Origin: an uncultured Oscillospiraceae bacterium
GTDB taxonomy: Bacteria > Bacillota > Clostridia > Oscillospirales > Oscillospiraceae
Length of the DNA: 64,000 nt
Assembly: GCA_947628185.1 (NCBI GenBank)
Contig: CANQYW010000002.1
Coordinates: 1-64,000, forward strand
Direction of reading: 5' to 3'
Part shown: one piece after another, positions 1-64,000 of the stretch
Numbering within the stretch: the stretch's first letter is position 1
Layout of the letters: every line of letters begins with the position of its first letter
Position numbers and translations under genes: made by a program
Notes under the pieces: model-generated
Databases searched by the model: none
Seen by the model: only the letters and a program-made list of their open reading frames with translations
What the model was told of the DNA's origin: nothing

Positions 1-698
<698 letters not shown>

Positions 699-756
699 TT
701 CGGATTATCCTCCTTAGAATAAAAATGGTTAAAAATAATTCAAAAATACTGCTTGT

Positions 757-785
757 ATTTTAATACATACGCGGGAGATTTGCAA
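757..785 (-). promoter_or_regulatory. Candidate SigA promoter for tuf
   Basis: On the minus strand, TTGCAA (780-785) and TAAAAT (757-762) are separated by 17 bases in the fusA-tuf gap. No terminator-like hairpin was seen after fusA, so tuf is probably served both by read-through of the str operon and by this internal promoter. Confidence 0.6.
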
Positions 786-796
786 CTGTTTTATTG

Positions 797-2875
797 TTAT
801 TTTCCGCCGTGGGAACGTATTATCTCCTCGCGGAGGTTCTTGGGTATCTCCACGAAGTGGCTGGGCTCCATGCTGTAGTTGGCGCGGCCCTGGGTCTTGG
901 AGCGCAGGTCCGTGGAGTAGCCGAACATTGTGGAGAGGGGAACGTCGCAAGTGACCTGGACGGTGCCGTTCCTGAGGTCCGTCCCGGTGACGGCTCCCCG
1001 GCGGGAGTTTATATCGCCGATGATGTCGCCCATGTACTCGTCGGGGCCGGTGACGACCACCTTCATAATGGGCTCTAAGATCGTGGGCTGTGCCTTGAGG
1101 CAGGCGTCTTTGAAGGCCATGGAACCTGCTATCTTGAAGGCCATCTCGGAGGAGTCCACCTCGTGGAAGGAGCCGTCGTAGAGCGTGACCTTCACGTCCA
1201 CAACGGGGAATCCCGCCAGGACCCCCGCCTGCATGGCGCCCTGAATACCGGCGTCCACAGCGGGGATGAACTCCTTGGGTATGACGCCCCCGGTTATCTT
1301 GTCGATGAACTCGTAGCCCTTGCCGGACTCGTTGGGCTCCACGTGGATCTTCACGTGGCCGTACTGGCCCTTGCCGCCGGACTGGCGGACGTACCGGGTG
1401 TCGGAATCGGCGGAGCCGGTGATGGTCTCCTTGTAGGATACCTGGGGACGGCCCACGTTGGCCTCGACTCGGAACTCACGGAGGAGCCGGTCCACGATTA
1501 TCTCAAGATGGAGCTCGCCCATGCCGGCGATTATGGTCTGACCCGTCTCCTCATCGGTGTAGGTCTTGAAGGTGGGGTCCTCCTCGGCTAACTTCTGGAG
1601 GGCCACGGCCATCTTCTCCTGACCGGCCTTGGTGCGGGGCTCTATCGCCACGCGGATGACGGGCTCCGGGAACTCCATGGACTCCAGAATTATCTGGTGG
1701 TCGGCGTCACAGAGCGTGTCGCCGGTGGTGGTGTTCTTGAGGCCCACGGCGGCGGCGATGTCGCCGGTGTAGACCGCGTCGATGTCCTCCCGGTGGTTGG
1801 CGTGCATCTGGAGTATGCGGCCCATGCGCTCCCGCTGGTGTTTCGTGGAGTTTATGACGGTCTTGCCCGCCTCGGCCATCCCGGAGTAGACCCGGAAGAA
1901 GACGAGCCGCCCCACGTAGGGGTCCGTCATGATCTTGAAGGCCAGCGCCGAGAAGGGCGCCTCGTCGTCCGCGGGACGCTCCTCATCCTCGCCGGTTGAG
2001 GGGTTCGTGCCCTTTATGGGGGGGATGTCCAGCGGGGACGGAAGGTAGTCAACGATAGCGTCCAGCAGTTTCTGGACTCCCTTGTTGCGGTAAGAGGTGC
2101 CGCAGGTCACCGGCACCATCTTGTTGGCGATGGTGGCGCTGCGGATGGCCGCCTTGATGGACTCGGAGCTTATCTCCTCCCCCTCAAGGTACTTCATCAT
2201 GATCTCGTCGTCGAAGTCGGAGACGGCCTCCAGGAGTTTCATCCTGTACTCCTCCGCCAGCTCCCGCATGTCCTCGGGTATCTCCTCCACCCGCATGTCC
2301 TGGCCCAGCTCGTCGTAGTAGACGTCGGCCTTCATCTCCACGAGGTCAACAATGCCCCGGAAATCCGCCTCGCGGCCGATGGGCAGCTGCACAGGCACGG
2401 CGTTGGCCTTGAGCCTGTCGTGGACCATCTTGAGGACGTTGAAGAAGTCCGCGCCCATGATGTCCATCTTGTTGACGTATATCATGCGGGGGACGTTGTA
2501 GTTGTCGGCCTGACGCCACACCGTCTCGGACTGGGGCTCCACGCCGCCCTTGGCGCACATGACGGTCACGGAGCCGTCCAGCACGCGGAGGGAACGCTCC
2601 ACCTCCACGGTGAAGTCCACATGGCCCGGGGTGTCGATGATGTTTATCCTCGTTCCCTTCCAGAAACAGGTGGTGGCGGCGGAGGTGATGGTTATGCCCC
2701 GCTCCTGCTCCTGCTCCATCCAGTCCATGGTGGCGGCGCCCTCGTGGACCTCGCCCAGCTTGTGGGTGCGGCCGGTGTAGAAGAGGATGCGCTCGGTGGT
2801 GGTGGTCTTACCGGCGTCGATGTGGGCCATGATGCCGATGTTTCTTGTCTTTTCTAATGAATACTGTCTGGGCAT
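797..2875 (-). CDS. fusA: Elongation factor G
   Basis: Translocation GTPase of the ribosome, 692 residues, the normal length. Begins [20 protein letters not shown] with P-loop AHIDAGKT, followed by DTPGHVDF and the NKMD specificity motif; the C-terminal half contains the expected GMGELHLEI segment of domain III. An AGGAG sequence precedes the ATG. It lies between rpsG (56 bases upstream) and tuf (98 bases downstream), the conserved str order. Nothing unusual was seen. Confidence 0.98.
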
Positions 2876-2931
2876 AAAAGATAGCTCTCCTGCATTTGAG
2901 ACTCCTGCGGCCTCAAATCAAACTGAAAAAA

Positions 2932-3402
2932 TTACCACCTGAAGTGGGCGAAGGCCTTGTTGGACTCGGCCATTCTGTGGGTCTCCTCGCGTTTCTTCAC
3001 GGAGGCGCCGGTGTTGTTGGCGGCGTCCATGATCTCCCCGGCGAGTTTCTCCTTCATGGTCTTCTCGCCGCGGGCGCGGGTGTAGTTCGTGAGCCAACGG
3101 AGCCCCAGGGTCTGACGTCTCGCGGGACGGACCTCGATAGGCACCTGATAGGTGGCGCCGCCCACGCGGCGGGCCTTGACCTCAAGTGTGGGCATGATGT
3201 TCTCCAGCGCCTGCTGGAAGACATCCAGGGGCTCCTTGCCGGTCTTGTCTTTGACGATATCAAAGGCCCCGTAGACCACCTTCTGAGCCACGCCCTTCTT
3301 GCCGTCCAGCATAATGCTGTTCACGAGCTTTGTGACAAGCACGGAGTTGTACACGGGATCGGGCAGGATTTCTCTCTTGGGAACATTACCTCTTCTGGGC
3401 AC
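2932..3402 (-). CDS. rpsG: 30S ribosomal protein S7
   Basis: Small-subunit protein that nucleates assembly of the 16S rRNA head domain. The start chosen is GTG at 3402, giving [16 protein letters not shown] and 156 residues, the standard S7 length; an AAGGAGGG site sits about eight bases before it. A longer reading from an ATG six codons upstream would put the ribosome binding site inside the gene. The core [19 protein letters not shown] region is well conserved. Second gene of the str operon. Confidence 0.97.
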
Positions 3403-3560
3403 TTTACTTCCCTCCTTCATTATAAAATGATTTCACAGGTACTCGAAACGCCTGTGGCGTTCCGCCGCGCCCCGAGGTCATTTAGATATAGAAAATATAT
3501 ATACTTAAATATATATAATATATACAAATAACAACAGGGCTTAGCTGTTGGGGATGCGCT

Positions 3561-3986
3561 TTACTTCTTCTTGCCTGCCTTGGGCCTCTTGGCGCCGTAC
3601 TTGGAGCGGGCCTGCATACGTCCGTTCACGCCCTGGGTATCGAGGGTGCCGCGGATGATGTGGTAACGCACACCGGGGAGGTCCCTGACACGGCCGCCGC
3701 GGATCATCACCACGGAGTGCTCCTGCAGGTTGTGTCCCACGCCGGGGATATAGGCCGTGACCTCAAATCCGTTGGTGAGACGCACACGGGCGATCTTACG
3801 GAGAGCGGAGTTAGGCTTCTTCGGGGTCATGGTCCTGACGGCGGTGCAGACGCCCCTCTTCTGGGGGGAGCTCAGGTCGGTGGTGCGGTTCTTCAGGGTG
3901 TTGAGGCCCCTCTGGAGCGCAGGTGAGGTGGACTTGTACGCCGCAGTCTCACGGCCCTTCCTGACGAGCTGGTTGATTGTAGGCAT
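3561..3986 (-). CDS. rpsL: 30S ribosomal protein S12
   Basis: Decoding-centre protein of the 30S subunit, 141 residues, within the usual Bacillota range. It starts [13 protein letters not shown] and contains the conserved [10 protein letters not shown] segment (the streptomycin-resistance region, with lysine in the position normally found in sensitive strains), and [14 protein letters not shown]. First gene of the str operon, with a promoter about 80-110 bases upstream. The L7Ae-like gene that often precedes rpsL in Bacillota is absent; a MATE exporter gene lies upstream instead. Confidence 0.98.
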
Positions 3987-4066
3987 TGTGTTCCTCCTTT
4001 CTGAAAATTTTTAAATACCCCTGGATCCTTGGCCAAAATGGGCGCAAAAACTCCAGGCAGAGAGCT

Positions 4067-4095
4067 ATTTTATCATATATAGCCCTTCCAGTCAA
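4067..4095 (-). promoter_or_regulatory. SigA-type promoter of the str operon
   Basis: Minus-strand TTGACT (4090-4095) and TAAAAT (4067-4072) with exactly 17 bases between them, about 80 bases before the rpsL start. Only one base differs from consensus in each box, which fits a highly expressed translation operon. Confidence 0.8.
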
Positions 4096-4110
4096 TAGTT
4101 TTTTTGCAGT

Positions 4111-4146
4111 AAATTACCCTGATTTCAGTAAAAATCAGGGTAATTT
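4111..4146 (-). terminator. Hairpin after the MATE gene
   Basis: A perfect 15-bp stem (4111-4125 with 4132-4146) and six-base loop lies just beyond the MATE stop codon and directly upstream of the str promoter. There is no uridine run after the stem other than the UUU inside its 3' arm, so termination is likely but not classic. Confidence 0.6.
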
Positions 4147-4152
4147 CAGTCG

Positions 4153-5667
4153 TTACGCGGTCACAGCCCTACTGAGACTCTTCCACCTGCCGCTGTGGTA
4201 GCGCGCCGCCATTATGCCGGTCCTCGTGCACTGGTCCACCACCAGGGCTATCCAAGCGCCCCAGAGGCCCAGATCCATGTAGTTTATCATGAGTATCGCA
4301 AGGCCGCTGCGGAGGCCCAGGACAGTCACCGCCATGACGACTGCCGTAAAGCGGGTGTCCCCCGCGCCCCGGAGCCCGCCGGAGACGATGAACTGGTCCG
4401 CCTGGAAGGGCTGACTGAGGGCCAGGAGCGAGAGTATGGCGGCGCCCATCTCCACCACCTCCGGCGTATCATTAAATACGGCTATTATCTGCTCATTTAG
4501 GAGCACCATCAGCGCCGCGAGGACGAGGGAGGCCAAGATGCCAAGGTCCCGCGCCTTTCGCATGTAGATGGCGGACATATCGTACCGCCGCCGGCCTATG
4601 CTCTGGCCCATTAGGGTGGTGGCGGCGGTGGCGAACGCCTGGCCCATCATGAAGCTCATGCTCTGTATGCTCATGAGCACCTGGTGGGTGGCGTAGACCG
4701 TGTCGCCGAGGCCCGTCACCTGGCGGGTGTAGATGATGAGTCCCGCCCGCATGAATAGCTGCTCCACCATGGAGGGGATGCCTATAGTTATGACGCCGCT
4801 CATGATGGACCTATCGAAGGAGAACTTCTCCTTGAGGTCCAGGTACACGTAGTGGCGCTTGCGGAAGGAGACGGCCATAGCGATGAAGAACGCCACGGTC
4901 TGGCCGATGATGGTGGCCCAGGAGGCCCCCGCCACGCCCATCTTGGGCACGCCGAAGTGGCCGTAGATCATGATGTAGTTAAAGATGAGGTTCACCACGT
5001 TCGCCACGGTGTTGTAGATCATTGGCGTCTTCGTGTCGCCTATCCCCCGGAGGGCCGCCGTCACCGTTATACTCAGGCACAAGGGTATGAACCCGTACAT
5101 CTGGATATTGAGGTACTCCACCCCCAGGGCCACGGCCTCCTCGCTGACGCCCGTGCCGGCCATGAACCGGATGAGGGGCTCGGAGAACACCAGCCCCACC
5201 ACCATAAAGAGCACCGCCATTATGAGGTTCAGTATCATGGCGTGCTTGAAGACCAGGTTCGACTTCTCCCTATTCTGCTGTCCCCGGAACCTGGCTATTA
5301 TGGCCGTGGCGCCCACGTTCATGGCCTGGACCATCGTCATGAGCAGGAACTTGGGCTGTGTGGCGAGGCCCACCGCCGAGAGCGCCACTATGCCCTCGTT
5401 CTGCAGGATGCCCCCCGCCATCATGGTGCCCTTGAGCTGGCCCACCATGGCCGTGTCCGCTATGCTGGTGAGCTGCGTCAGCACCAGCTCCACGAGGCTC
5501 GGCAGCGCTATGAGCGTCACGTCCCTGTAGAGCCTCTTATTCGACACTCCCTCCGGCAGTCCGTAGCGTTTCACACGGCCTATGGCGTCCGGGGAGTTCG
5601 CGTCCCCGTAGTCAAGGCCGTCCAGCGCCGTGACGACCGTCTTCTCATGCCCACTTTTTCTCGCCAT
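4153..5667 (-). CDS. MATE family multidrug/Na+ efflux transporter
   Basis: Predicted inner-membrane exporter of the MATE superfamily, 504 residues with about twelve hydrophobic segments in two similar halves. The first ~50 residues are hydrophilic, then IALPSLVELVLTQLTSIADTAMVGQLKG matches the start of the MATE core. The substrate cannot be read from sequence. The ATG at 5667 has an AAGGGGG site about ten bases upstream. It is monocistronic as far as can be seen: the sirtuin gene 113 bases upstream is on the same strand, and a hairpin follows the stop. Confidence 0.9.
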   Translation of the reverse strand: MARKSGHEKTVVTALDGLDYGDANSPDAIGRVKRYGLPEGVSNKRLYRDVTLIALPSLVELVLTQLTSIADTAMVGQLKGTMMAGGILQNEGIVALSAVGLATQPKFLLMTMVQAMNVGATAIIARFRGQQNREKSNLVFKHAMILNLIMAVLFMVVGLVFSEPLIRFMAGTGVSEEAVALGVEYLNIQMYGFIPLCLSITVTAALRGIGDTKTPMIYNTVANVVNLIFNYIMIYGHFGVPKMGVAGASWATIIGQTVAFFIAMAVSFRKRHYVYLDLKEKFSFDRSIMSGVITIGIPSMVEQLFMRAGLIIYTRQVTGLGDTVYATHQVLMSIQSMSFMMGQAFATAATTLMGQSIGRRRYDMSAIYMRKARDLGILASLVLAALMVLLNEQIIAVFNDTPEVVEMGAAILSLLALSQPFQADQFIVSGGLRGAGDTRFTAVVMAVTVLGLRSGLAILMINYMDLGLWGAWIALVVDQCTRTGIMAARYHSGRWKSLSRAVTA

Positions 5668-5780
5668 TATGTTCCACGTTCCCCCTTGAATCGCGTATTA
5701 CATATAAATGTTAGCACTTTCGGTACAAAATACAAGGGGCAAAGTGGACGGATTATATATTGCAAAACCGAGTTCCGATG

Positions 5781-6515
5781 TCAATCTTGCTCCATGGCCC
5801 AGAGTTTCGCGCAGACCTCCCCTATCTTCCCCGGGATGACGAGCTGGGCCTCGGAGTCCACCGCCGTGGGGGACTTATTTATTAGCACCAGATTCCGGCC
5901 CCTGAAGTAATTTATGAGCCCCGCCGCCGGGTACACCGCGAGGGACGTGCCGCCGATTATCATGAGGTCGGCTCTCGCTATATGGTCCACGGACTCTCGG
6001 AGCACCCGGCCGCTCAGGCCCTCCTCATACAGGACGATGTCCGGCCTTATAACGCCCCCGCACTGGCACCTGGGGACGCCCTCGCACTCCATCACCACGT
6101 TTGGCCCGTAGCGGCGCTTGCAGCGGACGCAGTAATTCTCAAGGAGCGTGCCGTGGAGCTCCAGGACCTTCTTGCTCCCCGCGGCCTCATGAAGCCCGTC
6201 GATATTCTGCGTTATCACCGCCGCCAGCTTGCCCCGCTCCTCCAGGTGCGCCAAATACTTGTGGGCGGCGTTGGGCTTCGCCCCGGTGACAACAAGCTTG
6301 TCCCGGTAGAACCTGAAGAACTCCTCCGGCATGGCCTCAAAGAAACTGCGGCTCAATATGGTCTCCGGCGGATACTTGTACTTCTGGTTATATAGCCCGT
6401 CCACGCTGCGGAAATCCGGTATGCCGCTCTCGGTGGAGACCCCGGCGCCGCCGAAGAACACGATCCTCTCGCTCTCCTCGATGAGCCGGTGGAGCTCCGA
6501 TATCCTCTCATCCAT
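5781..6515 (-). CDS. NAD-dependent protein deacetylase (sirtuin, Sir2 family)
   Basis: Class III deacylase that uses NAD+ to remove acyl groups from lysines. The ATG at 6515 (MDERISELHR) is preceded by GAGGAGG at a good distance; 244 residues, normal for a bacterial sirtuin. Visible motifs: NAD-binding GAGVSTESGIPDFR (about 23-36), QNIDGLHE with the catalytic His, the zinc pairs CVRC and CQC, and the late GTSLAVYPA and LINKSPT segments. It follows guaB on the same strand with a terminator between, so it may be transcribed separately. Confidence 0.93.
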   Translation of the reverse strand: MDERISELHRLIEESERIVFFGGAGVSTESGIPDFRSVDGLYNQKYKYPPETILSRSFFEAMPEEFFRFYRDKLVVTGAKPNAAHKYLAHLEERGKLAAVITQNIDGLHEAAGSKKVLELHGTLLENYCVRCKRRYGPNVVMECEGVPRCQCGGVIRPDIVLYEEGLSGRVLRESVDHIARADLMIIGGTSLAVYPAAGLINYFRGRNLVLINKSPTAVDSEAQLVIPGKIGEVCAKLWAMEQD

Positions 6516-6540
6516 ATTGTACCTCCTCAAAAATATATTT

Positions 6541-6567
6541 TGGCCCGCCGGGGTCGCCCCGGCAGGC
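6541..6567 (-). terminator. Terminator after the IMPDH gene
   Basis: GC-rich hairpin of about ten base pairs (CCTGCCGGGG with CCCCGGCGGG, three-base loop) immediately after the stop at 6577, followed on the minus strand by an A/T-rich stretch containing a run of T. It lies upstream of the sirtuin ribosome binding site. Confidence 0.7.
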
Positions 6568-6576
6568 CGATAGAGT

Positions 6577-8085
6577 TTATTTCTTTGTGCTTGTCACAGA
6601 CTCCCTGAGCACCACGTCGTGAGCGCCGCCCTCCACGATGGAGGTGGCGGAGACGAGGGTCAGTTTCGCCTTCTTCTGGAGCTCCGGTATCGTCACCGCG
6701 CCGCAGTTGCACATGGTGTGTTTCACCTTGCTGAGCGTTATGGCCACGTTGTCGTGGAGGGACCCGGCGTAGGGGACGTAGGAGTCCACGCCCTCCTCAA
6801 AGGCCATACCCTCCTTACCGCCCAGGTCGTAGCGCTGCCAGTTCCGCGCCCGGGAACTGCCCTCGCCCCAGTACTCCTTCATGTAGTTGCCGCCGATGGA
6901 GACGCGCCTGGAGGGGCTCTCGTCGAACCTGGCGAAGTACCGGCCCAGCATCAGGAAGTCCGCCCCCATGGCGAGGGCCAGGGTGAAGTGGTAGTCGTGG
7001 ACTATGCCGCCGTCAGAGCAGACGGGCACATAGACGCCCGTCTCCTCAAAATACTTGTCCCGCTCCCGGCAGACGTCAATTAGCGCCGTGGCCTGGCCCC
7101 GGCCTATGCCCTTCTGCTCACGGGTTATGCAGATGGACCCGCCGCCGATGCCCACTTTCACGAAGTCCGCGCCGCTCTCCGCTAAGAACCTGAAACCCTC
7201 GGCGTCCACCACGTTCCCGGCGCCCACTTTAACGGTGTCGCCGTAGTGTTCGCGTATCCACTTGAGCGTCAGGCGCTGCCACTCCGAGAACCCCTCGGAG
7301 GAGTCGATGCAGAGGACATCCGCCCCCGCCTCCACCAGCGCCGGCACGCGGACGGCGTAGTCCCGGGTGTTTATGCCCGCGCCCACCACGTACTTCTTGC
7401 TGGCGTCTAAGAGCTCCAGCGGGTTCTCCTTGTGGGAGGAGTAGTCCTTGCGGAAGACGAAGTAGAGGAGATTGCCCTCGTCGTCAACTATGGGAAGGGT
7501 GTTCACCTTGTGCTCCCAGATGAGGTCGTTGGCCTCCTTGAGGGTGGTGGAGGCGGGGGCCAGGGTGAGCTTATCGAGGGTCGTCATGAAACTCTCCACC
7601 AGCTCCTCGCCGGTCATGCGGCTGAGACGGTAGTCCCGGCGGGTGACTATCCCCAGGAGCTTGCCGTTGGGGCCGCCGTCCTCCGTCACCGCCACGGTGG
7701 AGTGGCCGGTGCGCTCGGTGAGCTCCAAGAGCTCCCGGAGCGTGGCGGAGGGCCTGATGTTTGAGTCACTGACCACAAAGCCCGCCTTGTATGCCTTAGC
7801 CCGGGCCACCATCGCCGCCTGGTCCTCCACGGTCTGGGAGCCGTAAATGAAGGAGACGCCCCCCTCCCTCGCCAGGGCCACGGCCATGTTGTCGTCGGAC
7901 ACCGCCTGCATTATGGCGGAGGTCATGGGTATGTTCATGGATATGGCGGGCTCCTCGCCCCTTCTGAATTTCACCAGGGGCGTCTTGAGGCTGACATTTT
8001 CTGGGATGCAGTTGGTCCCGGAGTAGCCCGGCACCAAGAGGTACTCGCTGAATGTCCTTGACGGTTCCTCATAGATGAATGCCAT
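6577..8085 (-). CDS. guaB: IMP dehydrogenase
   Basis: Oxidises IMP to XMP with NAD+, the committed step to guanine nucleotides. 502 residues. The catalytic loop [13 protein letters not shown] holds the nucleophilic Cys at about residue 319; the usual bacterial form is GxGSICTT, so this belongs to a divergent IMPDH subgroup. Residues ~100-225 form a tandem CBS (Bateman) region ([14 protein letters not shown]... [12 protein letters not shown]). The C-terminal flap and [20 protein letters not shown] are present. A strong promoter precedes it and a terminator follows, so it is probably a single-gene unit. Confidence 0.94.
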
Positions 8086-8120
8086 AAATTATCCTCCCGC
8101 AAAATTCTTAAATTTTCGAT

Positions 8121-8149
8121 ATGTTACCACCGGTACGCCGCCGTGTCAA
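8121..8149 (-). promoter_or_regulatory. SigA-type promoter of guaB
   Basis: Minus-strand TTGACA (8144-8149) and TAACAT (8121-8126) separated by 17 bases, about 35 bases before the guaB ATG. The leader is too short for a purine riboswitch and none is seen. Confidence 0.7.
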
Positions 8150-8157
8150 GTACCGCG

Positions 8158-8979
8158 TCAGCCGTTGGAACGCTGATAATAGAACATGTATTGCTGGGCA
8201 AGTCCGGCGTTTTCACCAAACACCTCCGGAGAGAAACCCTCCGGGTAGTGCTGGGCCAGGGCCTTTTTCATCCAGACGTCTATTGGGAAGGCGGAGCCTA
8301 TGCGAAGTGAGAAGAGTATGACGCAGTTTGCCACCTTCTCCCCTATGCCCGGCATGGCCATGAGGGCCTTTTTCGCCCTCGTGAGGTCCGCGCCGGAGAG
8401 CTCCTCAAGGTCGAGCTCCCCGGAGTCCACGGCCCGGGCCGCTGAGAGTATGTATGGGGCCCTGTAGCCGCAGCGCAGGACGGCGAGATCCTCCTCGCTC
8501 AAGGGCGCGATCCTCTCCGGCCCCGGGAAGGTGTAGTACCGCTCCCCCATGAGCTCCACGGGGTCGCCGAACTCCCGGCAGAGGGTCTCCACTATCTTCT
8601 TTATTCTCGGTATATTGTTGCACTGGGAGATAATGAAGGAGCAGAGCGTCTCCCACCTGTCCTGGTTTAAGATCCTTATCCCCGCGCCGAAGTCCGAGGC
8701 CGCCCGCATGTAGTCGTCAACGCACACGGCCCGCCTGAGGCTCCTGTAGTCCCGGTCGAGGTCAAAGTACCCGTGCCAGACCTTCTCCACATCCTCCGGC
8801 GTGCCGGTTATGTATATCCGCCCACCCTCGCGCCGGATCCTCGCGGCCCTCCCCAGCGCCACGCCGGTGTAGGAGCCGTCGGGGCCCTCGTTCCATCTGA
8901 AACACTGGCCGCACTCAAAAATTTTTTTGAGATCAAAATCGTCTAAGGTCTCTATCTCCGTCTCCTGGCAGTATCCCAT
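8158..8979 (-). CDS. 8-oxoguanine DNA glycosylase/AP lyase, OGG1 type
   Basis: Bifunctional repair enzyme that excises oxidised guanine and nicks the abasic site. 273 residues with the OGG1 N-terminal domain (FECGQCFRWNEG), then a helix-hairpin-helix MPGIGEKVANC carrying the Schiff-base Lys at about 215, and the catalytic Asp in FPIDVW at about 234. These correspond to K249 and D268 of human OGG1. The C terminus is short, without an obvious Fe-S cluster. It has its own promoter and is divergent from spoVAD. It is the eukaryote-like OGG1 family found in clostridia, not MutM. Confidence 0.9.
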   Translation of the reverse strand: MGYCQETEIETLDDFDLKKIFECGQCFRWNEGPDGSYTGVALGRAARIRREGGRIYITGTPEDVEKVWHGYFDLDRDYRSLRRAVCVDDYMRAASDFGAGIRILNQDRWETLCSFIISQCNNIPRIKKIVETLCREFGDPVELMGERYYTFPGPERIAPLSEEDLAVLRCGYRAPYILSAARAVDSGELDLEELSGADLTRAKKALMAMPGIGEKVANCVILFSLRIGSAFPIDVWMKKALAQHYPEGFSPEVFGENAGLAQQYMFYYQRSNG

Positions 8980-9017
8980 GCCCCAAAGCCTCTCTCTGAA
9001 TACAAGTAAGTATGTTC

Positions 9018-9046
9018 ATTATAACATCCCAAATAAAATATGTAAA
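9018..9046 (-). promoter_or_regulatory. SigA-type promoter of the OGG1-type gene
   Basis: Minus-strand TTTACA (9041-9046) and TATAAT (9018-9023) with a 17-base spacer, about 40 bases before the glycosylase ATG. Confidence 0.7.
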
Positions 9047-9167
9047 CGGCCAGATGGACCAAAAAAGGCCGGGATTTATGCAAGTTTTGCATATGGGAAA
9101 AACAGAGTATTATTTGCGCCCGGCGGTAAAACCTATATGTGAAAAAATTATTTTACGGTGATGACAT

Positions 9168-10184
9168 ATGGCTCAAAAAAGAATAGGAAAACAGACCCTT
9201 GCCCTGCAAGATCCCCCCTCCTTTGCCGGCCACGCCTGCATAGTGGGGAAGAAGGAGGGCGAGGGTCCCCTCCGGGACAGCTTTGACTTTATAAACGCGG
9301 ACTCGTTCCTGGGCGAGAGCACCTGGGAGAAGGCGGAGAGCGCCCTTGTGCGCAACGCGGTCTCCATGGCGCTGGCGAAGTCCGCCCTCTCCCCCACGGA
9401 CGTGAATCTGGTGTTCTGCGGCGATCTTCTCAACCAGTGTACCGCCACAAGTTTCGGTATGCGGGACTCCAACATCCCCATGTTCGGCCTCTACGGCGCC
9501 TGCTCCACCATGTCGGAGAGCCTGGCCCTGGCGGCGCTGGCGGTGGACGGTGGTTTCGCGGACAACGCCCTCGCGGTGACGAGCTCCCACTTCTGCTCGG
9601 CGGAGCGTCAGTTCCGGCTGCCCCTGGAGTACGGCGGGCAGCGTCCCCCCTCCTCCCAGTGGACCGTCACGGGCTCCGGCGCCGCGGTGCTCTCCGCCAA
9701 CGGCCCCGGCCCCTACGTCACCCACGTGACCCCGGGCAGGATAGTCGATAACGGCGTCACCGACGCCAACAACATGGGCGCGGCCATGGCCCCCGCCGCC
9801 TACGACACCTTGAAGGCCCACTTTGAGGACATGTCCCAGGGGCCCGACGCCTACGATCTCGTGGTGACGGGGGATCTGGGGGCCGTGGGTTCCGACATCC
9901 TCCGGGAGTTCTTCGCCGCCGACGGGGTGGATCTGGCCTCCAAGCACCAGGACTGCGGCCTTCTCATCTTCGACCGCAAGACCCAGGACGTGCACTCCGG
10001 CGGCTCCGGCTGCGGCTGCGCCGCCTCGGTGCTCTGCGGGTACCTCCTCAACGGCATGAGGGAGGGCCGCTGGAACCGCATACTCTTCGCGGCCACCGGC
10101 GCGCTCCTCTCCCCCACCACCACCATGCAGGGGGAGAGTATCCCCTCCATCTGCTGCGCGGTGACCATCTGCAATACGAAATGA
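9168..10184 (+). CDS. spoVAD: Stage V sporulation protein AD
   Basis: Component of the SpoVA channel that moves dipicolinic acid-calcium into the forespore and releases it in germination; SpoVAD is the thiolase-fold DPA-binding subunit. 338 residues, normal length, starting MAQKRIGKQTLALQDPPSFAGHACIVGKKEGEGPL with the typical STWEKAESALVRNA and GCSCG-like GSGCGCAASVLCGYLL segments. spoVAE starts nine bases after its stop. spoVAC, which precedes spoVAD in most spore formers, is not in the 190 bases upstream, where a divergent DNA repair gene begins. No convincing SigG promoter was identified. Confidence 0.95.
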   Translation: MAQKRIGKQTLALQDPPSFAGHACIVGKKEGEGPLRDSFDFINADSFLGESTWEKAESALVRNAVSMALAKSALSPTDVNLVFCGDLLNQCTATSFGMRDSNIPMFGLYGACSTMSESLALAALAVDGGFADNALAVTSSHFCSAERQFRLPLEYGGQRPPSSQWTVTGSGAAVLSANGPGPYVTHVTPGRIVDNGVTDANNMGAAMAPAAYDTLKAHFEDMSQGPDAYDLVVTGDLGAVGSDILREFFAADGVDLASKHQDCGLLIFDRKTQDVHSGGSGCGCAASVLCGYLLNGMREGRWNRILFAATGALLSPTTTMQGESIPSICCAVTICNTK

Positions 10185-10193
10185 GGTGACATC

Positions 10194-10559
10194 ATGGATT
10201 GGATGCAGTATATACGCGCTTTCGCCGTGGGCGGGCTCCTGTGCCTCATAGGCCAGGTGCTAATAGATAAGACCCGCCTCACCCCGGCGCGGATCCTGAC
10301 GGCCTACGTCATAGCCGGCGTCATACTCGGGGCCCTCGGTATATATGAGCCCATCGCCCGGTGGGCGGGGGCCGGCGCAAACGTGCCCCTCACGGGCTTT
10401 GGGAACCTCTTGGCGAAGGGCGTCAAGAGGGCCGTCCGGGAGCGGGGCCTCATCGGGGCCTTCACCGGCGGATTCACAGCGGCCGCCGGGGGCATCGGCG
10501 CCGCCGTCTTCTTCGGGTATATAATGTCCGTCATCTTCAAGCCCGGCGACAAGAGCTAA
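10194..10559 (+). CDS. spoVAE: Stage V sporulation protein AE
   Basis: Small integral membrane subunit of the SpoVA DPA channel, 121 residues with about three to four hydrophobic segments (IRAFAVGGLLCLIGQVLIDK, ILTAYVIAGVILGALGIYEPI, a Gly/Ala-rich segment and a C-terminal one). GAGGTGAC lies just before the ATG and within the spoVAD stop region, so the two are co-translated. A strong hairpin follows. The gene pair stands alone, suggesting that the other SpoVA subunits are encoded elsewhere. Confidence 0.93.
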   Translation: MDWMQYIRAFAVGGLLCLIGQVLIDKTRLTPARILTAYVIAGVILGALGIYEPIARWAGAGANVPLTGFGNLLAKGVKRAVRERGLIGAFTGGFTAAAGGIGAAVFFGYIMSVIFKPGDKS

Positions 10560-10578
10560 TAGATAATGAATTTCAAAC

Positions 10579-10608
10579 GGCCCCGGGAGCCTCAAAACTC
10601 CCGGGGCC
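10579..10608 (+). terminator. Terminator after spoVAE
   Basis: GGCCCCGGGAG (10579-10589) pairs with CTCCCGGGGCC (10598-10608) around an eight-base loop, 20 bases after the stop. Only a short pyrimidine tail follows, so efficiency is uncertain. Confidence 0.7.
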
Positions 10609-10651
10609 TTCCCGTGCCTGTGTAATAATCATTTCTTAAAAAAATCTCCTC

Positions 10652-10680
10652 TTTATTCTTAAGGCAAAAGGCTTTATAAT
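10652..10680 (+). promoter_or_regulatory. Candidate promoter of the two-component operon
   Basis: Consensus TATAAT at 10675-10680 with a weak TTTATT -35 at 10652-10657, 17-base spacer, 30 bases before the response regulator ATG. Confidence 0.5.
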
Positions 10681-10709
10681 GTCACCATACCAAGACGGAG
10701 GAAAAAGCG

Positions 10710-11401
<692 letters not shown>

Positions 11402-11405
<4 letters not shown>

Positions 11406-13072
11406 GAAGATGGGCGTACAGCCTCCCCGCGAAACTCACCGCCACCATACTCTTCGCCGTGCTGGCCGTCACCACGGGCATACTGGCCGTCACAGCCGCC
11501 GGCGTGCTGATACTGCGCCTGGAGGAGATACCTGTGGGTTTCGCCTACGAGGACGGCCTCTCCTACCTTATGAAACTGGGGCTCATAGAGCGGTGGACAT
11601 ACGAGAGCCTCACCGGCCCCGAGCTGTGGCTGGGCAACTACCTATTCGGTTTGCGCCACTCCTCATTTCTCTGCATACCCGCCTTTATCGCCCTTGTGGT
11701 GGTATTTGTGTACCTCATGGCGGTGGCGGGGCGGCGCCCCTGGTGCGAGGAGGTGCGCCTCAGCGTCTTCGACCGCGTGCCCCTGGACATCGTGGCGGCG
11801 CTTGTATCCATCGGGGTCATATTCCTCCTCGTCATTTGCGACGATCTCACCGGCTATGGGAGCGAGAGCTCCGTCATGGAGGCCGTTATCATAGCGGGGC
11901 TGGCGCTGACGGCACTGATGCTGGTGCTGGCTCTCCTCTACACCTTCTCCGCCAGGGTCAAGGCCGGGAAGTGGTGGCGGAACACCGTCATATACGTCTG
12001 CCTCGCCCTCATGCTCCGTTTCATGGGGCGGATGATGAGGGCCCTCATCTCATTCCTTCGGGCGGTGCGGTTTGAGTGGCGGGCCACCGCGCTCTCGCTC
12101 CTCTTCCTCGCCTGGGACTACCTGGCCATAATGCACTGGGTAAACGGCGACGAGGGCATGGGCTTTTTCACGCTGGCGGGTTTCAGCATCACGTTCCTGG
12201 CGCTGACGGTGATGTGCGTCTACGAGGCCCACATACTCTTGGCCGCCGGCAGGGCCCTGGCCTCCGGGGACGTGAACTACAAGGTGGACACCTCAAAGCT
12301 GTTTTACGACTTCCGCCGCCACGGCGAGAACCTCAACTCCATCGGCGAGGGCATCAGCGCCGCTGTGGAGGAGCGGATGCGCTCCGAGCGGCTGAAGACC
12401 GAGCTCATAACGAATGTCTCCCACGACATAAAGACGCCCCTAACCTCCATCGTGAACTATGTGGACCTCCTGCAGAAACCCCACACCCCCGAGGAGCAGG
12501 CGGAGTACCTGGCGGTACTGGCGAGGCAGTCGGAGAGACTGCGCCGCCTGACGGTGGACCTGGTGGAGGCGTCCAAGGCCTCCACCGGGAACCTCCCGGT
12601 GGAGCTCATGCCCACGAACACCACGGAGCTCGTGAACCAGGCCGTGGCGGAGTACGCGGAGCGTTTCGAGGCGGGGCGCCTTGAGACGGTGGTCACCGGC
12701 CCCGAGGTGCCGGTGTCCGTCATGGCCGACGGGCGGCACCTCTGGCGGGTGCTGGATAACCTATTTAACAACGCCATAAAGTACGCCCAGCCGGGGACCC
12801 GCGTTTACATCGACGTGCGCCGTCTCGACGGCGGCGCGGTGATATCCGTGAAGAACATCTCCCGGGACAGGCTCAACGTCTCCGAGGATGAGCTCATGGA
12901 GCGGTTCGTCCGGGGGGACTCCTCCCGCCACACAGAGGGCAGCGGCCTGGGCCTCTCCATCGCCAGGAGCCTCACGGAGCTCATGGGCGGCAAGTTCAAC
13001 ATAACCATAGACGGCGACCTCTTCAAAGCGGAGATACGCCTGAGACTTTCAAAGGAGCAGCACAGAGAATGA
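11402..13072 (+). CDS. Membrane sensor histidine kinase
   Basis: 556 residues. The N-terminal ~290 residues contain about seven hydrophobic segments, an unusually large multi-pass sensor region without a big extracellular loop. Then a HAMP-like linker, the dimerisation/phosphorylation helix LITNVSHDIKTPLTSIVNYVDLL with the phospho-accepting His at residue 341, and a HATPase domain with the N box (DNLFNNAIKYA), and G boxes (GSGLGLSIARSLTELMGG). It overlaps the regulator upstream and the peptidase downstream by four bases each, so the three proteins are translationally coupled. Multi-pass kinases of this shape often sense membrane or lipid-soluble stress; that is inference. Confidence 0.93.
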
Positions 13073-13836
13073 AGACAAAGAATAGAAAAACACTCAAAAT
13101 AATCCTGTTCGCGGTGCTATTCATCGCCGCCGTGGCCGCCGTGGTGCTGGCAGTGGTGGGCCCCCGGACCCTCCTCAGGGTCCTGCGCTACGGCCGCTCG
13201 CCGGAGGACCTGCCCCCGGTGCCGGAGGCCGTCATACAGGCCGCCTTTGAGGACATACTTGAGAAGAACCCGGAGGCCACGGACTACGTTGAGAATTACT
13301 CCGGCGTCACGGACTACGACCTCACCATTGACTTAACCGGCGAGCTCACCCCGGGCGAGATCCCCTACCTCACCCAGTGGGACAGCCGCTGGGGCTACTG
13401 CCGCTACAGCGGGGGACTCGTGGGCTACACCGGCTGCGGCCCCACGTGCCTCTCCATGGTGCTCATGGGCCTCACCGGCGACGGCACCAAGACCCCGGCG
13501 TACGTGGCGGACTTCGCCACCCGCTACGGCTACAGCGTGGAGGGCAACGGCACCTCCTGGACGCTCTTCTCCGACGGGGCAAAACAGCTCGGCCTCACGG
13601 TGAAGGAGATACCCCTCTGGGAGGACGACATGCGCTACGAGCTAAACTCCGGCCGCCCCATCATCTGCATAATGGGCAAGGGCCACTTCACCGAGACCGG
13701 GCACTTCATCGTCCTCTACGGCTGCGACGACCAGGGGTTTGAGGTCTACGACCCCTACCGCCCCTCAAACTGCAAGGTCTGGAGCTACGACGAGATAGAG
13801 GGCGAAATTAGAAACATCTGGTCATATACGGTGTGA
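13069..13836 (+). CDS. Membrane-anchored C39-like cysteine peptidase family protein
   Basis: 255 residues with one N-terminal transmembrane helix (about 10-32: IILFAVLFIAAVAAVVLAVVG) and the rest outside. From about residue 105 it matches the Peptidase_C39_2 fold: IPYLTQWDSRWGY, then GYTGCGPTCLSMVL with the candidate catalytic Cys, and the late TGHFIVLYGCDDQGFEVYDPY with the candidate His and Asp. The start overlaps the histidine kinase stop (ATGA). Substrate unknown; proteins of this type may cut peptides or cell-wall cross-links. Being the third gene of the signalling operon suggests either an effector or a sensory accessory of the kinase. Confidence 0.85.
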   Translation: MKTKNRKTLKIILFAVLFIAAVAAVVLAVVGPRTLLRVLRYGRSPEDLPPVPEAVIQAAFEDILEKNPEATDYVENYSGVTDYDLTIDLTGELTPGEIPYLTQWDSRWGYCRYSGGLVGYTGCGPTCLSMVLMGLTGDGTKTPAYVADFATRYGYSVEGNGTSWTLFSDGAKQLGLTVKEIPLWEDDMRYELNSGRPIICIMGKGHFTETGHFIVLYGCDDQGFEVYDPYRPSNCKVWSYDEIEGEIRNIWSYTV

Positions 13837-13856
13837 CCGCGCCTCACGATATAATC

Positions 13857-13890
13857 GCCGCCGGCAAGGATCTTTCGTCCCGCCGGCGGC
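13857..13890. terminator. Bidirectional terminator between convergent genes
   Basis: GCCGCCGG (13857-13864) pairs with CCGGCGGC (13883-13890). It lies in the 66-base gap between the peptidase gene (plus) and the DUF4129 gene (minus), so it can serve both. Confidence 0.6.
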
Positions 13891-13902
13891 CAATCTATTC
13901 TC

Positions 13903-15177
13903 TCATTCTTGTTCCACGGACTCCTGGGTCTCGGGGGGCTTAGTCTCTGTCCAGAGTTTCTTCACCCGCCTATACGCCTCCTCGGCGCGGCGGGGGGCGT
14001 CCTCCGGCGTAATAGCGCCGTAGCGGGTGTCAATGTATATCCGGCGCAGCTCCCGAGCCTCCTCCGGTGCGGAGAGCTGGGCGCTCATCCTCTCCACGCT
14101 GAGGCTCGTGTCGCTGGGGCGGAGTTTCACGCCCCTCTGGCGGCAGAGCCGGAGGAACCGCCTGTACTCCCGGCGGACCCTCTCCTCCGGCGTCCTGGCG
14201 CCGCCCCTGGGGCGGGACGTCTCGGCGGTCTCGATGGTGACGCGCTCTATCTCCCCCTCGCCGTTGTCCGCAAGCTCCGGGCCCCGGAGGAAGAGCATCC
14301 TCAGGAGTCTATAGGCGAGGTACGCCAGCACCGCCGCCGCGGCGCCGATGATGAGCACCTTGAGGAGCGTATTCCCGTCGCCGGGCTTTTCCATTATGCC
14401 GGGGACGAATGTCTCCCCCTCGGTCCCCTGGCTCTCCTCCATAGTTGGCAGCTCGACGTCGGAGCCACCCTTCACCACATGGGCCAGCACGTCGCCGGTG
14501 AACTTTATGACCTGGCTCACGAGCCACAGCGCCGCTTTCACCACCGGCCAGACGAGGTAGGAGAGCACCACCCGGAGGCAGTAATAGGCGCCTCTCAGCA
14601 CCGGCGGCGAACTCAGTAGCGCCGCGAACAGAAACACCGCCGCCAGTATCGCCAGGTCCACCATCTGTCTTCTCCGCTCGGTGTAGACGTCCCTGTCGTG
14701 GCGGAGGGCGCGGGTCAGCAGTACGAGGGCCGTCATCGTCACCAGCGCCGCCGGCAGGGCCGTGCCGTTTAGTATATCCCCGCCCCGCTTGAACATCCAC
14801 CCGAAGGAGGACCAGAGGAAGAGGAACCCCAGGACCACCTTCCAGAATTTTGAGAAGACGTCCGCCTCGTGGTCCCAGGTGGGCTCGTACTCCTCGGAGC
14901 GCAGTATCCCCAGGACATAAATTAGAAAGGGCGCCATGGCGAGCCGCTCCGTGAAACTCCCGGGCATGAATAGTATGTATAGCACCGGGAGCGCCAGCGG
15001 CGCGAACCGCGCGTTTTTGCCCCGCAAAGCGTACCCCGCCGCGAGGGCGAAACACTCTATCAAAAGCCCTAGCGCTATGACCCAGCCCTGGGCCCCAAGG
15101 AGTCCCGCAATTATCCCGGCGAGGAAGAAGTAGAAACCGGCGTCGGAGACGCCCCGGAGGAACACAAGGTACGTCAT
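13903..15177 (-). CDS. Membrane protein with C-terminal DUF4129-like region
   Basis: 424 residues: about seven hydrophobic segments in the first ~215 residues, a soluble stretch, another transmembrane helix near 275-295 (VLIIGAAAAVLAYLAYRLLRMLFL), then a charged C-terminal domain with YRRFLRLCRQRGVKLRPSDTSLS and EEAYRRVKKLWTE, resembling DUF4129. It overlaps the DUF58 gene by four bases, so it is the third gene of a MoxR operon. In many relatives this place is taken by a transglutaminase-DUF4129 protein; no transglutaminase Cys-His-Asp core is visible here. Function unknown, probably envelope-related. Confidence 0.8.
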   Translation of the reverse strand: MTYLVFLRGVSDAGFYFFLAGIIAGLLGAQGWVIALGLLIECFALAAGYALRGKNARFAPLALPVLYILFMPGSFTERLAMAPFLIYVLGILRSEEYEPTWDHEADVFSKFWKVVLGFLFLWSSFGWMFKRGGDILNGTALPAALVTMTALVLLTRALRHDRDVYTERRRQMVDLAILAAVFLFAALLSSPPVLRGAYYCLRVVLSYLVWPVVKAALWLVSQVIKFTGDVLAHVVKGGSDVELPTMEESQGTEGETFVPGIMEKPGDGNTLLKVLIIGAAAAVLAYLAYRLLRMLFLRGPELADNGEGEIERVTIETAETSRPRGGARTPEERVRREYRRFLRLCRQRGVKLRPSDTSLSVERMSAQLSAPEEARELRRIYIDTRYGAITPEDAPRRAEEAYRRVKKLWTETKPPETQESVEQE

Positions 15178-16241
15178 ACCGCCGCACCCTCCGGCGTGAG
15201 AGTGGTGAGGCCCACGCCCCGCCGGGAGGCGCAGCGCCCCGCGGCGGCCATTATGTCCCTGTCAAGGGCGGGCGTTATGAGGAGTATCCCGCAGAGGCCG
15301 TGGGTCATGGCGGCGGCCTGCTCCAAGACGCGCTCGAACATGTCCCGGCCGTAGAGAGTGCTCCTCCCCAGGAGCTCCAGCACCCTCAGAAAGTGCCGGC
15401 CCCCCAGCCCCTCCCCCACGTACCTCATGGGCTCCGAGGGGCCGTCCGCCGAGGCGTCAGTGAAGAGGCTATACTTTATGCCCCGGTCCTCCAGGGCGCG
15501 GCAGACTGTGCGCGTCAGGGCGTAACACTCCGCCACCAGCCGCAGCATCTCCCGGGCCGAGGTGTGGACGTTCACCACCACCATCACGCTAACGTCCATG
15601 GTGTGGTCGTACTCCCGGACCATGAGTTTCCCTGCCCGGGCGCTGGCGTTCCAGGAGATGGACCTCATGGGCTCCCGGCCCGTGTAGTCCCGGAACCCCA
15701 CGGTGAGGACCGGGTCCTCAAAGAGGAACCGTTTCACAGATATGTCCCCGGGGAAACTGCCGGGTATCTGCCGGAGGGCCCGCCGGGGCGCGGCCTTCGG
15801 GACTATTACGAGCTCCGCGAACACGTTGAAGGCGCTGAGCCTCTCCCCCAGCCCCAGGAAGTCCCCCTCGGATATGGAGAGGCCCTCAAAGACGTATCTG
15901 CCCCGTCTCTCCGCCATCACGGGTATGCGGAGCCTCAGCTCCTGCATGGGGGCGGCCCAGGTGCTCATGACGATCTCGTCCTGGTCCGTGAGCCTCATGC
16001 GGCGGCGTTTCTCGATTTGTGTGGTGGAGACGCCCTTGGGCATACTGACGCTGAGTTTCAAAAACGGAAGGAGCGCCCGCGTCCTATTTGATATAGTCAC
16101 CACGAGCTCCAGCTCCTCCCCCGGCTCCGCCAGGTTCTTCGTGAGGGAGATGGTGGCCTCCAGCCCGCCGCCGCGCCGCCGGGAGCGGAACTGCATATAT
16201 AGGACCAGCGCAGTTATTATGATGAAGAAGACGAGCATCAC
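15174..16241 (-). CDS. DUF58 domain protein
   Basis: 355 residues. The N terminus MMLVFFIIITALVLYMQFRSRRRGG is a membrane anchor; a beta-rich region follows, and then the DUF58 signature DYTGREPMRSISWNASARAGKLMVREYD at about 190-215. The segment after it (MDVSVMVVVNVHTSA...) is the degenerate von Willebrand A-type fold usual for the family. Four-base overlaps with both neighbours place it in the MoxR-DUF58-DUF4129 operon. DUF58 proteins are thought to work with the MoxR chaperone ATPase; the precise role is not established. Confidence 0.88.
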   Translation of the reverse strand: MMLVFFIIITALVLYMQFRSRRRGGGLEATISLTKNLAEPGEELELVVTISNRTRALLPFLKLSVSMPKGVSTTQIEKRRRMRLTDQDEIVMSTWAAPMQELRLRIPVMAERRGRYVFEGLSISEGDFLGLGERLSAFNVFAELVIVPKAAPRRALRQIPGSFPGDISVKRFLFEDPVLTVGFRDYTGREPMRSISWNASARAGKLMVREYDHTMDVSVMVVVNVHTSAREMLRLVAECYALTRTVCRALEDRGIKYSLFTDASADGPSEPMRYVGEGLGGRHFLRVLELLGRSTLYGRDMFERVLEQAAAMTHGLCGILLITPALDRDIMAAAGRCASRRGVGLTTLTPEGAAV

Positions 16242-17182
16242 AGCGCCTCCATGGGCACGGGGGTCTTCTCAAGTATCCTCTCAAGGAGCTCCTTCGAGGA
16301 GGCCGAGCCCCCCTCCCCCTGACTGAGGCGGTGCCCCAGCACGAAGGGCGCCAGGTACTGCACGTCCTCCGGCAGTACGTACTCCCGCCCGCTTATGGCG
16401 GCGTAAGCCTGACATGCCCTGTAGAGCGCCTGGGCCCCTCGGGTGGAGACCCCGGCGAAGAGACTGCTCTCCCGCCGGGTGGCGGTTATTATTGTCATGA
16501 TGTACCGAAGTACCTCCGGCGACACCCGCACCTCCTGCCAGGCGGAGCGGACGTAGGCCGTCTCGGCGTCCGTCACCACCCGGGAGAGGGTATCCGGCTG
16601 GCCCGCGGCCACGGGCCGGGAGAGCACCTGCATCTCCTGCTCCTCCGTCATGTACCCCAGGCTCAGGCGCATGAAGAACCTGTCGATCTGGGCCTCCGGC
16701 AGCGGGAACGTGCCGTAGGACTCCAGGGGGTTCTGGGTAGCCATCACGAGGAAGGGCTCTTTAAGTTTCGTGGTGACGCCGTCCACCGTTATCTGCCGCT
16801 CCTCCATGGCCTCTAAGAGGCTCGACTGCGTCCTGGGGGTGGCCCGGTTTATCTCGTCCGCCAGGATTATGTTGGCGAAGAGCGGCCCGGGACGGAACTG
16901 GAACTCGCCCTCCTTCTGGTTATAGAAGTTTATACCCGTGAGGTCAGAGGGCAGCAGATCCGGCGTAAACTGTATGCGCTTGAAGTTCCCACCCACGCTC
17001 CTGGCGAAGGAGCGCAGCAGCATTGTCTTGCCCGTCCCCGGCACGTCCTCCAGCAGCACGTGGCCCGAGCAGAGGAAACACACCAGCACAAGGGAGATGG
17101 CGTCGTCCTTGCCCAGGATCATCTTCCCGCAGTTGCCCACCACCCGGTCTCTATATTCCGCAAATCGCTTGAGTTCCAGCAT
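16238..17182 (-). CDS. MoxR family AAA+ ATPase
   Basis: Chaperone-like ATPase, 314 residues from the ATG at 17182 (MLELKRFAEYRDR), which has GGGAGG about seven bases upstream; a longer frame upstream lacks a ribosome site. Walker A is VPGTGKT at about 47-53, Walker B ILADEINRATPRTQSSLLEAMEE, sensor 1 VMATQNP, and the sensor 2 region GASTRAQ-like (GVSTRGAQALYRACQA) is present. First gene of the operon with DUF58 and DUF4129 proteins. MoxR ATPases act in maturation or insertion of metal-binding or envelope complexes; the client here is unknown. Confidence 0.92.
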   Translation of the reverse strand: MLELKRFAEYRDRVVGNCGKMILGKDDAISLVLVCFLCSGHVLLEDVPGTGKTMLLRSFARSVGGNFKRIQFTPDLLPSDLTGINFYNQKEGEFQFRPGPLFANIILADEINRATPRTQSSLLEAMEERQITVDGVTTKLKEPFLVMATQNPLESYGTFPLPEAQIDRFFMRLSLGYMTEEQEMQVLSRPVAAGQPDTLSRVVTDAETAYVRSAWQEVRVSPEVLRYIMTIITATRRESSLFAGVSTRGAQALYRACQAYAAISGREYVLPEDVQYLAPFVLGHRLSQGEGGSASSKELLERILEKTPVPMEAL

Positions 17183-17271
17183 AGTAAAACCTCCCTTTGG
17201 TCTATACCGTGATTTTAACAGCTTTTCCGCCAAATGTATAGAAGATTTTTCATGATTCCATCGAATAATGC

Positions 17272-17300
17272 TTTACTGAGGCCGGGATATTTGCTATAAT
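17272..17300 (+). promoter_or_regulatory. SigA-type promoter of the YcxB-like gene
   Basis: TTTACT (17272-17277) and TATAAT (17295-17300), 17-base spacer, 36 bases before the start codon. Confidence 0.7.
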
Positions 17301-17336
17301 CCCAGAAGTAACGCAAAATAGAGCCGGGGGGTCATT

Positions 17337-17858
17337 ATGGAACCTATTGCCGAGAACAAGGTGACTATCACAAAAAAGCTCCTGCTGGAGGGGCGCGGGA
17401 GGATATTTAGGGACGTGAACCGCCGTCTATATAAGCGGGTGTTCCTGGTGCTGGCGGGGGTGTGGCTCCTCACGCTCATCGTGACGCTGGCGGCGCGCCT
17501 GACGAAGTTCTATGTCATCTGGGAGCTTGTGGTCATCCTCGCTGTGGCGCTGTGGCTCTGCGTGTACATCCCCCGGGACAAGACAAAGCGGGCCTTCAGG
17601 AACCTGGAGGGCCGGGGCGACCTCTCCCGCGTCACCCGTTTCTACGGGGACCACATGGAGGTCACCTCCGGCGGCGGGTCCGTGACGGACATCCCCTACG
17701 GCCAGGTGAAGGAGATACTCCAGAGCCGCCGCCTCCTCATCCTCACCTGTGAGAATAATACGGCCGTGATGCTCGCCCTCGACGGTTTCACCTCCGGCGA
17801 CGCGGAGCTCGTCATGAACACAGTCCGCAAGGCGCTGCCCAGCGGGGAGGGGCAGTAG
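17337..17858 (+). CDS. Small membrane protein, possibly YcxB-like
   Basis: 173 residues with two adjacent transmembrane helices at about 35-80 (VFLVLAGVWLLTLIVTLAA and VIWELVVILAVALWLCVYI) and a soluble C-terminal domain (TRFYGDHMEVTSGGGSVTDIPYGQVKEILQSRRLLILTC...). This arrangement resembles YcxB-type proteins with a PH-like C-terminal fold. No catalytic residues are apparent and the function is unknown. It stands alone between the divergent MoxR operon and spoVT. Confidence 0.6.
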   Translation: MEPIAENKVTITKKLLLEGRGRIFRDVNRRLYKRVFLVLAGVWLLTLIVTLAARLTKFYVIWELVVILAVALWLCVYIPRDKTKRAFRNLEGRGDLSRVTRFYGDHMEVTSGGGSVTDIPYGQVKEILQSRRLLILTCENNTAVMLALDGFTSGDAELVMNTVRKALPSGEGQ

Positions 17859-17901
17859 AGCGCAATTTTATTTTGAGATAAAAATCCAAATACCGCCAAC
17901 T

Positions 17902-17930
17902 GAATATAGCCGGGCAATTTGCGGATACTA
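17902..17930 (+). promoter_or_regulatory. Candidate forespore (SigG-like) promoter of spoVT
   Basis: GAATA (17902-17906) and GATACTA (17924-17930) with a 17-base spacer match the SigG pattern (gnATR, then CATnnTA) except for the first base of the -10. spoVT is known to be SigG-dependent in Bacillus subtilis. Confidence 0.55.
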
Positions 17931-17968
17931 ATTCCTGCCGATACAAATAGAGACAGGAGGAGTTCAAA

Positions 17969-18508
17969 ATGAAGGCAACAGGAATTGTTCGGCGCATCGA
18001 CGACCTGGGCAGGGTCGTCATACCCAAGGAGATTCGCCGTACCATGCGGATACGCGACGGCGACCCGCTGGAGATATATACGGAGAAGGACGGAGAGGTC
18101 ATCTTCAAGAAATATTCGCCCATGGGCGAGCTCTCGTCCTTCGCGGGGCAGATGTGTGAGACGCTAAGTAAGTCCACGGGCCTCCCGGTGGTCATAACCG
18201 ACAGAGACACCGTAATCGCGGTGTGGGGCGTCTCCAAACGGGAGCTCTTTGGCAAGGTCATCACCCCGGAGCTGGAGGGCATAATGGAGGGCCGCCAGAT
18301 CTACCGCCGCGCCGCCGGCGAGAGGGCCGTGGAGCCCGCCGAGGGCGCTGAGAAGTACGCCGTCACCGTGGCGGCCCCGATCCTCGCAGAGGGGGACGTC
18401 ATGGGCTGCGTCCTATTTCTTGCGGAGGGCGACGGCACCGCCGGCGAGGTGGAGTACAAACTTGCCCAGACAGTGGCTGGTTTCCTCGGCAAACAGATGG
18501 AAAACTGA
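17969..18508 (+). CDS. spoVT: Stage V sporulation protein T
   Basis: Forespore transcription regulator of the AbrB family, 179 residues. The N-terminal swapped-hairpin domain MKATGIVRRIDDLGRVVIPKEIRRTMRIRDGDPLEIYTE is nearly canonical, and the C-terminal ~120 residues form the GAF-like domain specific to SpoVT (AVWGVSKRELFGKVITPELE ... VAAPILAEGDVMGCVLFL). AGGAGG precedes the ATG. It is monogenic with a SigG-like promoter upstream and a hairpin after. In Bacillus SpoVT tunes SigG-dependent genes, which may include spoVA and germination genes. Confidence 0.96.
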   Translation: MKATGIVRRIDDLGRVVIPKEIRRTMRIRDGDPLEIYTEKDGEVIFKKYSPMGELSSFAGQMCETLSKSTGLPVVITDRDTVIAVWGVSKRELFGKVITPELEGIMEGRQIYRRAAGERAVEPAEGAEKYAVTVAAPILAEGDVMGCVLFLAEGDGTAGEVEYKLAQTVAGFLGKQMEN

Positions 18509-18523
18509 CAGTGGTTTTTGACT

Positions 18524-18549
18524 CCGGCGGGCAGTATTTTGCCCGCCGG
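18524..18549 (+). terminator. Terminator after spoVT
   Basis: Nine-base-pair GC-rich stem CCGGCGGGC/GCCCGCCGG around AGTATTTT, 16 bases after the stop. No long uridine run follows. Confidence 0.6.
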
Positions 18550-18637
18550 TTCGCCGTCTCTATCCCTCGCGCCATATATTTTTGCGTCATGTCTATAATT
18601 TTTCATAAAACATATGGAAAATACCGGCCGCGTTTGG

Positions 18638-18643
18638 TATAAT
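18638..18643 (+). promoter_or_regulatory. Candidate -10 box of the uxa operon
   Basis: TATAAT about 40 bases before the uxaB ATG. The -35 region is poor (ATGGAA at 18 bases), which would suit a promoter that needs activation by a sugar-acid regulator; no operator was identified. Confidence 0.4.
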
Positions 18644-18684
18644 ATCCACAGAATTCTAAAACCACACATTAAGGAGGAGCCACT

Positions 18685-20181
18685 ATGGAAAAGCTAAACT
18701 ATGCTACCCTGGAAAAATCCGGCTATAAAGGCTATATCCTGAGGAGCGCGCCTGAGAAGGTGCTGCAATTCGGGGAGGGGAACTTCCTGCGGGCCTTTGT
18801 GAATTACTGGTTCGACGTCTCAAACGAGCGGGCCGGTTGGAACGGCAAGTGCGTGCTGGTCCAGCCTATCGCTCCGGGCCTGGCGGACCTCATAAACGAG
18901 CAGGAGGGGCTTTACACCCTCTACCTCAGAGGCAGTGAGAACGGTGAGCGCGTGGACTCCCGGAGGGTCATATCCTCCGTCTCCCGGTGCCTCAACCCCT
19001 ACGTGAAGGCGGACTTTGAGGAGATGCTCAAGGTCGCGGTGTCTGAGGACCTCGAATACGTCGTCTCCAACACCACCGAGGCCGGGATAGTCTACGACCC
19101 CGCCTGCAAGCTGACGGACGAGCCCGCCAGTTCCTTCCCCGGCAAGCTCACCCAGGTGCTCTACGCCCGTTTCAAGGCAGGCAAGTCCGGGCTCGTGATA
19201 CTCTCCTGCGAGCTCATCGACAACAACGGCAAGGAGCTATTAAAATGCGTCAACCAGTACATAGACCAGTGGGAGCTGGGCGAGGAGTTCCGCGCCTACG
19301 TAAATAACGACTGCACCTTCTGCTCCACCCTGGTGGACAGGATAGTCCCCGGCCGCATCCGCGACGCGGCGGAGGTCCGGCGCCTCGACGAGGAGAACGG
19401 CTACACCGACCCCCTGGCGGACGTGGGCGAGGTCTTCGGCGTCTGGAACATCGAGGGTCCCCAGTGGCTGGAGGAGAAACTTCCCTTCAAGCGGGCGGGC
19501 GTCAACTGCCCGGTGGTGCCGGACGTCACCCCCTACAAGAAGCGCAAAGTGCGCATCCTCAACGGCGCCCACACCGGGTTCGTCCTGGGGGCGTATCTGG
19601 CGGGGTTCGACATCGTTCGTGACTGCATGAATAACGACACCGTCCGCGACTTCATGAACAAGATGCTCTATGACGAGGTGATCCCCACTCTGCCCCTCGA
19701 CAGGGCGGACCTTGAGAGTTTCGCCGCGGCGGTGCAGGATCGCTTCAACAACCCCTTCGTCAACCACGAGCTCATGAGCATATCCCTCAACTCCACCTCC
19801 AAGTGGCGCGCCAGGAACATGCCCAGTTTCCTCGACTACATAGCCCTCAAGAGCACTCTCCCCAAGTGCCTCACCGCAAGTTTCGCCGCCTACGTGGCCT
19901 TCTACTCCAATGACATCCAGGAGCTCACGGACGCCGGCCTCGTCTGCCGCCGCCCCAAGGGCAACACCTACACCGTCAGCGACGACCGCTGGGTGCTGGA
20001 GTTCTACTACGACCACCGGGCCGACTCCCCGGAGGAGCTTGTCCACGCCGTCATGACGGACACGCGCATGTGGGGTCAGGACCTCACCGAAGTCCCGGGC
20101 TTTGAGGCGGCTGTCCTTGAGACCCTCAAGCTCATCCGCGCCCAGGGCGCCCTTGCCGCCTACGAGGCGGCCGTGAGGTGA
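18685..20181 (+). CDS. uxaB: Tagaturonate reductase (altronate oxidoreductase)
   Basis: NADH-dependent reduction of D-tagaturonate to D-altronate in galacturonate breakdown. 498 residues, normal for the mannitol dehydrogenase superfamily member UxaB. Begins with the nucleotide-binding stretch VLQFGEGNFLRAFVNYWFD; the catalytic region ILNGAHTGFVLGAYLAG and the Lys of the PDVTPYKKRKVRILNGAHT block are present. AGGAGG precedes the ATG. It is followed three bases later by uxaA, so the two consecutive steps are made together. Isomerase UxaC and the later KDG enzymes are not in this window. Confidence 0.93.
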   Translation: MEKLNYATLEKSGYKGYILRSAPEKVLQFGEGNFLRAFVNYWFDVSNERAGWNGKCVLVQPIAPGLADLINEQEGLYTLYLRGSENGERVDSRRVISSVSRCLNPYVKADFEEMLKVAVSEDLEYVVSNTTEAGIVYDPACKLTDEPASSFPGKLTQVLYARFKAGKSGLVILSCELIDNNGKELLKCVNQYIDQWELGEEFRAYVNNDCTFCSTLVDRIVPGRIRDAAEVRRLDEENGYTDPLADVGEVFGVWNIEGPQWLEEKLPFKRAGVNCPVVPDVTPYKKRKVRILNGAHTGFVLGAYLAGFDIVRDCMNNDTVRDFMNKMLYDEVIPTLPLDRADLESFAAAVQDRFNNPFVNHELMSISLNSTSKWRARNMPSFLDYIALKSTLPKCLTASFAAYVAFYSNDIQELTDAGLVCRRPKGNTYTVSDDRWVLEFYYDHRADSPEELVHAVMTDTRMWGQDLTEVPGFEAAVLETLKLIRAQGALAAYEAAVR

Positions 20182-20184
20182 GCC

Positions 20185-21669
20185 ATGCCTGATTTTATAC
20201 ACATTAACCCCTTAGACAACGTGGCCGTGGCGCTCCACCCCATTGCCAAGGGCACGGTCTTCACCGGGGACGGCCTCACCGTGGCCGCCGCCATGGACAT
20301 TCCCCAGGGCCACAAGATGGCCCTGCGCCCCATCGAGGAGGGCGGACAGGTAATAAAATACGGTTTCTCCATCGGCCACACCACCGCCCCCGTGGCCGCC
20401 GGTGAGTGGATACACACCCACAACATGGCAACGAACCTCTCCGGGGAGATAGAATATAGCTACGACCCCCACGTGGTTTTCCCGGAGCCCCTGGCCCCCA
20501 GGACGTTCCAGGGCTACCGCCGGGAGGACGGCCGCGCCGCCACCAGGAACGAGATCTGGGTCATACCCACCGTGGGGTGCGTCAACGACGTGGCGAAGAA
20601 ACTTGTGCGGGACAACCAGGACCTGGTCACCGGCGCCATCGACGGGCTCTACACCTTCACCCACCCCTTCGGCTGCTCCCAGACCGGTCACGACCACGCC
20701 CAGACCAGGAAACTCCTGGCGGCCCTCACCCGCCACCCCAACGCCGGGGCGGTGCTGGTGCTCTCACTGGGGTGCGAGAACCTGACCCACGAGCAGTTCC
20801 TGGCGGAGCTGGGGGACTACGACCCCCGGCGGGTGAAGTTCCTCACCTGTCAGGAGGTCCCGGACGAGTTTGAGGCCGGACGCCGCCTCCTTGAGGAGTG
20901 CGCCCAGTACGCCGGAAGTTTCAGCCGTCAGGAGCTCTCCGCCGCCGAGCTCGTTGTGGGCATGAAGTGCGGCGGCTCGGACGGGCTCTCCGGCATCACG
21001 GCGAACCCCGTCGTGGGGCGTTTCTCCGATATGCTCTGCGCCATGGGCGGCTCAACTGTTCTGACTGAGGTGCCGGAGATGTTCGGCGCCGAGGGTTTCC
21101 TCATGGCCCGGTGCGTGGACGAGACGGTATTTAAAAAGGCCGTCAGCATGATAAACGGCTTTAAGGACTACTTCATCCGCCACAACGAGGTGGTCTACGA
21201 TAACCCCAGCCCCGGCAACAAGCAGGGGGGCATCACCACGCTGGAGGACAAGTCCTGCGGGTGCGTCCAGAAGGGCGGCTCCGCCCCCATTATGGACGTC
21301 ATCGGCTACGGCGAGCCCGTCACCACCCGGGGCCTCAACATGCTCTACGGCCCCGGCAACGATCTCGTCTCCGCCACGGCCCTGACCGCCGCCGGAGCGC
21401 ACCTCATCCTCTTCACCACCGGCCGGGGCACGCCCTTCGGCGCCCCAGCACCGACCATGAAACTTGCCACAAATACGCCCCTTGCCACGAAGAAGTCCGC
21501 ATGGATTGACTTTAACGCCGGCGTCGTGGCGGACGGCCAGCGCACCATAGACGAGGCCGCCGGGGACCTCATGGATCTCGTCCTGGAGGTGGCCTCCGGC
21601 AAGCACACCCGCGCCGAGGAGCGGGGCTTTAGGGAGATCTCCATATTCAAGGACGGCGTGGTCCTCTGA
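20185..21669 (+). CDS. uxaA: Altronate dehydratase
   Basis: Dehydrates D-altronate to 2-keto-3-deoxygluconate. 494 residues, full length: an N-terminal SAF domain (about 1-95, with VAVALHPIAKGTVF and HTHNM), then the UxaA catalytic part with GYRREDGRAATRNEIWVIPTVGCVN, HPFGCSQTGHDHAQT, VVGMKCGGSDGLSGITANP and the Cys-containing LEDKSCGCVQKGG thought to bind iron. The gene starts right after uxaB with GAGGTGAG before the ATG. Second gene of the uxa operon. Confidence 0.95.
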   Translation: MPDFIHINPLDNVAVALHPIAKGTVFTGDGLTVAAAMDIPQGHKMALRPIEEGGQVIKYGFSIGHTTAPVAAGEWIHTHNMATNLSGEIEYSYDPHVVFPEPLAPRTFQGYRREDGRAATRNEIWVIPTVGCVNDVAKKLVRDNQDLVTGAIDGLYTFTHPFGCSQTGHDHAQTRKLLAALTRHPNAGAVLVLSLGCENLTHEQFLAELGDYDPRRVKFLTCQEVPDEFEAGRRLLEECAQYAGSFSRQELSAAELVVGMKCGGSDGLSGITANPVVGRFSDMLCAMGGSTVLTEVPEMFGAEGFLMARCVDETVFKKAVSMINGFKDYFIRHNEVVYDNPSPGNKQGGITTLEDKSCGCVQKGGSAPIMDVIGYGEPVTTRGLNMLYGPGNDLVSATALTAAGAHLILFTTGRGTPFGAPAPTMKLATNTPLATKKSAWIDFNAGVVADGQRTIDEAAGDLMDLVLEVASGKHTRAEERGFREISIFKDGVVL

Positions 21670-21695
21670 CCTATAGAGCGAGGCTTTAGCTTAAA

Positions 21696-23096
21696 ATGGC
21701 ACTCCACATATCAAAAAATGACGAGGCGTTCAGGGAGTATGCCCTGGGCGCCTCGCCCATGCCTATGATATTCAAGGTCTGTATGCCGCTGGCCATATAC
21801 CAGGCGCTGCAGGCCGTTTTTCGGATAGCCGACGCGCTGCTGGCGGCCCACATAAGCTCCAGCGCCGTCTCGGCCATCTCGGCCCTGGCGCAGATAACGC
21901 TGATGATCAACGCCATCGGCACGGGCCTCGCCGCCGGAGGCAGCATAAAGATATCCGAGGCCTACGGCAAAGGCGACTACGAGCTTGTGCGGCGGCGGGT
22001 GGCGACGCTCTACGTCCTGGCGGTGGTGATGAGCCTCCTCGTGGCGGTGACTCTGGTGCCCTTCGCCGTGCCCTTCCTGCGGCTCCTCCGGACGCCGGAG
22101 GATCTGATTGCCGCCGGGGCCGGGTACTTCAGGATCGAGATAATGAGCTTAGTGGTGAGCTTTCTCGGAAACGTCTACATCGCCATTGAGCGCAGCCGCG
22201 GCCACAGCCGCCGGATAATGGCCCTCAACATGGCGGTGCTGGTGGTGAAACTCACCCTCTCCGTCCTCTTTGTCTACGCCCTCCATGGGGACGTGGTGAC
22301 CATAGCCCTCGCCACGCTCATCTCCCAGTGCGTCATTCTGGCCTACGCTCTCTGGCGTATGCCGAAGGACGAGGGGGCATTCCGGTTCTCATTAAAGTCC
22401 GTGAGTTTCCGGGGCGGGACGGTGCTGCCCATCCTCAACGTCTCCTACCCCATAACCTTCGAGAAGGGCCTCTTCAACGCCGGGAAGGTCGTTGTGAACT
22501 CCATGGCCAAGGACTACGGCTCCCTGACCGTGGGGGCGCTGGGCATCTCCAACAACATCGGCGGCCTCACCACCAACTGGCAAGGGGGCCTCACCGACGG
22601 CGCCACCGCCCTCATAAGTCAGAACCGGGGCGCGGGGAAGTACCGGCGCACCAGGGACATATACTTAAACCTCCTGCTCCTTGAGACGGCCATCGGCCTT
22701 GCGGGCCTCGCCATCGTCTTCTTCGCCCTGCCGTGGCTGGCGGACGTCTTCGCCCGGTCGGAGAGCAGCTATGACGCCTCCTTCCGGGACATGATAATCT
22801 CCATCCACCGCTGGGAGATGTTCGGCTACATAGCCCTGGGCGTGAACTCCGCCACCGACGCCCTCCTCTTGGGGTACGGCTACTCAAAGCGCACGATGGT
22901 GCTCAACGTCCTCCGGGTCTTCGCCTACAGGATACCAGTCCTCTGGTTCTTCCAGCGTTTCACCTCCCTTGGTGTGGAGGCCGTGGGCGTCACCATGTCC
23001 GTTAGCAACTTCCTCGTGGCGATAACCTCCCTCCTCTTCGCCCTCCCGGTCCTGCGTGAGATACGAAGGCTCCAGGATAGCGAGGAGAAACCATAA
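21696..23096 (+). CDS. MATE family efflux transporter
   Basis: 466 residues with about twelve transmembrane segments in two repeats; starts with a short hydrophilic stretch and then MIFKVCMPLAIYQALQAVFRIADALLAAHISS, typical of MATE N termini. It follows uxaA after 26 bases without a terminator, so it is probably the third gene of the uxa operon. The substrate is unknown; the position suggests export of an intermediate or of a toxic co-metabolite of pectin degradation, but that is inference. It is clearly distinct from the MATE protein at 4153-5667. Confidence 0.87.
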   Translation: MALHISKNDEAFREYALGASPMPMIFKVCMPLAIYQALQAVFRIADALLAAHISSSAVSAISALAQITLMINAIGTGLAAGGSIKISEAYGKGDYELVRRRVATLYVLAVVMSLLVAVTLVPFAVPFLRLLRTPEDLIAAGAGYFRIEIMSLVVSFLGNVYIAIERSRGHSRRIMALNMAVLVVKLTLSVLFVYALHGDVVTIALATLISQCVILAYALWRMPKDEGAFRFSLKSVSFRGGTVLPILNVSYPITFEKGLFNAGKVVVNSMAKDYGSLTVGALGISNNIGGLTTNWQGGLTDGATALISQNRGAGKYRRTRDIYLNLLLLETAIGLAGLAIVFFALPWLADVFARSESSYDASFRDMIISIHRWEMFGYIALGVNSATDALLLGYGYSKRTMVLNVLRVFAYRIPVLWFFQRFTSLGVEAVGVTMSVSNFLVAITSLLFALPVLREIRRLQDSEEKP

Positions 23097-23114
23097 AAAT
23101 ATATCCCGCGATGA

Positions 23115-23705
23115 TCACTTAAACCAGAATAATCCCTCGTTGGACGCCTGTATTTTTGCGCCGTTCGGGACCTGTCTCATGATTTGAATTACATCCATGT
23201 AATCAGGCGAGGGAGAAATAAGGCCCATGAATGACAGAACAATGCAGATCGTCAGCAGCCATTTCAATTTTAGAGGACACATCAGAAAAACGCAAAGCGG
23301 GATGATCCCCAGCAGGACAGGAGCCAGGGACATAATAATATACCGGCGTTTGCTGATCGGAAAAGCGGAGAACGCATAAGCCGCGACTTTCTTTATTGAG
23401 ATTCCCACGTAAACAGTCGCCTCTTTCGGGTAGCAAACCGCGTGAAGAAATTCATGGACGGGCATCAGTAAAAAACCGATAAGAAACCCTATCGGCATAA
23501 AGCGCAGGTCGAAGATAAACTCCGTACTTGCGCTTTTTTTGATGAAAACAGCGATAAAACACAGGAGCATTGGGACGATCCCATATGGCACAGACGCGCT
23601 CAAGAGATCATCCGGCCTCTCTATCTTCACCGCGCCCTCGGTAAGCGGAATTTCGGGAAATTCTTTTCCCCAAGGCTGGTTCCCCTCCCATATTATTCTT
23701 GGCAT
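23115..23705 (-). CDS. DUF3267-like membrane protein with HEXXH-type motif
   Basis: 196 residues, about four transmembrane helices. The segment FLLMPVHEFLHAVCYP contains HEFLH, the metal-binding pattern of DUF3267/M50-like intramembrane metallopeptidases, at the end of the second helix; a second conserved element is not obvious, so activity is unproven. It begins with MPRIIWEGNQPWGKEFPEIPLTEGAVKIERPDD, a soluble N terminus. A GGGAAGAG site precedes the ATG. The base composition is clearly lower in GC than the uxa operon it faces, as in the three genes that follow upstream. Confidence 0.7.
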   Translation of the reverse strand: MPRIIWEGNQPWGKEFPEIPLTEGAVKIERPDDLLSASVPYGIVPMLLCFIAVFIKKSASTEFIFDLRFMPIGFLIGFLLMPVHEFLHAVCYPKEATVYVGISIKKVAAYAFSAFPISKRRYIIMSLAPVLLGIIPLCVFLMCPLKLKWLLTICIVLSFMGLISPSPDYMDVIQIMRQVPNGAKIQASNEGLFWFK

Positions 23706-23802
23706 ATTGGTCTCTTCCCTCGATATTCAGTCTTCAACCTCGCCCGACAGGTAAAGTGCAGGACGGGTTTTTCTGTTTTGCAACTACACCGGGGATGGCC
23801 CT

Positions 23803-24615
23803 TTAGTTCTTGAAGGGTCTTTTCCATGCAATCAACCCGCATATTATTATCGCAATAACCGCTCCTGTAGTCCAGTAATTATTGAAAAAGATAAGTGAAG
23901 GAGCCTCATTGATAATGATACCTCCAATACCCATATTGTAAAGAACGCCAGCGACTGAAACCATAGCGTTATGGGTAACGTGTAATGCAATCGGTATCAG
24001 TAGATTTTTTGACTTGAGAAACGTCACGCCGTACAAAAGGCCGTTAATTGTAGCTGCAAGCGCGTTATATGGACTATGTATATGAAACAATCCAAAAAGC
24101 AGTGAAATACTTATAAGTGATAATACCTTTCCTTTGATGCTCTCGTAAGGCGTCAAACCAAAGTAGCGAAAAATAAGTTCTTCAAGAACTGGGGCAATAA
24201 AGACACTTGACAACGAAAGGACAAGTAATTCTGGGATTGTTTCCACATCTATCGCAGCAACAATTTCATTGTCGTTCATTATATATAACTCGCAAAGAAA
24301 TCTCTGCTCAAGAATGAAAAAAGCAGCAAAAAATATAGTTGAATAAACCAGAGTGCTTGCCGAAAGTTTCTTGATTTTATATTCGTCAAACGCCGAAAAG
24401 CATTTAGAATAAATCTTTTTCCCGATAAAAAAAGTAATAACGATGACTGCAATATATAAAATTATCTCAATAAGATAGTGATACCATCGCACATCCTGCT
24501 CAGGGACTGCCATTCCAATCAAAATGGTGAATAGGATGGAGTACAAGGCCACAAGAACAGGTAAAAAAACTTTCATCACATTTCTTCGTTTCTTCACAGT
24601 GATACCACGCCCCAT
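23803..24615 (-). CDS. CPBP family intramembrane metalloprotease
   Basis: 270 residues, about seven to eight hydrophobic segments. All three CPBP (Rce1/CAAX protease-like) motifs are visible: EELIFR (Glu145-Glu146, Arg150), LFGLFHIH (F174, H178) and HVTHN (H212, N216). An ATG 13 codons further in (MKVFLPVLVALY...) is an alternative start. Such proteins often serve in bacteriocin self-immunity or in processing prenylated or peptide substrates; nothing nearby indicates a bacteriocin. The gene is AT-rich compared with the chromosome around it, with AAA/AAT-rich codon use, and likely acquired. Confidence 0.85.
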   Translation of the reverse strand: MGRGITVKKRRNVMKVFLPVLVALYSILFTILIGMAVPEQDVRWYHYLIEIILYIAVIVITFFIGKKIYSKCFSAFDEYKIKKLSASTLVYSTIFFAAFFILEQRFLCELYIMNDNEIVAAIDVETIPELLVLSLSSVFIAPVLEELIFRYFGLTPYESIKGKVLSLISISLLFGLFHIHSPYNALAATINGLLYGVTFLKSKNLLIPIALHVTHNAMVSVAGVLYNMGIGGIIINEAPSLIFFNNYWTTGAVIAIIICGLIAWKRPFKN

Positions 24616-24647
24616 TTCAGCTAATCTTTACTCTTAACACATGTAGT

Positions 24648-24685
24648 ATTATACCATCCAAATGTGAAGAAATCTACTGCTCGTA
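24648..24685. repeat. 38-bp direct repeat, copy A
   Basis: Matches the copy at 25479-25516 at 33 of 38 positions; four of the five differences are transitions. Read on the minus strand it ends with TATAAT 40-odd bases before the CPBP start, so it may include that gene's promoter. Confidence 0.7.
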
Positions 24686-24724
24686 ATCAGTTTTGACGTG
24701 TAGTGCAGCAAACGCAGAAATATG

Positions 24725-25423
24725 TCAAACCGAAAACACAAATGCTTTTATCAACTTTCTGCTGTTTTCATCGGTCTCATAGGAAAACTCAGGATGCCAT
24801 TGGACTCCCATAATAAACTTATGGGAAGGCAAATATATACCTTCAATCAAGCCATCTTCAGAAGTGGCCATCACTTTAAAATCGGGTGACAACTTTTTGA
24901 TTGCCTGGTGGTGATAGCTGTTTACTCCCATTTGTTCTTTACCCAAAATATCATGGAGGGGCGTGTCCTTTTGTATCGTGACTTGATGAGCTGCCCTGTT
25001 ATACGGCGGTCTCATGTGATGGTCGATGATGCTGCTATGCTCGATCGCCAAATCTTGATACAAAGTCCCTCCATAGCAGGCGTTCATAAACTGAATTCCA
25101 CGGCAGATACCCAAAACAGATTTATCTAACTCCACGGCATTATTTAAGATATACCGCTCCATTTCATCCCGTAATTCGCAACTTGGGCCGCACCACGGTT
25201 TCCTCTCGGCATTATAAACAGCCGGGGACACATCATGTCCGCCGGTCAGCAGGAATCCCCCGCATATCTCAAGGAAATACTCTAATTCCTCTGTCTTAGA
25301 TGTCAGAGGGAGCATCAAGGGTATCGCATTTTCCGCCTCTAAAATTTTCATGTATCCCGGCAACATCCAGTAGCTCTCTTTTTCATCGTCATAAAGCGGT
25401 ATGACGCCAATTATTTTTCTCAT
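24725..25423 (-). CDS. Gamma-glutamyl-gamma-aminobutyrate hydrolase family (peptidase C26)
   Basis: Class I glutamine amidotransferase-like hydrolase, 232 residues. The nucleophile elbow LGICRGIQFMNACYGGTLYQDL carries the catalytic Cys, and GVQWHPEFSYE the His-x-Glu pair; GGFLLTGGHDVSPAVYN is the oxyanion region. The family includes PuuD, which cleaves gamma-glutamyl-GABA in putrescine use, but no putrescine genes are nearby so the substrate is unsettled. The ATG at 25423 follows GTGGGAGG closely. It is AT-rich, and lies between two copies of a 38-bp repeat, as though carried as a cassette. Confidence 0.85.
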   Translation of the reverse strand: MRKIIGVIPLYDDEKESYWMLPGYMKILEAENAIPLMLPLTSKTEELEYFLEICGGFLLTGGHDVSPAVYNAERKPWCGPSCELRDEMERYILNNAVELDKSVLGICRGIQFMNACYGGTLYQDLAIEHSSIIDHHMRPPYNRAAHQVTIQKDTPLHDILGKEQMGVNSYHHQAIKKLSPDFKVMATSEDGLIEGIYLPSHKFIMGVQWHPEFSYETDENSRKLIKAFVFSV

Positions 25424-25478
25424 TATCCTCCCACCTCGCAAGTCCGAGTTTACGTTCCACGCCGCTGTTCGCTCTCAC

Positions 25479-25516
25479 ATTATACCACCCAAATGTGAGG
25501 AAATCTACCGCCCGTT
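25479..25516. repeat. 38-bp direct repeat, copy B
   Basis: Partner of 24648-24685. It touches the stop codon of the GNAT gene (25515) and on the minus strand supplies a TATAAT about 55 bases before the C26 hydrolase start. Confidence 0.7.
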
Positions 25517-26018
25517 AAGAGCGTTTTGATATCGTCATGTTACATCTGCTCCACAGCTCGTCTTTATATGAAAATACGTCTTTTTCGACACATCTCTCGG
25601 TAAAGCCTATCCTCTCGTAGCAGCGTTTTGCTGCCGCGTTTTCATTGAAAACATTCAGCTGCACCGATTCGGCTCCTGTTATTTCAAACGCATACAGTAG
25701 AGCAAGCTGTATCATTTCCCTGCCGTAGCCTTTCCCGCGCAGTTTATTGTCCACGATCACAGATGCCAAAAAGCCCTCGCTGCTCTCCGTATTCAAAGAA
25801 TATCTAAAAAATCCGATCGTGTTACCGGGGTCGTCTGTCGCCGCAAAGGCGCAGGCCATCCACCGTTCCATAGTAATTTCCAAAAAGTTATGAAATGCTT
25901 GCTCCTTGACTGGATATGGGAAATTATTCGCGCACCACAGTGCATGATCTCTCTCGTTGTCTATCCACCCGGCTAAATATTTAAAATCCTTGCTCGGTAT
26001 GTAAGGTCTCAGTCTCAT
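25515..26018 (-). CDS. GNAT family N-acetyltransferase
   Basis: 167 residues with the GNAT fold: the acetyl-CoA loop is LRGKGYGREMIQLAL (about 92-106), preceded by the beta-4 strand LASVIVDN and followed by SVQLNVFNENAAAKRCYERIGF, the usual motif B region. It begins MRLRPYIPSKDFKYLAGWID. The substrate is unknown; the layout resembles RimJ/RimL-like acetyltransferases. It is the first (most upstream) gene of an AT-rich four-gene block. No convincing promoter was found. Confidence 0.85.
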   Translation of the reverse strand: MRLRPYIPSKDFKYLAGWIDNERDHALWCANNFPYPVKEQAFHNFLEITMERWMACAFAATDDPGNTIGFFRYSLNTESSEGFLASVIVDNKLRGKGYGREMIQLALLYAFEITGAESVQLNVFNENAAAKRCYERIGFTERCVEKDVFSYKDELWSRCNMTISKRS

Positions 26019-26156
26019 ATAGCTATTTCTCCAAATCCCGATTAATTTTTGTCACGCTCCGAAACACTTTGGCTATAATAAGCACCAAGTATCTTTTGTT
26101 TAGTTGTTTTTTCCGGCGGCATGTACGCCGAAAAATACACCGCTTGCGTGACAGCA

Positions 26157-26200
26157 GGGAGGCCCGGTGTGAATTTCGCAAAATTCACGCCGGACCTCCC
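26157..26200 (-). terminator. Long hairpin after the surface operon
   Basis: A stem of 20 positions (26157-26176 with 26181-26200) with one mismatch, one G-U pair and a four-base loop. It lies downstream of cpsD after a smaller hairpin. No uridine run follows directly, but TTTTT occurs about 25 bases on. Confidence 0.6.
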
Positions 26201-26212
26201 GCACGTACCCCA

Positions 26213-26244
26213 TTGGCTGGAAAGGACCATGCCTTTTCAGCCAA
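26213..26244 (-). terminator. Hairpin immediately after cpsD
   Basis: TTGGCTGGAAAGG (26213-26225) pairs with CCTTTTCAGCCAA (26232-26244) with a single G-T position, starting two bases beyond the cpsD stop. First of two tandem hairpins closing the operon. Confidence 0.6.
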
Positions 26245-26245
26245 A

Positions 26246-26962
26246 TCAATAATATCTCTCGTACTTCTTCCCATAGTACTTGCCGTAATACTTCCCGTAC
26301 CGGCCGTAATAGCCGCCGTAGTACTTGCCGCCACGGCGGGGATCCACCTTGTTGAGGATGACGCCAAGTATCGGGCACTTGGTGTTCTCAAGTTTGTGGA
26401 GGACGTCCTGGGCCGCCCGGTAGCTTATCTCGTTGGCGGATATGACGACGCACACGCCGTCACAGTACTGGGCGACGACGGCGGCGTCAACCACGAGCCC
26501 CAGAGGCGGGCAGTCGATAATGACGTAGTCAAAACTCTCCCGAGCCGCCTTTATGAGCTCCACCATGCGGCGGTTGCTCAGGAGCTCCGAGGGGTTGGGG
26601 GGAACGACAAGGGAGAATATCACCGCCATGCCCTTAATGTTCGTCTGGCAGGTGGCGTCCTCCGCCTTGCACTGTCCGGATAGATAGTGGGAGAGCCCAT
26701 ACTGTATCTTGCCGGAGGTTATCTTCTTCCTAAGGACGGACTTCCGGAGGTCCGCGTCTATGAGGAGGACCCGTTTCTTCTGGTCCGCAAAGGAGCGGCA
26801 CAGATTGAGGACCGTGGTACTCTTGCCCTCGCTGGCGATGGCGCTGGTGATGCAGATCACCCGCTTGTCAGCCCCGCAGAACTGTATATTCGTCCTAAGG
26901 AGTTTCATCTCCTCATTAATCTCGTAGGGCAGCTCCGGCTGCTCCAGCTCCACGTACTCCAA
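26246..26962 (-). CDS. CpsD/CapB-type bacterial tyrosine kinase
   Basis: Cytoplasmic BY-kinase that with a Wzz-like activator controls polysaccharide chain length and export. 238 residues. Walker A ASEGKSTT, Walker A' VLLIDADLRK, Walker B YVIIDCPPLG. The C-terminal ~27 residues are a Gly/Arg/Lys/Tyr tail with about ten tyrosines, the autophosphorylation cluster. The start is TTG at 26962, supported by AGGAGA eight bases upstream; the first ATG lies 18 codons inside and has no ribosome site. Last gene of the surface operon, 24 bases after cpsB. Its transmembrane activator is the Wzz-like protein at 30259-31020. Confidence 0.92.
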   Translation of the reverse strand: MEYVELEQPELPYEINEEMKLLRTNIQFCGADKRVICITSAIASEGKSTTVLNLCRSFADQKKRVLLIDADLRKSVLRKKITSGKIQYGLSHYLSGQCKAEDATCQTNIKGMAVIFSLVVPPNPSELLSNRRMVELIKAARESFDYVIIDCPPLGLVVDAAVVAQYCDGVCVVISANEISYRAAQDVLHKLENTKCPILGVILNKVDPRRGGKYYGGYYGRYGKYYGKYYGKKYERYY

Positions 26963-26986
26963 GTGTCAGCTCTCCTTTGTAAATAA

Positions 26987-27715
26987 TTATTTTGCCTTGT
27001 CTATTGAGAGTATTTCCAATGGGTTTGCCCACATTACCTCCGCGGCGTAGGACTCGCCCATCTTGCGTTCGATTTTTTTGCGGCAGGTGAGAAGTTCCTG
27101 GGGACGGAACTCCATGCCGTGGGCGTCAGAACCCACAACGTCAACATACCCAAGCCGCATGAGTTTATATGTGAATTTCTTCTGGGGCGCGCCCTCGCGT
27201 CCCAAAACGCTCCCGGCGTTTATCTGTATCCGGGCGCCGAGATCTTTGAGCTCCCCCACGTATCCGGGGTCCGCCGCCACAGAGGGGTACCTCTCCACAT
27301 GCGCCACCAGGGGCTCGTAGCCCGCCGATATGACGGCCTTTAAGAGGTCCTTTATCTTCTCCAGGGAGTACCTTGAGGAGAACTCCGTGAGGATAGTGTT
27401 GCCCGCGCCCATCTTGAGGAGGTTTCCCGACTCCATCAGGCGCAGAAAATGCTGATCCACGAAATACTCGCGGCTCAGATATAAACTGATCGGCAGGTCG
27501 TTTGCCTCGATATACTCCTTCGTGCGCTCGTACTGCCGCGTGACTGCCTCGTCCGAGGACTCAAACATCCCGTGCCTGAGATGCGGCGTAGCGCAGACGA
27601 CCCTTATCCCCTGCTCCACATCGGCCGCCAGCAGTCTCTCGGTGTCGTCGAAGTGCTCGGCCCCGTCATCTACGTACGGTAGGATGTGGCAGTGGATGTC
27701 CGCAAGCTCCGTCAT
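26987..27715 (-). CDS. CpsB/CapC-type PHP-fold tyrosine phosphatase
   Basis: Manganese-dependent phosphatase that dephosphorylates the CpsD tyrosine cluster. 242 residues from the ATG at 27715 (MTELADIHCHILPYVDDGAEHFDDT), with TTGGAGAG just upstream. The DIHCHILPYVDDG motif gives the first metal ligands; ATPHLRHG, EFSSRYSLEK, VAHVERYP and GSDAHGMEFRP supply the rest of the PHP centre. It follows the SPKTG surface-protein gene after a hairpin, and precedes cpsD. Confidence 0.92.
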   Translation of the reverse strand: MTELADIHCHILPYVDDGAEHFDDTERLLAADVEQGIRVVCATPHLRHGMFESSDEAVTRQYERTKEYIEANDLPISLYLSREYFVDQHFLRLMESGNLLKMGAGNTILTEFSSRYSLEKIKDLLKAVISAGYEPLVAHVERYPSVAADPGYVGELKDLGARIQINAGSVLGREGAPQKKFTYKLMRLGYVDVVGSDAHGMEFRPQELLTCRKKIERKMGESYAAEVMWANPLEILSIDKAK

Positions 27716-27769
27716 CGTTCTCTCCAATCATGGGATATTGTGTTGAATTTAGTAATGGAGAACTCCGCC

Positions 27770-27797
27770 AAAGGAACCCGCTGACGCGGGTCCCTTT
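27770..27797 (-). terminator. Intra-operon hairpin after the SPKTG gene
   Basis: AAAGGAACCCGC (27770-27781) pairs with GCGGGTCCCTTT (27786-27797), one mismatch, four-base loop. No T-run follows on the minus strand. It probably attenuates or stabilises the upstream message relative to cpsB-cpsD. Confidence 0.55.
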
Positions 27798-27815
27798 GAC
27801 GTAGGGAGACGCGCA

Positions 27816-28352
27816 TTACGCCTTCTTTTTGTACACTGTGAGAGCGACAGCACCAGCCATCATCATCACAGCGGCGGCGACGAGAACCATGTTCCCTTCG
27901 CCGGTCTTGGGGGACTCGTCACTGGTAGCAGGTACTACTACTATGGCGACAGGAGAGAGGCTGGTGAACTTACCGACGACGGTGTTACCAGTGCCCTCGC
28001 CAACGACCTCCCACTTGCTTCCATCATAGTGGAACACGTAGAGCTTATCCTTGGGGCCCGCCTCCTTGACGGTGAAGGTGACCTCGAGGGTGCCGCCCTC
28101 AGGGATCTCAGCCGTGAGCTCCCACTGGCCAACGATGACCTCGTTGCCCTTCGTCACGCCCAGGTCCTTAGCAGCCTCCTCATCGGTAAGCTTGACGCTG
28201 GGGGCGGAGACGGTGACCGTCACCTGCTCGCCGCCGACAGTACCGGCGGAGGGAGCATCGACGGTGTACGTCTTGCTGCCAGCCGCGAAAGCGCTGACGC
28301 TCAGGCAGAGTACCAGACCAATGACTACTGCGACTCTTAAGAGTTTCTTCAT
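27816..28352 (-). CDS. Secreted surface protein with SPKTG sortase signal
   Basis: 178 residues: signal peptide 1-~23 (LLRVAVVIGLVLCLSVSAFA), a beta-rich mature domain of about 120 residues with no match that I recognise (KLTDEEAAKDLGVTKG, GGTLEVTFTVKEAGPKDKLYVFHYDGSKWEVVGEG), then SPKTG at 147-151, a hydrophobic helix and a YKKKA tail. That is a complete cell-wall sorting signal. A strong AAAGGAGGTG site precedes the ATG. It sits three genes from a class B sortase in the same operon, whose natural substrate it probably is. Confidence 0.85.
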   Translation of the reverse strand: MKKLLRVAVVIGLVLCLSVSAFAAGSKTYTVDAPSAGTVGGEQVTVTVSAPSVKLTDEEAAKDLGVTKGNEVIVGQWELTAEIPEGGTLEVTFTVKEAGPKDKLYVFHYDGSKWEVVGEGTGNTVVGKFTSLSPVAIVVVPATSDESPKTGEGNMVLVAAAVMMMAGAVALTVYKKKA

Positions 28353-28416
28353 TTACGTTGCACCTCCTTTCCTTTATAACTTATTTAACAGCGATCGCGC
28401 ACTGCTAAATACTGTG

Positions 28417-29433
28417 TCATTCCTCAGGAGCATAGAAAAGCTCAATGATAAGCTCCTGAAGGGCGGCCTCGTCCACGTAGAACTCGTCGTGATTGCCGCC
28501 GTCTTCGCTGGAACCCGGGAGAGTCACCGTCTCCTCCAGCATGTCGTAACTTGCCAGCTTGTCGATGGTGTCGGCGTCCACGTCGGTCTCGAGGTAGGGC
28601 TCCGCAACATCTATTAGCCGCTCGAGGGTCTCCCCCATATGGCCGCTGGCCCGCATGGCGCTGAATATGGCGTGCATGAACCAGCTCTGCCGGTCCACCC
28701 GCTCCTCGTTACTGCCGTGCTCGGTGAGGTCCCTGTAGCGGATGAAGTGCTCCGCCTGGGCGCCGTCCATGGTGACCGTGGCGCCGCTGGTGTAGGCGGG
28801 GTCGATGTATGTGTAATCCTCCGGCATCGTCAGGGTTATGCCGCCCATGGTGTCGACGATCGTCTCTATGCCGTCCATCGTCAGGGCGAAGTGGTAGTCC
28901 ACCCTCGCCCCATAGAGGAGCTCAGAGACCGTGCGTTTCATGAGAAAGCAGCTCCGCAGGGCGCTGTTGCCGTAGGCATACTGCATGTTTATTTGCGACT
29001 GCCCCGAGAAGGCGAAGTTCCCGGCGCCGTCGTAGATATCCACCTCGGTCATGGTGTCCCGGGATATCATGAGGACCGTGTCAGTCTTGTTGGTGCTGTC
29101 GAGAATGAAGAGCATTATGGCGTCGGCCCGGCCGTTGTTGCCCAGCTCCCCCTGGCCTCCGGCGGAGGTGGCGGTGTTGTCCACGCCCATGAAGAGGACG
29201 GTCTTCAGGTCGTTGCGGCGCTTATATTTGACGCCGTTATATGAGATCTGGCTGTTCCAGTCCTCGCTGCCGTCGTCAACGGAGTTGTCGTCGGTCTGGG
29301 TGTTGCTCGTATCCTCATCGCCGTCCGGCTCCTTGGTGGTACCGTCGGACCCGCAGGCCGCGCTAAGTAAAATTATAAGCGTCAGAAGTACGGGAAGAAG
29401 TCTCTCAGCTCTCAGTGCTCGCGGTGTTCGCAT
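28417..29433 (-). CDS. LytR-CpsA-Psr (LCP) family protein, lipoprotein-type N terminus
   Basis: LCP phosphotransferases attach polyprenyl-linked glycopolymers to peptidoglycan. 338 residues. The N terminus has a signal with lipobox LLSAAC (Cys27), unusual because most LCP proteins have a transmembrane anchor; a low-complexity Asp/Thr/Asn linker follows, and the LCP domain starts at about 80 with TVLFMGVDNTAT, GRADAIMLFILDSTNKTDTVLMISRDTM and later HFIRYRDLTEHGSNEERVDRQ. Its start overlaps the sortase gene end by 29 bases. Within the operon it probably handles the same surface polymer as the Wzz/CpsBD proteins. Confidence 0.88.
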   Translation of the reverse strand: MRTPRALRAERLLPVLLTLIILLSAACGSDGTTKEPDGDEDTSNTQTDDNSVDDGSEDWNSQISYNGVKYKRRNDLKTVLFMGVDNTATSAGGQGELGNNGRADAIMLFILDSTNKTDTVLMISRDTMTEVDIYDGAGNFAFSGQSQINMQYAYGNSALRSCFLMKRTVSELLYGARVDYHFALTMDGIETIVDTMGGITLTMPEDYTYIDPAYTSGATVTMDGAQAEHFIRYRDLTEHGSNEERVDRQSWFMHAIFSAMRASGHMGETLERLIDVAEPYLETDVDADTIDKLASYDMLEETVTLPGSSEDGGNHDEFYVDEAALQELIIELFYAPEE

Positions 29434-30262
29434 CGTCAGTCACGTCCTCCTCGGGGTCCACCATGACCCCGACGACTAAGTAGCGGTTCTTCGGCTGGTT
29501 GCCTATGCAGGTGCTCATGACAATGAGCTTGCTGTCGGGTGTGACCTCCACGTCGTCCACCACATGGCTGCTGAGATTCTTCGTGTTGGAGAGGGAGTCG
29601 ATGAAAGCCTGCTTGTCGGACTCCACGGTGGTGTCGTAGTACTTGAGGAGGTGTACGCTGCTGTAGACCACCGCCGCGAAGACCTTGTAGTGGTACTCCG
29701 CCTCAGGTGTGTAGACCACTATGTCCCTGTGCTGGTCAAAGTACTCCTCGTCCCTATATTTATCGAGGCCGCCGAACATGGAGTTATTCTTCATGTTGTG
29801 GCCGTAGAGGACGGTGAGGAAGTCGGAGAAGTCCTGGGAGTTGTAGGTCTCGGAGAAGATGGCCCCGGGGAGGCCGGCGTTGCCCTCTATGGTGTAGTTG
29901 AGGTAGTAGGCGTTGTCCTCCGGGTGCTGGGCCACTGGGTAGTGGACGTCAGTGTCCGGCACGTCTATCCAGGCGTAGATCTCCTCGTTCACGTCCCAGA
30001 GCTGCTGCCAGTCGATGGGCGACTCGTAGGGCTCATCGGGGACGGGGGGCTCCACGGGGGTGTCGTCCTCGTCTGGGGGCGTCACCGGGTTCGTGTTCAC
30101 AGGGGGTTTCTCCTCCGGCTGGGGTTTCACCACGCTATTTTGTAGTTCCTCGTAGATGTCGGAGTTACTGTCCTCCTTGAGGAAATACCAGCCGATGAAC
30201 GCCACCGCCAGGACCATAACGGAGATGCAGGCGATAAAGACAGCTTTCCTTTTCTTGCTCAT
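29405..30262 (-). CDS. Class B sortase
   Basis: Membrane transpeptidase that links surface proteins to the wall. 285 residues: N-terminal anchor 7-28, a Pro/Glu/Asp-rich spacer (about 45-80), then the catalytic domain with His155 in LYGHNMKNNSMFGG, Cys252 in VMSTC and Arg260 in NRYLVVGV. The GHNMK-type His motif is characteristic of SrtB. It overlaps the Wzz-like gene upstream by four bases and the LCP gene downstream. The C-terminal Asp/Thr/Ser tail is an extra. Clostridioides difficile SrtB is known to accept SPKTG-type signals, matching the protein encoded at 27816-28352. Confidence 0.92.
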   Translation of the reverse strand: MSKKRKAVFIACISVMVLAVAFIGWYFLKEDSNSDIYEELQNSVVKPQPEEKPPVNTNPVTPPDEDDTPVEPPVPDEPYESPIDWQQLWDVNEEIYAWIDVPDTDVHYPVAQHPEDNAYYLNYTIEGNAGLPGAIFSETYNSQDFSDFLTVLYGHNMKNNSMFGGLDKYRDEEYFDQHRDIVVYTPEAEYHYKVFAAVVYSSVHLLKYYDTTVESDKQAFIDSLSNTKNLSSHVVDDVEVTPDSKLIVMSTCIGNQPKNRYLVVGVMVDPEEDVTDDANTASTES

Positions 30263-31020
30263 TCGGATTTTTTACCACCATTCTTCTTGTGCTTGCCCGA
30301 GGATTCGGTGGACCCCTTGCCGCCCTTAACTGCGTGCTCCATGGGTATTGCGGCGAGGGTATTGATGTGCAGATACTTCTCCACGTCCTGGGCGTCCTTT
30401 ATGGTGTCGTCCATGAAGTGGCTTATGAGTATAGCGCCGGCGGCTACGACGAAACACACCACCCCGCCAATGGCGCAGTTGACCATGAGCCTCGGGCTGC
30501 TGGCCTTCTCAGGGACCACTGCGCGGGTGACGTTCGTGGGGTTCTCAATAGTCATGACCTCCGGGATCTGCTCCTTGAGCTGGTCCGCGATGGCGTTGCT
30601 GAGCTGCGCCGCCAGGACCGGGTCCTCGTTGGTGACTGTTATCTGGAGGATGTGGGAGTCCGTGGGGTTGGTGACGCTGATGGTCTCCACGAAGTCCTCA
30701 TAGCGGGCGTCGATGCGGAAGTCCGTCATGACCTTCTCCACCACCTCGCGGGTGGTGGCGATTATCTGATAGTCCGCCGCCAGGGAACTGCCTATCTGCA
30801 GGTCCGCCAGCGAGGTTATGCTGGTGGACTTGGAGAGGATGTATATCATGGAACTGGCCTCGTACATGGGCGTCACGAAGAACACCGTGTAGAATCCGGT
30901 GAGGGCCACTCCAACTATAACGCTTATCACTATTATCCAGGCTTTACGTAGGAGGACGTTAAAGACCTCCAATAAGTCGATCTCCTGCTCCTCGGTCTGC
31001 TGTACTTCGTACTTCTCCAT
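30259..31020 (-). CDS. Wzz/CpsC-type chain-length regulator and kinase activator
   Basis: Polysaccharide co-polymerase of the CpsC/CapA class. 253 residues from the ATG at 31020 (MEKYEVQQTEEQEIDLLEVF). It has two transmembrane helices, at about 31-55 (AWIIVISVIVGVALTGFYTVFFV) and 195-218, with the Wzz domain between them, and a basic cytoplasmic tail. There is no fused kinase, so it needs CpsD, encoded five genes downstream. First gene of the operon, about 90 bases after its promoter. Confidence 0.88.
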   Translation of the reverse strand: MEKYEVQQTEEQEIDLLEVFNVLLRKAWIIVISVIVGVALTGFYTVFFVTPMYEASSMIYILSKSTSITSLADLQIGSSLAADYQIIATTREVVEKVMTDFRIDARYEDFVETISVTNPTDSHILQITVTNEDPVLAAQLSNAIADQLKEQIPEVMTIENPTNVTRAVVPEKASSPRLMVNCAIGGVVCFVVAAGAILISHFMDDTIKDAQDVEKYLHINTLAAIPMEHAVKGGKGSTESSGKHKKNGGKKSE

Positions 31021-31108
31021 CTCCGCACCCCTCTGGCGAAACTTAGCACCGCTCGTAAAATATGTCACGCGGCGACCAAAGGCATACTTGCCCCTGGGTT
31101 TCCTTTAT

Positions 31109-31137
31109 AATATATCCTCAAAGCTCTTTTTTGTCAA
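31109..31137 (-). promoter_or_regulatory. SigA-type promoter of the surface operon
   Basis: Minus-strand TTGACA (31132-31137) and TATATT (31109-31114), 17-base spacer, about 90 bases before the Wzz-like start. Confidence 0.75.
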
Positions 31138-31244
31138 CCCAAAAAAGCTGCCAGGACAGCCATTGGACATTAAAAAACGTTGTCATACGACGATTTTTCA
31201 CATATTGTACAAAATTCTACCCCCCCCCGCTGGAAATTTCGTAA

Positions 31245-32234
31245 TCAGCCGAAAGGGTACATATCCATGGCCACGGGGGTGTAGAATAGCCGGCGGACCT
31301 CGGCGGGGTCGCGGCTGAGGCCCAGGGCCCACATGAGTTTCGCTAAAACCGCCTCGGTTGTCATGTCGTAAGCCTCCAAGACGCCCAGGTCCTTCTTGAG
31401 CCTGTAGCCCACCCGGTAGACGGCCAGATCGCTCCCCTCGTTCTCCACCTGGGTGGTGAGGACCGCCAGTTTCCCACGGGACTTCCACTCCTCTATGGAG
31501 TCATAGAACCCGCCGGCCTCGGGGACGCCCCCCACGCCGAAACTCTCCACCACCACCGCGTCGTTGCGCTCAAAGAGGAAGTCGAGGGCCGCCCGGTCCA
31601 TGCCGGGGACGAGCTTGAGTAGCGAGACGCGGGTGTCAAGCTCCTCATAAAACTCAGGACTCTCCGCCGTATCCCCTGTTATGAACCGAACGATGGTCCC
31701 GTCCCGCACAACGCCCAGCTCCGGGAAGTTTATGCTGGAGAAAGCGCTGAAACTCTTTGACCGCGTCTTCTTCGCCCGGGTGCCAAGTATCATCTTGTGG
31801 TCGAAGACTATGTACACCCCGGGTCCCCCGCGGGCGGCGCAGTCGATGGCGTCCGTGAGGTTCACTTTTGAGTCCGTGGAGTCGAAATTGATGGGTTTCT
31901 GTGCCCCCGTGAGCACCACGGGCTTGGGGCTTAACTGTATCATGTAACTGAGGGCCGCCGCGGTGTAGGCGAGGGTGTCCGTGCCGTGGGTTATGACGAA
32001 CCCATCGTAATCCCCGTAATTCTCCCGGATGGTCCGCACTATCCCCTGCCAGTGAACGGGGGTTATGTTGGTGCTGTCGAGGGAGAAGAGCTGCAGGGCC
32101 GTTATGTCGCACCTTGCGGCGGCAACCGGCACGAGCCCTAAGAGCTCCCGGGTGGTGAGGGCCGGCGCGAGGCCGCTATCCGTGGCCTCGGAGGCTATCG
32201 TCCCGCCGGTGCCGATGAGGAGTATCTTTTTCAA
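31245..32234 (-). CDS. ansA: Type I L-asparaginase
   Basis: Hydrolyses L-asparagine to aspartate and ammonia. 329 residues. The two catalytic threonines are in GTGGTIASEATDSG and THGTDTLAYTA; the DSTNITP and TGAQKPINFDSTDSKVN segments are also typical of the cytoplasmic type I enzymes. The start overlaps the NhaC-type transporter stop by four bases. No N-terminal signal is present. No terminator was seen after the stop, only a run of nine G on the minus strand. Confidence 0.92.
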   Translation of the reverse strand: MKKILLIGTGGTIASEATDSGLAPALTTRELLGLVPVAAARCDITALQLFSLDSTNITPVHWQGIVRTIRENYGDYDGFVITHGTDTLAYTAAALSYMIQLSPKPVVLTGAQKPINFDSTDSKVNLTDAIDCAARGGPGVYIVFDHKMILGTRAKKTRSKSFSAFSSINFPELGVVRDGTIVRFITGDTAESPEFYEELDTRVSLLKLVPGMDRAALDFLFERNDAVVVESFGVGGVPEAGGFYDSIEEWKSRGKLAVLTTQVENEGSDLAVYRVGYRLKKDLGVLEAYDMTTEAVLAKLMWALGLSRDPAEVRRLFYTPVAMDMYPFG

Positions 32235-33898
32235 CGTCCCGCGCCCCCCGCCTTCCTGCCTCCGCTGAAGTTCCGGGCCAGGAATATGACCGCCGTGAGG
32301 AGAAGGAGCGTCACGGGCGTGGCGGCCATGGCCGCGGCGCTATTGGAGAAGTAACCTATTACGCCCGCTATGAGGTACCCCACGGCGCAGACGCCGGCGC
32401 AGGTGAAGGCGTAGGGCATCTGGGTGGTGACGTGGTTCACGTGGTTGGAGTGGGCCCCGGCGGAGGCCATTATGGTGGTATCGGATATGGGCGAGCAGTG
32501 GTCCCCGCAGACAGCCCCGGAGAGGCAGGCCGCGATGGAGACTACAAGCATCTCCTCCTCGGGGCCGAAGACCCCGCAGACTATGGGGATGAGGATGGAG
32601 AATGTCCCCCAGCTGGTGCCGGTGGAGAACGCCAGGAACACCGCTACAAGGAATATGAGCGCCGGGAGGACCATCCTCACGGCCCCGGCGGAGGCGGCCA
32701 CCACGTCATGTATGTATCCGGCGGCGCCCAAGAGCCCCGTCATGCCCGAGAGGTTCCAGGCCATTATGAGTATTATCATCGGCGCGCACATGGAGCGGAA
32801 ACCTGTGGGGAAGGCGTCCATGAACTCCCGGAATGAGATCACTCCCCGCCACATGTAGAGGAAGAAGGTGAAGATGACGGTGACGAGGCTCCCCATCACC
32901 AGCCCCACGGCGGAGTTTGAATTTGCGAACGCCTCAATGAACCCGGCGCCGCTGAAAAATCCCCCTGTGTAGACTATCCCGGTGATGCAGGAGATTATGA
33001 GCACCGCCACCGGGAGCACGAGGTCAATTACCCCGCCACGCTCGGAGGGCGTCTCGTCGTCGGCGTCGCTGTAGGGCCGGTCCGGGGTGGTGAAGAGGTC
33101 GCCCCGGGCGGCGTTCTCCTCGTGGATACGCATGGGGCCGAAGTCGAGCCCTAATGTAATTATTAGTAGCATCATGAGGAGCGTCCCCAGGGCATATAGG
33201 TTATAGGGTATGGTCCTCATGAACATGGAGAAACCGTTTATCCCCGAGTCCGCCGGGACGGAGTATGTCACCGCCGCCGCCCAGCTGGATATGGGGGCTA
33301 TTATGCACACGGGGGCCGCCGTGGCGTCAATAATGTAGGCAAGTTTCGCCCGGGAGACCCCGTGCCGGTCCGTCAGGGGCCGCACAACGGACCCCACGGT
33401 CATGCAGTTAAAGCCGTCGTCCACGAAGATGAGCACCCCCAGGGCCACAGCCGCCAGCTGCGCCCCCACCTTGCCCTTTATGTGCTTGGAGGCCCACCGG
33501 CCAAAGGCGGCGGAGCCGCCGGCCCGGTTCATCATCGCCACCAGGGACCCCAGCAGCACGACGAAGACAAGTATGCTGGCGTTCTGGAGCGTGGCTATAT
33601 TCTGGACGAGGCCCCCGTTCTCATTATATAATATGGTATTGAGTGCGACCTCAAGGTCCCCGCCGGCATAGAGGAGCCCGCCGGTGAGTATGCCCATGAA
33701 GAGGGAGAAGTAGACCTCCTTCGTTATGAGCGCCAGGGTTATCGCCACCACAGGCGGCAGCAGGGACCATATGGAGCCAAAGGCCCAGCTGGTGTCGGCC
33801 CCATCCGGCAGGAGGGCCGTCAGGAGAATAAGCGCCGCAAAGGCCGCCAAACCCGCAAGGCACAGCGCGCGTGCCACGAATCTTTTGCTCTTTTTCAC
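32231..33898 (-). CDS. NhaC-type Na+/H+ antiporter family transporter
   Basis: 555 residues, about eleven to twelve transmembrane segments; NhaC-family features include FVDDGFNCMTVGSVVRPLTDRHGVSRAKLAYIIDATAAPVCIIAPISSWAAA and the late FSTGTSWGTFSILIPIVCGVFG and GAVCGDHCSPISDTTIMASAGA. The start is GTG at 33898 with a G-rich AGGG region before it. Coupling by a four-base overlap to an asparaginase suggests that it moves an amino acid or dicarboxylate with Na+ (some NhaC members do), rather than only protons; this is inference. Confidence 0.87.
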   Translation of the reverse strand: MKKSKRFVARALCLAGLAAFAALILLTALLPDGADTSWAFGSIWSLLPPVVAITLALITKEVYFSLFMGILTGGLLYAGGDLEVALNTILYNENGGLVQNIATLQNASILVFVVLLGSLVAMMNRAGGSAAFGRWASKHIKGKVGAQLAAVALGVLIFVDDGFNCMTVGSVVRPLTDRHGVSRAKLAYIIDATAAPVCIIAPISSWAAAVTYSVPADSGINGFSMFMRTIPYNLYALGTLLMMLLIITLGLDFGPMRIHEENAARGDLFTTPDRPYSDADDETPSERGGVIDLVLPVAVLIISCITGIVYTGGFFSGAGFIEAFANSNSAVGLVMGSLVTVIFTFFLYMWRGVISFREFMDAFPTGFRSMCAPMIILIMAWNLSGMTGLLGAAGYIHDVVAASAGAVRMVLPALIFLVAVFLAFSTGTSWGTFSILIPIVCGVFGPEEEMLVVSIAACLSGAVCGDHCSPISDTTIMASAGAHSNHVNHVTTQMPYAFTCAGVCAVGYLIAGVIGYFSNSAAAMAATPVTLLLLTAVIFLARNFSGGRKAGGAGR

Positions 33899-33942
33899 GC
33901 CCTCACCCCCAGAATATAGAAGTTCCCGTGCCGTTCGCGCTA

Positions 33943-33971
33943 ATTATACACCATTTCTGCGGATTTTTCAA
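33943..33971 (-). promoter_or_regulatory. SigA-type promoter of the nhaC-ansA operon
   Basis: Minus-strand TTGAAA (33966-33971) and TATAAT (33943-33948) with a 17-base spacer, about 45 bases before the GTG start. Confidence 0.7.
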
Positions 33972-34053
33972 TTCATGTCCGTTTAATTCACGAAATAGAC
34001 ACAATTTACCGCCTCCCCGGCGGGAAAAACGGTATAAATATTGCACAAATATG

Positions 34054-34083
34054 TTGACTAATCCCAATAGATTATTGTATAAT
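34054..34083 (+). promoter_or_regulatory. SigA-type promoter of the ArAE-like gene
   Basis: TTGACT (34054-34059) and TATAAT (34078-34083), 18-base spacer. Transcription would start only about 14 bases before the ATG, giving a very short leader that just includes GAGGTG. Confidence 0.7.
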
Positions 34084-34103
34084 TTTCCCGTGAGGTGATG
34101 AGA

Positions 34104-35117
34104 ATGGAGCGGTTTAGAAAAAACATCCTCCTGGCGCTGAAGATAGGCATAGGCAGCAGTATAGCGATATACATAGCCCAGAGTTTAGATTTGGAGTACG
34201 CCGTCTCGGCGGGGACGGTGACGCTCCTGACGCTCATGACCTCCAAGCTTGAGACGTTCCGTCTGTCCCTGAGCCGGTTCGCCACCTTCGCGGTGACGCT
34301 CATTTTAGCATTCGTCATAGTCTCCCACATCTCCAACATCTGGCTGGCCTACGGGCTCCTGCTCCTCATGGTGGTGTTTATCGCCGAGTCCCTGGGGCTC
34401 CGGGCCACCATATCGGTGAACTCCGTCGTGGCGGCGCATTTGGTGACGAGTCAGGATCTGAGCCGGGGCTCCATCATAAACGAGTTCCTCCTGGTGCTCA
34501 TCGGCGTGACCCTCGCGGTGATACTAAACCTCTTCCACGCCAACTACTCCCACCGCCGCCAGATAATCGCAAATATGCGAAAGACTGAGGGCGAGCTCCA
34601 GAAGATTTTGGGGAACGTGGCCTCCTACCTCCGGGGCGGGGAGCTCCGCGAGGACGTCTGGGGGGAGATAAGCGGCCTTGAGGGGGAACTCCAGAAGTAC
34701 ATAGCGAGCGCCTACGAGTACCAGGACAACACCTTCCAGTCCCACCCGGAGTACTACATATCATACTTTGAGATGCGCCTTGAGCAGTTCAAGATACTCC
34801 ACCGCCTCCAGCGGGAGATAATCCGGGTCCGCTCCATCCCCCAACAGGCGGCGGTGATAGCGGAGTACCTGGAGTACCTTTCGGGGTACGTGGTGGAGGT
34901 GAACTCCCCCGTGGAGCAGATAGAGCGGCTAAACGCGCTCCTTGAGAGTATGCGCCGGGAGGAGCTGCCCCGGTCCCGGGAGGAGTTTGAGAACCGGGCC
35001 ATACTCTACCACGTCCTCATGGACATCCAGGACTTTCTCTACTGCAAGGCGGAGTTCGTGGCGGGGCTCGACGGCCGCCAGCGGAAACTCTACTGGGAGA
35101 GCAAGGAGAAAACTTGA
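34104..35117 (+). CDS. Aromatic acid exporter (ArAE/FUSC-like) family protein
   Basis: 337 residues from the ATG at 34104, chosen because GAGGTG lies seven bases before it. The first ~145 residues contain about four to five transmembrane segments (LKIGIGSSIAIYIAQSLDLEYAVSAGTVTLLTLMTS is the typical ArAE_1 opening), and the rest is a long, mostly helical cytoplasmic domain rich in Glu/Arg/Leu, probably coiled coil. The family is linked to export of aromatic acids or related anions; substrate unknown. It has its own promoter and terminator. Confidence 0.85.
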   Translation: MERFRKNILLALKIGIGSSIAIYIAQSLDLEYAVSAGTVTLLTLMTSKLETFRLSLSRFATFAVTLILAFVIVSHISNIWLAYGLLLLMVVFIAESLGLRATISVNSVVAAHLVTSQDLSRGSIINEFLLVLIGVTLAVILNLFHANYSHRRQIIANMRKTEGELQKILGNVASYLRGGELREDVWGEISGLEGELQKYIASAYEYQDNTFQSHPEYYISYFEMRLEQFKILHRLQREIIRVRSIPQQAAVIAEYLEYLSGYVVEVNSPVEQIERLNALLESMRREELPRSREEFENRAILYHVLMDIQDFLYCKAEFVAGLDGRQRKLYWESKEKT

Positions 35118-35178
35118 GCGCCATTCCATAGCGGAATATTATTAATGTGTATATTTAAGTGTATATATTCTAAATGTA

Positions 35179-35227
35179 TGCCCACGGTGAGACACACCTT
35201 AAAGAGGGATGTATCTCGCCGTGGGCA
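35179..35227 (+). terminator. Rho-independent terminator of the ArAE-like gene
   Basis: Fourteen-base-pair stem (35179-35192 with 35214-35227, one T-G pair) followed by AGTTTTTGTTATTT. A classic intrinsic terminator, 60 bases after the stop. Confidence 0.85.
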
Positions 35228-35256
35228 AGTTTTTGTTATTTAATTGTGACTATCAT

Positions 35257-35855
35257 CTATTGGCAGGCGCCGAGCACTAACTCAAAGAGTTCACCCGGCA
35301 TTTTTACGAAGACCCATCCAAGGTTTCGGCACCCCACATAACCGCCCTCGAACAATCTCAGCTCCACAATGGTCCCGTCTCTCATTTCAAGATACAGGTG
35401 GCCCTGGGGCTCCACGTCGTAAAAGCCTGTATCGGTCTTGTGATCTATCCGAACAAAGGGGCTCTTGCAGAGCTCGGCGAGGAACTCATCAAATTGTTCT
35501 GCTGTGACTCCAGTCAGATCCAGGTTGCGAGGTATGTCCTCATTCCAGTCGGAGTGTGTTCGGTAGGTCACGCCCACCACATTCCCCGGGATATGGAGGC
35601 GGTCCTCAAAAAGATCAGAGCCGGTATTCAGTCCTATCCCGTCGTAATTATCCAAGAATTCCAACCAGTGTTCATCGCCGTTTACATAGATGCAAAGATA
35701 AACCGCCAAATGCCAACGCCCAGCGCCGCGGCGAGGCACAGGCAGCACAGGGGAGTCACCGTGCGGACGATCATCTCTCTCCTTCTCCTCTGCCCGGCGG
35801 CATACCGGTCCCGGCGTTCCATCAGGCTATTGAACATCTCATCACTACTCTTCAT
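35257..35855 (-). pseudogene. Anti-sigma-like membrane protein, frameshifted
   Basis: The first frame (35855 to 35682) starts MKSSDEMFNSLMERRDRYAAGQRRRREMIVRTVTPLCC and runs through a transmembrane helix, then stops at IFASM. The remainder continues in another frame as VNGDEHWLEFLDNYDGIG to CQ at 35257, a soluble domain of about 140 residues. Together they look like a clostridial anti-sigma-type protein (basic cytoplasmic N terminus, one membrane helix, external domain) broken by a frameshift near 35685-35700, perhaps with loss of the linker. The start overlaps the sigma remnant stop by 11 bases, with AAGGAGG inside the latter, the usual coupled layout. Confidence 0.7.
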
Positions 35856-36033
35856 AGATAAACCCCTCCTTCTCAAGTGTCGATCTCAAAGACTGCTTTG
35901 CCCGGTAGAGAAGATTTCTCACCTGGCGCTCGTTTTTCTTTATAAGGCCGTCCTTGTAGTTCTCAACGATCTCGGCGATCCCTCTGTCGTCGCCGTCAAG
36001 AAAACGGCGGTAGCTGCTCGCGCCGTTATCCAT
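35845..36033 (-). pseudogene. ECF sigma factor remnant with internal deletion
   Basis: A 62-residue frame: about 30 residues of the N terminus (MDNGASSYRRFLDGDDRGIAEIVENYKDGL) joined in frame to about 30 residues of the C terminus (NERQVRNLLYRAKQSLRSTLEKEGFIYEE). The C-terminal part is the end of region 4; region 2 after its first helix and nearly all of regions 3-4 are missing, roughly 100 residues. The start with its GGGGGGAGG site and the overlapping junction with the anti-sigma gene are intact. It cannot work as a sigma factor. Confidence 0.75.
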
Positions 36034-36056
36034 AGTCCTCCCCCCCTTCCACTTAT

Positions 36057-36084
36057 TAGTCGTATGGGACTCAAAAATGTCTCA
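36057..36084 (-). promoter_or_regulatory. Candidate ECF-type promoter of the sigma remnant
   Basis: Minus-strand TGAGAC (36079-36084) and CGACTA (36057-36062) with a 16-base spacer resemble ECF promoters, as expected for an autoregulated sigma/anti-sigma operon. No SigA-like boxes were seen here. Confidence 0.45.
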
Positions 36085-36108
36085 CACATATTAGAATTTT
36101 TCTATACC

Positions 36109-36143
36109 GACCGGCCGGGGATTTGAAATGTCCCCAGCCGGTC
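36109..36143. terminator. Hairpin after ypeB
   Basis: Thirteen-base-pair stem GACCGGCCGGGGA/TCCCCAGCCGGTC (36109-36121 with 36131-36143). It lies just past the ypeB stop; the T-rich side (ATTTTTATTATTTT) is on the plus strand, so its polarity for ypeB is imperfect. Confidence 0.55.
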
Positions 36144-36155
36144 ATTTTTATTATT

Positions 36156-37523
36156 TTATATCGTCAGCGTGCCGTTCTCGGACTCCAGCAGGAGGAGTAT
36201 CCGCTCCTCGAGGCCCGTCTCGGCGTTCACATAGACGAGGCAGTGGCGGCCATCGGCGTCCTCGCATATAAACTCGTGGCAGTAGACCTCGTACTTCCCG
36301 GAGGTGGGCACCACGGCCATGTTGTGGTCCTTCACGGTGAGGGCGGGGGATATCTTTTCAGCGGCGGTCTCCTCAGAAACGGCGGCCTCCGGCAGTTCAC
36401 GTTTCGTGTGGCACATGGTGTAGCCGTGGGCGTCAAATGCGGAGACGGCGCCGGTGTCCGAGGCCACAGTCACCTTAATGAGATCCGGGTAGCAAATGGC
36501 CTCCCCTTCAGTTGCGGCAAAGTTTACAACGATCTCCCCGGCCTCCGCCGCCCAGTAGGTGGGGCGCATGTTCCCGTATCCCCGGGACTCCAAAAACCGG
36601 GCCGCCACGCGCACGGCGTCCTCACCGCCCATGGACCCCACGTCCGGCTCCCGGCTGGTGCCGTAGTATACGACCTTGCCGCCGGCGCGGGTGACCTCTA
36701 TAGTCTCCACGTTCCCCGGCGTCTCCCGGGTGAGGACGTACACCGGCAGGGAGTCCTCCCGCTGGTACTGAAGGTCAAGTTCGTCCTCCCCCACGCCCAG
36801 AAATTCGGCGGCGGCGGACACGGCCTCCTCCCCGCTCACCTCCGGGAGGTCCCGGAGCGTCAGGGGCTCGGACTTCTCAAGGTGCTCGGAGAAGGGCCCG
36901 TCGTAGATTAGGGAGGGGAGTTCCTGGAACTCGGACTCCATCTCCTTGAACCCGGAGGCGAAACCGGAGCCGGTTATGTTCTCCTCCGCCCCGGCGATGG
37001 TATCCTCGGCCCGCTCCAGCTCCTCCACGCTGACGCTCCCGGCGATTAGCTGCGCCGAGAGGTCGGATAGCGCCTCCGCCACGGCTGTGGCGTTTTTGGA
37101 GAGGGACGCCAGGTTCTCCCTGGCCTCCCCGTCAAGCTCCTCCCCCCTCGCGCCGGAGCGGGAGAGGAAGTACACGTAGTCCCCGGTCTTTGAGAGGAAC
37201 GCCGCCGTGTGCTCCAGCTCTATGTTCCCATAGGGCAGGGAGGCTATGGCCTGGGAGGCCGCCGCGCACTGGGCGTAACTCTCCGCGCAGACGGCGCTGA
37301 CCATGGAGGGCGAGGCGGCGCACAGCGCCTTCTTGAGTGAGGTATCAAGCCCGCCGACGGCGGCTGTCAGCTCCTCGAATGCGTGGTCGTAGCCTATAGC
37401 CACGCTGCGGCGCAGCTCATCCCGCTCCCGCGCGCCGGTGTAGAGGAATCCCCCCAGCACCAGCATGATGGCAAGGGCGTACACGAAGAAACGTATTGCA
37501 GCCCTCTTAGATATTTTTATCAT
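36156..37523 (-). CDS. ypeB: Germination protein YpeB
   Basis: Forespore inner-membrane protein needed to place and stabilise the cortex-lytic enzyme SleB. 455 residues, normal length. N-terminal anchor at about 8-30 (AIRFFVYALAIMLVLGGFLYTG), then the helical YpeB N-terminal region with AIGYDHAFEELTAAVGGLDTSLKKAL, and a C-terminal half of PepSY-type repeats (LPVYVLTRETPGNVETIEVTRAGGKVVYY; AFDAHGYTMCHTKRELP). sleB, its usual operon partner, is not beside it: gltX precedes and an ECF remnant follows. Its AAGGGGTG ribosome site falls in the 3' arm of the gltX terminator. Confidence 0.93.
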   Translation of the reverse strand: MIKISKRAAIRFFVYALAIMLVLGGFLYTGARERDELRRSVAIGYDHAFEELTAAVGGLDTSLKKALCAASPSMVSAVCAESYAQCAAASQAIASLPYGNIELEHTAAFLSKTGDYVYFLSRSGARGEELDGEARENLASLSKNATAVAEALSDLSAQLIAGSVSVEELERAEDTIAGAEENITGSGFASGFKEMESEFQELPSLIYDGPFSEHLEKSEPLTLRDLPEVSGEEAVSAAAEFLGVGEDELDLQYQREDSLPVYVLTRETPGNVETIEVTRAGGKVVYYGTSREPDVGSMGGEDAVRVAARFLESRGYGNMRPTYWAAEAGEIVVNFAATEGEAICYPDLIKVTVASDTGAVSAFDAHGYTMCHTKRELPEAAVSEETAAEKISPALTVKDHNMAVVPTSGKYEVYCHEFICEDADGRHCLVYVNAETGLEERILLLLESENGTLTI

Positions 37524-37524
37524 A

Positions 37525-37566
37525 AAAACACCCCTTTGCCGTTAAAATTTGCGGCAGAGGGGCATT
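37525..37566 (-). terminator. Terminator of gltX overlapping the ypeB ribosome site
   Basis: Minus-strand GCCCCTCTGCCG pairs with CGGCAAAGGGGT (one mismatch, one G-U) and is followed by GTTTTTA. The 3' arm contains AAGGGG, the ypeB ribosome binding site, and the T-run ends at the ypeB ATG. Confidence 0.65.
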
Positions 37567-37571
37567 TTAAA

Positions 37572-39065
37572 CTATGAAATTTTTGTTATCGCGATGTCTA
37601 TCCTCCGCAGGCTCTCGGCTCTCCCGAGGATGCAGGCTATCTCCACGGCGCCGCCGGGCGTCACGGCCTTGCCCGCTAGGGCTATCCTGAGGGGCCACAT
37701 GACCTTCGCGTTCTTGACGCCCTCCGCCGCTGCGTGGCCCTCAAGGGCCGCGAGGATGTGTTCATTGTCCCAGACCTCAAGTCCCTCAAGGATGGGCCGG
37801 AGTTTCTGGAGCGTCGCCAGGGACCCAGGGATGTCGGTCTTTGACTTCTTGTGGATGAAGAGCTCCGGCGGATACTCCGGCAGCGCGCCGAAGAAGTCCA
37901 CCTTCTCCGGGATGTCGGAGAGTTTCTCCGTCCTGGGCTGCAACAGCGCCGCCACGGCGGCAATATCTATTTTAGCCTCCCCCGCGCCCTTGCGGATGTA
38001 GGGCTCCGAGAGTTTTGCGAACTTCTCCGGCGGCAGGGCCCGGATGTACTCGGCGTTGAAGTAGGTGAGCTTATTGATGTCAAAGACAGCCGGTGACTTG
38101 GAGACGCCGGAGATGTCAAATATCTCCGCGAGCTCCCGGAGGGAGTAGATCTCCCGCTCCCCGCCGGGGGACCAGCCTAAGAGCGCCACATAGTTCACGA
38201 TGGCCGGCGTGAGGTAACCCTCCGCCACCAGGTCCTCGTAGGAGGGGTCCCCGTGGCGCTTTGACATCTTCCTCGCGTTGCCGGTGGCGCTGTCCGTCAC
38301 CATGACGCTGGAGCAGTGGACGTAGGTGGGCACCTCCCAGCCGAAGGCCCGGTAGAGGAGGTTGTACTTCGGCGCGGAGGACAGGTACTCCGCCCCCCGG
38401 ACCACGTGGGTTATGCCCATGAGGTGGTCGTCTATGACGTTGGCGAAGTTATAGGTGGGCAGACCGTCGCTCTTAATTAGTATCTGGTCCTCCAGCTCGC
38501 TGTTTTTCACCGTTATATCCCCGTAAACCGCGTCGTGGAAGGTGGTGGAACCCTCCTCCGGCATACGCTGGCGTATGACATAGGGCTCACCGGCGGCGGC
38601 GCGGCGGTCGGCCTCCTCCCTTGTGAGACTGCGGCAGGGGTCGGGGCCCCTCCCGAAGTCCCCGGAGTCCTCCTGGGACTCCGTCTTCTCGCAGAAACAC
38701 CTGTAGGCGGCGCCCCGGTCGATAAGGAGCTCAGCGTACTCCTTGTAAAATCCCCGGCGCTCCGTCTGGACGTACGGCGCCACGGGGCCTCCCACGTCGG
38801 GCCCCTCGTCGTGGTCGAGGCCGCACTGCTCCAGGGTCTTGTAGATGACGTCCACCGCCCCCTCCACGAGCCGCCCCTGGTCCGTGTCCTCGATGCGCAG
38901 TATGAACTTGCCGCCCATGCTCCTGGCTATGAGCCAGGTGTATAGGGCCGTGCGCAGATTGCCCACGTGCATGTAGCCCGTGGGGCTGGGGGCGAAACGT
39001 GTCCGGACCTCGCCGTGGGGTATGCGGGACTCCATCTCCCTCATCCATTCGATATCGTATGGCAT
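37572..39065 (-). CDS. gltX: Glutamyl-tRNA synthetase
   Basis: Class I synthetase that charges tRNA-Glu (and probably tRNA-Gln, if the organism uses the amidotransferase route). 497 residues. HIGH-type motif FAPSPTGYMHVGNLRTALY, the RIEDTDQGR segment, and KMSKRHGDPS as the KMSKS motif; the C-terminal anticodon-binding part ends in the usual region. AAGGAGG precedes the ATG. It has a promoter interleaved with that of the divergent FHA-FtsW gene and a terminator before ypeB. Confidence 0.97.
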   Translation of the reverse strand: MPYDIEWMREMESRIPHGEVRTRFAPSPTGYMHVGNLRTALYTWLIARSMGGKFILRIEDTDQGRLVEGAVDVIYKTLEQCGLDHDEGPDVGGPVAPYVQTERRGFYKEYAELLIDRGAAYRCFCEKTESQEDSGDFGRGPDPCRSLTREEADRRAAAGEPYVIRQRMPEEGSTTFHDAVYGDITVKNSELEDQILIKSDGLPTYNFANVIDDHLMGITHVVRGAEYLSSAPKYNLLYRAFGWEVPTYVHCSSVMVTDSATGNARKMSKRHGDPSYEDLVAEGYLTPAIVNYVALLGWSPGGEREIYSLRELAEIFDISGVSKSPAVFDINKLTYFNAEYIRALPPEKFAKLSEPYIRKGAGEAKIDIAAVAALLQPRTEKLSDIPEKVDFFGALPEYPPELFIHKKSKTDIPGSLATLQKLRPILEGLEVWDNEHILAALEGHAAAEGVKNAKVMWPLRIALAGKAVTPGGAVEIACILGRAESLRRIDIAITKIS

Positions 39066-39095
39066 AATATTAAGCCTCCTTTAATTCTACGTGTT

Positions 39096-39124
39096 ACTAT
39101 ATACTAAGTTTTGCAAAATTGCAA
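39096..39124 (-). promoter_or_regulatory. SigA-type promoter of gltX
   Basis: Minus-strand TTGCAA (39119-39124) and TATAGT (39096-39101), 17-base spacer. It overlaps the divergent promoter by 14 bases. Confidence 0.65.
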
Positions 39125-39139
39125 CTAATCTGTTATAAT
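39111..39139 (+). promoter_or_regulatory. SigA-type promoter of the FHA-FtsW operon
   Basis: TTGCAA (39111-39116) and TATAAT (39134-39139), 17-base spacer, with a TG one base before the -10 (extended -10). Overlaps the gltX promoter. Confidence 0.7.
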
Positions 39140-39177
39140 CAGAGCTATAAATTCCGACTACGAAAGGTGGTACGCCT

Positions 39178-40941
39178 ATGGCGAGACTCGGTGAACTCAT
39201 AGGCTCCATAGAGCTGGACGCCGGGGCCCTCCCAGCGGCCCTCCCCTACATCACTCTCGTCTCCCGCTATCTGCTCCCGGCGCTGGCGCTCATCATAGTT
39301 GTCCGCTGCGCCGTGTCCATGCTCTCGGGCCGCCCCCAGAGCGAGATATGGGGGTACATAACGAACCCCAACGGCGGCAGGACGAACCTGACGAACTGGG
39401 AGAACGTGGTGGGCCGCGCCGCCTCCTCCGACGTGGTGCTGGACTACAAGACCGTCTCCCGCACCCACGCGGCCCTCACCCGGGACGCGGAGGGCCGCTG
39501 GAGCGTCATGGATCTTGGCTCCAAGGGCGGGACCACCCTCCGGGGCCGCCCGGTCCACGGCCCCACGCCCATCCACTCCGGGGACATCCTCACCTTCGGG
39601 GGCGTGGCGGCGGTGTTCGTGGCCTCCACCGCCAGTGAGGAGCAGGAGCGGGCCGAGACCCGGGAGATGCCCGGTTTCCGCGTCCGGGCGGGGGTGACGC
39701 TTCTCTTTCTCACGCTCTTCTGCCTCCTCCTGACGCTCCAACTCTGCGCCGCCGCCGGGGATGAACTCTCCATCGCCGTCCCCGCCACGTTCCTGGCGCT
39801 CATCGTCATAATCTGGTGCTGTTACGTCATAACCCGGGCGCTCAATCGCCGGGGGTTCGAGGTGGAGACTCTGGCCTTCCTCCTCATCTCCGTGGGATTC
39901 GGCGTCACGGCCCACTCGGACCCCGGCGTCCTGCCAAAGGAGCTAATATGCCTTTTAGCGGGGCTCGTCATATTCTTTGTAGTGGGCTCATTCCTCCGGG
40001 ACCTGGGCCGGGCCAAGAAGATGCGCTGGCCCATCGCCGCCATGGGGCTCCTACTATTGGCTGTGAACCTCGTCACCGCCTCCAGCATATTCGGGGCCAG
40101 GAACTGGCTCTCCATCGGCAGTATATCATTCCAGCCCTCGGAGTTTGTGAAGATCGCCTTCGTCTTCGCCGGGGCGGCGACTCTCGACCGGCTCTACGCC
40201 CGGCGGAACCTCGTACTGTTCGTGGGTTTCGCGGCGCTCTGCGTGCTGTGCCTTGCGGCGATGAGCGACTTTGGCACGGCGGCGGTGTTCTTCGCGGCGT
40301 ATATCGTAATAGCCTTCATGCGCTCCGGGAGTTTCGCCACGGTGCTCCTCTCCCTCGCCGGGACCGTCTTCGCGGCCTTCATCGTGGTGACGGCCCGGCC
40401 CTACGTCATGCAGCGCTTTGCCACCTGGGGCCACGCCTGGGACGCCCCCAATGACGGCGGCTACCAGCAGGTGCGGGCTATGGCCTCCGCGGCCTCCGGC
40501 GGGCTATTCGGCCTCGGGGCCGGGCGGGGCTGGCTCCACAACATCTTCGCCGCCGACACCGACATGGTCTTCGCCGTGGTGACGGAGGAGTTCGGCCTCA
40601 TAATGGCCCTCCTCACCGTGGCGGCGCTCATAGTTCTCGCCGTCTTCGCGGTGCGCTCCTCCGGGTACGCCCGCAGCACCTTCTACGCCATAGCCGCCTG
40701 CGCGGCGGTGACGATACTCCTCTTCCAGGTGACGCTCAACGTCTTCGGCTCCCTGGACATACTGCCCTTCACGGGCGTCACGTTCCCACTGGTCTCCAAG
40801 GGGGGCTCCAGCATAATGGCCACCTGGGGGCTCCTGGCCTTCGTGAAGGCCGCCGACGCCCGCCAGAACGCAAGTTTCGCCATCCCCCTGGGGCGCAAAC
40901 GTCTGCCCCGGCGGGAGAGGAAGGAGGCGGAGGAGGAATGA
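39178..40941 (+). CDS. FHA domain fused to FtsW/RodA/SpoVE peptidoglycan polymerase
   Basis: 587 residues. A first membrane helix (about 25-45), then a forkhead-associated domain at about 68-145 with VVGRAASSDVVLDYKTVSRTHA (the Gly-Arg and Ser-x-x-His core), RWSVMDLGSKGGTTLRGRPV, then about ten helices of the SEDS family from about 165 with IFGARNWLSIGSISFQPSEFVKIAFVF, LCLAAMSDFGTAAVFFAAYIV and the late FTGVTFPLVSKGGSS motif. SEDS proteins polymerise glycan strands with a class B PBP, and the next gene encodes one (four-base overlap). The FHA domain suggests control by a Ser/Thr kinase via phosphothreonine, as in actinobacterial systems. No kinase gene is in the window. Confidence 0.9.
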   Translation: MARLGELIGSIELDAGALPAALPYITLVSRYLLPALALIIVVRCAVSMLSGRPQSEIWGYITNPNGGRTNLTNWENVVGRAASSDVVLDYKTVSRTHAALTRDAEGRWSVMDLGSKGGTTLRGRPVHGPTPIHSGDILTFGGVAAVFVASTASEEQERAETREMPGFRVRAGVTLLFLTLFCLLLTLQLCAAAGDELSIAVPATFLALIVIIWCCYVITRALNRRGFEVETLAFLLISVGFGVTAHSDPGVLPKELICLLAGLVIFFVVGSFLRDLGRAKKMRWPIAAMGLLLLAVNLVTASSIFGARNWLSIGSISFQPSEFVKIAFVFAGAATLDRLYARRNLVLFVGFAALCVLCLAAMSDFGTAAVFFAAYIVIAFMRSGSFATVLLSLAGTVFAAFIVVTARPYVMQRFATWGHAWDAPNDGGYQQVRAMASAASGGLFGLGAGRGWLHNIFAADTDMVFAVVTEEFGLIMALLTVAALIVLAVFAVRSSGYARSTFYAIAACAAVTILLFQVTLNVFGSLDILPFTGVTFPLVSKGGSSIMATWGLLAFVKAADARQNASFAIPLGRKRLPRRERKEAEEE

Positions 40942-42257
40942 AGAAAGTTAGACGCCGCGCCCTGGCCGTAATACTCCTCGCGGCGATGATAGTTGGCCTC
41001 ACGGGTGTATTCATACTGCGGCTCGTCCGGGACGGGGACGACTGGGCAAGTTTTCCCTCCAACGGCAACGCCTACTCCGGCGGCAAATTGAAGACCGGCA
41101 AAGTCGTTGATAGAAACGGCACGGTGCTCCTCTCCATAACCGACGGCGAGGTCACATACGCCGAGGACCGGGACATCCGCCGGGCCACCCTCCACGCCGT
41201 GGGCGACAAGTACGGCAACATCGGCACCGGGGCCTACCGGGTCTTCGCCGACGAGCTGCTGGGCTACTCCACCCTCAAGGGTCTATACGACTTCTCCGGC
41301 GAGGGCGGGACCATGGAGCTCTCCATCGACGCCCCCGCCTGCGCCGTCGCCCTCGATGCCCTGGACGGCCGCTCCGGCAGCGTGGCGGTGATGAACTACG
41401 TCACCGGGGAGATAGTCTGCATGGTCTCCTCCCCCACCTTCGACCCCGCGGACCCGCCGGAGATAAGCGAGGACGACACCTCCGGCGTGTACCTCAACCG
41501 GGTCCTCTCCTCCACCTTCACCCCCGGCTCCACCTTCAAGCTCGTGACGCTGGCGGCGGCCATCGAGAACATCCCGGACCTATTTTCCCGGGACTTCCAC
41601 TGCGACGGCGGTTTCTACGTGGGCGAGGACTGGGTGAGCTGTGCCGGGGAGCACGGGGACCTGAAAATCGAGGACGCCCTGGGCCTCTCCTGCAACAGCG
41701 TGTTCGGCTCTCTGGCCCTCGAGCTGGGTGCGGAGACCTTGGAGAAGTACGCTGAGAGTTTCGGCCTCACCTCCCGCCAGACGGTGGACGGCATAGGCTG
41801 CGCCGCCGGGTCCTTCGATAGGGCCGAGCCAGACTCCACGGACCTCGCCTGGTCCGGCATAGGACAGTACCACGACCTTGTGAACCCCGCCGCCATGCTG
41901 CGCCTCATGGCGGCCATAGCAAACGGCGGCAGGGCGCCGGAGATGACCCTACACCGAAGTTCCAGCAAGGCCGGGACGGAGCGGATAATGTCCTCCACCA
42001 CCGCCCAGCGCCTCTCGGAGATGATGGACTACGCCGTCACCATAAATTACGGGGAGGAGAACTTCCCCGGCCTTGAGATACGCGCCAAGTCCGGCACCGC
42101 CGAGGTGGGCGGCGGCGACACCAACGCCTGGTTCGTGGGCTTTTTGGAGGACCCCGCCAACCCCTACGCCTTCGCCGTGTGCATTGAGCGGGGCGGCTGG
42201 GGCTCCAGCTCCGCCGGACCCGTGGCAAACGAGGTTTTGCAGGCGCTTGTGGATTGA
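40938..42257 (+). CDS. Class B penicillin-binding protein
   Basis: DD-transpeptidase partner of the upstream SEDS polymerase. 439 residues: anchor at about 9-29, a reduced N-terminal region (GKVVDRNGTVLLS), and the transpeptidase domain with all motifs: STFK (Ser198-Lys201), SCN (251-253) and KSGTAEV near 380. It is short for a class B PBP, lacking a large pedestal or PASTA repeats, like the PbpA type that pairs with RodA/FtsW2. It overlaps the SEDS gene by four bases. The plsY promoter begins inside its stop codon. Confidence 0.92.
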   Translation: MKKVRRRALAVILLAAMIVGLTGVFILRLVRDGDDWASFPSNGNAYSGGKLKTGKVVDRNGTVLLSITDGEVTYAEDRDIRRATLHAVGDKYGNIGTGAYRVFADELLGYSTLKGLYDFSGEGGTMELSIDAPACAVALDALDGRSGSVAVMNYVTGEIVCMVSSPTFDPADPPEISEDDTSGVYLNRVLSSTFTPGSTFKLVTLAAAIENIPDLFSRDFHCDGGFYVGEDWVSCAGEHGDLKIEDALGLSCNSVFGSLALELGAETLEKYAESFGLTSRQTVDGIGCAAGSFDRAEPDSTDLAWSGIGQYHDLVNPAAMLRLMAAIANGGRAPEMTLHRSSSKAGTERIMSSTTAQRLSEMMDYAVTINYGEENFPGLEIRAKSGTAEVGGGDTNAWFVGFLEDPANPYAFAVCIERGGWGSSSAGPVANEVLQALVD

Positions 42258-42282
42258 CAATCAACTGGTTTTGGGGTATTCT
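42254..42282 (+). promoter_or_regulatory. SigA-type promoter of plsY
   Basis: TTGACA (42254-42259) overlaps the PBP stop codon; TATTCT (42277-42282) follows after 17 bases, 28 bases before the plsY ATG. Confidence 0.65.
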
Positions 42283-42309
42283 ATTAAAAAATCCTCGGGG
42301 GTGAGGGAA

Positions 42310-42915
42310 ATGGACACTCTGCGCCTTCTGGCATCTCTGGCTCTTGGGTACCTGGTGGGCTCCATAAGCTCGGCGGTCATCGTCTCGAAAGTCGTCAGCA
42401 ACAAGGACGTGCGGAACTACGGCAGCGGCAACGCCGGCGCCACGAACATGGCGCGGCTCTTCGGCATGGGACTGGGCGTGGCGACACTCTTTTTGGACTT
42501 CCTCAAGACCTGCGCCGCTATGGCCCTGGGCCGGCTCGTTGGCGGCTACCACGGCCTCTTAGTGGCGGGTTTTGCCTGTATGCTGGGCCACTGTTTCCCC
42601 CTCTTCTTCGGTTTCAAGGGCGGAAAGGGCGTCTCCGTGGGCGCGGCCATGGGCCTCATGCTGGACTGGCGGCTCTTTCTCCTGATCGTCGCGGTCTTCT
42701 TCGTGACATTCGCCCTCACGCAGCGGGTCTCCGCCGGGTCAATAATGTGCGCCCTCACCTTCGCGCCCTTTGAGTACATGCTGGGCATGAGGGACTGGCC
42801 CTCCATGCTCTTTGGAATATTGAGCGGCCTGTGCGTTTTCTTCATGCACCGGGAGAACTTAAAGAGGCTCCTCCGGGGGGAGGAGAAGAAATTCACCCCA
42901 AAGAAGACAAAATAG
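42310..42915 (+). CDS. plsY: Glycerol-3-phosphate acyltransferase PlsY
   Basis: Integral membrane enzyme that acylates glycerol-3-phosphate from acyl-phosphate, the first step of phospholipid synthesis. 201 residues from the ATG at 42310, which follows GGGGTGAGGG; reading further upstream only runs into the PBP gene in another frame. The three PlsY motifs are visible: GSISSAVIVSK, NYGSGNAGATNMAR and the GFKGGKGVSVGAAMG loop. About five to six helices. It has its own promoter and terminator. Confidence 0.95.
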   Translation: MDTLRLLASLALGYLVGSISSAVIVSKVVSNKDVRNYGSGNAGATNMARLFGMGLGVATLFLDFLKTCAAMALGRLVGGYHGLLVAGFACMLGHCFPLFFGFKGGKGVSVGAAMGLMLDWRLFLLIVAVFFVTFALTQRVSAGSIMCALTFAPFEYMLGMRDWPSMLFGILSGLCVFFMHRENLKRLLRGEEKKFTPKKTK

Positions 42916-42929
42916 CACCAAAAATGCAA

Positions 42930-42974
42930 TATCCCGTCCTTGGCGCGCAAAAACGCCTGGGGCGGGATTTTTTG
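42930..42974 (+). terminator. Rho-independent terminator of plsY
   Basis: Hairpin built from ATCCCG...TTGGCG and CGCC...CGGGAT around a CGCAAAAA loop, followed by TTTTTT. 15 bases after the stop. Confidence 0.75.
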
Positions 42975-43016
42975 CGCCTCCGGGGCGGAAAATTTCTTAA
43001 TATTACATTAACGCCC

Positions 43017-43045
43017 TTGACATATCCGCCGGAGGGGTGTACTAT
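43017..43045 (+). promoter_or_regulatory. SigA-type promoter of the GntR-ABC operon
   Basis: TTGACA (43017-43022) and TACTAT (43040-43045), 17-base spacer. Confidence 0.7.
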
Positions 43046-43081
43046 AACTGTACTATCACAGTTAATACAGCTAATACAGTT
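43042..43081 (+). promoter_or_regulatory. Candidate operator for the GntR regulator
   Basis: Immediately after the -10 lie three tandem nine-base units: CTATCACAG, TTAATACAG, CTAATACAG (43053-43079). AACTGTA (43046-43052) and TACAGTT (43075-43081) bracket them as an inverted pair. The site covers the transcription start, as expected for autorepression by a YtrA-type regulator. Confidence 0.5.
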
Positions 43082-43100
43082 TAGGAGGGGAGATGATGCA

Positions 43101-43469
43101 ATGCTCCAACTGAACTACCGCGACAGCCGGCCCATCTACGAGCAGGTCCGGGATGGGCTCAGAAAGCTCATCATAACCGGGGTGATACCCGCCGGGGACA
43201 AACTGCCGTCGGTGAGGTCCCTCTCCAGCACGCTGGCGATAAACCCAAACACCATCCAGCGGGCCTACGAGTCCCTGGAGCAGGAGGGCTACGCCTACAC
43301 CGTTGCCGGGAAGGGCAGTTTTGCAGCGCTGCCGTCGGACGTGAACGCCGGGCGGCGTCAGGAGCTTTTGGAGAAATTCGACGTCATAGTCCAGGAACTC
43401 AAATATCTGGGCGTCACGGCGTCGGAGCTGGCCTCCCGGGTCACCGGGGGAGAGGAGGAAGAGAAATGA
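43101..43469 (+). CDS. GntR family regulator, YtrA subfamily
   Basis: 122 residues from the ATG at 43101, with AGGAGGGG ten bases before. A winged-helix domain (residues ~5-75: RDSRPIYEQVRDGLRKLIITGVIPAGDKLPSVRSLSSTLAINPNTIQRAYESLEQEGYAYT) is followed by only ~45 residues, the short C-terminal part typical of YtrA-type repressors that control ABC exporters. The stop overlaps the ABC ATPase start by four bases. Confidence 0.92.
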   Translation: MLQLNYRDSRPIYEQVRDGLRKLIITGVIPAGDKLPSVRSLSSTLAINPNTIQRAYESLEQEGYAYTVAGKGSFAALPSDVNAGRRQELLEKFDVIVQELKYLGVTASELASRVTGGEEEEK

Positions 43470-44368
43470 TAGAAGTGAAGAACGTGGTGAAGAGCTTTGA
43501 CGGGTTCCACGCCCTGGACGGCCTCACCATGACTGTGCCCAAGGGGGCCATTTACGGCCTCGTGGGGCCAAACGGCGCCGGGAAGTCCACGATACTCCGG
43601 CATCTCTCAGGCGTCTACAGGCAGGACTCCGGCGAGATAACCCTGGAGGGGGCGCCCATATTTGAGAACCCCGCCGTCAAGCGCCGGATGGCGGTGATAC
43701 CGGACGAGATCTACTACTTCGGCTCCGCCACCACCAGGGACATGATGAAGTTCTACCGGGGACTCTACCCGAATTTCGACATGGACCGCTACAATAAGCT
43801 CCGGGAGGCATTCCCGGAGGTGGACGAGCGGCGTCCCATACGCCGCCTCTCCAAGGGGATGCAGAAACAGTCCGCCTTCTGGCTGGCGCTGAGCTGCAAG
43901 CCGGACTACCTGCTCCTCGACGAGCCTGTGGACGGCCTCGACCCCGTCATGCGCCGTCAGGTCTGGAGCCTCCTCATGGGGGACGTGACGGAGCGGGGTA
44001 CCACGGTGCTCGTCTCCTCCCACAACCTCCGGGAGCTGGAGGACGTCTGCGATCACGTGGGCCTCATGAGCCACGGCAAGGTGGCGCTGGAGCGCTCGCT
44101 GACGGAGCTTCAGGGCGGGACTGTGAAATTGCAGATCGCCTTCAACTCCGAGACGCCCCCTGAGCTCCCCGGGGACCTCAAAGTACTGCACGTCTCCAAC
44201 ATCGGCAGGGTGTACACCTATATAATCCGGGGCGAGGCCCAGGAGATAGAGCGCCGCTTTGCCGCCTTTTCGCCCCTCTTTCAGGAGGCACTGCCCCTGA
44301 CGCTGGAGGAGATTTTCATCTACGAGATGGGAGGTGAGGACTATGCCGTCCGGGACATCGCTCTTTGA
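43466..44368 (+). CDS. ABC transporter ATP-binding protein
   Basis: 300 residues. Walker A GPNGAGKST, signature LSKGMQKQ, Walker B YLLLDEPVDGLDP and the switch His in VLVSSHNLRELEDV. The C-terminal ~75 residues are the accessory part common to drug/peptide exporters regulated by YtrA-type repressors. Its last 26 bases overlap the permease gene. Together with the GntR protein and permease it forms a regulated exporter; YtrA-type systems often respond to cell-wall antibiotics, though the substrate here is unknown. Confidence 0.93.
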   Translation: MIEVKNVVKSFDGFHALDGLTMTVPKGAIYGLVGPNGAGKSTILRHLSGVYRQDSGEITLEGAPIFENPAVKRRMAVIPDEIYYFGSATTRDMMKFYRGLYPNFDMDRYNKLREAFPEVDERRPIRRLSKGMQKQSAFWLALSCKPDYLLLDEPVDGLDPVMRRQVWSLLMGDVTERGTTVLVSSHNLRELEDVCDHVGLMSHGKVALERSLTELQGGTVKLQIAFNSETPPELPGDLKVLHVSNIGRVYTYIIRGEAQEIERRFAAFSPLFQEALPLTLEEIFIYEMGGEDYAVRDIAL

Positions 44369-46331
44369 TTTCACCCTCTTTAAGAAAAATCTGACCCGCT
44401 ACTGGCCCATCTGGGCGTCGTACCTCGTTATCTGGCTCCTTATTCTGCCGATTAACATCCTCTACGAGTCCCCCCACTCCATGGGTTACGCCACCACATA
44501 CCTCGTGCGTGTGCTTGACGCCGCGGACACCCACATGTACTTCGCGCTCATATACGCCGTGTTCACCGCCATGGCGGTGCTGAGCCACCTCTACTCCCCC
44601 AAGTCCGCCAACTTCTTCGGGATGCTGCCGGTGCGGCGGGAGGGGATATTCCTCACCCAGTACCTCTCCGGGTTCGCCTTTTTGCTGCTGCCGGACCTGA
44701 TGATCGCGGCCCTCACGGCCCTCGCGGGCATCGGCGTTAGTTTCGGCCTCAAGGCCGTGTTCACCTGGCTGGGCATCTCGCTGGCCCAGTGGTTCTTCTT
44801 CTACACCCTGGCCATTTTCTGCGGGATGTTCACCGGCCACATACTGGCGCTGCCCTTCTTCTACACCGTGGTGAACTCCCTCGTCGTGGCACTGAGCACA
44901 GCGGTGGAGGCGATCTTCCGCCACTACTACGTGGGTTTCGTGTCCTTTAGCGAATGGTTCTACTCCGTCGTCATGCTCTTCACGCCCGTGGAGCCGCTGA
45001 GCAACATCGACTGGGACTGGGTCACGCCGTCAAACCCCGGCGACTTTGTGATCTCCGGCTGGCTGGCTCTGGGCGTCTACTGTCTCGCTGCGCTGGCGCT
45101 GCTGGCGGCGTCGCTCCTCCTCTACCGGAAACGCCGCATGGAGAGCGCCGGGGACGTGGTGGCCGTGGCGGTGATGAGACCCATCTTCAAGTACGGCGTG
45201 GCTGTCTGCGCCGGCCTCGCCATGGGGTTCGTGACATACACCCTCATGGGCCAGAGCGGGCTGATGGTCCACATCATCTTCTGGTCGATCGTGGGGTACT
45301 TCATCGCCCAGATGATACTCGACAAGACCTTCCGGGTCTTCAGCCGCTGGAAGGGCGCCGCGGTGATGACCTCGATCCTCACACTGATAGCGCTGGGGAT
45401 AGTCTTCGACATCACCGGTTTCCAGACCCGTGTGCCGGACCTGGAGGACATTGAGAGCATAACCATCTCGACCTTCTCCTCCACTTACGAGACCTCCGAC
45501 TCCGCCTCCAGCTGGGACATCGACATCACCGACCGGGAGGACATCAGCCTCTTCCGGGCCCTCCACATGGAGGCCGTAAAGCAGATCCGCCCCGATCACG
45601 CGGAGCACCCCTCTCTGGTCGACTCCTCCTCCGTGGTTGAGGATGCCGACTATTTCGAGGATGACGACTATTACGAGGATTACAACTATTACAATGAGAC
45701 GGACATTCTCCGCCTGCGCATGACCTACCACCTCAAGTCCGGCACCCTCTCCAGGTCCTACTACATCGACATCCACCCCTCGGAGGTGAACACCCCCGGC
45801 ACCGCCGCCAACATCCTGGAGAGCATCTACTCCGACCGGGACATCTACCGTAAGCTCTACCACTTCGACGAGATCCGGGAGGCCCTCGCCGGCGGGCTGC
45901 GGCTCACCATGGCCGAGTACTCCTTCGTGGACCCCATAGGCCAGGGCTCCGCGCCGGAGCAGGAGTACGAGTTCTTCGCCCCGGACCCCTCGGGCAACTA
46001 CTCCCGGGCCGAGCTGCCCTTCACCAGGCTCTCCGACATCATGGCGCTCTTGGACGCCGTGGAGGCGGACTTTGAGAGCGGCAACCTGGGCGTCCGCCAC
46101 GTGGGCCAGTACCCCAACGACGGGGAGAGCGTTGTGAGGAGACTCTGTTTCCGCGCTGACAATTTCAAGGGGTGGGAGACTCTCGGCTACTCGACCCCCT
46201 CCTCCACGGTGCTGGAGGTAAAGATCTCCCCCAACGCCAAGAACACCCTCCGGGTCCTCATGGAGCTCATCCCCGGAGCCCTGGAGGACTACACCGGCAA
46301 CGCGGTGGACGACGCGGGGTATTATAGATAA
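44343..46331 (+). CDS. ABC transporter permease
   Basis: 662 residues from the ATG at 44343, which has GGGAGGTGAGG before it; a GTG three codons earlier is less likely. About twelve hydrophobic segments up to about residue 370, then a ~290-residue extracytoplasmic C-terminal domain, rich in Asp/Glu/Tyr with an acidic stretch around residues 425-450 (DDDYYEDYNYYNETD). The large soluble tail is unusual for YtrA-linked permeases and may bind substrate or a wall component. Third gene of the GntR-ABC operon; a strong terminator follows. Confidence 0.85.
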   Translation: MPSGTSLFDFTLFKKNLTRYWPIWASYLVIWLLILPINILYESPHSMGYATTYLVRVLDAADTHMYFALIYAVFTAMAVLSHLYSPKSANFFGMLPVRREGIFLTQYLSGFAFLLLPDLMIAALTALAGIGVSFGLKAVFTWLGISLAQWFFFYTLAIFCGMFTGHILALPFFYTVVNSLVVALSTAVEAIFRHYYVGFVSFSEWFYSVVMLFTPVEPLSNIDWDWVTPSNPGDFVISGWLALGVYCLAALALLAASLLLYRKRRMESAGDVVAVAVMRPIFKYGVAVCAGLAMGFVTYTLMGQSGLMVHIIFWSIVGYFIAQMILDKTFRVFSRWKGAAVMTSILTLIALGIVFDITGFQTRVPDLEDIESITISTFSSTYETSDSASSWDIDITDREDISLFRALHMEAVKQIRPDHAEHPSLVDSSSVVEDADYFEDDDYYEDYNYYNETDILRLRMTYHLKSGTLSRSYYIDIHPSEVNTPGTAANILESIYSDRDIYRKLYHFDEIREALAGGLRLTMAEYSFVDPIGQGSAPEQEYEFFAPDPSGNYSRAELPFTRLSDIMALLDAVEADFESGNLGVRHVGQYPNDGESVVRRLCFRADNFKGWETLGYSTPSSTVLEVKISPNAKNTLRVLMELIPGALEDYTGNAVDDAGYYR

Positions 46332-46343
46332 AAAGGTTAAAAA

Positions 46344-46385
46344 CAAGGACAGTGCGGTGGAAAATCCGCGCTGTCCTTGCTTTTT
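46344..46385 (+). terminator. Rho-independent terminator of the ABC operon
   Basis: Fourteen-base-pair stem (46344-46357 with 46366-46379, one T-G pair) followed by CTTTTTG, 12 bases after the permease stop. Confidence 0.85.
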
Positions 46386-46444
46386 GTTCCAAGTTTATAA
46401 CTTACTTGATTCTTTTCGCAGCCGGGCAAAATCTGCCGCCGCGG

Positions 46445-46699
46445 TCAGATTATCGTATCGTCAAGGAGGAGATCCATCACGCCGATATTGAGGACGCCGT
46501 TGTCGTCATACCACCGCTTTCTGATGTCGTGGCGCACGATAATCTTCGGGAACGAGTCGCCGGTCAGGGCGAGGGGCCTGCTTTCAGCGGCGGTCTTCTC
46601 CTCCGTCCCCAAGGCGTAGGCGGACTGGATGTAGGTCTTTTTGCCGCCTCTGGCGGCGATAAAATCGATCTCTACAGGCGGAGAAAGGTCAATGGGCAA
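46445..46699 (-). pseudogene. C-terminal remnant of a DUF4143-type ATPase
   Basis: An 84-codon frame: PVEIDFIAARGGKKTYIQSAYALGTEEKTAAESRPLALTGDSFPKIIV ... GVLNIGVMDLLLDDTII. This is the C-terminal, nuclease-like DUF4143 end of the widespread AAA+ DUF4143 protein family (normally ~400 residues). The ATPase part is absent; only a TTG could start the frame and no ribosome site is seen. It lies at the left edge of the restriction-modification island and is probably a fragment left by an insertion or deletion. Confidence 0.65.
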
Positions 46700-46797
46700 A
46701 TGAGAACTTCAGCATATTTTTTCCCGAGTTCTCAATAGATAATATTAGGACGGCAGTGAAAACAGTTGCGTTGCCCTGTTTTGATTATGTGCATTTC

Positions 46798-49575
46798 CTA
46801 ACAATGGGTACATCTTGCGATAATTCCGTCCACATCAGCAATATTGTAGGAAACATCACTGCACCACACGCCATAGTCACCGCATTCATTTACCGCTGCG
46901 ATCCATTCTTTTAGCGCCTTACGTTTTTCGATATCCCGTCTGGTCTCCTGTCCTTTAGTCTCTAAAACTAGCGTCTTTCCATTGTCCAAGCGAATTAAAA
47001 AATCAGGAATATATTTTCTGAAAACACCGTCAAACACGTAGAGGATCTCAAATCCCAGATGGTCATTTTTCGCCCATGCTTTCACATGAGGATTCTTTTC
47101 CAGAATGTAGCTTTCTGTTGATTCCCATGCACTATCAAAGACACAGTGGCTAATATGCGAATGTTGAGTTATATAACAGGGCTTACTTGTGAACCATGTT
47201 GGCATATCTCTGGTAGAACGCACTTTCTTGTTTGCATCGAATATCGGGACTATGCGCTCGGTCTGCTCCAGCTTGATGAAACTCCAAAGGTGCTGCACGA
47301 TCCGACTCATATTCATCATGTACACAATACGTTGGCGCAGAGGGTCTGTGTTAAACAGTGGAGGATTGATCACAATAGCACCGGATTTCAAGTATCTTTC
47401 CACCAGCCGGATAACCTGTCCAAGCAATGTAAATTTTGTTCCTTTTTCTTGCCAAGAGGTTTTCATTAGATTATAGACCTGCCCTGAGGCCTCAAAGATA
47501 ATACTCTGCATTCGGAATTTTGCGTCCAGTTTCTCCAAGTCGATTTCTGTGCATTTGGTCAAATCAGTTTTGCCATCAATGGTAGGAGCAAGATCTGCGC
47601 GGAGACGAGTATCGGCAGCGTCAAGCTCCAGAGTGTCGATTTTATCCAAATCAATAGTCAGCTTAGGTTTAAAAGTTCTATCCAGTCTTATAATATTGGG
47701 CCAGGAGATTTCAAATTTCGCCCGGTCCTTTACAACTTCTACCTGAGTTTTAGGCGGAGTAACAGGAGAAGTCCCCTGCTCGTCCGACTCATGTGGAAGG
47801 AAGGAAAATGGAATGCCAAAAATATTCACATATTCTGGTGTGAACATATCACTTCCATCTGCCAAATCATAGGAGGTTCGGCGCAATCCTCGTCCAATTA
47901 CTTGCTCACATAAAAGTTGACTGGAAAAAGCCCGCAGCCCAAGAATGTGAGTCACTGTTTTTGCATCCCAACCTTCGGACAGCATTCCGACAGAAATCAC
48001 GTTGCGGATCTGCTCACCGCGCCTCCCCCTTTGACCAACAGTGTCTACTGTTTCCCGAAGAATGGCAGCAGCATCTTTCTTGCTTACGTTTTTATCGTCA
48101 CCGTCATCAGATATCTCCGATGTCTGGGCCACGACATTCTCTGCTGCATCCATCGTTTTTGAATCGATATGGATCGTGAATTCCGGCTTACAAAGCTCAG
48201 GAACAGAAATGTGCCCATGATCAAACGCATATTTAATTCGGGCCGCAGTCTCTGTGCGGTTCGCAACTGTGATCATAACCGGAGGCACAACAGATCCTGC
48301 CTCCGTCCACACTTTGTAGAGTTCCAGCCAGTCTTTCCCTAACAAATAGTACGCCTGAGTTAAAAGAGGGGGCAGCGGCTCTTCTTCACCTGCAGAACGG
48401 TTAATATCAGTTCGCACAGTCGGATCGTTGTAAATGTGATACAGCTTGGAACGGAAACTGACAGCGTCCGGTGTTCCATCATCACGGACTACTACACGCG
48501 GGGTCTTTACAAGGCCGGATTCGATCCCGTCGTTTAGCCCAAAATCGCTGACGATCCACCCAAACAACGCCTCTTCGTCATTTCTTTTCCCGGAAGGCGC
48601 AAACGGAGTAGCCGAAAAATCATAACAGGTCAAAATATTCCGCGTCTTATGGATACGATCCAATCCGCTGATCCAGATCGTCGCTTGCTGTTCGGCCGCT
48701 TTCTGTTCTTTGGTCTTTGCCTTGTTTTCCGGATTTTTACGCCAAGCATGGTGGGCCTCGTCGTTGATAACAAGGATATTCCGAGCATTGGACATCTCGC
48801 CCAACACTTCACGGGTATAAGCCTCGTCACTTTTGGCGCCGCGCTTATCCACACTGCGACGCTTTGCGACGGTCTCTTCGCTGTCCCATGCTAAGGCCTG
48901 CCAGTTGATGATCATCACCTTGCCCTGGCGCAGCTTATCCATAAGGCCAATGGGAACCACATTGAACTGAACATAGTAGTTGTCATCTCCACCGGTCTGG
49001 AGGACCTGCAAACGGCTTTTTACGGTCAGTCCAGGGGCCACGATGAATACATATTTGGAGAAACGCCTGTCTTGTGGATATGTAACCTTGTTGCAGATCA
49101 TCCAGGCAATCAGCATAGCCATCACAGTGGTCTTGCCACCGCCGGTACACAACTTCGTGCAGATCCTCCGGAATAGACCGCCATCGCCCGGAATATCAAT
49201 GCCGACTTTTTCTGAATCCGGGGCCTCTGTCAGCCAAATCAGTGTCTCGATAGCATCCATCTGACAATAAAAGAACTGATACTGCCGCGCCGTGGCGTCG
49301 TTCCAATGCTCCAACAGCTTATGGGTCACGCCGGTCACGCCGGGATAACCGGCCTCCCGCCATGCCTTGACGCGGGGCCGGATTCTGTTGACCAACGGCA
49401 GTTCAATAAATTTACCGATATCGTTATACTGGTTGGAGCCCTGTCCGGCGACGAAGTAACCGGCTGGGCGTCGCCCTTCCTCACGAATAAAGGACTGGCT
49501 GTTTAGGTCATATTTCCAGTGATGAGTCGGCTCCCGAAAGGCTGAGTTGATAATCAGTTGATCGATTCCTGCCAT
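46798..49575 (-). CDS. Type III-like restriction enzyme, Res (helicase-nuclease) subunit
   Basis: 925 residues from the ATG at 49575. Superfamily 2 helicase: Walker A CTGGGKT at about 144-150, Walker B/DEAH VINDEAHHAWR, motif VI region VIGRGLRRTSYD. The C terminus carries a PD-(D/E)xK nuclease pattern, IPDFLIRLDNGKTLVLETKG. The ATG shares its A with the Mod stop codon (TGATG), so translation is coupled. Res needs Mod for recognition and cuts when it meets unmethylated sites. Last gene of the island operon. Confidence 0.9.
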   Translation of the reverse strand: MAGIDQLIINSAFREPTHHWKYDLNSQSFIREEGRRPAGYFVAGQGSNQYNDIGKFIELPLVNRIRPRVKAWREAGYPGVTGVTHKLLEHWNDATARQYQFFYCQMDAIETLIWLTEAPDSEKVGIDIPGDGGLFRRICTKLCTGGGKTTVMAMLIAWMICNKVTYPQDRRFSKYVFIVAPGLTVKSRLQVLQTGGDDNYYVQFNVVPIGLMDKLRQGKVMIINWQALAWDSEETVAKRRSVDKRGAKSDEAYTREVLGEMSNARNILVINDEAHHAWRKNPENKAKTKEQKAAEQQATIWISGLDRIHKTRNILTCYDFSATPFAPSGKRNDEEALFGWIVSDFGLNDGIESGLVKTPRVVVRDDGTPDAVSFRSKLYHIYNDPTVRTDINRSAGEEEPLPPLLTQAYYLLGKDWLELYKVWTEAGSVVPPVMITVANRTETAARIKYAFDHGHISVPELCKPEFTIHIDSKTMDAAENVVAQTSEISDDGDDKNVSKKDAAAILRETVDTVGQRGRRGEQIRNVISVGMLSEGWDAKTVTHILGLRAFSSQLLCEQVIGRGLRRTSYDLADGSDMFTPEYVNIFGIPFSFLPHESDEQGTSPVTPPKTQVEVVKDRAKFEISWPNIIRLDRTFKPKLTIDLDKIDTLELDAADTRLRADLAPTIDGKTDLTKCTEIDLEKLDAKFRMQSIIFEASGQVYNLMKTSWQEKGTKFTLLGQVIRLVERYLKSGAIVINPPLFNTDPLRQRIVYMMNMSRIVQHLWSFIKLEQTERIVPIFDANKKVRSTRDMPTWFTSKPCYITQHSHISHCVFDSAWESTESYILEKNPHVKAWAKNDHLGFEILYVFDGVFRKYIPDFLIRLDNGKTLVLETKGQETRRDIEKRKALKEWIAAVNECGDYGVWCSDVSYNIADVDGIIARCTHC

Positions 49576-52130
49576 CACTCGTCACCTATCCTTATCACTT
49601 TCAGGCTTTCAATTCCCCGGTCATCAATAATTTTGACAGCGATTTGAGTGTTGATCTGAGCGCTGAACCATAACGATTCGTTCCCGGCATATTTCTCGAT
49701 CAATTCCATATCGATCTCCGCCCTGAGGGTCTTGGCAAGCTTTGTCCAGCCGTCTTTCTTGCCGCCCATAGGGAAAAAGACCTGCTTGGGTTTAATACAC
49801 AACCCGTCGTAATCGGTATCCAGCATCCACATAGCGATCTTGTCGGTGCCGCCCGATTTCACAGCGCCCCTGGTAACGTCATAATAGTCAAAGCCGTTCA
49901 CGCGAACCTTGAATTTTGTTTTGCTGCGCTTGTCCTGGATCAGCTCCACATCCGGCTGGCCCACCAGCCAGAAGGACTGGTCGGAGGAGCGCTTTTTCTT
50001 CAGATCCTCCGTCATCAAATCGGTGTTCATCTGAGCTTTCAGCAGTGTCACACCGGGCCAGTTTGTCTCGTCGATATCCTTGGCCGCCTCCGGGTCGAAC
50101 TGAAACGCGGCAAAAATGATGAGTTTAGGAGAGGGCCGCAAGGTTTCCGCCTCGTCCATGGCCAGAGCGACCATCCTGGAATCCAGAGGCTTAGTCTCCC
50201 CGGCAAAGCAGATCACAGCCCGGCGTGGCGTGTCCTCTTTTGTCTCCGCCTCCGCCTGTAGGAACTTCGTCCCGGACAGCGGCTCCACGCGGCTGAATTC
50301 CAGTCGGCTGCCTCCGCGACCCATGATACCTGTAGCGAAAAGCTGATCCCGCCAATCGGACTGTTTGGCGCTGAAGTCTTCCTCCTCCTCGCCTATCTCG
50401 TCCAACGGTTTCACCACGGGCGCTGGAAGCGCCTCCACGGTAAAGGGGCCGGAAATGCGAATCTTGGTCTTGTCGATCTCCGGCTGGTCATAGAGCGTCT
50501 CAGTGGCTGGCGGCTCGTTATTGGCGATGGATTTCAGCGTGATATGCGGCACCGTCTTATAGACGAAACCGCTGCCTACACCTTGTTCCTCATGGGCCAG
50601 TTTGTAATAGTCGAATGTGGCCGTCATAAGCCGCTGCTTGGCCAGCGTGATGGCAACCCGCGAGGTGTCGCAGGTGATCCACCGACGGCCCCACTGCTCG
50701 GCCACGTATGCGGTTGTTCCGCTGCCGCAGGTGATGTCCAAAACAAGATCACCGGGGTCTGTGGTCATAAGTATACAGCGCTGTAATATTTTCTCATTTG
50801 TCTGTACAGCATAAATCATATCAGGGATTTTCCCAGCAGTGTCTTCCCATAAATTCGTAATCTCTATTGCCGGAAAATCGGAAACATAAAATTTGTATCC
50901 GTAACCTTCTTTTGTTTTAATTAGGCGATTATTTTTAATTAACCGTTCTATCTGCTCCCGTTTCCCTCGCCAAACATAACCTTTTTTTGGGCAAAAATCA
51001 CTGCCGTCAAGAGCAACTGTGAATTTTCTTTCTGGGTCATCTCCCCTTTCAATCACTTTATCAACACGGAACACTTTTGCATGTTGACTTGTAAATAAAA
51101 TGTTCCGTTTCTCTTCCGTTGTCAAAGGGCGAACTTCTCCGCTAACGAATTCACCCCACAAGGCAAGTTTTTTGGGATCTTCGGTTGAACCTTCAAGTCC
51201 TGTCCTCTCTAAAAACAATTTGTGCGTTTTTTCCCCAACACAATCAATCTTTTTCCCATACCATAACAGATAATTAAATGAATTACGTATGATTTTGGAG
51301 GTAGGCGTTCCTTTTTTCCAGATAATCGTTGCACATTCATTTTCTTTTCTAAAAATCTCATCCAATACACAACGTACTAAGTGTACATTCTCATCACTTA
51401 TCTGTACAAACACACTCCCACTGTCCGCCAGCAGTTCCCGCGCCAACAGCAGACGGTCACGAAGATAGGTGAGATAGGAATGAATTCCCAGTTCCCAGGT
51501 ATCCCTGAAGGCCTTGATCATCTCCGGCTCCTGGGTCAAATCCTCGTCCTTTCTGTCCTTCACATCCCGCTTATCCACAAAGGGCTGGAAATTGGAGCCG
51601 TACTTGATACCGTATGGCGGATCGATGTACACCATCTGCACCTTTCCGGCCATGCCTTCCTTCTCCATGAGAGAGTTCATGATGACCAGACTGTCGCCCG
51701 CGATCAGCCTGTTGGTCCAATCGACGCCGTGCTGGTAAAATTCGATGCTCTCCTTCCGGCGGCGCATCCGTTCGGCGGGAGTCTCCGCAGGGAATAAAGA
51801 CTGCTGTCCCTCCAGCTGTCCCTCCAGTGCATTCGAGTATTCCTTCATGACTCTTGAAATGATGCTGTGCGGTATTATTGACTCGTGGATATGGATGGAG
51901 GAAGTGGGCACATCAAAGCTCGTCCCTTCCGCTTTACCGGCCCATTGAAGGGTTGGGTCGAGATGGGGGTCAAACTGGTAGGTCTTTACTTTTTCCTCAG
52001 CCTTATCGTGCTGGGCCATACCGACCGGGGGATTGTTGGTACGTTTCTTGTCGTCGTGGGTATAGGCTTCGATGTCTCGCATTTTCCCGGCATCGACGAC
52101 AACATCCTGCTTTTTCCTTGGACGCGCCAT
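49575..52130 (-). CDS. Type III-like DNA methyltransferase, Mod subunit
   Basis: 851 residues. Beta-class N6-adenine methyltransferase order: catalytic DPPY at 170-173 (VQMVYIDPPYGIKYGSNF), then a target recognition region, then the SAM-binding motif DITCGSGTTAYVAEQWGRRWITCD at about 455-478. The C-terminal ~300 residues resemble the Res-contacting part of Type III Mod proteins. AAGGAGG precedes the ATG and overlaps the end of the previous gene. The middle (about 50780-51420) is visibly more AT-rich than either flank, suggesting a swapped recognition domain. Target site cannot be read from sequence. Confidence 0.9.
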   Translation of the reverse strand: MARPRKKQDVVVDAGKMRDIEAYTHDDKKRTNNPPVGMAQHDKAEEKVKTYQFDPHLDPTLQWAGKAEGTSFDVPTSSIHIHESIIPHSIISRVMKEYSNALEGQLEGQQSLFPAETPAERMRRRKESIEFYQHGVDWTNRLIAGDSLVIMNSLMEKEGMAGKVQMVYIDPPYGIKYGSNFQPFVDKRDVKDRKDEDLTQEPEMIKAFRDTWELGIHSYLTYLRDRLLLARELLADSGSVFVQISDENVHLVRCVLDEIFRKENECATIIWKKGTPTSKIIRNSFNYLLWYGKKIDCVGEKTHKLFLERTGLEGSTEDPKKLALWGEFVSGEVRPLTTEEKRNILFTSQHAKVFRVDKVIERGDDPERKFTVALDGSDFCPKKGYVWRGKREQIERLIKNNRLIKTKEGYGYKFYVSDFPAIEITNLWEDTAGKIPDMIYAVQTNEKILQRCILMTTDPGDLVLDITCGSGTTAYVAEQWGRRWITCDTSRVAITLAKQRLMTATFDYYKLAHEEQGVGSGFVYKTVPHITLKSIANNEPPATETLYDQPEIDKTKIRISGPFTVEALPAPVVKPLDEIGEEEEDFSAKQSDWRDQLFATGIMGRGGSRLEFSRVEPLSGTKFLQAEAETKEDTPRRAVICFAGETKPLDSRMVALAMDEAETLRPSPKLIIFAAFQFDPEAAKDIDETNWPGVTLLKAQMNTDLMTEDLKKKRSSDQSFWLVGQPDVELIQDKRSKTKFKVRVNGFDYYDVTRGAVKSGGTDKIAMWMLDTDYDGLCIKPKQVFFPMGGKKDGWTKLAKTLRAEIDMELIEKYAGNESLWFSAQINTQIAVKIIDDRGIESLKVIRIGDE

Positions 52131-52895
52131 TTAGTTGGCCTCCTTCGCTTGTAATGTCCCTGTCTTAATGTGGTAGGCAATTTCGTGGTGAGTGCAGAAA
52201 TCTATAACCCGAGTCACACATTGATTGTAATACGATTGATAGCCATCATATTCAGTAACCATCCTATTATAGTGGAGACGCCCGAAAATGATTTTGTCGA
52301 CAAATGAGACAGCATCCAGGATATCTGCCAGGTTCTGTTCCACAATGTTGGGTGTTGGATATGGCTCTATGCTGACCCAGGTTTTGCACCCGCTGTCATG
52401 CAAAAATCTCAGTGCTTGGATTCGCGCTTGGATTGGTGCTGCTCCCGGCTCGTATTCATGGATAAAATGATCGTTCAAGGAAACGACTGTGATTCCATAT
52501 TCATTTTCTCTGGAGAGAGTAACCAAACATTCTGGGAGAAGGCCCTTTGTCAAAACAGAACAACGGATTCCTTGTGCGTTTGCCTCTTGCAATACCTTTA
52601 TACTCATCCGCGCAATCTCATCATGTTCATACATAAATGGATCCGTTGTAAAGCAAAGATGGAGCTGTTGAATCTTATCCTTGAACCTGGGGAGCTCCTG
52701 TCGAAGAAGTTCCAAAGTATTTTCTACAATCTGCGGCTGGATCCATTCCTCATAGCTTTTTACATTTCCAAATCGCTTTGCCATCATGTAAGCATAACAA
52801 GGGTATCTGCATCCGTGGGAACACCCTAAAGCATGATTCAGTGTATAGTCCCCATACTCCACCCCGGTTTTATATATCAGGGATTTTCGTTTCAT
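52131..52895 (-). CDS. Three-Cys-motif radical-SAM-like partner protein
   Basis: 254 residues from the ATG at 52895 (GAGG nine bases before; an ATG three codons earlier is possible). Near the N terminus lies GCSHGCRYPCYAYMMAKRF: Cys25, Cys29 and Cys33 in CX3CX3C spacing, like but not equal to the CX3CX2C cluster motif of radical SAM enzymes. The rest follows a TIM-barrel-like pattern (LHLCFTTDPFMYEHDEIARMSIKVL, CSVLTKG, YGITVVSLNDHFIHEYEPGAAPIQARIQAL, TWVSIEPYPTP), similar to SPL-type proteins. It ends immediately before mod and follows tcmP by about 11 bases. Reaction unknown. Confidence 0.8.
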   Translation of the reverse strand: MKRKSLIYKTGVEYGDYTLNHALGCSHGCRYPCYAYMMAKRFGNVKSYEEWIQPQIVENTLELLRQELPRFKDKIQQLHLCFTTDPFMYEHDEIARMSIKVLQEANAQGIRCSVLTKGLLPECLVTLSRENEYGITVVSLNDHFIHEYEPGAAPIQARIQALRFLHDSGCKTWVSIEPYPTPNIVEQNLADILDAVSFVDKIIFGRLHYNRMVTEYDGYQSYYNQCVTRVIDFCTHHEIAYHIKTGTLQAKEAN

Positions 52896-52906
52896 AGCAT
52901 TCATCC

Positions 52907-53758
52907 TCAACTGGGATTTTGGTCTTTTAATATATAATTTGCAACTTTTAAGGCTAAACTGATTGCCGATGCACGTTTGTTGGATATTGCAAAGCAGAAG
53001 AGAAAAAGTGGGTTTTTCTTGCGGTTATATAGAATCCTTGAATTGTTTGATACCTTAGCAAAGGTGAGGCCAAGGCGTTCTTCGATGTATTGTTGGAGTC
53101 CAACTCTGCTGACTTCACCTATCATTTCGGTCGTGCCGAAAAGGTTCAGCTGTGGGTCTTCGTGATAGAACCGATCCTTCCAAGTGTTATCGCCAAAAAC
53201 GGAATTTAACTTTGCCTCCCACGCTGGATCCATCTCCCCCTTTCGTTTCATCATTCGGTTAACTGCACTAAAAGGGAAAAGATACCATACATCTATTGCT
53301 TCCGTTGCAGAAACTGCCTGAAGTGTTTCCCATCTGACATCTGCTGCATAAGGGTCAAGAAACAAAACCGCCCTTGCCTTACGCCAATTTACACGTTGAC
53401 AGATATTAAGTAAGATTTGATTGCAATCTCCCCGTTCAATCCTTACCTTATATTTTATATCGGGAAATTCGCAATTGACCATCTCTGTAAGTTCATCAGC
53501 AAAAGACTTCTTCTTTTCAATAAAAATGTATTGTGCGAATTGTCCTTTTGATTGCAAAGCAAGTTTAGCGGAGCCATCTATCTCCTCATACTGATCTCCA
53601 TCGCCGATTTTGATTTTTCCTGTTCCGGCAAAGGCATCAATGTATATAAGCTGGAAATTTTGGCTCTTTAGTGCCGTTGTGTAAAAGTTCAGGTAATTGG
53701 ATAAAATGCTAAGTTTCTCAACTGTCCACGGTCCACCAAATTTTTGTTTCGTACTCAT
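52907..53758 (-). CDS. tcmP: Three-Cys-motif partner protein TcmP
   Basis: 283 residues from the ATG at 53758 (GGGAGA just before; an upstream in-frame ATG lacks a site). The N terminus KFGGPWTVEKLSILSNYLNFYTTALK is typical of TcmP. It then shows IDAFAGTGKI (about 42-51), like a SAM-binding motif I, and VLFLDPYAADV, like a catalytic DPPY/DPPF motif IV, so it may be a methyltransferase-fold protein. The family is named for its genomic pairing with three-Cys-motif proteins, exactly the neighbour here. First gene of the island operon. Confidence 0.85.
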   Translation of the reverse strand: MSTKQKFGGPWTVEKLSILSNYLNFYTTALKSQNFQLIYIDAFAGTGKIKIGDGDQYEEIDGSAKLALQSKGQFAQYIFIEKKKSFADELTEMVNCEFPDIKYKVRIERGDCNQILLNICQRVNWRKARAVLFLDPYAADVRWETLQAVSATEAIDVWYLFPFSAVNRMMKRKGEMDPAWEAKLNSVFGDNTWKDRFYHEDPQLNLFGTTEMIGEVSRVGLQQYIEERLGLTFAKVSNNSRILYNRKKNPLFLFCFAISNKRASAISLALKVANYILKDQNPS

Positions 53759-53814
53759 TGTGTTCTCCCGTTTCATAACGAAATATATCCATTTTCACAT
53801 ATCTCGACATTTGT

Positions 53815-53843
53815 ATTATACTAAATTATGCAAAAAATAGCAA
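53815..53843 (-). promoter_or_regulatory. SigA-type promoter of the tcmP-RM operon
   Basis: Minus-strand TTGCTA (53838-53843) and TATAAT (53815-53820), 17-base spacer, about 55 bases before the tcmP ATG. No other promoter was noticed within the operon. Confidence 0.65.
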
Positions 53844-53943
53844 GTCCCATAACACATATGTTGCTCTTATCAATTGGGTAGGAGGGGGTGACTAATCCAC
53901 GTCCTACCGCTTAGTTGTTGCCCACGCCGGGCGCACGTATGCT

Positions 53944-53979
53944 AAAGCCGCCGCAGCGAAGTTAAGCTGCGGCGGCTTT
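53944..53979 (-). terminator. Strong hairpin after ppdK
   Basis: Perfect 14-bp stem (53944-53957 with 53966-53979) and eight-base loop, 20 bases beyond the ppdK stop. Only UUU follows, within the stem, but the location fits a terminator that separates ppdK from the island. Confidence 0.7.
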
Positions 53980-53998
53980 GATCATACTTTTATGAGAT

Positions 53999-56638
53999 TT
54001 ATTTTGCCTGCTTTATCGCGGCCTGGGCGGCGGCGAGGCGGGCTATGGGTACACGGAAGGGGGAGCAGCTGACGTAGTCGAGGCCCAGGCTGTTGCAGAA
54101 CTCGACGGACGCGGGGTCGCCGCCGTGCTCGCCGCAGATGCCCACATGGAGCTTGGGATTCACGGGCCGGCCGAGATTTATGGCCATCGCCATCAGCTTG
54201 CCGACACCGGTCTGGTCGAGCTTGGCGAAGGGGTCGAACTCCAGGATCTTGGCGTCGTAGTAGGAGTTGAGGAACTTGCCGGCGTCGTCACGGCTGTAAC
54301 CGAAGGTCATCTGGGTGAGGTCGTTGGTGCCAAAGCAGAAGAAGTCGGCCTCGCGGGCTATGTCGTCGGCGGTGAGGGCGGCGCGGGGGATCTCGATCAT
54401 GGTGCCGACCTGGTACTCAATATCAACACCGGCGGCGGCTATCTCCTCGTCGGCGGTCTCCACCACGAACTTCTTGACGTACTTGAGCTCCTTCACGTCT
54501 CCCACCAGGGGGATCATGATCTCCGGCACCAGGTGCCAGTCGGGGTGGGCCTTCTGGACGTTTATGGCGGCGCGGATGACGGCGCGGGTCTGCATCTTGG
54601 CTATCTCGGGATATGTCACGGCGAGACGGCAGCCGCGGTGGCCCATCATGGGGTTGAACTCGTGGAGGGCGGTGATTATGGCCTTTATGGTCTCAACGCT
54701 CTTGCCCTGGGCCTCGGCCAGAAGGGCGATGTCCGCCTCCTCGGTGGGGACGAACTCGTGGAGCGGGGGATCCAGGAACCTGATGCAGACGGGCGTGCCC
54801 TCCAGGGCCTCGTAGAGGGCCTCGAAGTCGGACTGCTGCATGGGGAGGATCTTGGCGAGGGCCACTTCCCTCTCCTCCACCGTCTCGGAGCAGATCATCT
54901 CACGGAAGGCGTCTATACGTCCCTCGCCGAAGAACATGTGCTCGGTACGGCAGAGGCCGATGCCCTCGGCGCCCAGCTCGCGGGCCTTCTTGGCGTCCCT
55001 GGGGGTATCAGCGTTTGTGCGGACCTTCATGGTGCGGTACTTGTCCGCCCAGTCCATGAGGCGCCCGAAGTAGCCGGAGATGGTGGCGTCCACCGTGGGG
55101 ATGAGCCCGTCATAGATGTTGCCGGTGGAGCCGTCGATAGATATGGGGTCGCCCTCATGGAAGGTCTTTCCGGCGAGGGTGAACTTCTTGTTGGCCTCGT
55201 CCATGTTTATGTCGCCGCAGCCGGAGACGCAGCAGGTGCCCATGCCGCGGGCCACGACGGCGGCGTGGCTGGTCATACCGCCGCGGACGGTGAGTATGCC
55301 CTGGGCGGCCTTCATGCCCTCAATGTCCTCCGGGGAGGTCTCGAGACGGACAAGGACCACCTTCTCGCCCCTGGCGGCCCAGGCTTTGGCGTCCTCGGCG
55401 GAGAAGACAATCTTGCCGCAGGCGGCGCCGGGGGAGGCGCCAAGGCCCTTGCCTATGGGCTCCGCCTTCTTGATGGCGTCCAGGTCGAACTGGGGATGGA
55501 GGAGGGTGTCAAGGTTGCGGGGGTCTATCATGGAGACGGCCTTCTTCTCGTCTATCATGCCCTCGTCCACCAGGTCGCAGGCGATCTTCAATGCCGCCTG
55601 GGCGGTGCGCTTGCCGTTACGGCACTGGAGCATGTAGAGCTTGCCGTTCTCAACGGTGAACTCCATGTCCTGCATGTCGCGGTAGTGGTCCTCCAGGATG
55701 CGGCAGACCTCCACGAACTGGGCATAGGCCTCGGGGAACTGCTCGGCCATCTGAGCTATGGGCATGGGGGTGCGGACACCGGCCACAACGTCCTCGCCCT
55801 GGGCGTTCACAAGGAACTCGCCCATGAGCTTCTTCTCGCCGGTGGCGGGGTCGCGGGTGAAGGCCACGCCGGTGCCGGAGTTGTTGTTGAGGTTGCCGAA
55901 CACCATGGGCATGACGTTGACGGCCGTGCCCCAGGAGTAGGGGATGTCGTTATCCCGGCGGTAGACGTTGGCGCGGGGGTTGTCCCAGGAGCGGAACACC
56001 GCCCGGATGGCCTCGTAGAGCTGTACCTTGGGGTCGGAGGGGAAGTCCTCGCCGATCTGGGCCTTGTACTGGGCCTTGAACTCCTCCGCCAGCTCCTTGA
56101 GGTCGGCGGCGGTGAGCTCCACGTCGTAGTGGACGCCCTTGCGCTCCTTCATGGCGTCGATGAGCTGTTCAAAGTACTTCTTGCCCACCTCCATGACGAC
56201 GTCAGAGAACATCTGGATGAAACGGCGGTAGGAGTCGTACACAAAGCGCTCGAACTTGGGGTCGGGGTTGCCGGCGATCATGGCCGCCACCACGTCGTCA
56301 TTGAGGCCGAGGTTCAGGATCGTGTCCATCATGCCGGGCATGGAGGCCCTGGCGCCGGAGCGGACGGAGACCAGCAGGGGATTCTGCAGATCCCCAAACT
56401 TCTTGCCGTTCATCTCCTCCATCTTGGCCACGTACTCCATGATCTCCGCCATTATCTCGTCGTTGATGGTGCGGCCGTCCTCGTAGTACTGGGTGCAGGC
56501 CTCGGTGGTGATGGTGAATCCCTGGGGCACCGGCAGGCCGATGTTGGTCATCTCGGCCAGGTTCGCGCCCTTGCCGCCCAGGAGCTCCCGCATGTTGGCG
56601 TTGCCCTCAGAAAAGAGGTAGACGTACTTTTTTGACAT
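53999..56638 (-). CDS. ppdK: Pyruvate, phosphate dikinase
   Basis: Interconverts pyruvate + ATP + Pi and PEP + AMP + PPi; in clostridia it often runs in the glycolytic direction. 879 residues from the ATG at 56638 (MSKKYVYLFSEG), with GGGAGAATG upstream; a longer frame has no site. N-terminal ATP-grasp (GGKGANLAEMTNIGLPVPQGFTITT), the swivelling phosphohistidine segment GGMTSHAAVVARGMGTCCVSG, and the PEP-binding barrel ending with HVGICGEHGGDPASVEF (catalytic Cys). It has its own promoter and is preceded by mnmE. Confidence 0.97.
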   Translation of the reverse strand: MSKKYVYLFSEGNANMRELLGGKGANLAEMTNIGLPVPQGFTITTEACTQYYEDGRTINDEIMAEIMEYVAKMEEMNGKKFGDLQNPLLVSVRSGARASMPGMMDTILNLGLNDDVVAAMIAGNPDPKFERFVYDSYRRFIQMFSDVVMEVGKKYFEQLIDAMKERKGVHYDVELTAADLKELAEEFKAQYKAQIGEDFPSDPKVQLYEAIRAVFRSWDNPRANVYRRDNDIPYSWGTAVNVMPMVFGNLNNNSGTGVAFTRDPATGEKKLMGEFLVNAQGEDVVAGVRTPMPIAQMAEQFPEAYAQFVEVCRILEDHYRDMQDMEFTVENGKLYMLQCRNGKRTAQAALKIACDLVDEGMIDEKKAVSMIDPRNLDTLLHPQFDLDAIKKAEPIGKGLGASPGAACGKIVFSAEDAKAWAARGEKVVLVRLETSPEDIEGMKAAQGILTVRGGMTSHAAVVARGMGTCCVSGCGDINMDEANKKFTLAGKTFHEGDPISIDGSTGNIYDGLIPTVDATISGYFGRLMDWADKYRTMKVRTNADTPRDAKKARELGAEGIGLCRTEHMFFGEGRIDAFREMICSETVEEREVALAKILPMQQSDFEALYEALEGTPVCIRFLDPPLHEFVPTEEADIALLAEAQGKSVETIKAIITALHEFNPMMGHRGCRLAVTYPEIAKMQTRAVIRAAINVQKAHPDWHLVPEIMIPLVGDVKELKYVKKFVVETADEEIAAAGVDIEYQVGTMIEIPRAALTADDIAREADFFCFGTNDLTQMTFGYSRDDAGKFLNSYYDAKILEFDPFAKLDQTGVGKLMAMAINLGRPVNPKLHVGICGEHGGDPASVEFCNSLGLDYVSCSPFRVPIARLAAAQAAIKQAK

Positions 56639-56706
56639 TTTCTCATTCTCCCTTGTATACAAAATATTGTTTTCCCTCGCTAAAATTCTCACATCGGTGA
56701 CAACTC

Positions 56707-56735
56707 ATTATAACAATATCCGCCGGGTATTTCAA
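56707..56735 (-). promoter_or_regulatory. SigA-type promoter of ppdK
   Basis: Minus-strand TTGAAA (56730-56735) and TATAAT (56707-56712), 17-base spacer, about 70 bases before the ppdK ATG and directly after the mnmE stop. Confidence 0.75.
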
Positions 56736-56753
56736 CCCATATGAAGGAAAAAT

Positions 56754-58103
56754 TCACTTTCCCACGCAAAATCTTTGGAAAATTCTATCAGTCACGTCGG
56801 CGGCGGCGCTCCTCCCGGTGAGCCGCGCCAGCGCCGCCATCGCGTCCTCTATCCCGGTGAGGACGGCGTCGGGCGTGACGCCCTCCCGGAGGGCCGTCTC
56901 CGCCTCCTCTATGGCCTCTGCGGCGCGGCGCACCTCCCCGGCCTGGCGGGCGTTCGTCAATATCTCCCCCTCCGGCAGGGGCTCCCCGCGAAAGAGCTCA
57001 CCTATGGCCTCCGCGAGGCGCTCTATCCCCTCCCCGGTGGCGGCGGAGACGGATATGTGGGGCGTCTCCAGCTCCAGGCGCTGCGGCAGGTCAGATTTAT
57101 TAAAGACGGCTATGGCCCGCCCGGCGCGCTTGAGGGTTTCCATGACCTCAATATCCTCCGGGGCCGCCCTCTCGGAGCCGTCAAAGACGCCTATGATGAG
57201 CTCCGCCTCATCCGCGGCCTCCCGGGCCCGCTCGACTCCTATGCGCTCCACCGCGTCCGGGGTCTCCCGGAGTCCGGCGGTGTCCGTGAGGCGCACGGCG
57301 ACGCCCCCGAGGACCGCCCGCTCCTCCACCGTGTCCCTGGTGGTGCCGGGGGTGGGGGTCACGATGGCCCGCTCGAACCCCACGAGGGCGTTGAGGAGGG
57401 AGGATTTTCCCACGTTTGGCCGCCCGATGAGCGCCGCCCGTACGCCCTCTTTCAATATCCGGCCCCGGCCGAAGGAGTCAAGGAGCCGCCGGAGCGTCCC
57501 GGCGGCGGAGCGGAGGACGGCGGCGTAACGGGCGGCGTCAAAGTCCTCTATGTCCTCGTCCGGCCAATCCACCACCGCGTGGAAGTGGGCGGCCATGTCG
57601 AGGAGCGCGGAGTACACCTCCTCCGCCCGGCGGGTGACGGCCCCGGAGAGCTGGGCGGATGCGTTCTTCACCGCCGCCTCGGTCTCCGCCTCTATGAGGT
57701 CTATGACGGCCTCCGCCCCCGTGAGGTCCATGCGGCCGTTGAGGAAGGCCCTCTTTGTGAACTCACCGGGCTGGGCGAGCCGTGCGCCGATTTTAAATAG
57801 TTCCTCCAATATTAGTGACATGGCCACCGGCGAGCCGTGGCACTGGAGCTCCGCCGTGTCCTCGCCGGTGTAACTTCCGGGGCCCCGGGAGACGGTGCAG
57901 AGGCACATATCAAGGAGCGCGCCGGCGGCGTCGTACACCCCGCCGTAGACGAGCTTTCTATCCGGGGCGGAGGCCATGGGCCTCCCGGACCTCGCTTTAA
58001 AGACCCTGTCCACGGCCTCAATGGCCCCCTCGCCGGAGAGTCTTATGACCCCGATGGCGCTGACGCCCCGGCCAGTGGCCGGGGCGGCTATGAGTTCAGA
58101 CAT
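56754..58103 (-). CDS. mnmE: tRNA modification GTPase MnmE
   Basis: With MnmG it modifies the wobble uridine of several tRNAs to cmnm5U. 449 residues from the ATG at 58103 (MSELIAAPATGRGVSAIGVIRLSGEGA). N-terminal folate-binding domain, then the GTPase with P-loop GRPNVGKSS, the DTAG motif and NKSD, and the C-terminal Cys motif in IFQRFCVGK (the family's C-[ILV]-G-K). Its start overlaps the nadE stop by eight bases, so it is the last gene of the glyS operon. MnmG is not in the window. Confidence 0.96.
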   Translation of the reverse strand: MSELIAAPATGRGVSAIGVIRLSGEGAIEAVDRVFKARSGRPMASAPDRKLVYGGVYDAAGALLDMCLCTVSRGPGSYTGEDTAELQCHGSPVAMSLILEELFKIGARLAQPGEFTKRAFLNGRMDLTGAEAVIDLIEAETEAAVKNASAQLSGAVTRRAEEVYSALLDMAAHFHAVVDWPDEDIEDFDAARYAAVLRSAAGTLRRLLDSFGRGRILKEGVRAALIGRPNVGKSSLLNALVGFERAIVTPTPGTTRDTVEERAVLGGVAVRLTDTAGLRETPDAVERIGVERAREAADEAELIIGVFDGSERAAPEDIEVMETLKRAGRAIAVFNKSDLPQRLELETPHISVSAATGEGIERLAEAIGELFRGEPLPEGEILTNARQAGEVRRAAEAIEEAETALREGVTPDAVLTGIEDAMAALARLTGRSAAADVTDRIFQRFCVGK

Positions 58104-60003
58104 CCCGCACCCCCAGCCTCTCGAGCCAGGTGACGGCGGAGGCGTCGCTGGGCATGCGCCAGTCGCCCCTGGGGGAGAGCGCAACAGAGCCCACCTTCGG
58201 GCCGTCCGGCAGACAGGAGCGCTTGAATTGCTGGGCGAAGAAACGCTTTATGAATGTTTTGAGCCAGCGCAGTATCTCCTCCCGGCTGTAGACACCCTCA
58301 AAGGCGATGGAGGCCAGCCGCAGTACCTTCTCCGGCTCCGCGCCCCAGCGCAGGAAGTGGTATAGGAAGAAATCGTGGAGCTCGTAGGGGCCCACTATGT
58401 CCTCCGTCCGCTGGCTTATCTCCCCGTCCTTCGCTGGCAGGAGTTCCGGCGACACGGGGGTCGCCAAAATGTCATTTAATAGCGCGGAGACCTCATCGTC
58501 CCCGCAGGTGTCCGCGTACCACCCCACCACGTACCGGACAAGCGTCTTGGGGACGCCGCCGTTCACGCCGTACATGCTCATGTGGTCGCCGTTATATGTG
58601 GCCCAGCCCAGGGCCAGCTCGCTGAGGTCCCCGGTCCCCACAAGGATGCCGTTCTCGGCGTTGGCTATGTCCATCAGCACCTGTGTGCGCTCCCGGGCCT
58701 GGGCGTTCTCAAAGACCACGCTCTGGACCTTGGGGTCGTGGCCGATGCTCTTAAAGTGCAGCAGCACGCTCTCGGTGATGTCCACCGTTCTGAGCTCCGC
58801 CCCCAGGCGCTCCGAGAGGGCCGTGGCGTTGGACTTCGTCCGCTCCGTGGTGCCAAAGCAGGGCATGGTGACGGCCAGCACAGCGCTGGCTGGGAGGCCG
58901 AGACTCAGGGCCGTCCTGTGGGCCACAAGGAGCGCCAGGGTGGAGTCCAGCCCGCCGGATACGCCGATCACGAGCCTCCTCGCCCCCGTGTGCTCCGCGC
59001 GCTTTTTAAGTCCCTGGGACTGGATGGTGAATATCTCCTGGCAGCGCCTGTCCCGGGCCTCCTGCCCCTCCGGCACGAAAGGGTTCCGGGCGAGGCTCCG
59101 GGTGAGGGTGGTCTCCTCCACCTTGAGATCGAAGGGGATGGTAAAAGCCCGCTCCTCCGGCGGGAAGGTGGTCATCCGGCGGCGCTCGAAGGTGAGGCGC
59201 TTAACATCCACCTCGCTCACCGTGAGGCCAGTGACGAACCGGCGCTCATTGAGGACGGTACCGTTCTCGCAAATAAGATCGTGGCCCGCGAAGACGAGGT
59301 CCGTGGTGCTCTCGCCCTCCCCGGCGTCGGCGTAGACGTAGGCTGTGAGGAGCCTCGCTGACTGGTTCTTCACCAGCTCCCGCCGGTACTCCGACTTCCC
59401 CACCAGCTCGTTGGAGGCGGAGAGGTTCAGTATAATGGTGGCCCCGCAGGCGGCGAGACGCCCGGAGTTTGGCTCCGGCGCCCACAGATCCTCGCAGATC
59501 TCCACGCCTACGCCCAGCTCCGGTACGCTCCGGCAGCGCAGCACCGCGTCAGTGCCGAAGTAGGTCTCCTGCCCCGCGAACGCGACCCTCCGGCCCTCGC
59601 CGGGGGCGGGCTCGAACCAGCGCCGCTCGTAAAATTCGCCGTAGTTTGGTATGTGGGTCTTGGGCACGAGGGCCAGGAGTTCGCCGTGACAGAATAGCGC
59701 CGCGGTGTTGTATAGTTTCCCCTCCAGCGCCGCCGGGAGGCCCAGGGCGATGAGCATGTCAAACCCGGACGTCTCCCCCATTATCCTCTCCAGCGTCGCC
59801 TCCGCCGAGGCCAAAAGGGTCCTCTGCAAAAATAGATCCCCGCAGGTGTAGCCCGTCACGCATAGCTCCGGGAACACAAGGACCTTGACGCCCAAACCCG
59901 CGGCCTCACGGATAAGGTCCGTTATCTTCCGGCCGTTGAAAGCGCAGTCCGCCACCCGGATACTCGGTGTGGCGGCGGCGGTCTTAATAAATCCGTCTCT
60001 CAT
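58096..60003 (-). CDS. nadE: Glutamine-dependent NAD+ synthetase
   Basis: Amidates deamido-NAD+ to NAD+, drawing ammonia from glutamine. 635 residues in two domains. Glutaminase (nitrilase fold, 1-~270): Glu in PELCVTGYTCGD, Lys in VPKTHIPNYGEFYERRWF, Cys in GVEICEDLW. Synthetase (~330-600): ATP-pyrophosphatase loop VIGVSGGLDSTLAL. Starts one base after the LtaS-like gene stop, so the two are co-transcribed; overlaps mnmE by eight bases. Confidence 0.96.
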   Translation of the reverse strand: MRDGFIKTAAATPSIRVADCAFNGRKITDLIREAAGLGVKVLVFPELCVTGYTCGDLFLQRTLLASAEATLERIMGETSGFDMLIALGLPAALEGKLYNTAALFCHGELLALVPKTHIPNYGEFYERRWFEPAPGEGRRVAFAGQETYFGTDAVLRCRSVPELGVGVEICEDLWAPEPNSGRLAACGATIILNLSASNELVGKSEYRRELVKNQSARLLTAYVYADAGEGESTTDLVFAGHDLICENGTVLNERRFVTGLTVSEVDVKRLTFERRRMTTFPPEERAFTIPFDLKVEETTLTRSLARNPFVPEGQEARDRRCQEIFTIQSQGLKKRAEHTGARRLVIGVSGGLDSTLALLVAHRTALSLGLPASAVLAVTMPCFGTTERTKSNATALSERLGAELRTVDITESVLLHFKSIGHDPKVQSVVFENAQARERTQVLMDIANAENGILVGTGDLSELALGWATYNGDHMSMYGVNGGVPKTLVRYVVGWYADTCGDDEVSALLNDILATPVSPELLPAKDGEISQRTEDIVGPYELHDFFLYHFLRWGAEPEKVLRLASIAFEGVYSREEILRWLKTFIKRFFAQQFKRSCLPDGPKVGSVALSPRGDWRMPSDASAVTWLERLGVRDV

Positions 60004-60004
60004 C

Positions 60005-61879
60005 TCAGCCTCCGTAAAGCTCAGAGTAGTTGAAGTTGTGCCTTAAATAGTACTGGGCTATCCTGTAGTCCTCCAGGAGCCCCAGGGCCTCCCCCGTGGG
60101 GGTCTTTGTGAGCTCGCCCGCGACTCTGAAGGAGTCGGTCTCCGTGTTCATTATGTCCACATGGGCGTAAAGCTCGTGGGTCAATGCCATAAATCCGCTC
60201 CGGCCCCAGCCGCACTCCTCAAATAGCCTGTCCATGAGGAACGTGGGTGAGAAGTCCCCGCCCTCCCCGGTGAAACTCCCGCCGGTGGCGGCCTTAGCGG
60301 CGTCGTTGGCCCAGATGATGTAGGGGGTGGAGTAGTAGTTGTAGAACCCCTCCGGGGTGGAGAGATCCATGTTGACCCCCGCCCCGCCGTAAGCGCCAGC
60401 GAGGTACGGCTTGTGGTCCCCGAAGAACACCACAACGAAGGGCTCCGGGTCATCACGGAGGGAGTCCACGAAGTCCAGCATACGGCGGCTCGTGTCGGCT
60501 ATGCCGATGAGGTAGTTATTTAGAATATTGAAGTTCTCCTCCGAGAGGTCCCCACGCTCGAGGTACTGCTCCTCGCCGGTGGAGGAGCCGTCATAACCGC
60601 CGTGGTTCTGGTATGTGACGGAGAAGTTAAAGTAGGGCGTCCCCGCGTCTCTCGCCTCCACCCGCTCGGTGAGAAATCTGAAGAAACACTCATCCGACCT
60701 GTCCCCGCCCAGGTCCTCCAGGAAGTAGTAGTTCTGGAACCCAAGATTTCTCTGGACATTCGCCCGGTTGTAGAACCAGCCGTCCCCGGGGTGGACGCCC
60801 TCGGCGTAGTAGCCGTTCTGCCGGAGGAAATAGACGTAGGAGTTCGTGGGGGAGCGGTAACCCTCCATGGGTGTGAACCCGGTGAGGAAGTTCCGCTCCG
60901 TGTCCACGGTGCCGCCGCCGAATTTATTGACGACGAGGTGCCCGGATATGCTCTGGGCCTCAAGCTCGTGGAAGGGCTCGTAGACCTCATCATAGACGCC
61001 GAACTCCGGGTACTCCGAGAGGTCGGAGTATGCCTCGAACATCACCGCTATGACGTTGACGCGCCTCTCCGGCGCGATGGTCCCCTCCTCGTAGCGGGAG
61101 AGTATCTCCCGGGCGCGGCCCTCGCTGTAGCCCTCCGGCGGGGCGTCCACCACGTCCCCCACGGAGTGGAGGAAGGAGTAGACGAACCCCCGGTAGGCGT
61201 AGACCTGCTGCTCCACCCAGTTGCCAAGGCCGGAGGAGTCGTTGACCATCTTCGTCTCCACGCCGGGGTCGAGGTAGATGAAGACCATGGCGAGGACGAT
61301 GAGCGCGAGGCTCACCGCCGTCCCCCCAACACGCACCCAGATATTTTTAAGCCTCCCCCGGAGGAAAATAGCCGCGAAGGCGAGACTCAAAATAAAGGCG
61401 GCGATAGTCACCGCCGTACGGAGGGTGAACTTCAGGGTGTAATTTGATATTACCCCCATGGCCTCCCCCACGAGCCCCAGGTCCGAGGCCACCAGCGTCT
61501 CCTGGCGGATGTCCATCTTGTAAAACCCGGCTATCGCCAGCCCCAGCACCGGGAGGACGCACCCCAGGACGCCGCCCCAGGCCCGGCCCGTCAGGAAGTA
61601 AAAGAACGTGCAGAGGAGGACCCCGGGTATGAGGTTCACGATAAGGATGTAGGGCTCCTGGAAGTATGTCCTAAAGAGGGGCCGCCCATACTCGTATCCC
61701 GGGTACGTGGCCCCCACGTAGAGGGCCGTGAGGCCCGCCAGAAGGGATATCATAAGGAGCATGAGGCCCACGTAGACGTACCTGGCGGCGGTGAATCGCC
61801 GCCAGTAGTTGTTGCCGTCCTCCGGGCCCCTGCCGCCGTTATAATAGATTAGGTCCCCCAGCCATTTGAAAGCTCTCAT
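60005..61879 (-). CDS. LTA synthase/sulfatase family membrane protein
   Basis: Predicted phosphoglycerol transferase of the LtaS/alkaline phosphatase superfamily. 624 residues: about five membrane helices in the first ~220, then an extracellular sulfatase-type domain. Metal or nucleophile positions are visible as NVIAVMFEAYSDL (metal Glu), NKFGGGTVDTERNFLTGF (candidate nucleophilic Thr), and FFGDHKPYLAGAYG (FGDH metal motif). It could make lipoteichoic acid-like glycerol phosphate polymers or modify another glycan. It starts four bases after glyS and ends one base before nadE. Confidence 0.85.
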   Translation of the reverse strand: MRAFKWLGDLIYYNGGRGPEDGNNYWRRFTAARYVYVGLMLLMISLLAGLTALYVGATYPGYEYGRPLFRTYFQEPYILIVNLIPGVLLCTFFYFLTGRAWGGVLGCVLPVLGLAIAGFYKMDIRQETLVASDLGLVGEAMGVISNYTLKFTLRTAVTIAAFILSLAFAAIFLRGRLKNIWVRVGGTAVSLALIVLAMVFIYLDPGVETKMVNDSSGLGNWVEQQVYAYRGFVYSFLHSVGDVVDAPPEGYSEGRAREILSRYEEGTIAPERRVNVIAVMFEAYSDLSEYPEFGVYDEVYEPFHELEAQSISGHLVVNKFGGGTVDTERNFLTGFTPMEGYRSPTNSYVYFLRQNGYYAEGVHPGDGWFYNRANVQRNLGFQNYYFLEDLGGDRSDECFFRFLTERVEARDAGTPYFNFSVTYQNHGGYDGSSTGEEQYLERGDLSEENFNILNNYLIGIADTSRRMLDFVDSLRDDPEPFVVVFFGDHKPYLAGAYGGAGVNMDLSTPEGFYNYYSTPYIIWANDAAKAATGGSFTGEGGDFSPTFLMDRLFEECGWGRSGFMALTHELYAHVDIMNTETDSFRVAGELTKTPTGEALGLLEDYRIAQYYLRHNFNYSELYGG

Positions 61880-61883
61880 GAAC

Positions 61884-63281
61884 TCAGAACTTCACGCGCT
61901 GGGCGATGTAGTCCTCCAGCTCGTCTATCTTTATGCGCACCTGCTCCATGGTGTCCCGGTCGCGGACGGTGACGCAGCCGTCGTTCTCGGAGTCGAAGTC
62001 GTAGGTGACGCACATGGGCGTGCCGATCTCGTCCTGGCGCCTGTAGCGCTTGCCGATGGAGGCGGCGTCGTCAAAGTCCACCATGAAGGACTTAGCCAGC
62101 ATATCCCGGACCTCCATGGCCTTCTCGGAGAGTTTTCTTGAGAGGGGCAGCACGGCGCACTTGAAGGGCGCGAGGAACGGATGGAGCCTCAGCACCACGC
62201 GCACGTCCTCCTTGCCCTTGGCGTCCACCAGGTGCTCCTCGTCGTAGGCCTCACAGAGGAACGCCAGCGCCACCCGGTCGCAGCCCAGACTCGGCTCTAT
62301 GACGTAGGGGATGTAGTGCTCGTTGGCCTCCTGGTCGTAGTAGGTGAGGTCCCGGCCGGAGGCCTCCTGGTGACGGCGGAGGTCGTAGTCGGTCCTGTCG
62401 GCTATGCCCCAGAGCTCGCCCCAGTCGGTGAAGGGGAAGGCGTACTCAATGTCCGTGGTGGCCTTGGAGTAAAAAGCCAGCTCCGCCGGCTCGTGGTCCC
62501 GGTAGCGCATGTTCTCCTCCTTGAGGCCCAGGGACTTCAGCCAGTTTATGCAGAAGTCCTTCCAGTAGGCGAACCACTCAAGGTCCGTGCCGGGCTTGCA
62601 GAAGAACTCGCACTCCATCTGCTCGAACTCCCGGGTCCTGAAGGTGAAGTTACCGGGGGTTATCTCGTTCCTGAAGGCCTTGCCCACCTGGCAGACGCCG
62701 AAGGGCAGTTTCCGGCGGGTGGTGCGCTGGATGTTGGGGAAGTTCACGAATATGCCCTGGGCGGTCTCGGGCCGCAGGTAGCAGGTGGAGGAGGAGTCCT
62801 CCGTGACGCCGATGGCCGTCTTGAACATGAGGTTGAATTTGCGGATGGGGGTGAAGTCGTGCTTGCCGCAGACGGGGCAGACCACGTCCTCGTGGGAGGC
62901 TATGAACTTGTCCATGTCGTCAAAGCTCATGGCGTCGGTGTTCTCCTCCGGGTGGCTGTCGGCGATGAGCTTGTCCGCCCTGTGGCGGGCCTTGCAGGAC
63001 TTGCAATCAAGGAGCGGGTCGGAGAAACTGGCCACGTGGCCCGTTGTCACCCAGGTCTGGGGGTTCATGATGATGGCGGCGTCCAGGCCCACGTTGAGGC
63101 GGCTCTCCTGGACGAACTTCTTGAGCCACGCCCTCTTTACGTTGTTCTTAAATTCCACGCCCAGGGGGCCGTAGTCCCAGGAGTTGGCGAGCCCGCCGTA
63201 GATCTCGCTGCCGGCGTAGATAAATCCGCGGCTCTTGCAGAGGTTGACTATCATATCAAGGGTCTTCTCGGAATTTTTCAT
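61884..63281 (-). CDS. glyS: Glycyl-tRNA synthetase, dimeric class II type
   Basis: Charges tRNA-Gly. 465 residues, the alpha2 (eukaryote/archaea/Gram-positive) type rather than the GlyQ/GlyS tetramer. Visible: [29 protein letters not shown] at the N terminus, motif 2 region [28 protein letters not shown], motif 3 [14 protein letters not shown], and a C-terminal anticodon-binding domain ending [24 protein letters not shown]. The insert with CKSCKARH and CPVCGKH is the usual zinc-binding piece. GGAGGAG precedes the ATG. First gene of a glyS-LtaS-nadE-mnmE operon; no T-box leader is present. Confidence 0.97.
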
Positions 63282-63330
63282 GCGATCTCCTCCGTTGCTG
63301 TACGCAAACTATAATTATGCAGATGCAGTT

Positions 63331-63359
63331 ATTATATAATATATCTTGGCGTTTTTCCA
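63331..63359 (-). promoter_or_regulatory. Candidate promoter of the glyS operon
   Basis: Minus-strand TGGAAA (63354-63359) and TATAAT (63331-63336), 17-base spacer, about 50 bases before the glyS ATG. The surrounding TATATAAT repeats make the exact -10 ambiguous. Confidence 0.5.
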
Positions 63360-63438
63360 CAACTAATATTATAAAAGAGGCGGAATCACAGGCCGCCGGC
63401 CGGGTTATACTATACAAAAACATTTTTTGGAGGTCCAA

Positions 63439-64000
63439 ATGGACGATATAGCCTTCTTTGACGCCCGCTCCTACGATAAGCCCTGGTTCGACAAGCTCTC
63501 CGGCCCCGCCGGGTTCTCCATCCGCTACTATGAGAGCCGCCTCACCCCGGAGACGGCCATCCTCGCCCACAACGCCCGGGCCGCCTGCGCATTCGTGAAC
63601 GACACCTTGAACCGTGACGTACTCAAGATCTTCTCCTCCCTGGGCCTCACCGCCGTGGCCCTCAGGTGCGCGGGGTTCAATAACGTGGACCTCAAAGCTG
63701 CGGAGGAGTTCGGGGTACACATCTTCCGCGTACCGGCCTACTCCCCCTCCACCGTGGCGGAACACGCCCTGGCTCTGCTGCTGACGCTCACCCGCCGCAC
63801 CCACAAGGCATTCACGAGGACCAGGGAGCGGAACTTCAGCTTGGAGGGGCTCACGGGGATGGACCTCGCCGGGAAGACGGTGGGGATCGTGGGCACAGGC
63901 CGGGTGGGACTCAAGTTCGCCAACATGTGCCGGGGGCTCGACATGCGGGTCATAGCCTACGACGTGGACCCCGTCTGGGGCGCGGGGATAGAGTACGTGC
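63439..64000 (+). CDS. D-lactate dehydrogenase-like 2-hydroxyacid dehydrogenase (C-terminal part outside window)
   Basis: The frame opens at ATG 63439 after TTGGAGG and continues past the right edge. The visible ~187 residues start MDDIAFFDARSYDKPWFD; VALRCAGFNNVDLKAAEEFGV and VPAYSPSTVAEHALALLLTLTRR are hallmarks of the LdhA branch of the D-2-hydroxyacid dehydrogenases, and TVGIVGTGRVGLKFANM is the NAD-binding GxGxxG loop. It probably reduces pyruvate to D-lactate in fermentation. Catalytic Glu and His lie beyond the window. Divergent from the glyS operon. Confidence 0.92.
   Translation, partial: MDDIAFFDARSYDKPWFDKLSGPAGFSIRYYESRLTPETAILAHNARAACAFVNDTLNRDVLKIFSSLGLTAVALRCAGFNNVDLKAAEEFGVHIFRVPAYSPSTVAEHALALLLTLTRRTHKAFTRTRERNFSLEGLTGMDLAGKTVGIVGTGRVGLKFANMCRGLDMRVIAYDVDPVWGAGIEYV

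Follow-up and report, generated by a model that had tools for sequence, protein, structure and literature searches.

TcmP and three-Cys proteins belong to families that have already been named (TIGR04474 for TcmP, PDC-M41 for the pair), and the literature that we searched gives no function in print for either family and no mention of PDC-M41. In the accessible parts of three reports, TcmP appears in a table line of a prophage survey, where DNA methylases and PDC candidates are listed too (PMC12429752), grouped with the defence gene Hna in a Sinorhizobium expression table (PMC12445080), and in an expression-table line of a biofilm study (PMC7387457). A link between the pair and restriction was not found in the searched literature, outside which most subscription titles lie. 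Two described systems offer points of comparison. The SspABCD-SspE phosphorothioate defence has a separate modification module and a mark-sensing nuclease (PMC9646914), and, according to the accessible part of the source, the type I enzyme to which PrrC is genetically linked keeps it silent (PMC2610378).

The locus analysed here resembles the TIGR04474/PDC-M41 pair in that its TcmP scores above the family cut-off and lies directly beside a three-Cys protein; it differs in that the pair runs straight into the restriction-modification genes mod and res. The partner of TcmP in such pairs is a DUF5131 or a radical-SAM protein; that in this locus is of the CX3CX3C radical-SAM class and falls below the DUF5131 cut-off. 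The window, a stretch of 64,000 nucleotides from an uncultured Oscillospiraceae bacterium, carries the four genes in the order tcmP, radical SAM, mod and res, all on the minus strand, near-gapless and with their motifs intact:

53815-53843, minus strand: promoter-like site TTGCTA-17-TATAAT ahead of tcmP (consensus scan, 10/12 matches)
52907-53776, minus strand: tcmP, coding for a predicted RlmJ/Trm1-fold methyltransferase (TIGR04474)
53758, minus strand: likely start of tcmP, an ATG with GGGAG just before it
53618-53638, minus strand: TcmP motif I DAFAGTG, predicted SAM binding (motif reading and alignment)
53348-53356, minus strand: TcmP motif IV DPY(A) (motif reading)
52131-52910, minus strand: three-Cys radical SAM gene (PF04055), likely start ATG at 52895
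52797-52823, minus strand: CX3CX3C, here CSHGCRYPC, predicted iron-sulphur site (motif reading and alignment)
49575-52130, minus strand: mod, coding for a type III-like N6/N4 DNA methyltransferase (PF01555, 107 bits; MTase_III, 485 bits)
50788-51351, minus strand: stretch of mod diverged from locus L003, GC 0.376 (gap in blastn match)
46798-49578, minus strand: res, coding for a BPTD_3080-family restriction endonuclease/helicase (NF046055), likely start ATG at 49575

A preliminary description of the window had read the four genes as co-directional, with gaps of about 11 and 0 bases and a one-base overlap, behind one recognizable promoter. Strand, families and motifs proved right for all four genes. 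The spacing holds when homologue-like starts are used, which leave 11 bases between tcmP and the radical SAM gene (ATG at 52895), a 0-base gap between the latter and mod, and a one-base overlap between mod and res (ATG at 49575); with the longest ORFs instead, the first and third joints become 4-base overlaps. As for the promoter, a site with 10/12 matches does lie at 53843-53815, but TTGCTA-17-TATAAT-like sites number 13 in the scanned region compared to 10.5 (sd 3.7) in shuffles, and, with no real excess over the shuffles, the promoter is plausible without being significant. We infer that the four genes are on one shared transcript.

The GC content of tcmP (0.405), the radical SAM gene (0.435), mod (0.506) and res (0.481) is well below that of the flanks (0.588 and 0.631), as acquired DNA would show. 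Beyond res lie an 84-aa minus-strand ORF (46445-46699 of the window) without a Pfam match, which we take to resemble the tail of a DUF4143-type ATPase, and a terminator-like hairpin of 14 pairs (46344-46379); together they are perhaps a scar of the island's left edge. The nearest ORF upstream of tcmP codes for 897 aa and is presumably pyruvate phosphate dikinase. An empty-site comparison at this gene did not set the insertion boundary, as six relatives matched from the gene onward only; TcmP was present in 1 of the 18 relatives searched. A further GC dip (0.38-0.47) spans positions 23001-26000 of the window, with genes for a DUF3267 protein, an Rce1-like protease, a Peptidase_C26 protein and an acetyltransferase.

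TcmP scored 197.1 bits against TIGR04474 (curated cut-off 53) and 310.6 bits against the PADLOC model PDC-M41A, and the D, A, F, A, G and last G of its motif I are invariant among 48 aligned sequences. The best fold matches of its predicted model are RlmJ, at the top, and Trm1. TcmP would thus share the fold of RlmJ, a 23S rRNA adenine-N6 methyltransferase, but differs from it in sequence and in motif IV. Identity between the two is 14-16%, and no clear sequence similarity was found by profile comparison, where the match is weak (hhalign E 0.031, with only two rows on the RlmJ side); this profile link was set aside as proof. Motif IV of TcmP reads DP[YF][GA] (DPYA in the window) rather than DPPY, the motif of E. 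coli RlmJ, and relatives of RlmJ have DPSY. A second, longer TcmP (~375 aa) lies directly before the short one in L010 (7841-8965) and at similar positions in many of the loci L008-L018; elsewhere, in some loci, the long TcmP alone is paired with a radical-SAM gene.

The canonical cluster motif of radical SAM enzymes is CX3CX2C. The window's radical-SAM protein scored 39.5 bits against PF04055 (cut-off 29.5) and lacks the canonical spacing, having CX3CX3C instead, with all three cysteines invariant among 28 aligned sequences. Across 188 pair loci, counted redundantly, CX3CX3C was found in 72, CX6CX2C in 111 and CX3CX2C in 1, with no match in 4. From sequence, the three-Cys protein is predicted to function like a radical SAM enzyme. 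Its score against PF07505 (DUF5131 / Gp37-Gp68) was 25.0 bits, below the cut-off of 28.9, while the precomputed domains of the same protein include DUF5131; the PDC-M41B model matched at 23.1 bits over residues 14-101 only. The predicted model of the protein is poor around the cysteines. Relatives of the radical-SAM protein number at least 7,829, among 8,000 scored candidates. This three-Cys class has the signature GCxHGCxYPCYA and occurs in 14/398 phylum genomes (E up to 1e-30), in 10 of which TcmP lies beside the radical-SAM gene with <400 bases between the matched stretches. Neither gene product contains a nuclease, toxin or ABC-ATPase domain in Pfam and NCBIfam searches at E up to 1.

Downstream, Res scored 1085.9 bits against NF046055 (cut-off 800) and contains a Walker A motif GGGKT, DEAH and a nuclease-like D-x13-ETK, while Mod scored 107 bits against PF01555 (cut-off 26.7) and contains DPPY. 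A Res of 1086 bits with an adjacent PF01555 methylase is what the BPTD_3080 systems have, and by these motifs the adjacent Mod and helicase/nuclease-like Res are assigned to a putative type III-like restriction-modification system.

We class the locus among restriction-modification operons with a recruited TcmP/three-Cys cassette. The reading that we favour, tentatively and a little short of an even chance, is that this cassette is a portable set of two enzymes, recruited by restriction operons, which adds a predicted second base modification to DNA alongside that of the type III-like system. TcmP would be a nucleic-acid methyltransferase that uses SAM, akin to RlmJ and Trm1, and would methylate an exocyclic amine; the three-Cys enzyme would modify the same base by a radical reaction. 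Self DNA would thereby be marked in a form that many restriction nucleases tolerate, so that engines of types I to IV could share the cassette; in phages, the same mark would protect the phage's DNA. At the window's locus, the usual methylation at specific sequences would come from Mod, and the cassette would add another mark, independent of the sequence that Mod recognizes. The preliminary description had suggested that the pair perhaps adds a second nucleic-acid modification that the restriction part would read. The RlmJ-like fold of the TcmP model fits this suggestion without showing it, and the weak sequence link to RlmJ and the DP[YF][GA] form of motif IV argue against this reading.

To place the locus among its relatives, we collected loci from 80 genome contigs with TcmP or three-Cys relatives (the best 80 of 430), from viral contigs (60 loci with TcmP and a further set of 32 loci), and from an evenly sampled set of 398 genomes of the phylum, 33 of which have TcmP at E up to 0.001. 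As the searches were seeded with relatives of the window, the fractions given below are not representative of all TcmPs.

L003, a contig of an uncultured Clostridiales MAG, has all four genes in the window's order, at 57, 67, 69 and 82% protein identity. Positions 50788-51351 of mod, probably the target-recognition domain, have diverged between the two loci, and most of the remaining sequence aligns; this looks like a change of that domain with the same pair kept. In three further loci, L028 (Omnitrophota), L058 (Acidobacteria) and L140 (a viral contig whose tcmP was found by tblastn only and which is outside the pair counts), the order is res-tcmP-threeCys-mod in one direction, with a DUF5131-type three-Cys gene and the pair inside the restriction genes. 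In L122 a DUF5131-tcmP pair points at a convergent mod-res, as does tcmP in L125, where a partner was undetected in the fetched stretch. The closest full-length TcmP relative among the best 80 of 430 genome contigs is in L002 (75% identity, SH-aLRT 99). DNA similarity between the window and L002 covers tcmP and the radical-SAM gene and ends ~20 bases into the next gene, and ~550 bases further on L002 has other type III mod and res genes, with no alignment to those of the window better than E 0.02. L002 couples a cassette much like the window's to another restriction engine.

These arrangements speak to a rival reading, which we hold to be unlikely yet credible, that the pair is an independent defence system (PDC-M41) co-carried with restriction genes on mobile elements and sharing their transcription and not their biochemistry. 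PADLOC already lists TcmP as PDC-M41A, which suits an independent pair. The three loci in which the pair is inserted between res and mod argue against it, as does retention of the four-gene order by the window and L003 at 57-82% protein identity.

We then quantified the association of the pair with restriction genes. A first count used 140 pairs, non-redundant at 95% TcmP identity, and found a labelled restriction gene within 200 bp in 25, within 3 kb in 5 more, within 9 kb in 1 more and none in 109. By distance, labelled genes made up 27/174 genes at 0-200 bp, 20/596 at 200 bp-3 kb, 2/563 at 3-6 kb and 1/330 at 6-9 kb, compared to 1/720 in controls (40 arbitrary 20-kb regions, 720 genes). This count is partly circular, because each of the twelve label families drew all or some of its seeds from genes that adjoin pairs. 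In a strict recount, with one pair per 70% cluster and labels taken around pairs from other clusters only, restriction genes made up 13/130 genes at 0-200 bp, 12/433 at 200 bp-3 kb and 3/672 at 3-9 kb, against 1/720 in controls, which rules out chance adjacency. The drop of the enrichment to near background beyond 3 kb also weakens a plain defence-island neighbourhood, and concentration of restriction genes directly at the pair rather than at 3-9 kb tells against an independent system. Restriction genes within 200 bp share the strand of TcmP in 39 of 41 cases (redundant loci counted).

A label-free Pfam scan agrees with the label-based enrichment beside the pair. It compared 101 of the 106 adjacent proteins (>=200 aa), the other five, members of the mod/res families of the window itself, having been dropped, which lowers the adjacent count, with 106 of 409 distant proteins. 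The most frequent families among the former were PF01555 (8), PF02384 (5), Peptidase_S24 (5), MmeI (4), Eco57I (4) and ResIII (4), whereas every family among the latter, PF01555 and D12 methylases included, had at most 2 members. Repressor-type neighbours are also common (Peptidase_S24 5 and IrrE-like Peptidase_M78 3 of the 101), which favours an independent pair. So does the majority of loci without a detected restriction gene: in the strict recount a restriction gene lay within 3 kb in 16/102 pairs and was undetected in 86/102, a figure that also counts against our preferred reading. The three-Cys class of the window is the most tightly linked to restriction, in counts that describe and do not test, because the enlarged label panel was seeded partly from the counted loci. 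In this class (73 loci, 40 clusters at 90% identity), a labelled restriction gene lay within 200 bp in 19 clusters and within 3 kb in 21 altogether, and 19 had none; at 75% identity, 9/19 clusters had one. In the DUF5131 class (115 loci, 90 clusters) it lay within 200 bp in 8 and within 3 kb in 12 altogether, and 78 had none. The 19/40 and 78/90 clusters without a detected partner likewise stand against the reading that we favour.

Seen from the restriction side, adjacency is rare. Unlike in the window, neither TcmP nor a three-Cys gene was found in the flanks fetched for the 18 other BPTD_3080 loci (17 over the cut-off), and some of these flanks were cut short by contig ends; 18/398 phylum genomes have a BPTD_3080 Res over the cut-off, of which all but the window's were fetched (17), together with one weaker match. 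A second type III Res, discussed below, matched nine genomes: the full-length match, L238, carries the pair, and the pair was not found in the eight that matched over the N-terminal half. In L238, tcmP, the radical-SAM gene and res are still open, but mod (11009-13123) is broken up into three open pieces. Among plasmid records, 12 have TcmP and 42 have the BPTD_3080 Res of the window with none in common, and no record covers 80% of the island, so that plasmids were set aside as a possible origin of four-gene copies. In three plasmids with annotation around TcmP, none of its neighbours is named as restriction. That restriction operons mostly lack the pair, and that these plasmid neighbourhoods name no restriction, are further points against a cassette serving restriction. 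Because adjacency is rare from the restriction side, the pair appears to be an optional add-on, and the existence of pair-less restriction systems and restriction-less pairs indicates that each can do without the other.

On a tree of 95 TcmPs, built by a quick method, well-supported branches require at least nine switches between pairs that have a detected restriction partner and pairs that lack one. The clustering of the restriction label does not exceed that in shuffles (80/500 as low), partners outside the label panel being missed, and this suggests that the restriction partner comes and goes; the lack of clustering weighs against our preferred reading.

The preliminary description had also proposed that the four genes form one composite unit whose order should recur. 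Recurrence was borne out by L003, the three res-tcmP-threeCys-mod variants and the enrichment of restriction genes beside the pair, and fails on the restriction side, where 0/18 other BPTD_3080 loci have it. The composite-unit idea is nonetheless supported well beyond this window, and it reaches further than was claimed because the partner may be of type I, II, III or IV. In L010, L011, L013, L015, L017, L018 and others among the Lachnospiraceae and related loci, the pair is followed, mostly after 9 bases, by a mod of a different type III family, with res next where the contig continues and usually a second, longer TcmP before the pair. Type I genes lie beside the pair in L256 (hsdM-hsdS-hsdR), L317 (hsdM) and L094, and SNF2-mod-res in L257. 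MmeI- or Eco57I-type genes are found in L062, L032, L041, L071, L323 and, on the opposite strand, L336; L329 has a HindIII-like endonuclease and a convergent DUF1156-type methylase, as does L327 by similarity. The HindIII-like endonucleases after the pair lie at 9494-10813 in L329 (Pfam, 131 bits) and 9883-11136 in L327 (129 bits). GmrSD genes adjoin the pair in L006, L232, L313 and L318, and McrBC genes in L335. Related pairs beside restriction systems of all four main types point to a likely portable add-on.

GmrSD and McrBC cut modified DNA, and as partners they fit a self mark less simply than the others do, which is a difficulty for the cassette as we read it. Pairs beside GmrSD genes may possibly mirror, by analogy, the logic of SspABCD-SspE (PMC9646914), from which they differ in that the modification genes are of another kind. 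A bolder form of the reading, which we regard as rather unlikely, is that the pair is a universal plug-in making a sequence-independent, radical-SAM-made DNA mark, and that engines of types I to IV have repeatedly taken it up to provide another self signal; if it were true, these would be the first radical-SAM-dependent restriction-modification systems. Under our preferred reading, the findings suggest that a nucleobase mark made by a radical SAM enzyme may be linked with self/non-self recognition, which, if true, would be a new entry among the DNA modifications of phage defence and in how restriction stays safe or becomes harder to escape. Unrelated restriction operons carrying the pair provide a concrete biological setting for testing TcmP/three-Cys function.

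Upstream of many pairs we found a gene for a protein of ~645 aa with an HECVH stretch and a helix-turn-helix, represented by the following member:

5526-7463 of L318, minus strand: ~645-aa ImmA/IrrE-plus-HTH gene, with relatives in 18 other loci

The gene occurs in 19 loci, or 15 without copies beside identical pairs; Pfam Peptidase_M78 was detected in L010 and L335, and HTH_3 in L318 one bit under the cut-off. In 11 of the 15 loci it is divergent and 331-468 bases upstream of the first tcmP; otherwise it lies 0.9 kb (L329) or 2.2 kb (L084) upstream, divergent beyond the SNF2 gene in L257, or downstream in L335. The engines downstream are of type III, GmrSD, HindIII-like and Eco57I-type, and no restriction engine was seen in L012 and L321. 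By analogy, this protein, which resembles a fused version of CapP-CapH, supports joint regulation of the putative unit. The ImmA/IrrE-plus-HTH gene common to ~15 loci, with engines mostly detected but differing, means that one mobile backbone with variable cargo could explain part of the association; this counts against our preferred reading and in favour of an independent pair.

The same gene bears on a further alternative, which we judge distinctly unlikely: that the pair is an embedded fail-safe, an RNA-modifying or toxic effector silenced by the restriction complex and released when phages block it, as with PrrC. The likeness is that an extra gene is linked to a restriction operon, as PrrC is with type I, according to the accessible part of the source (PMC2610378); the pair differs in having no nuclease-family match and partners of all restriction types. 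The best fold matches, RlmJ and Trm1, act on RNA, and the upstream gene resembles CapH and CapP, which, in the part of the report available, switch immune operons on after DNA damage (PMC13373217). Both points favour such a fail-safe. Two others oppose it: up to E 1, nuclease and toxin families gave no match to either protein, and many loci, viral contigs included, have the pair and no detected restriction partner.

The last alternative is that the pair removes or alters protective base modifications on phage DNA and so lets any restriction enzyme cut it. It would account for partners of every restriction type and for the likeness, a distant one, of the radical-SAM protein to spore photoproduct lyase, which scored 17.7 bits where the cut-off is 27. 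We consider it very improbable, as the pair would be harmful in the viral contigs that carry it (60 loci with TcmP) and removal needs no methyltransferase fold. Many viral loci have the pair's two genes in divergent orientation. Six viral loci (L086, L107, L112, L114, L120 and L141) have in common a neighbour of TcmP of ~267 aa, and the member of this group in L086 (L086|10) reads like a CI/S24-type repressor.
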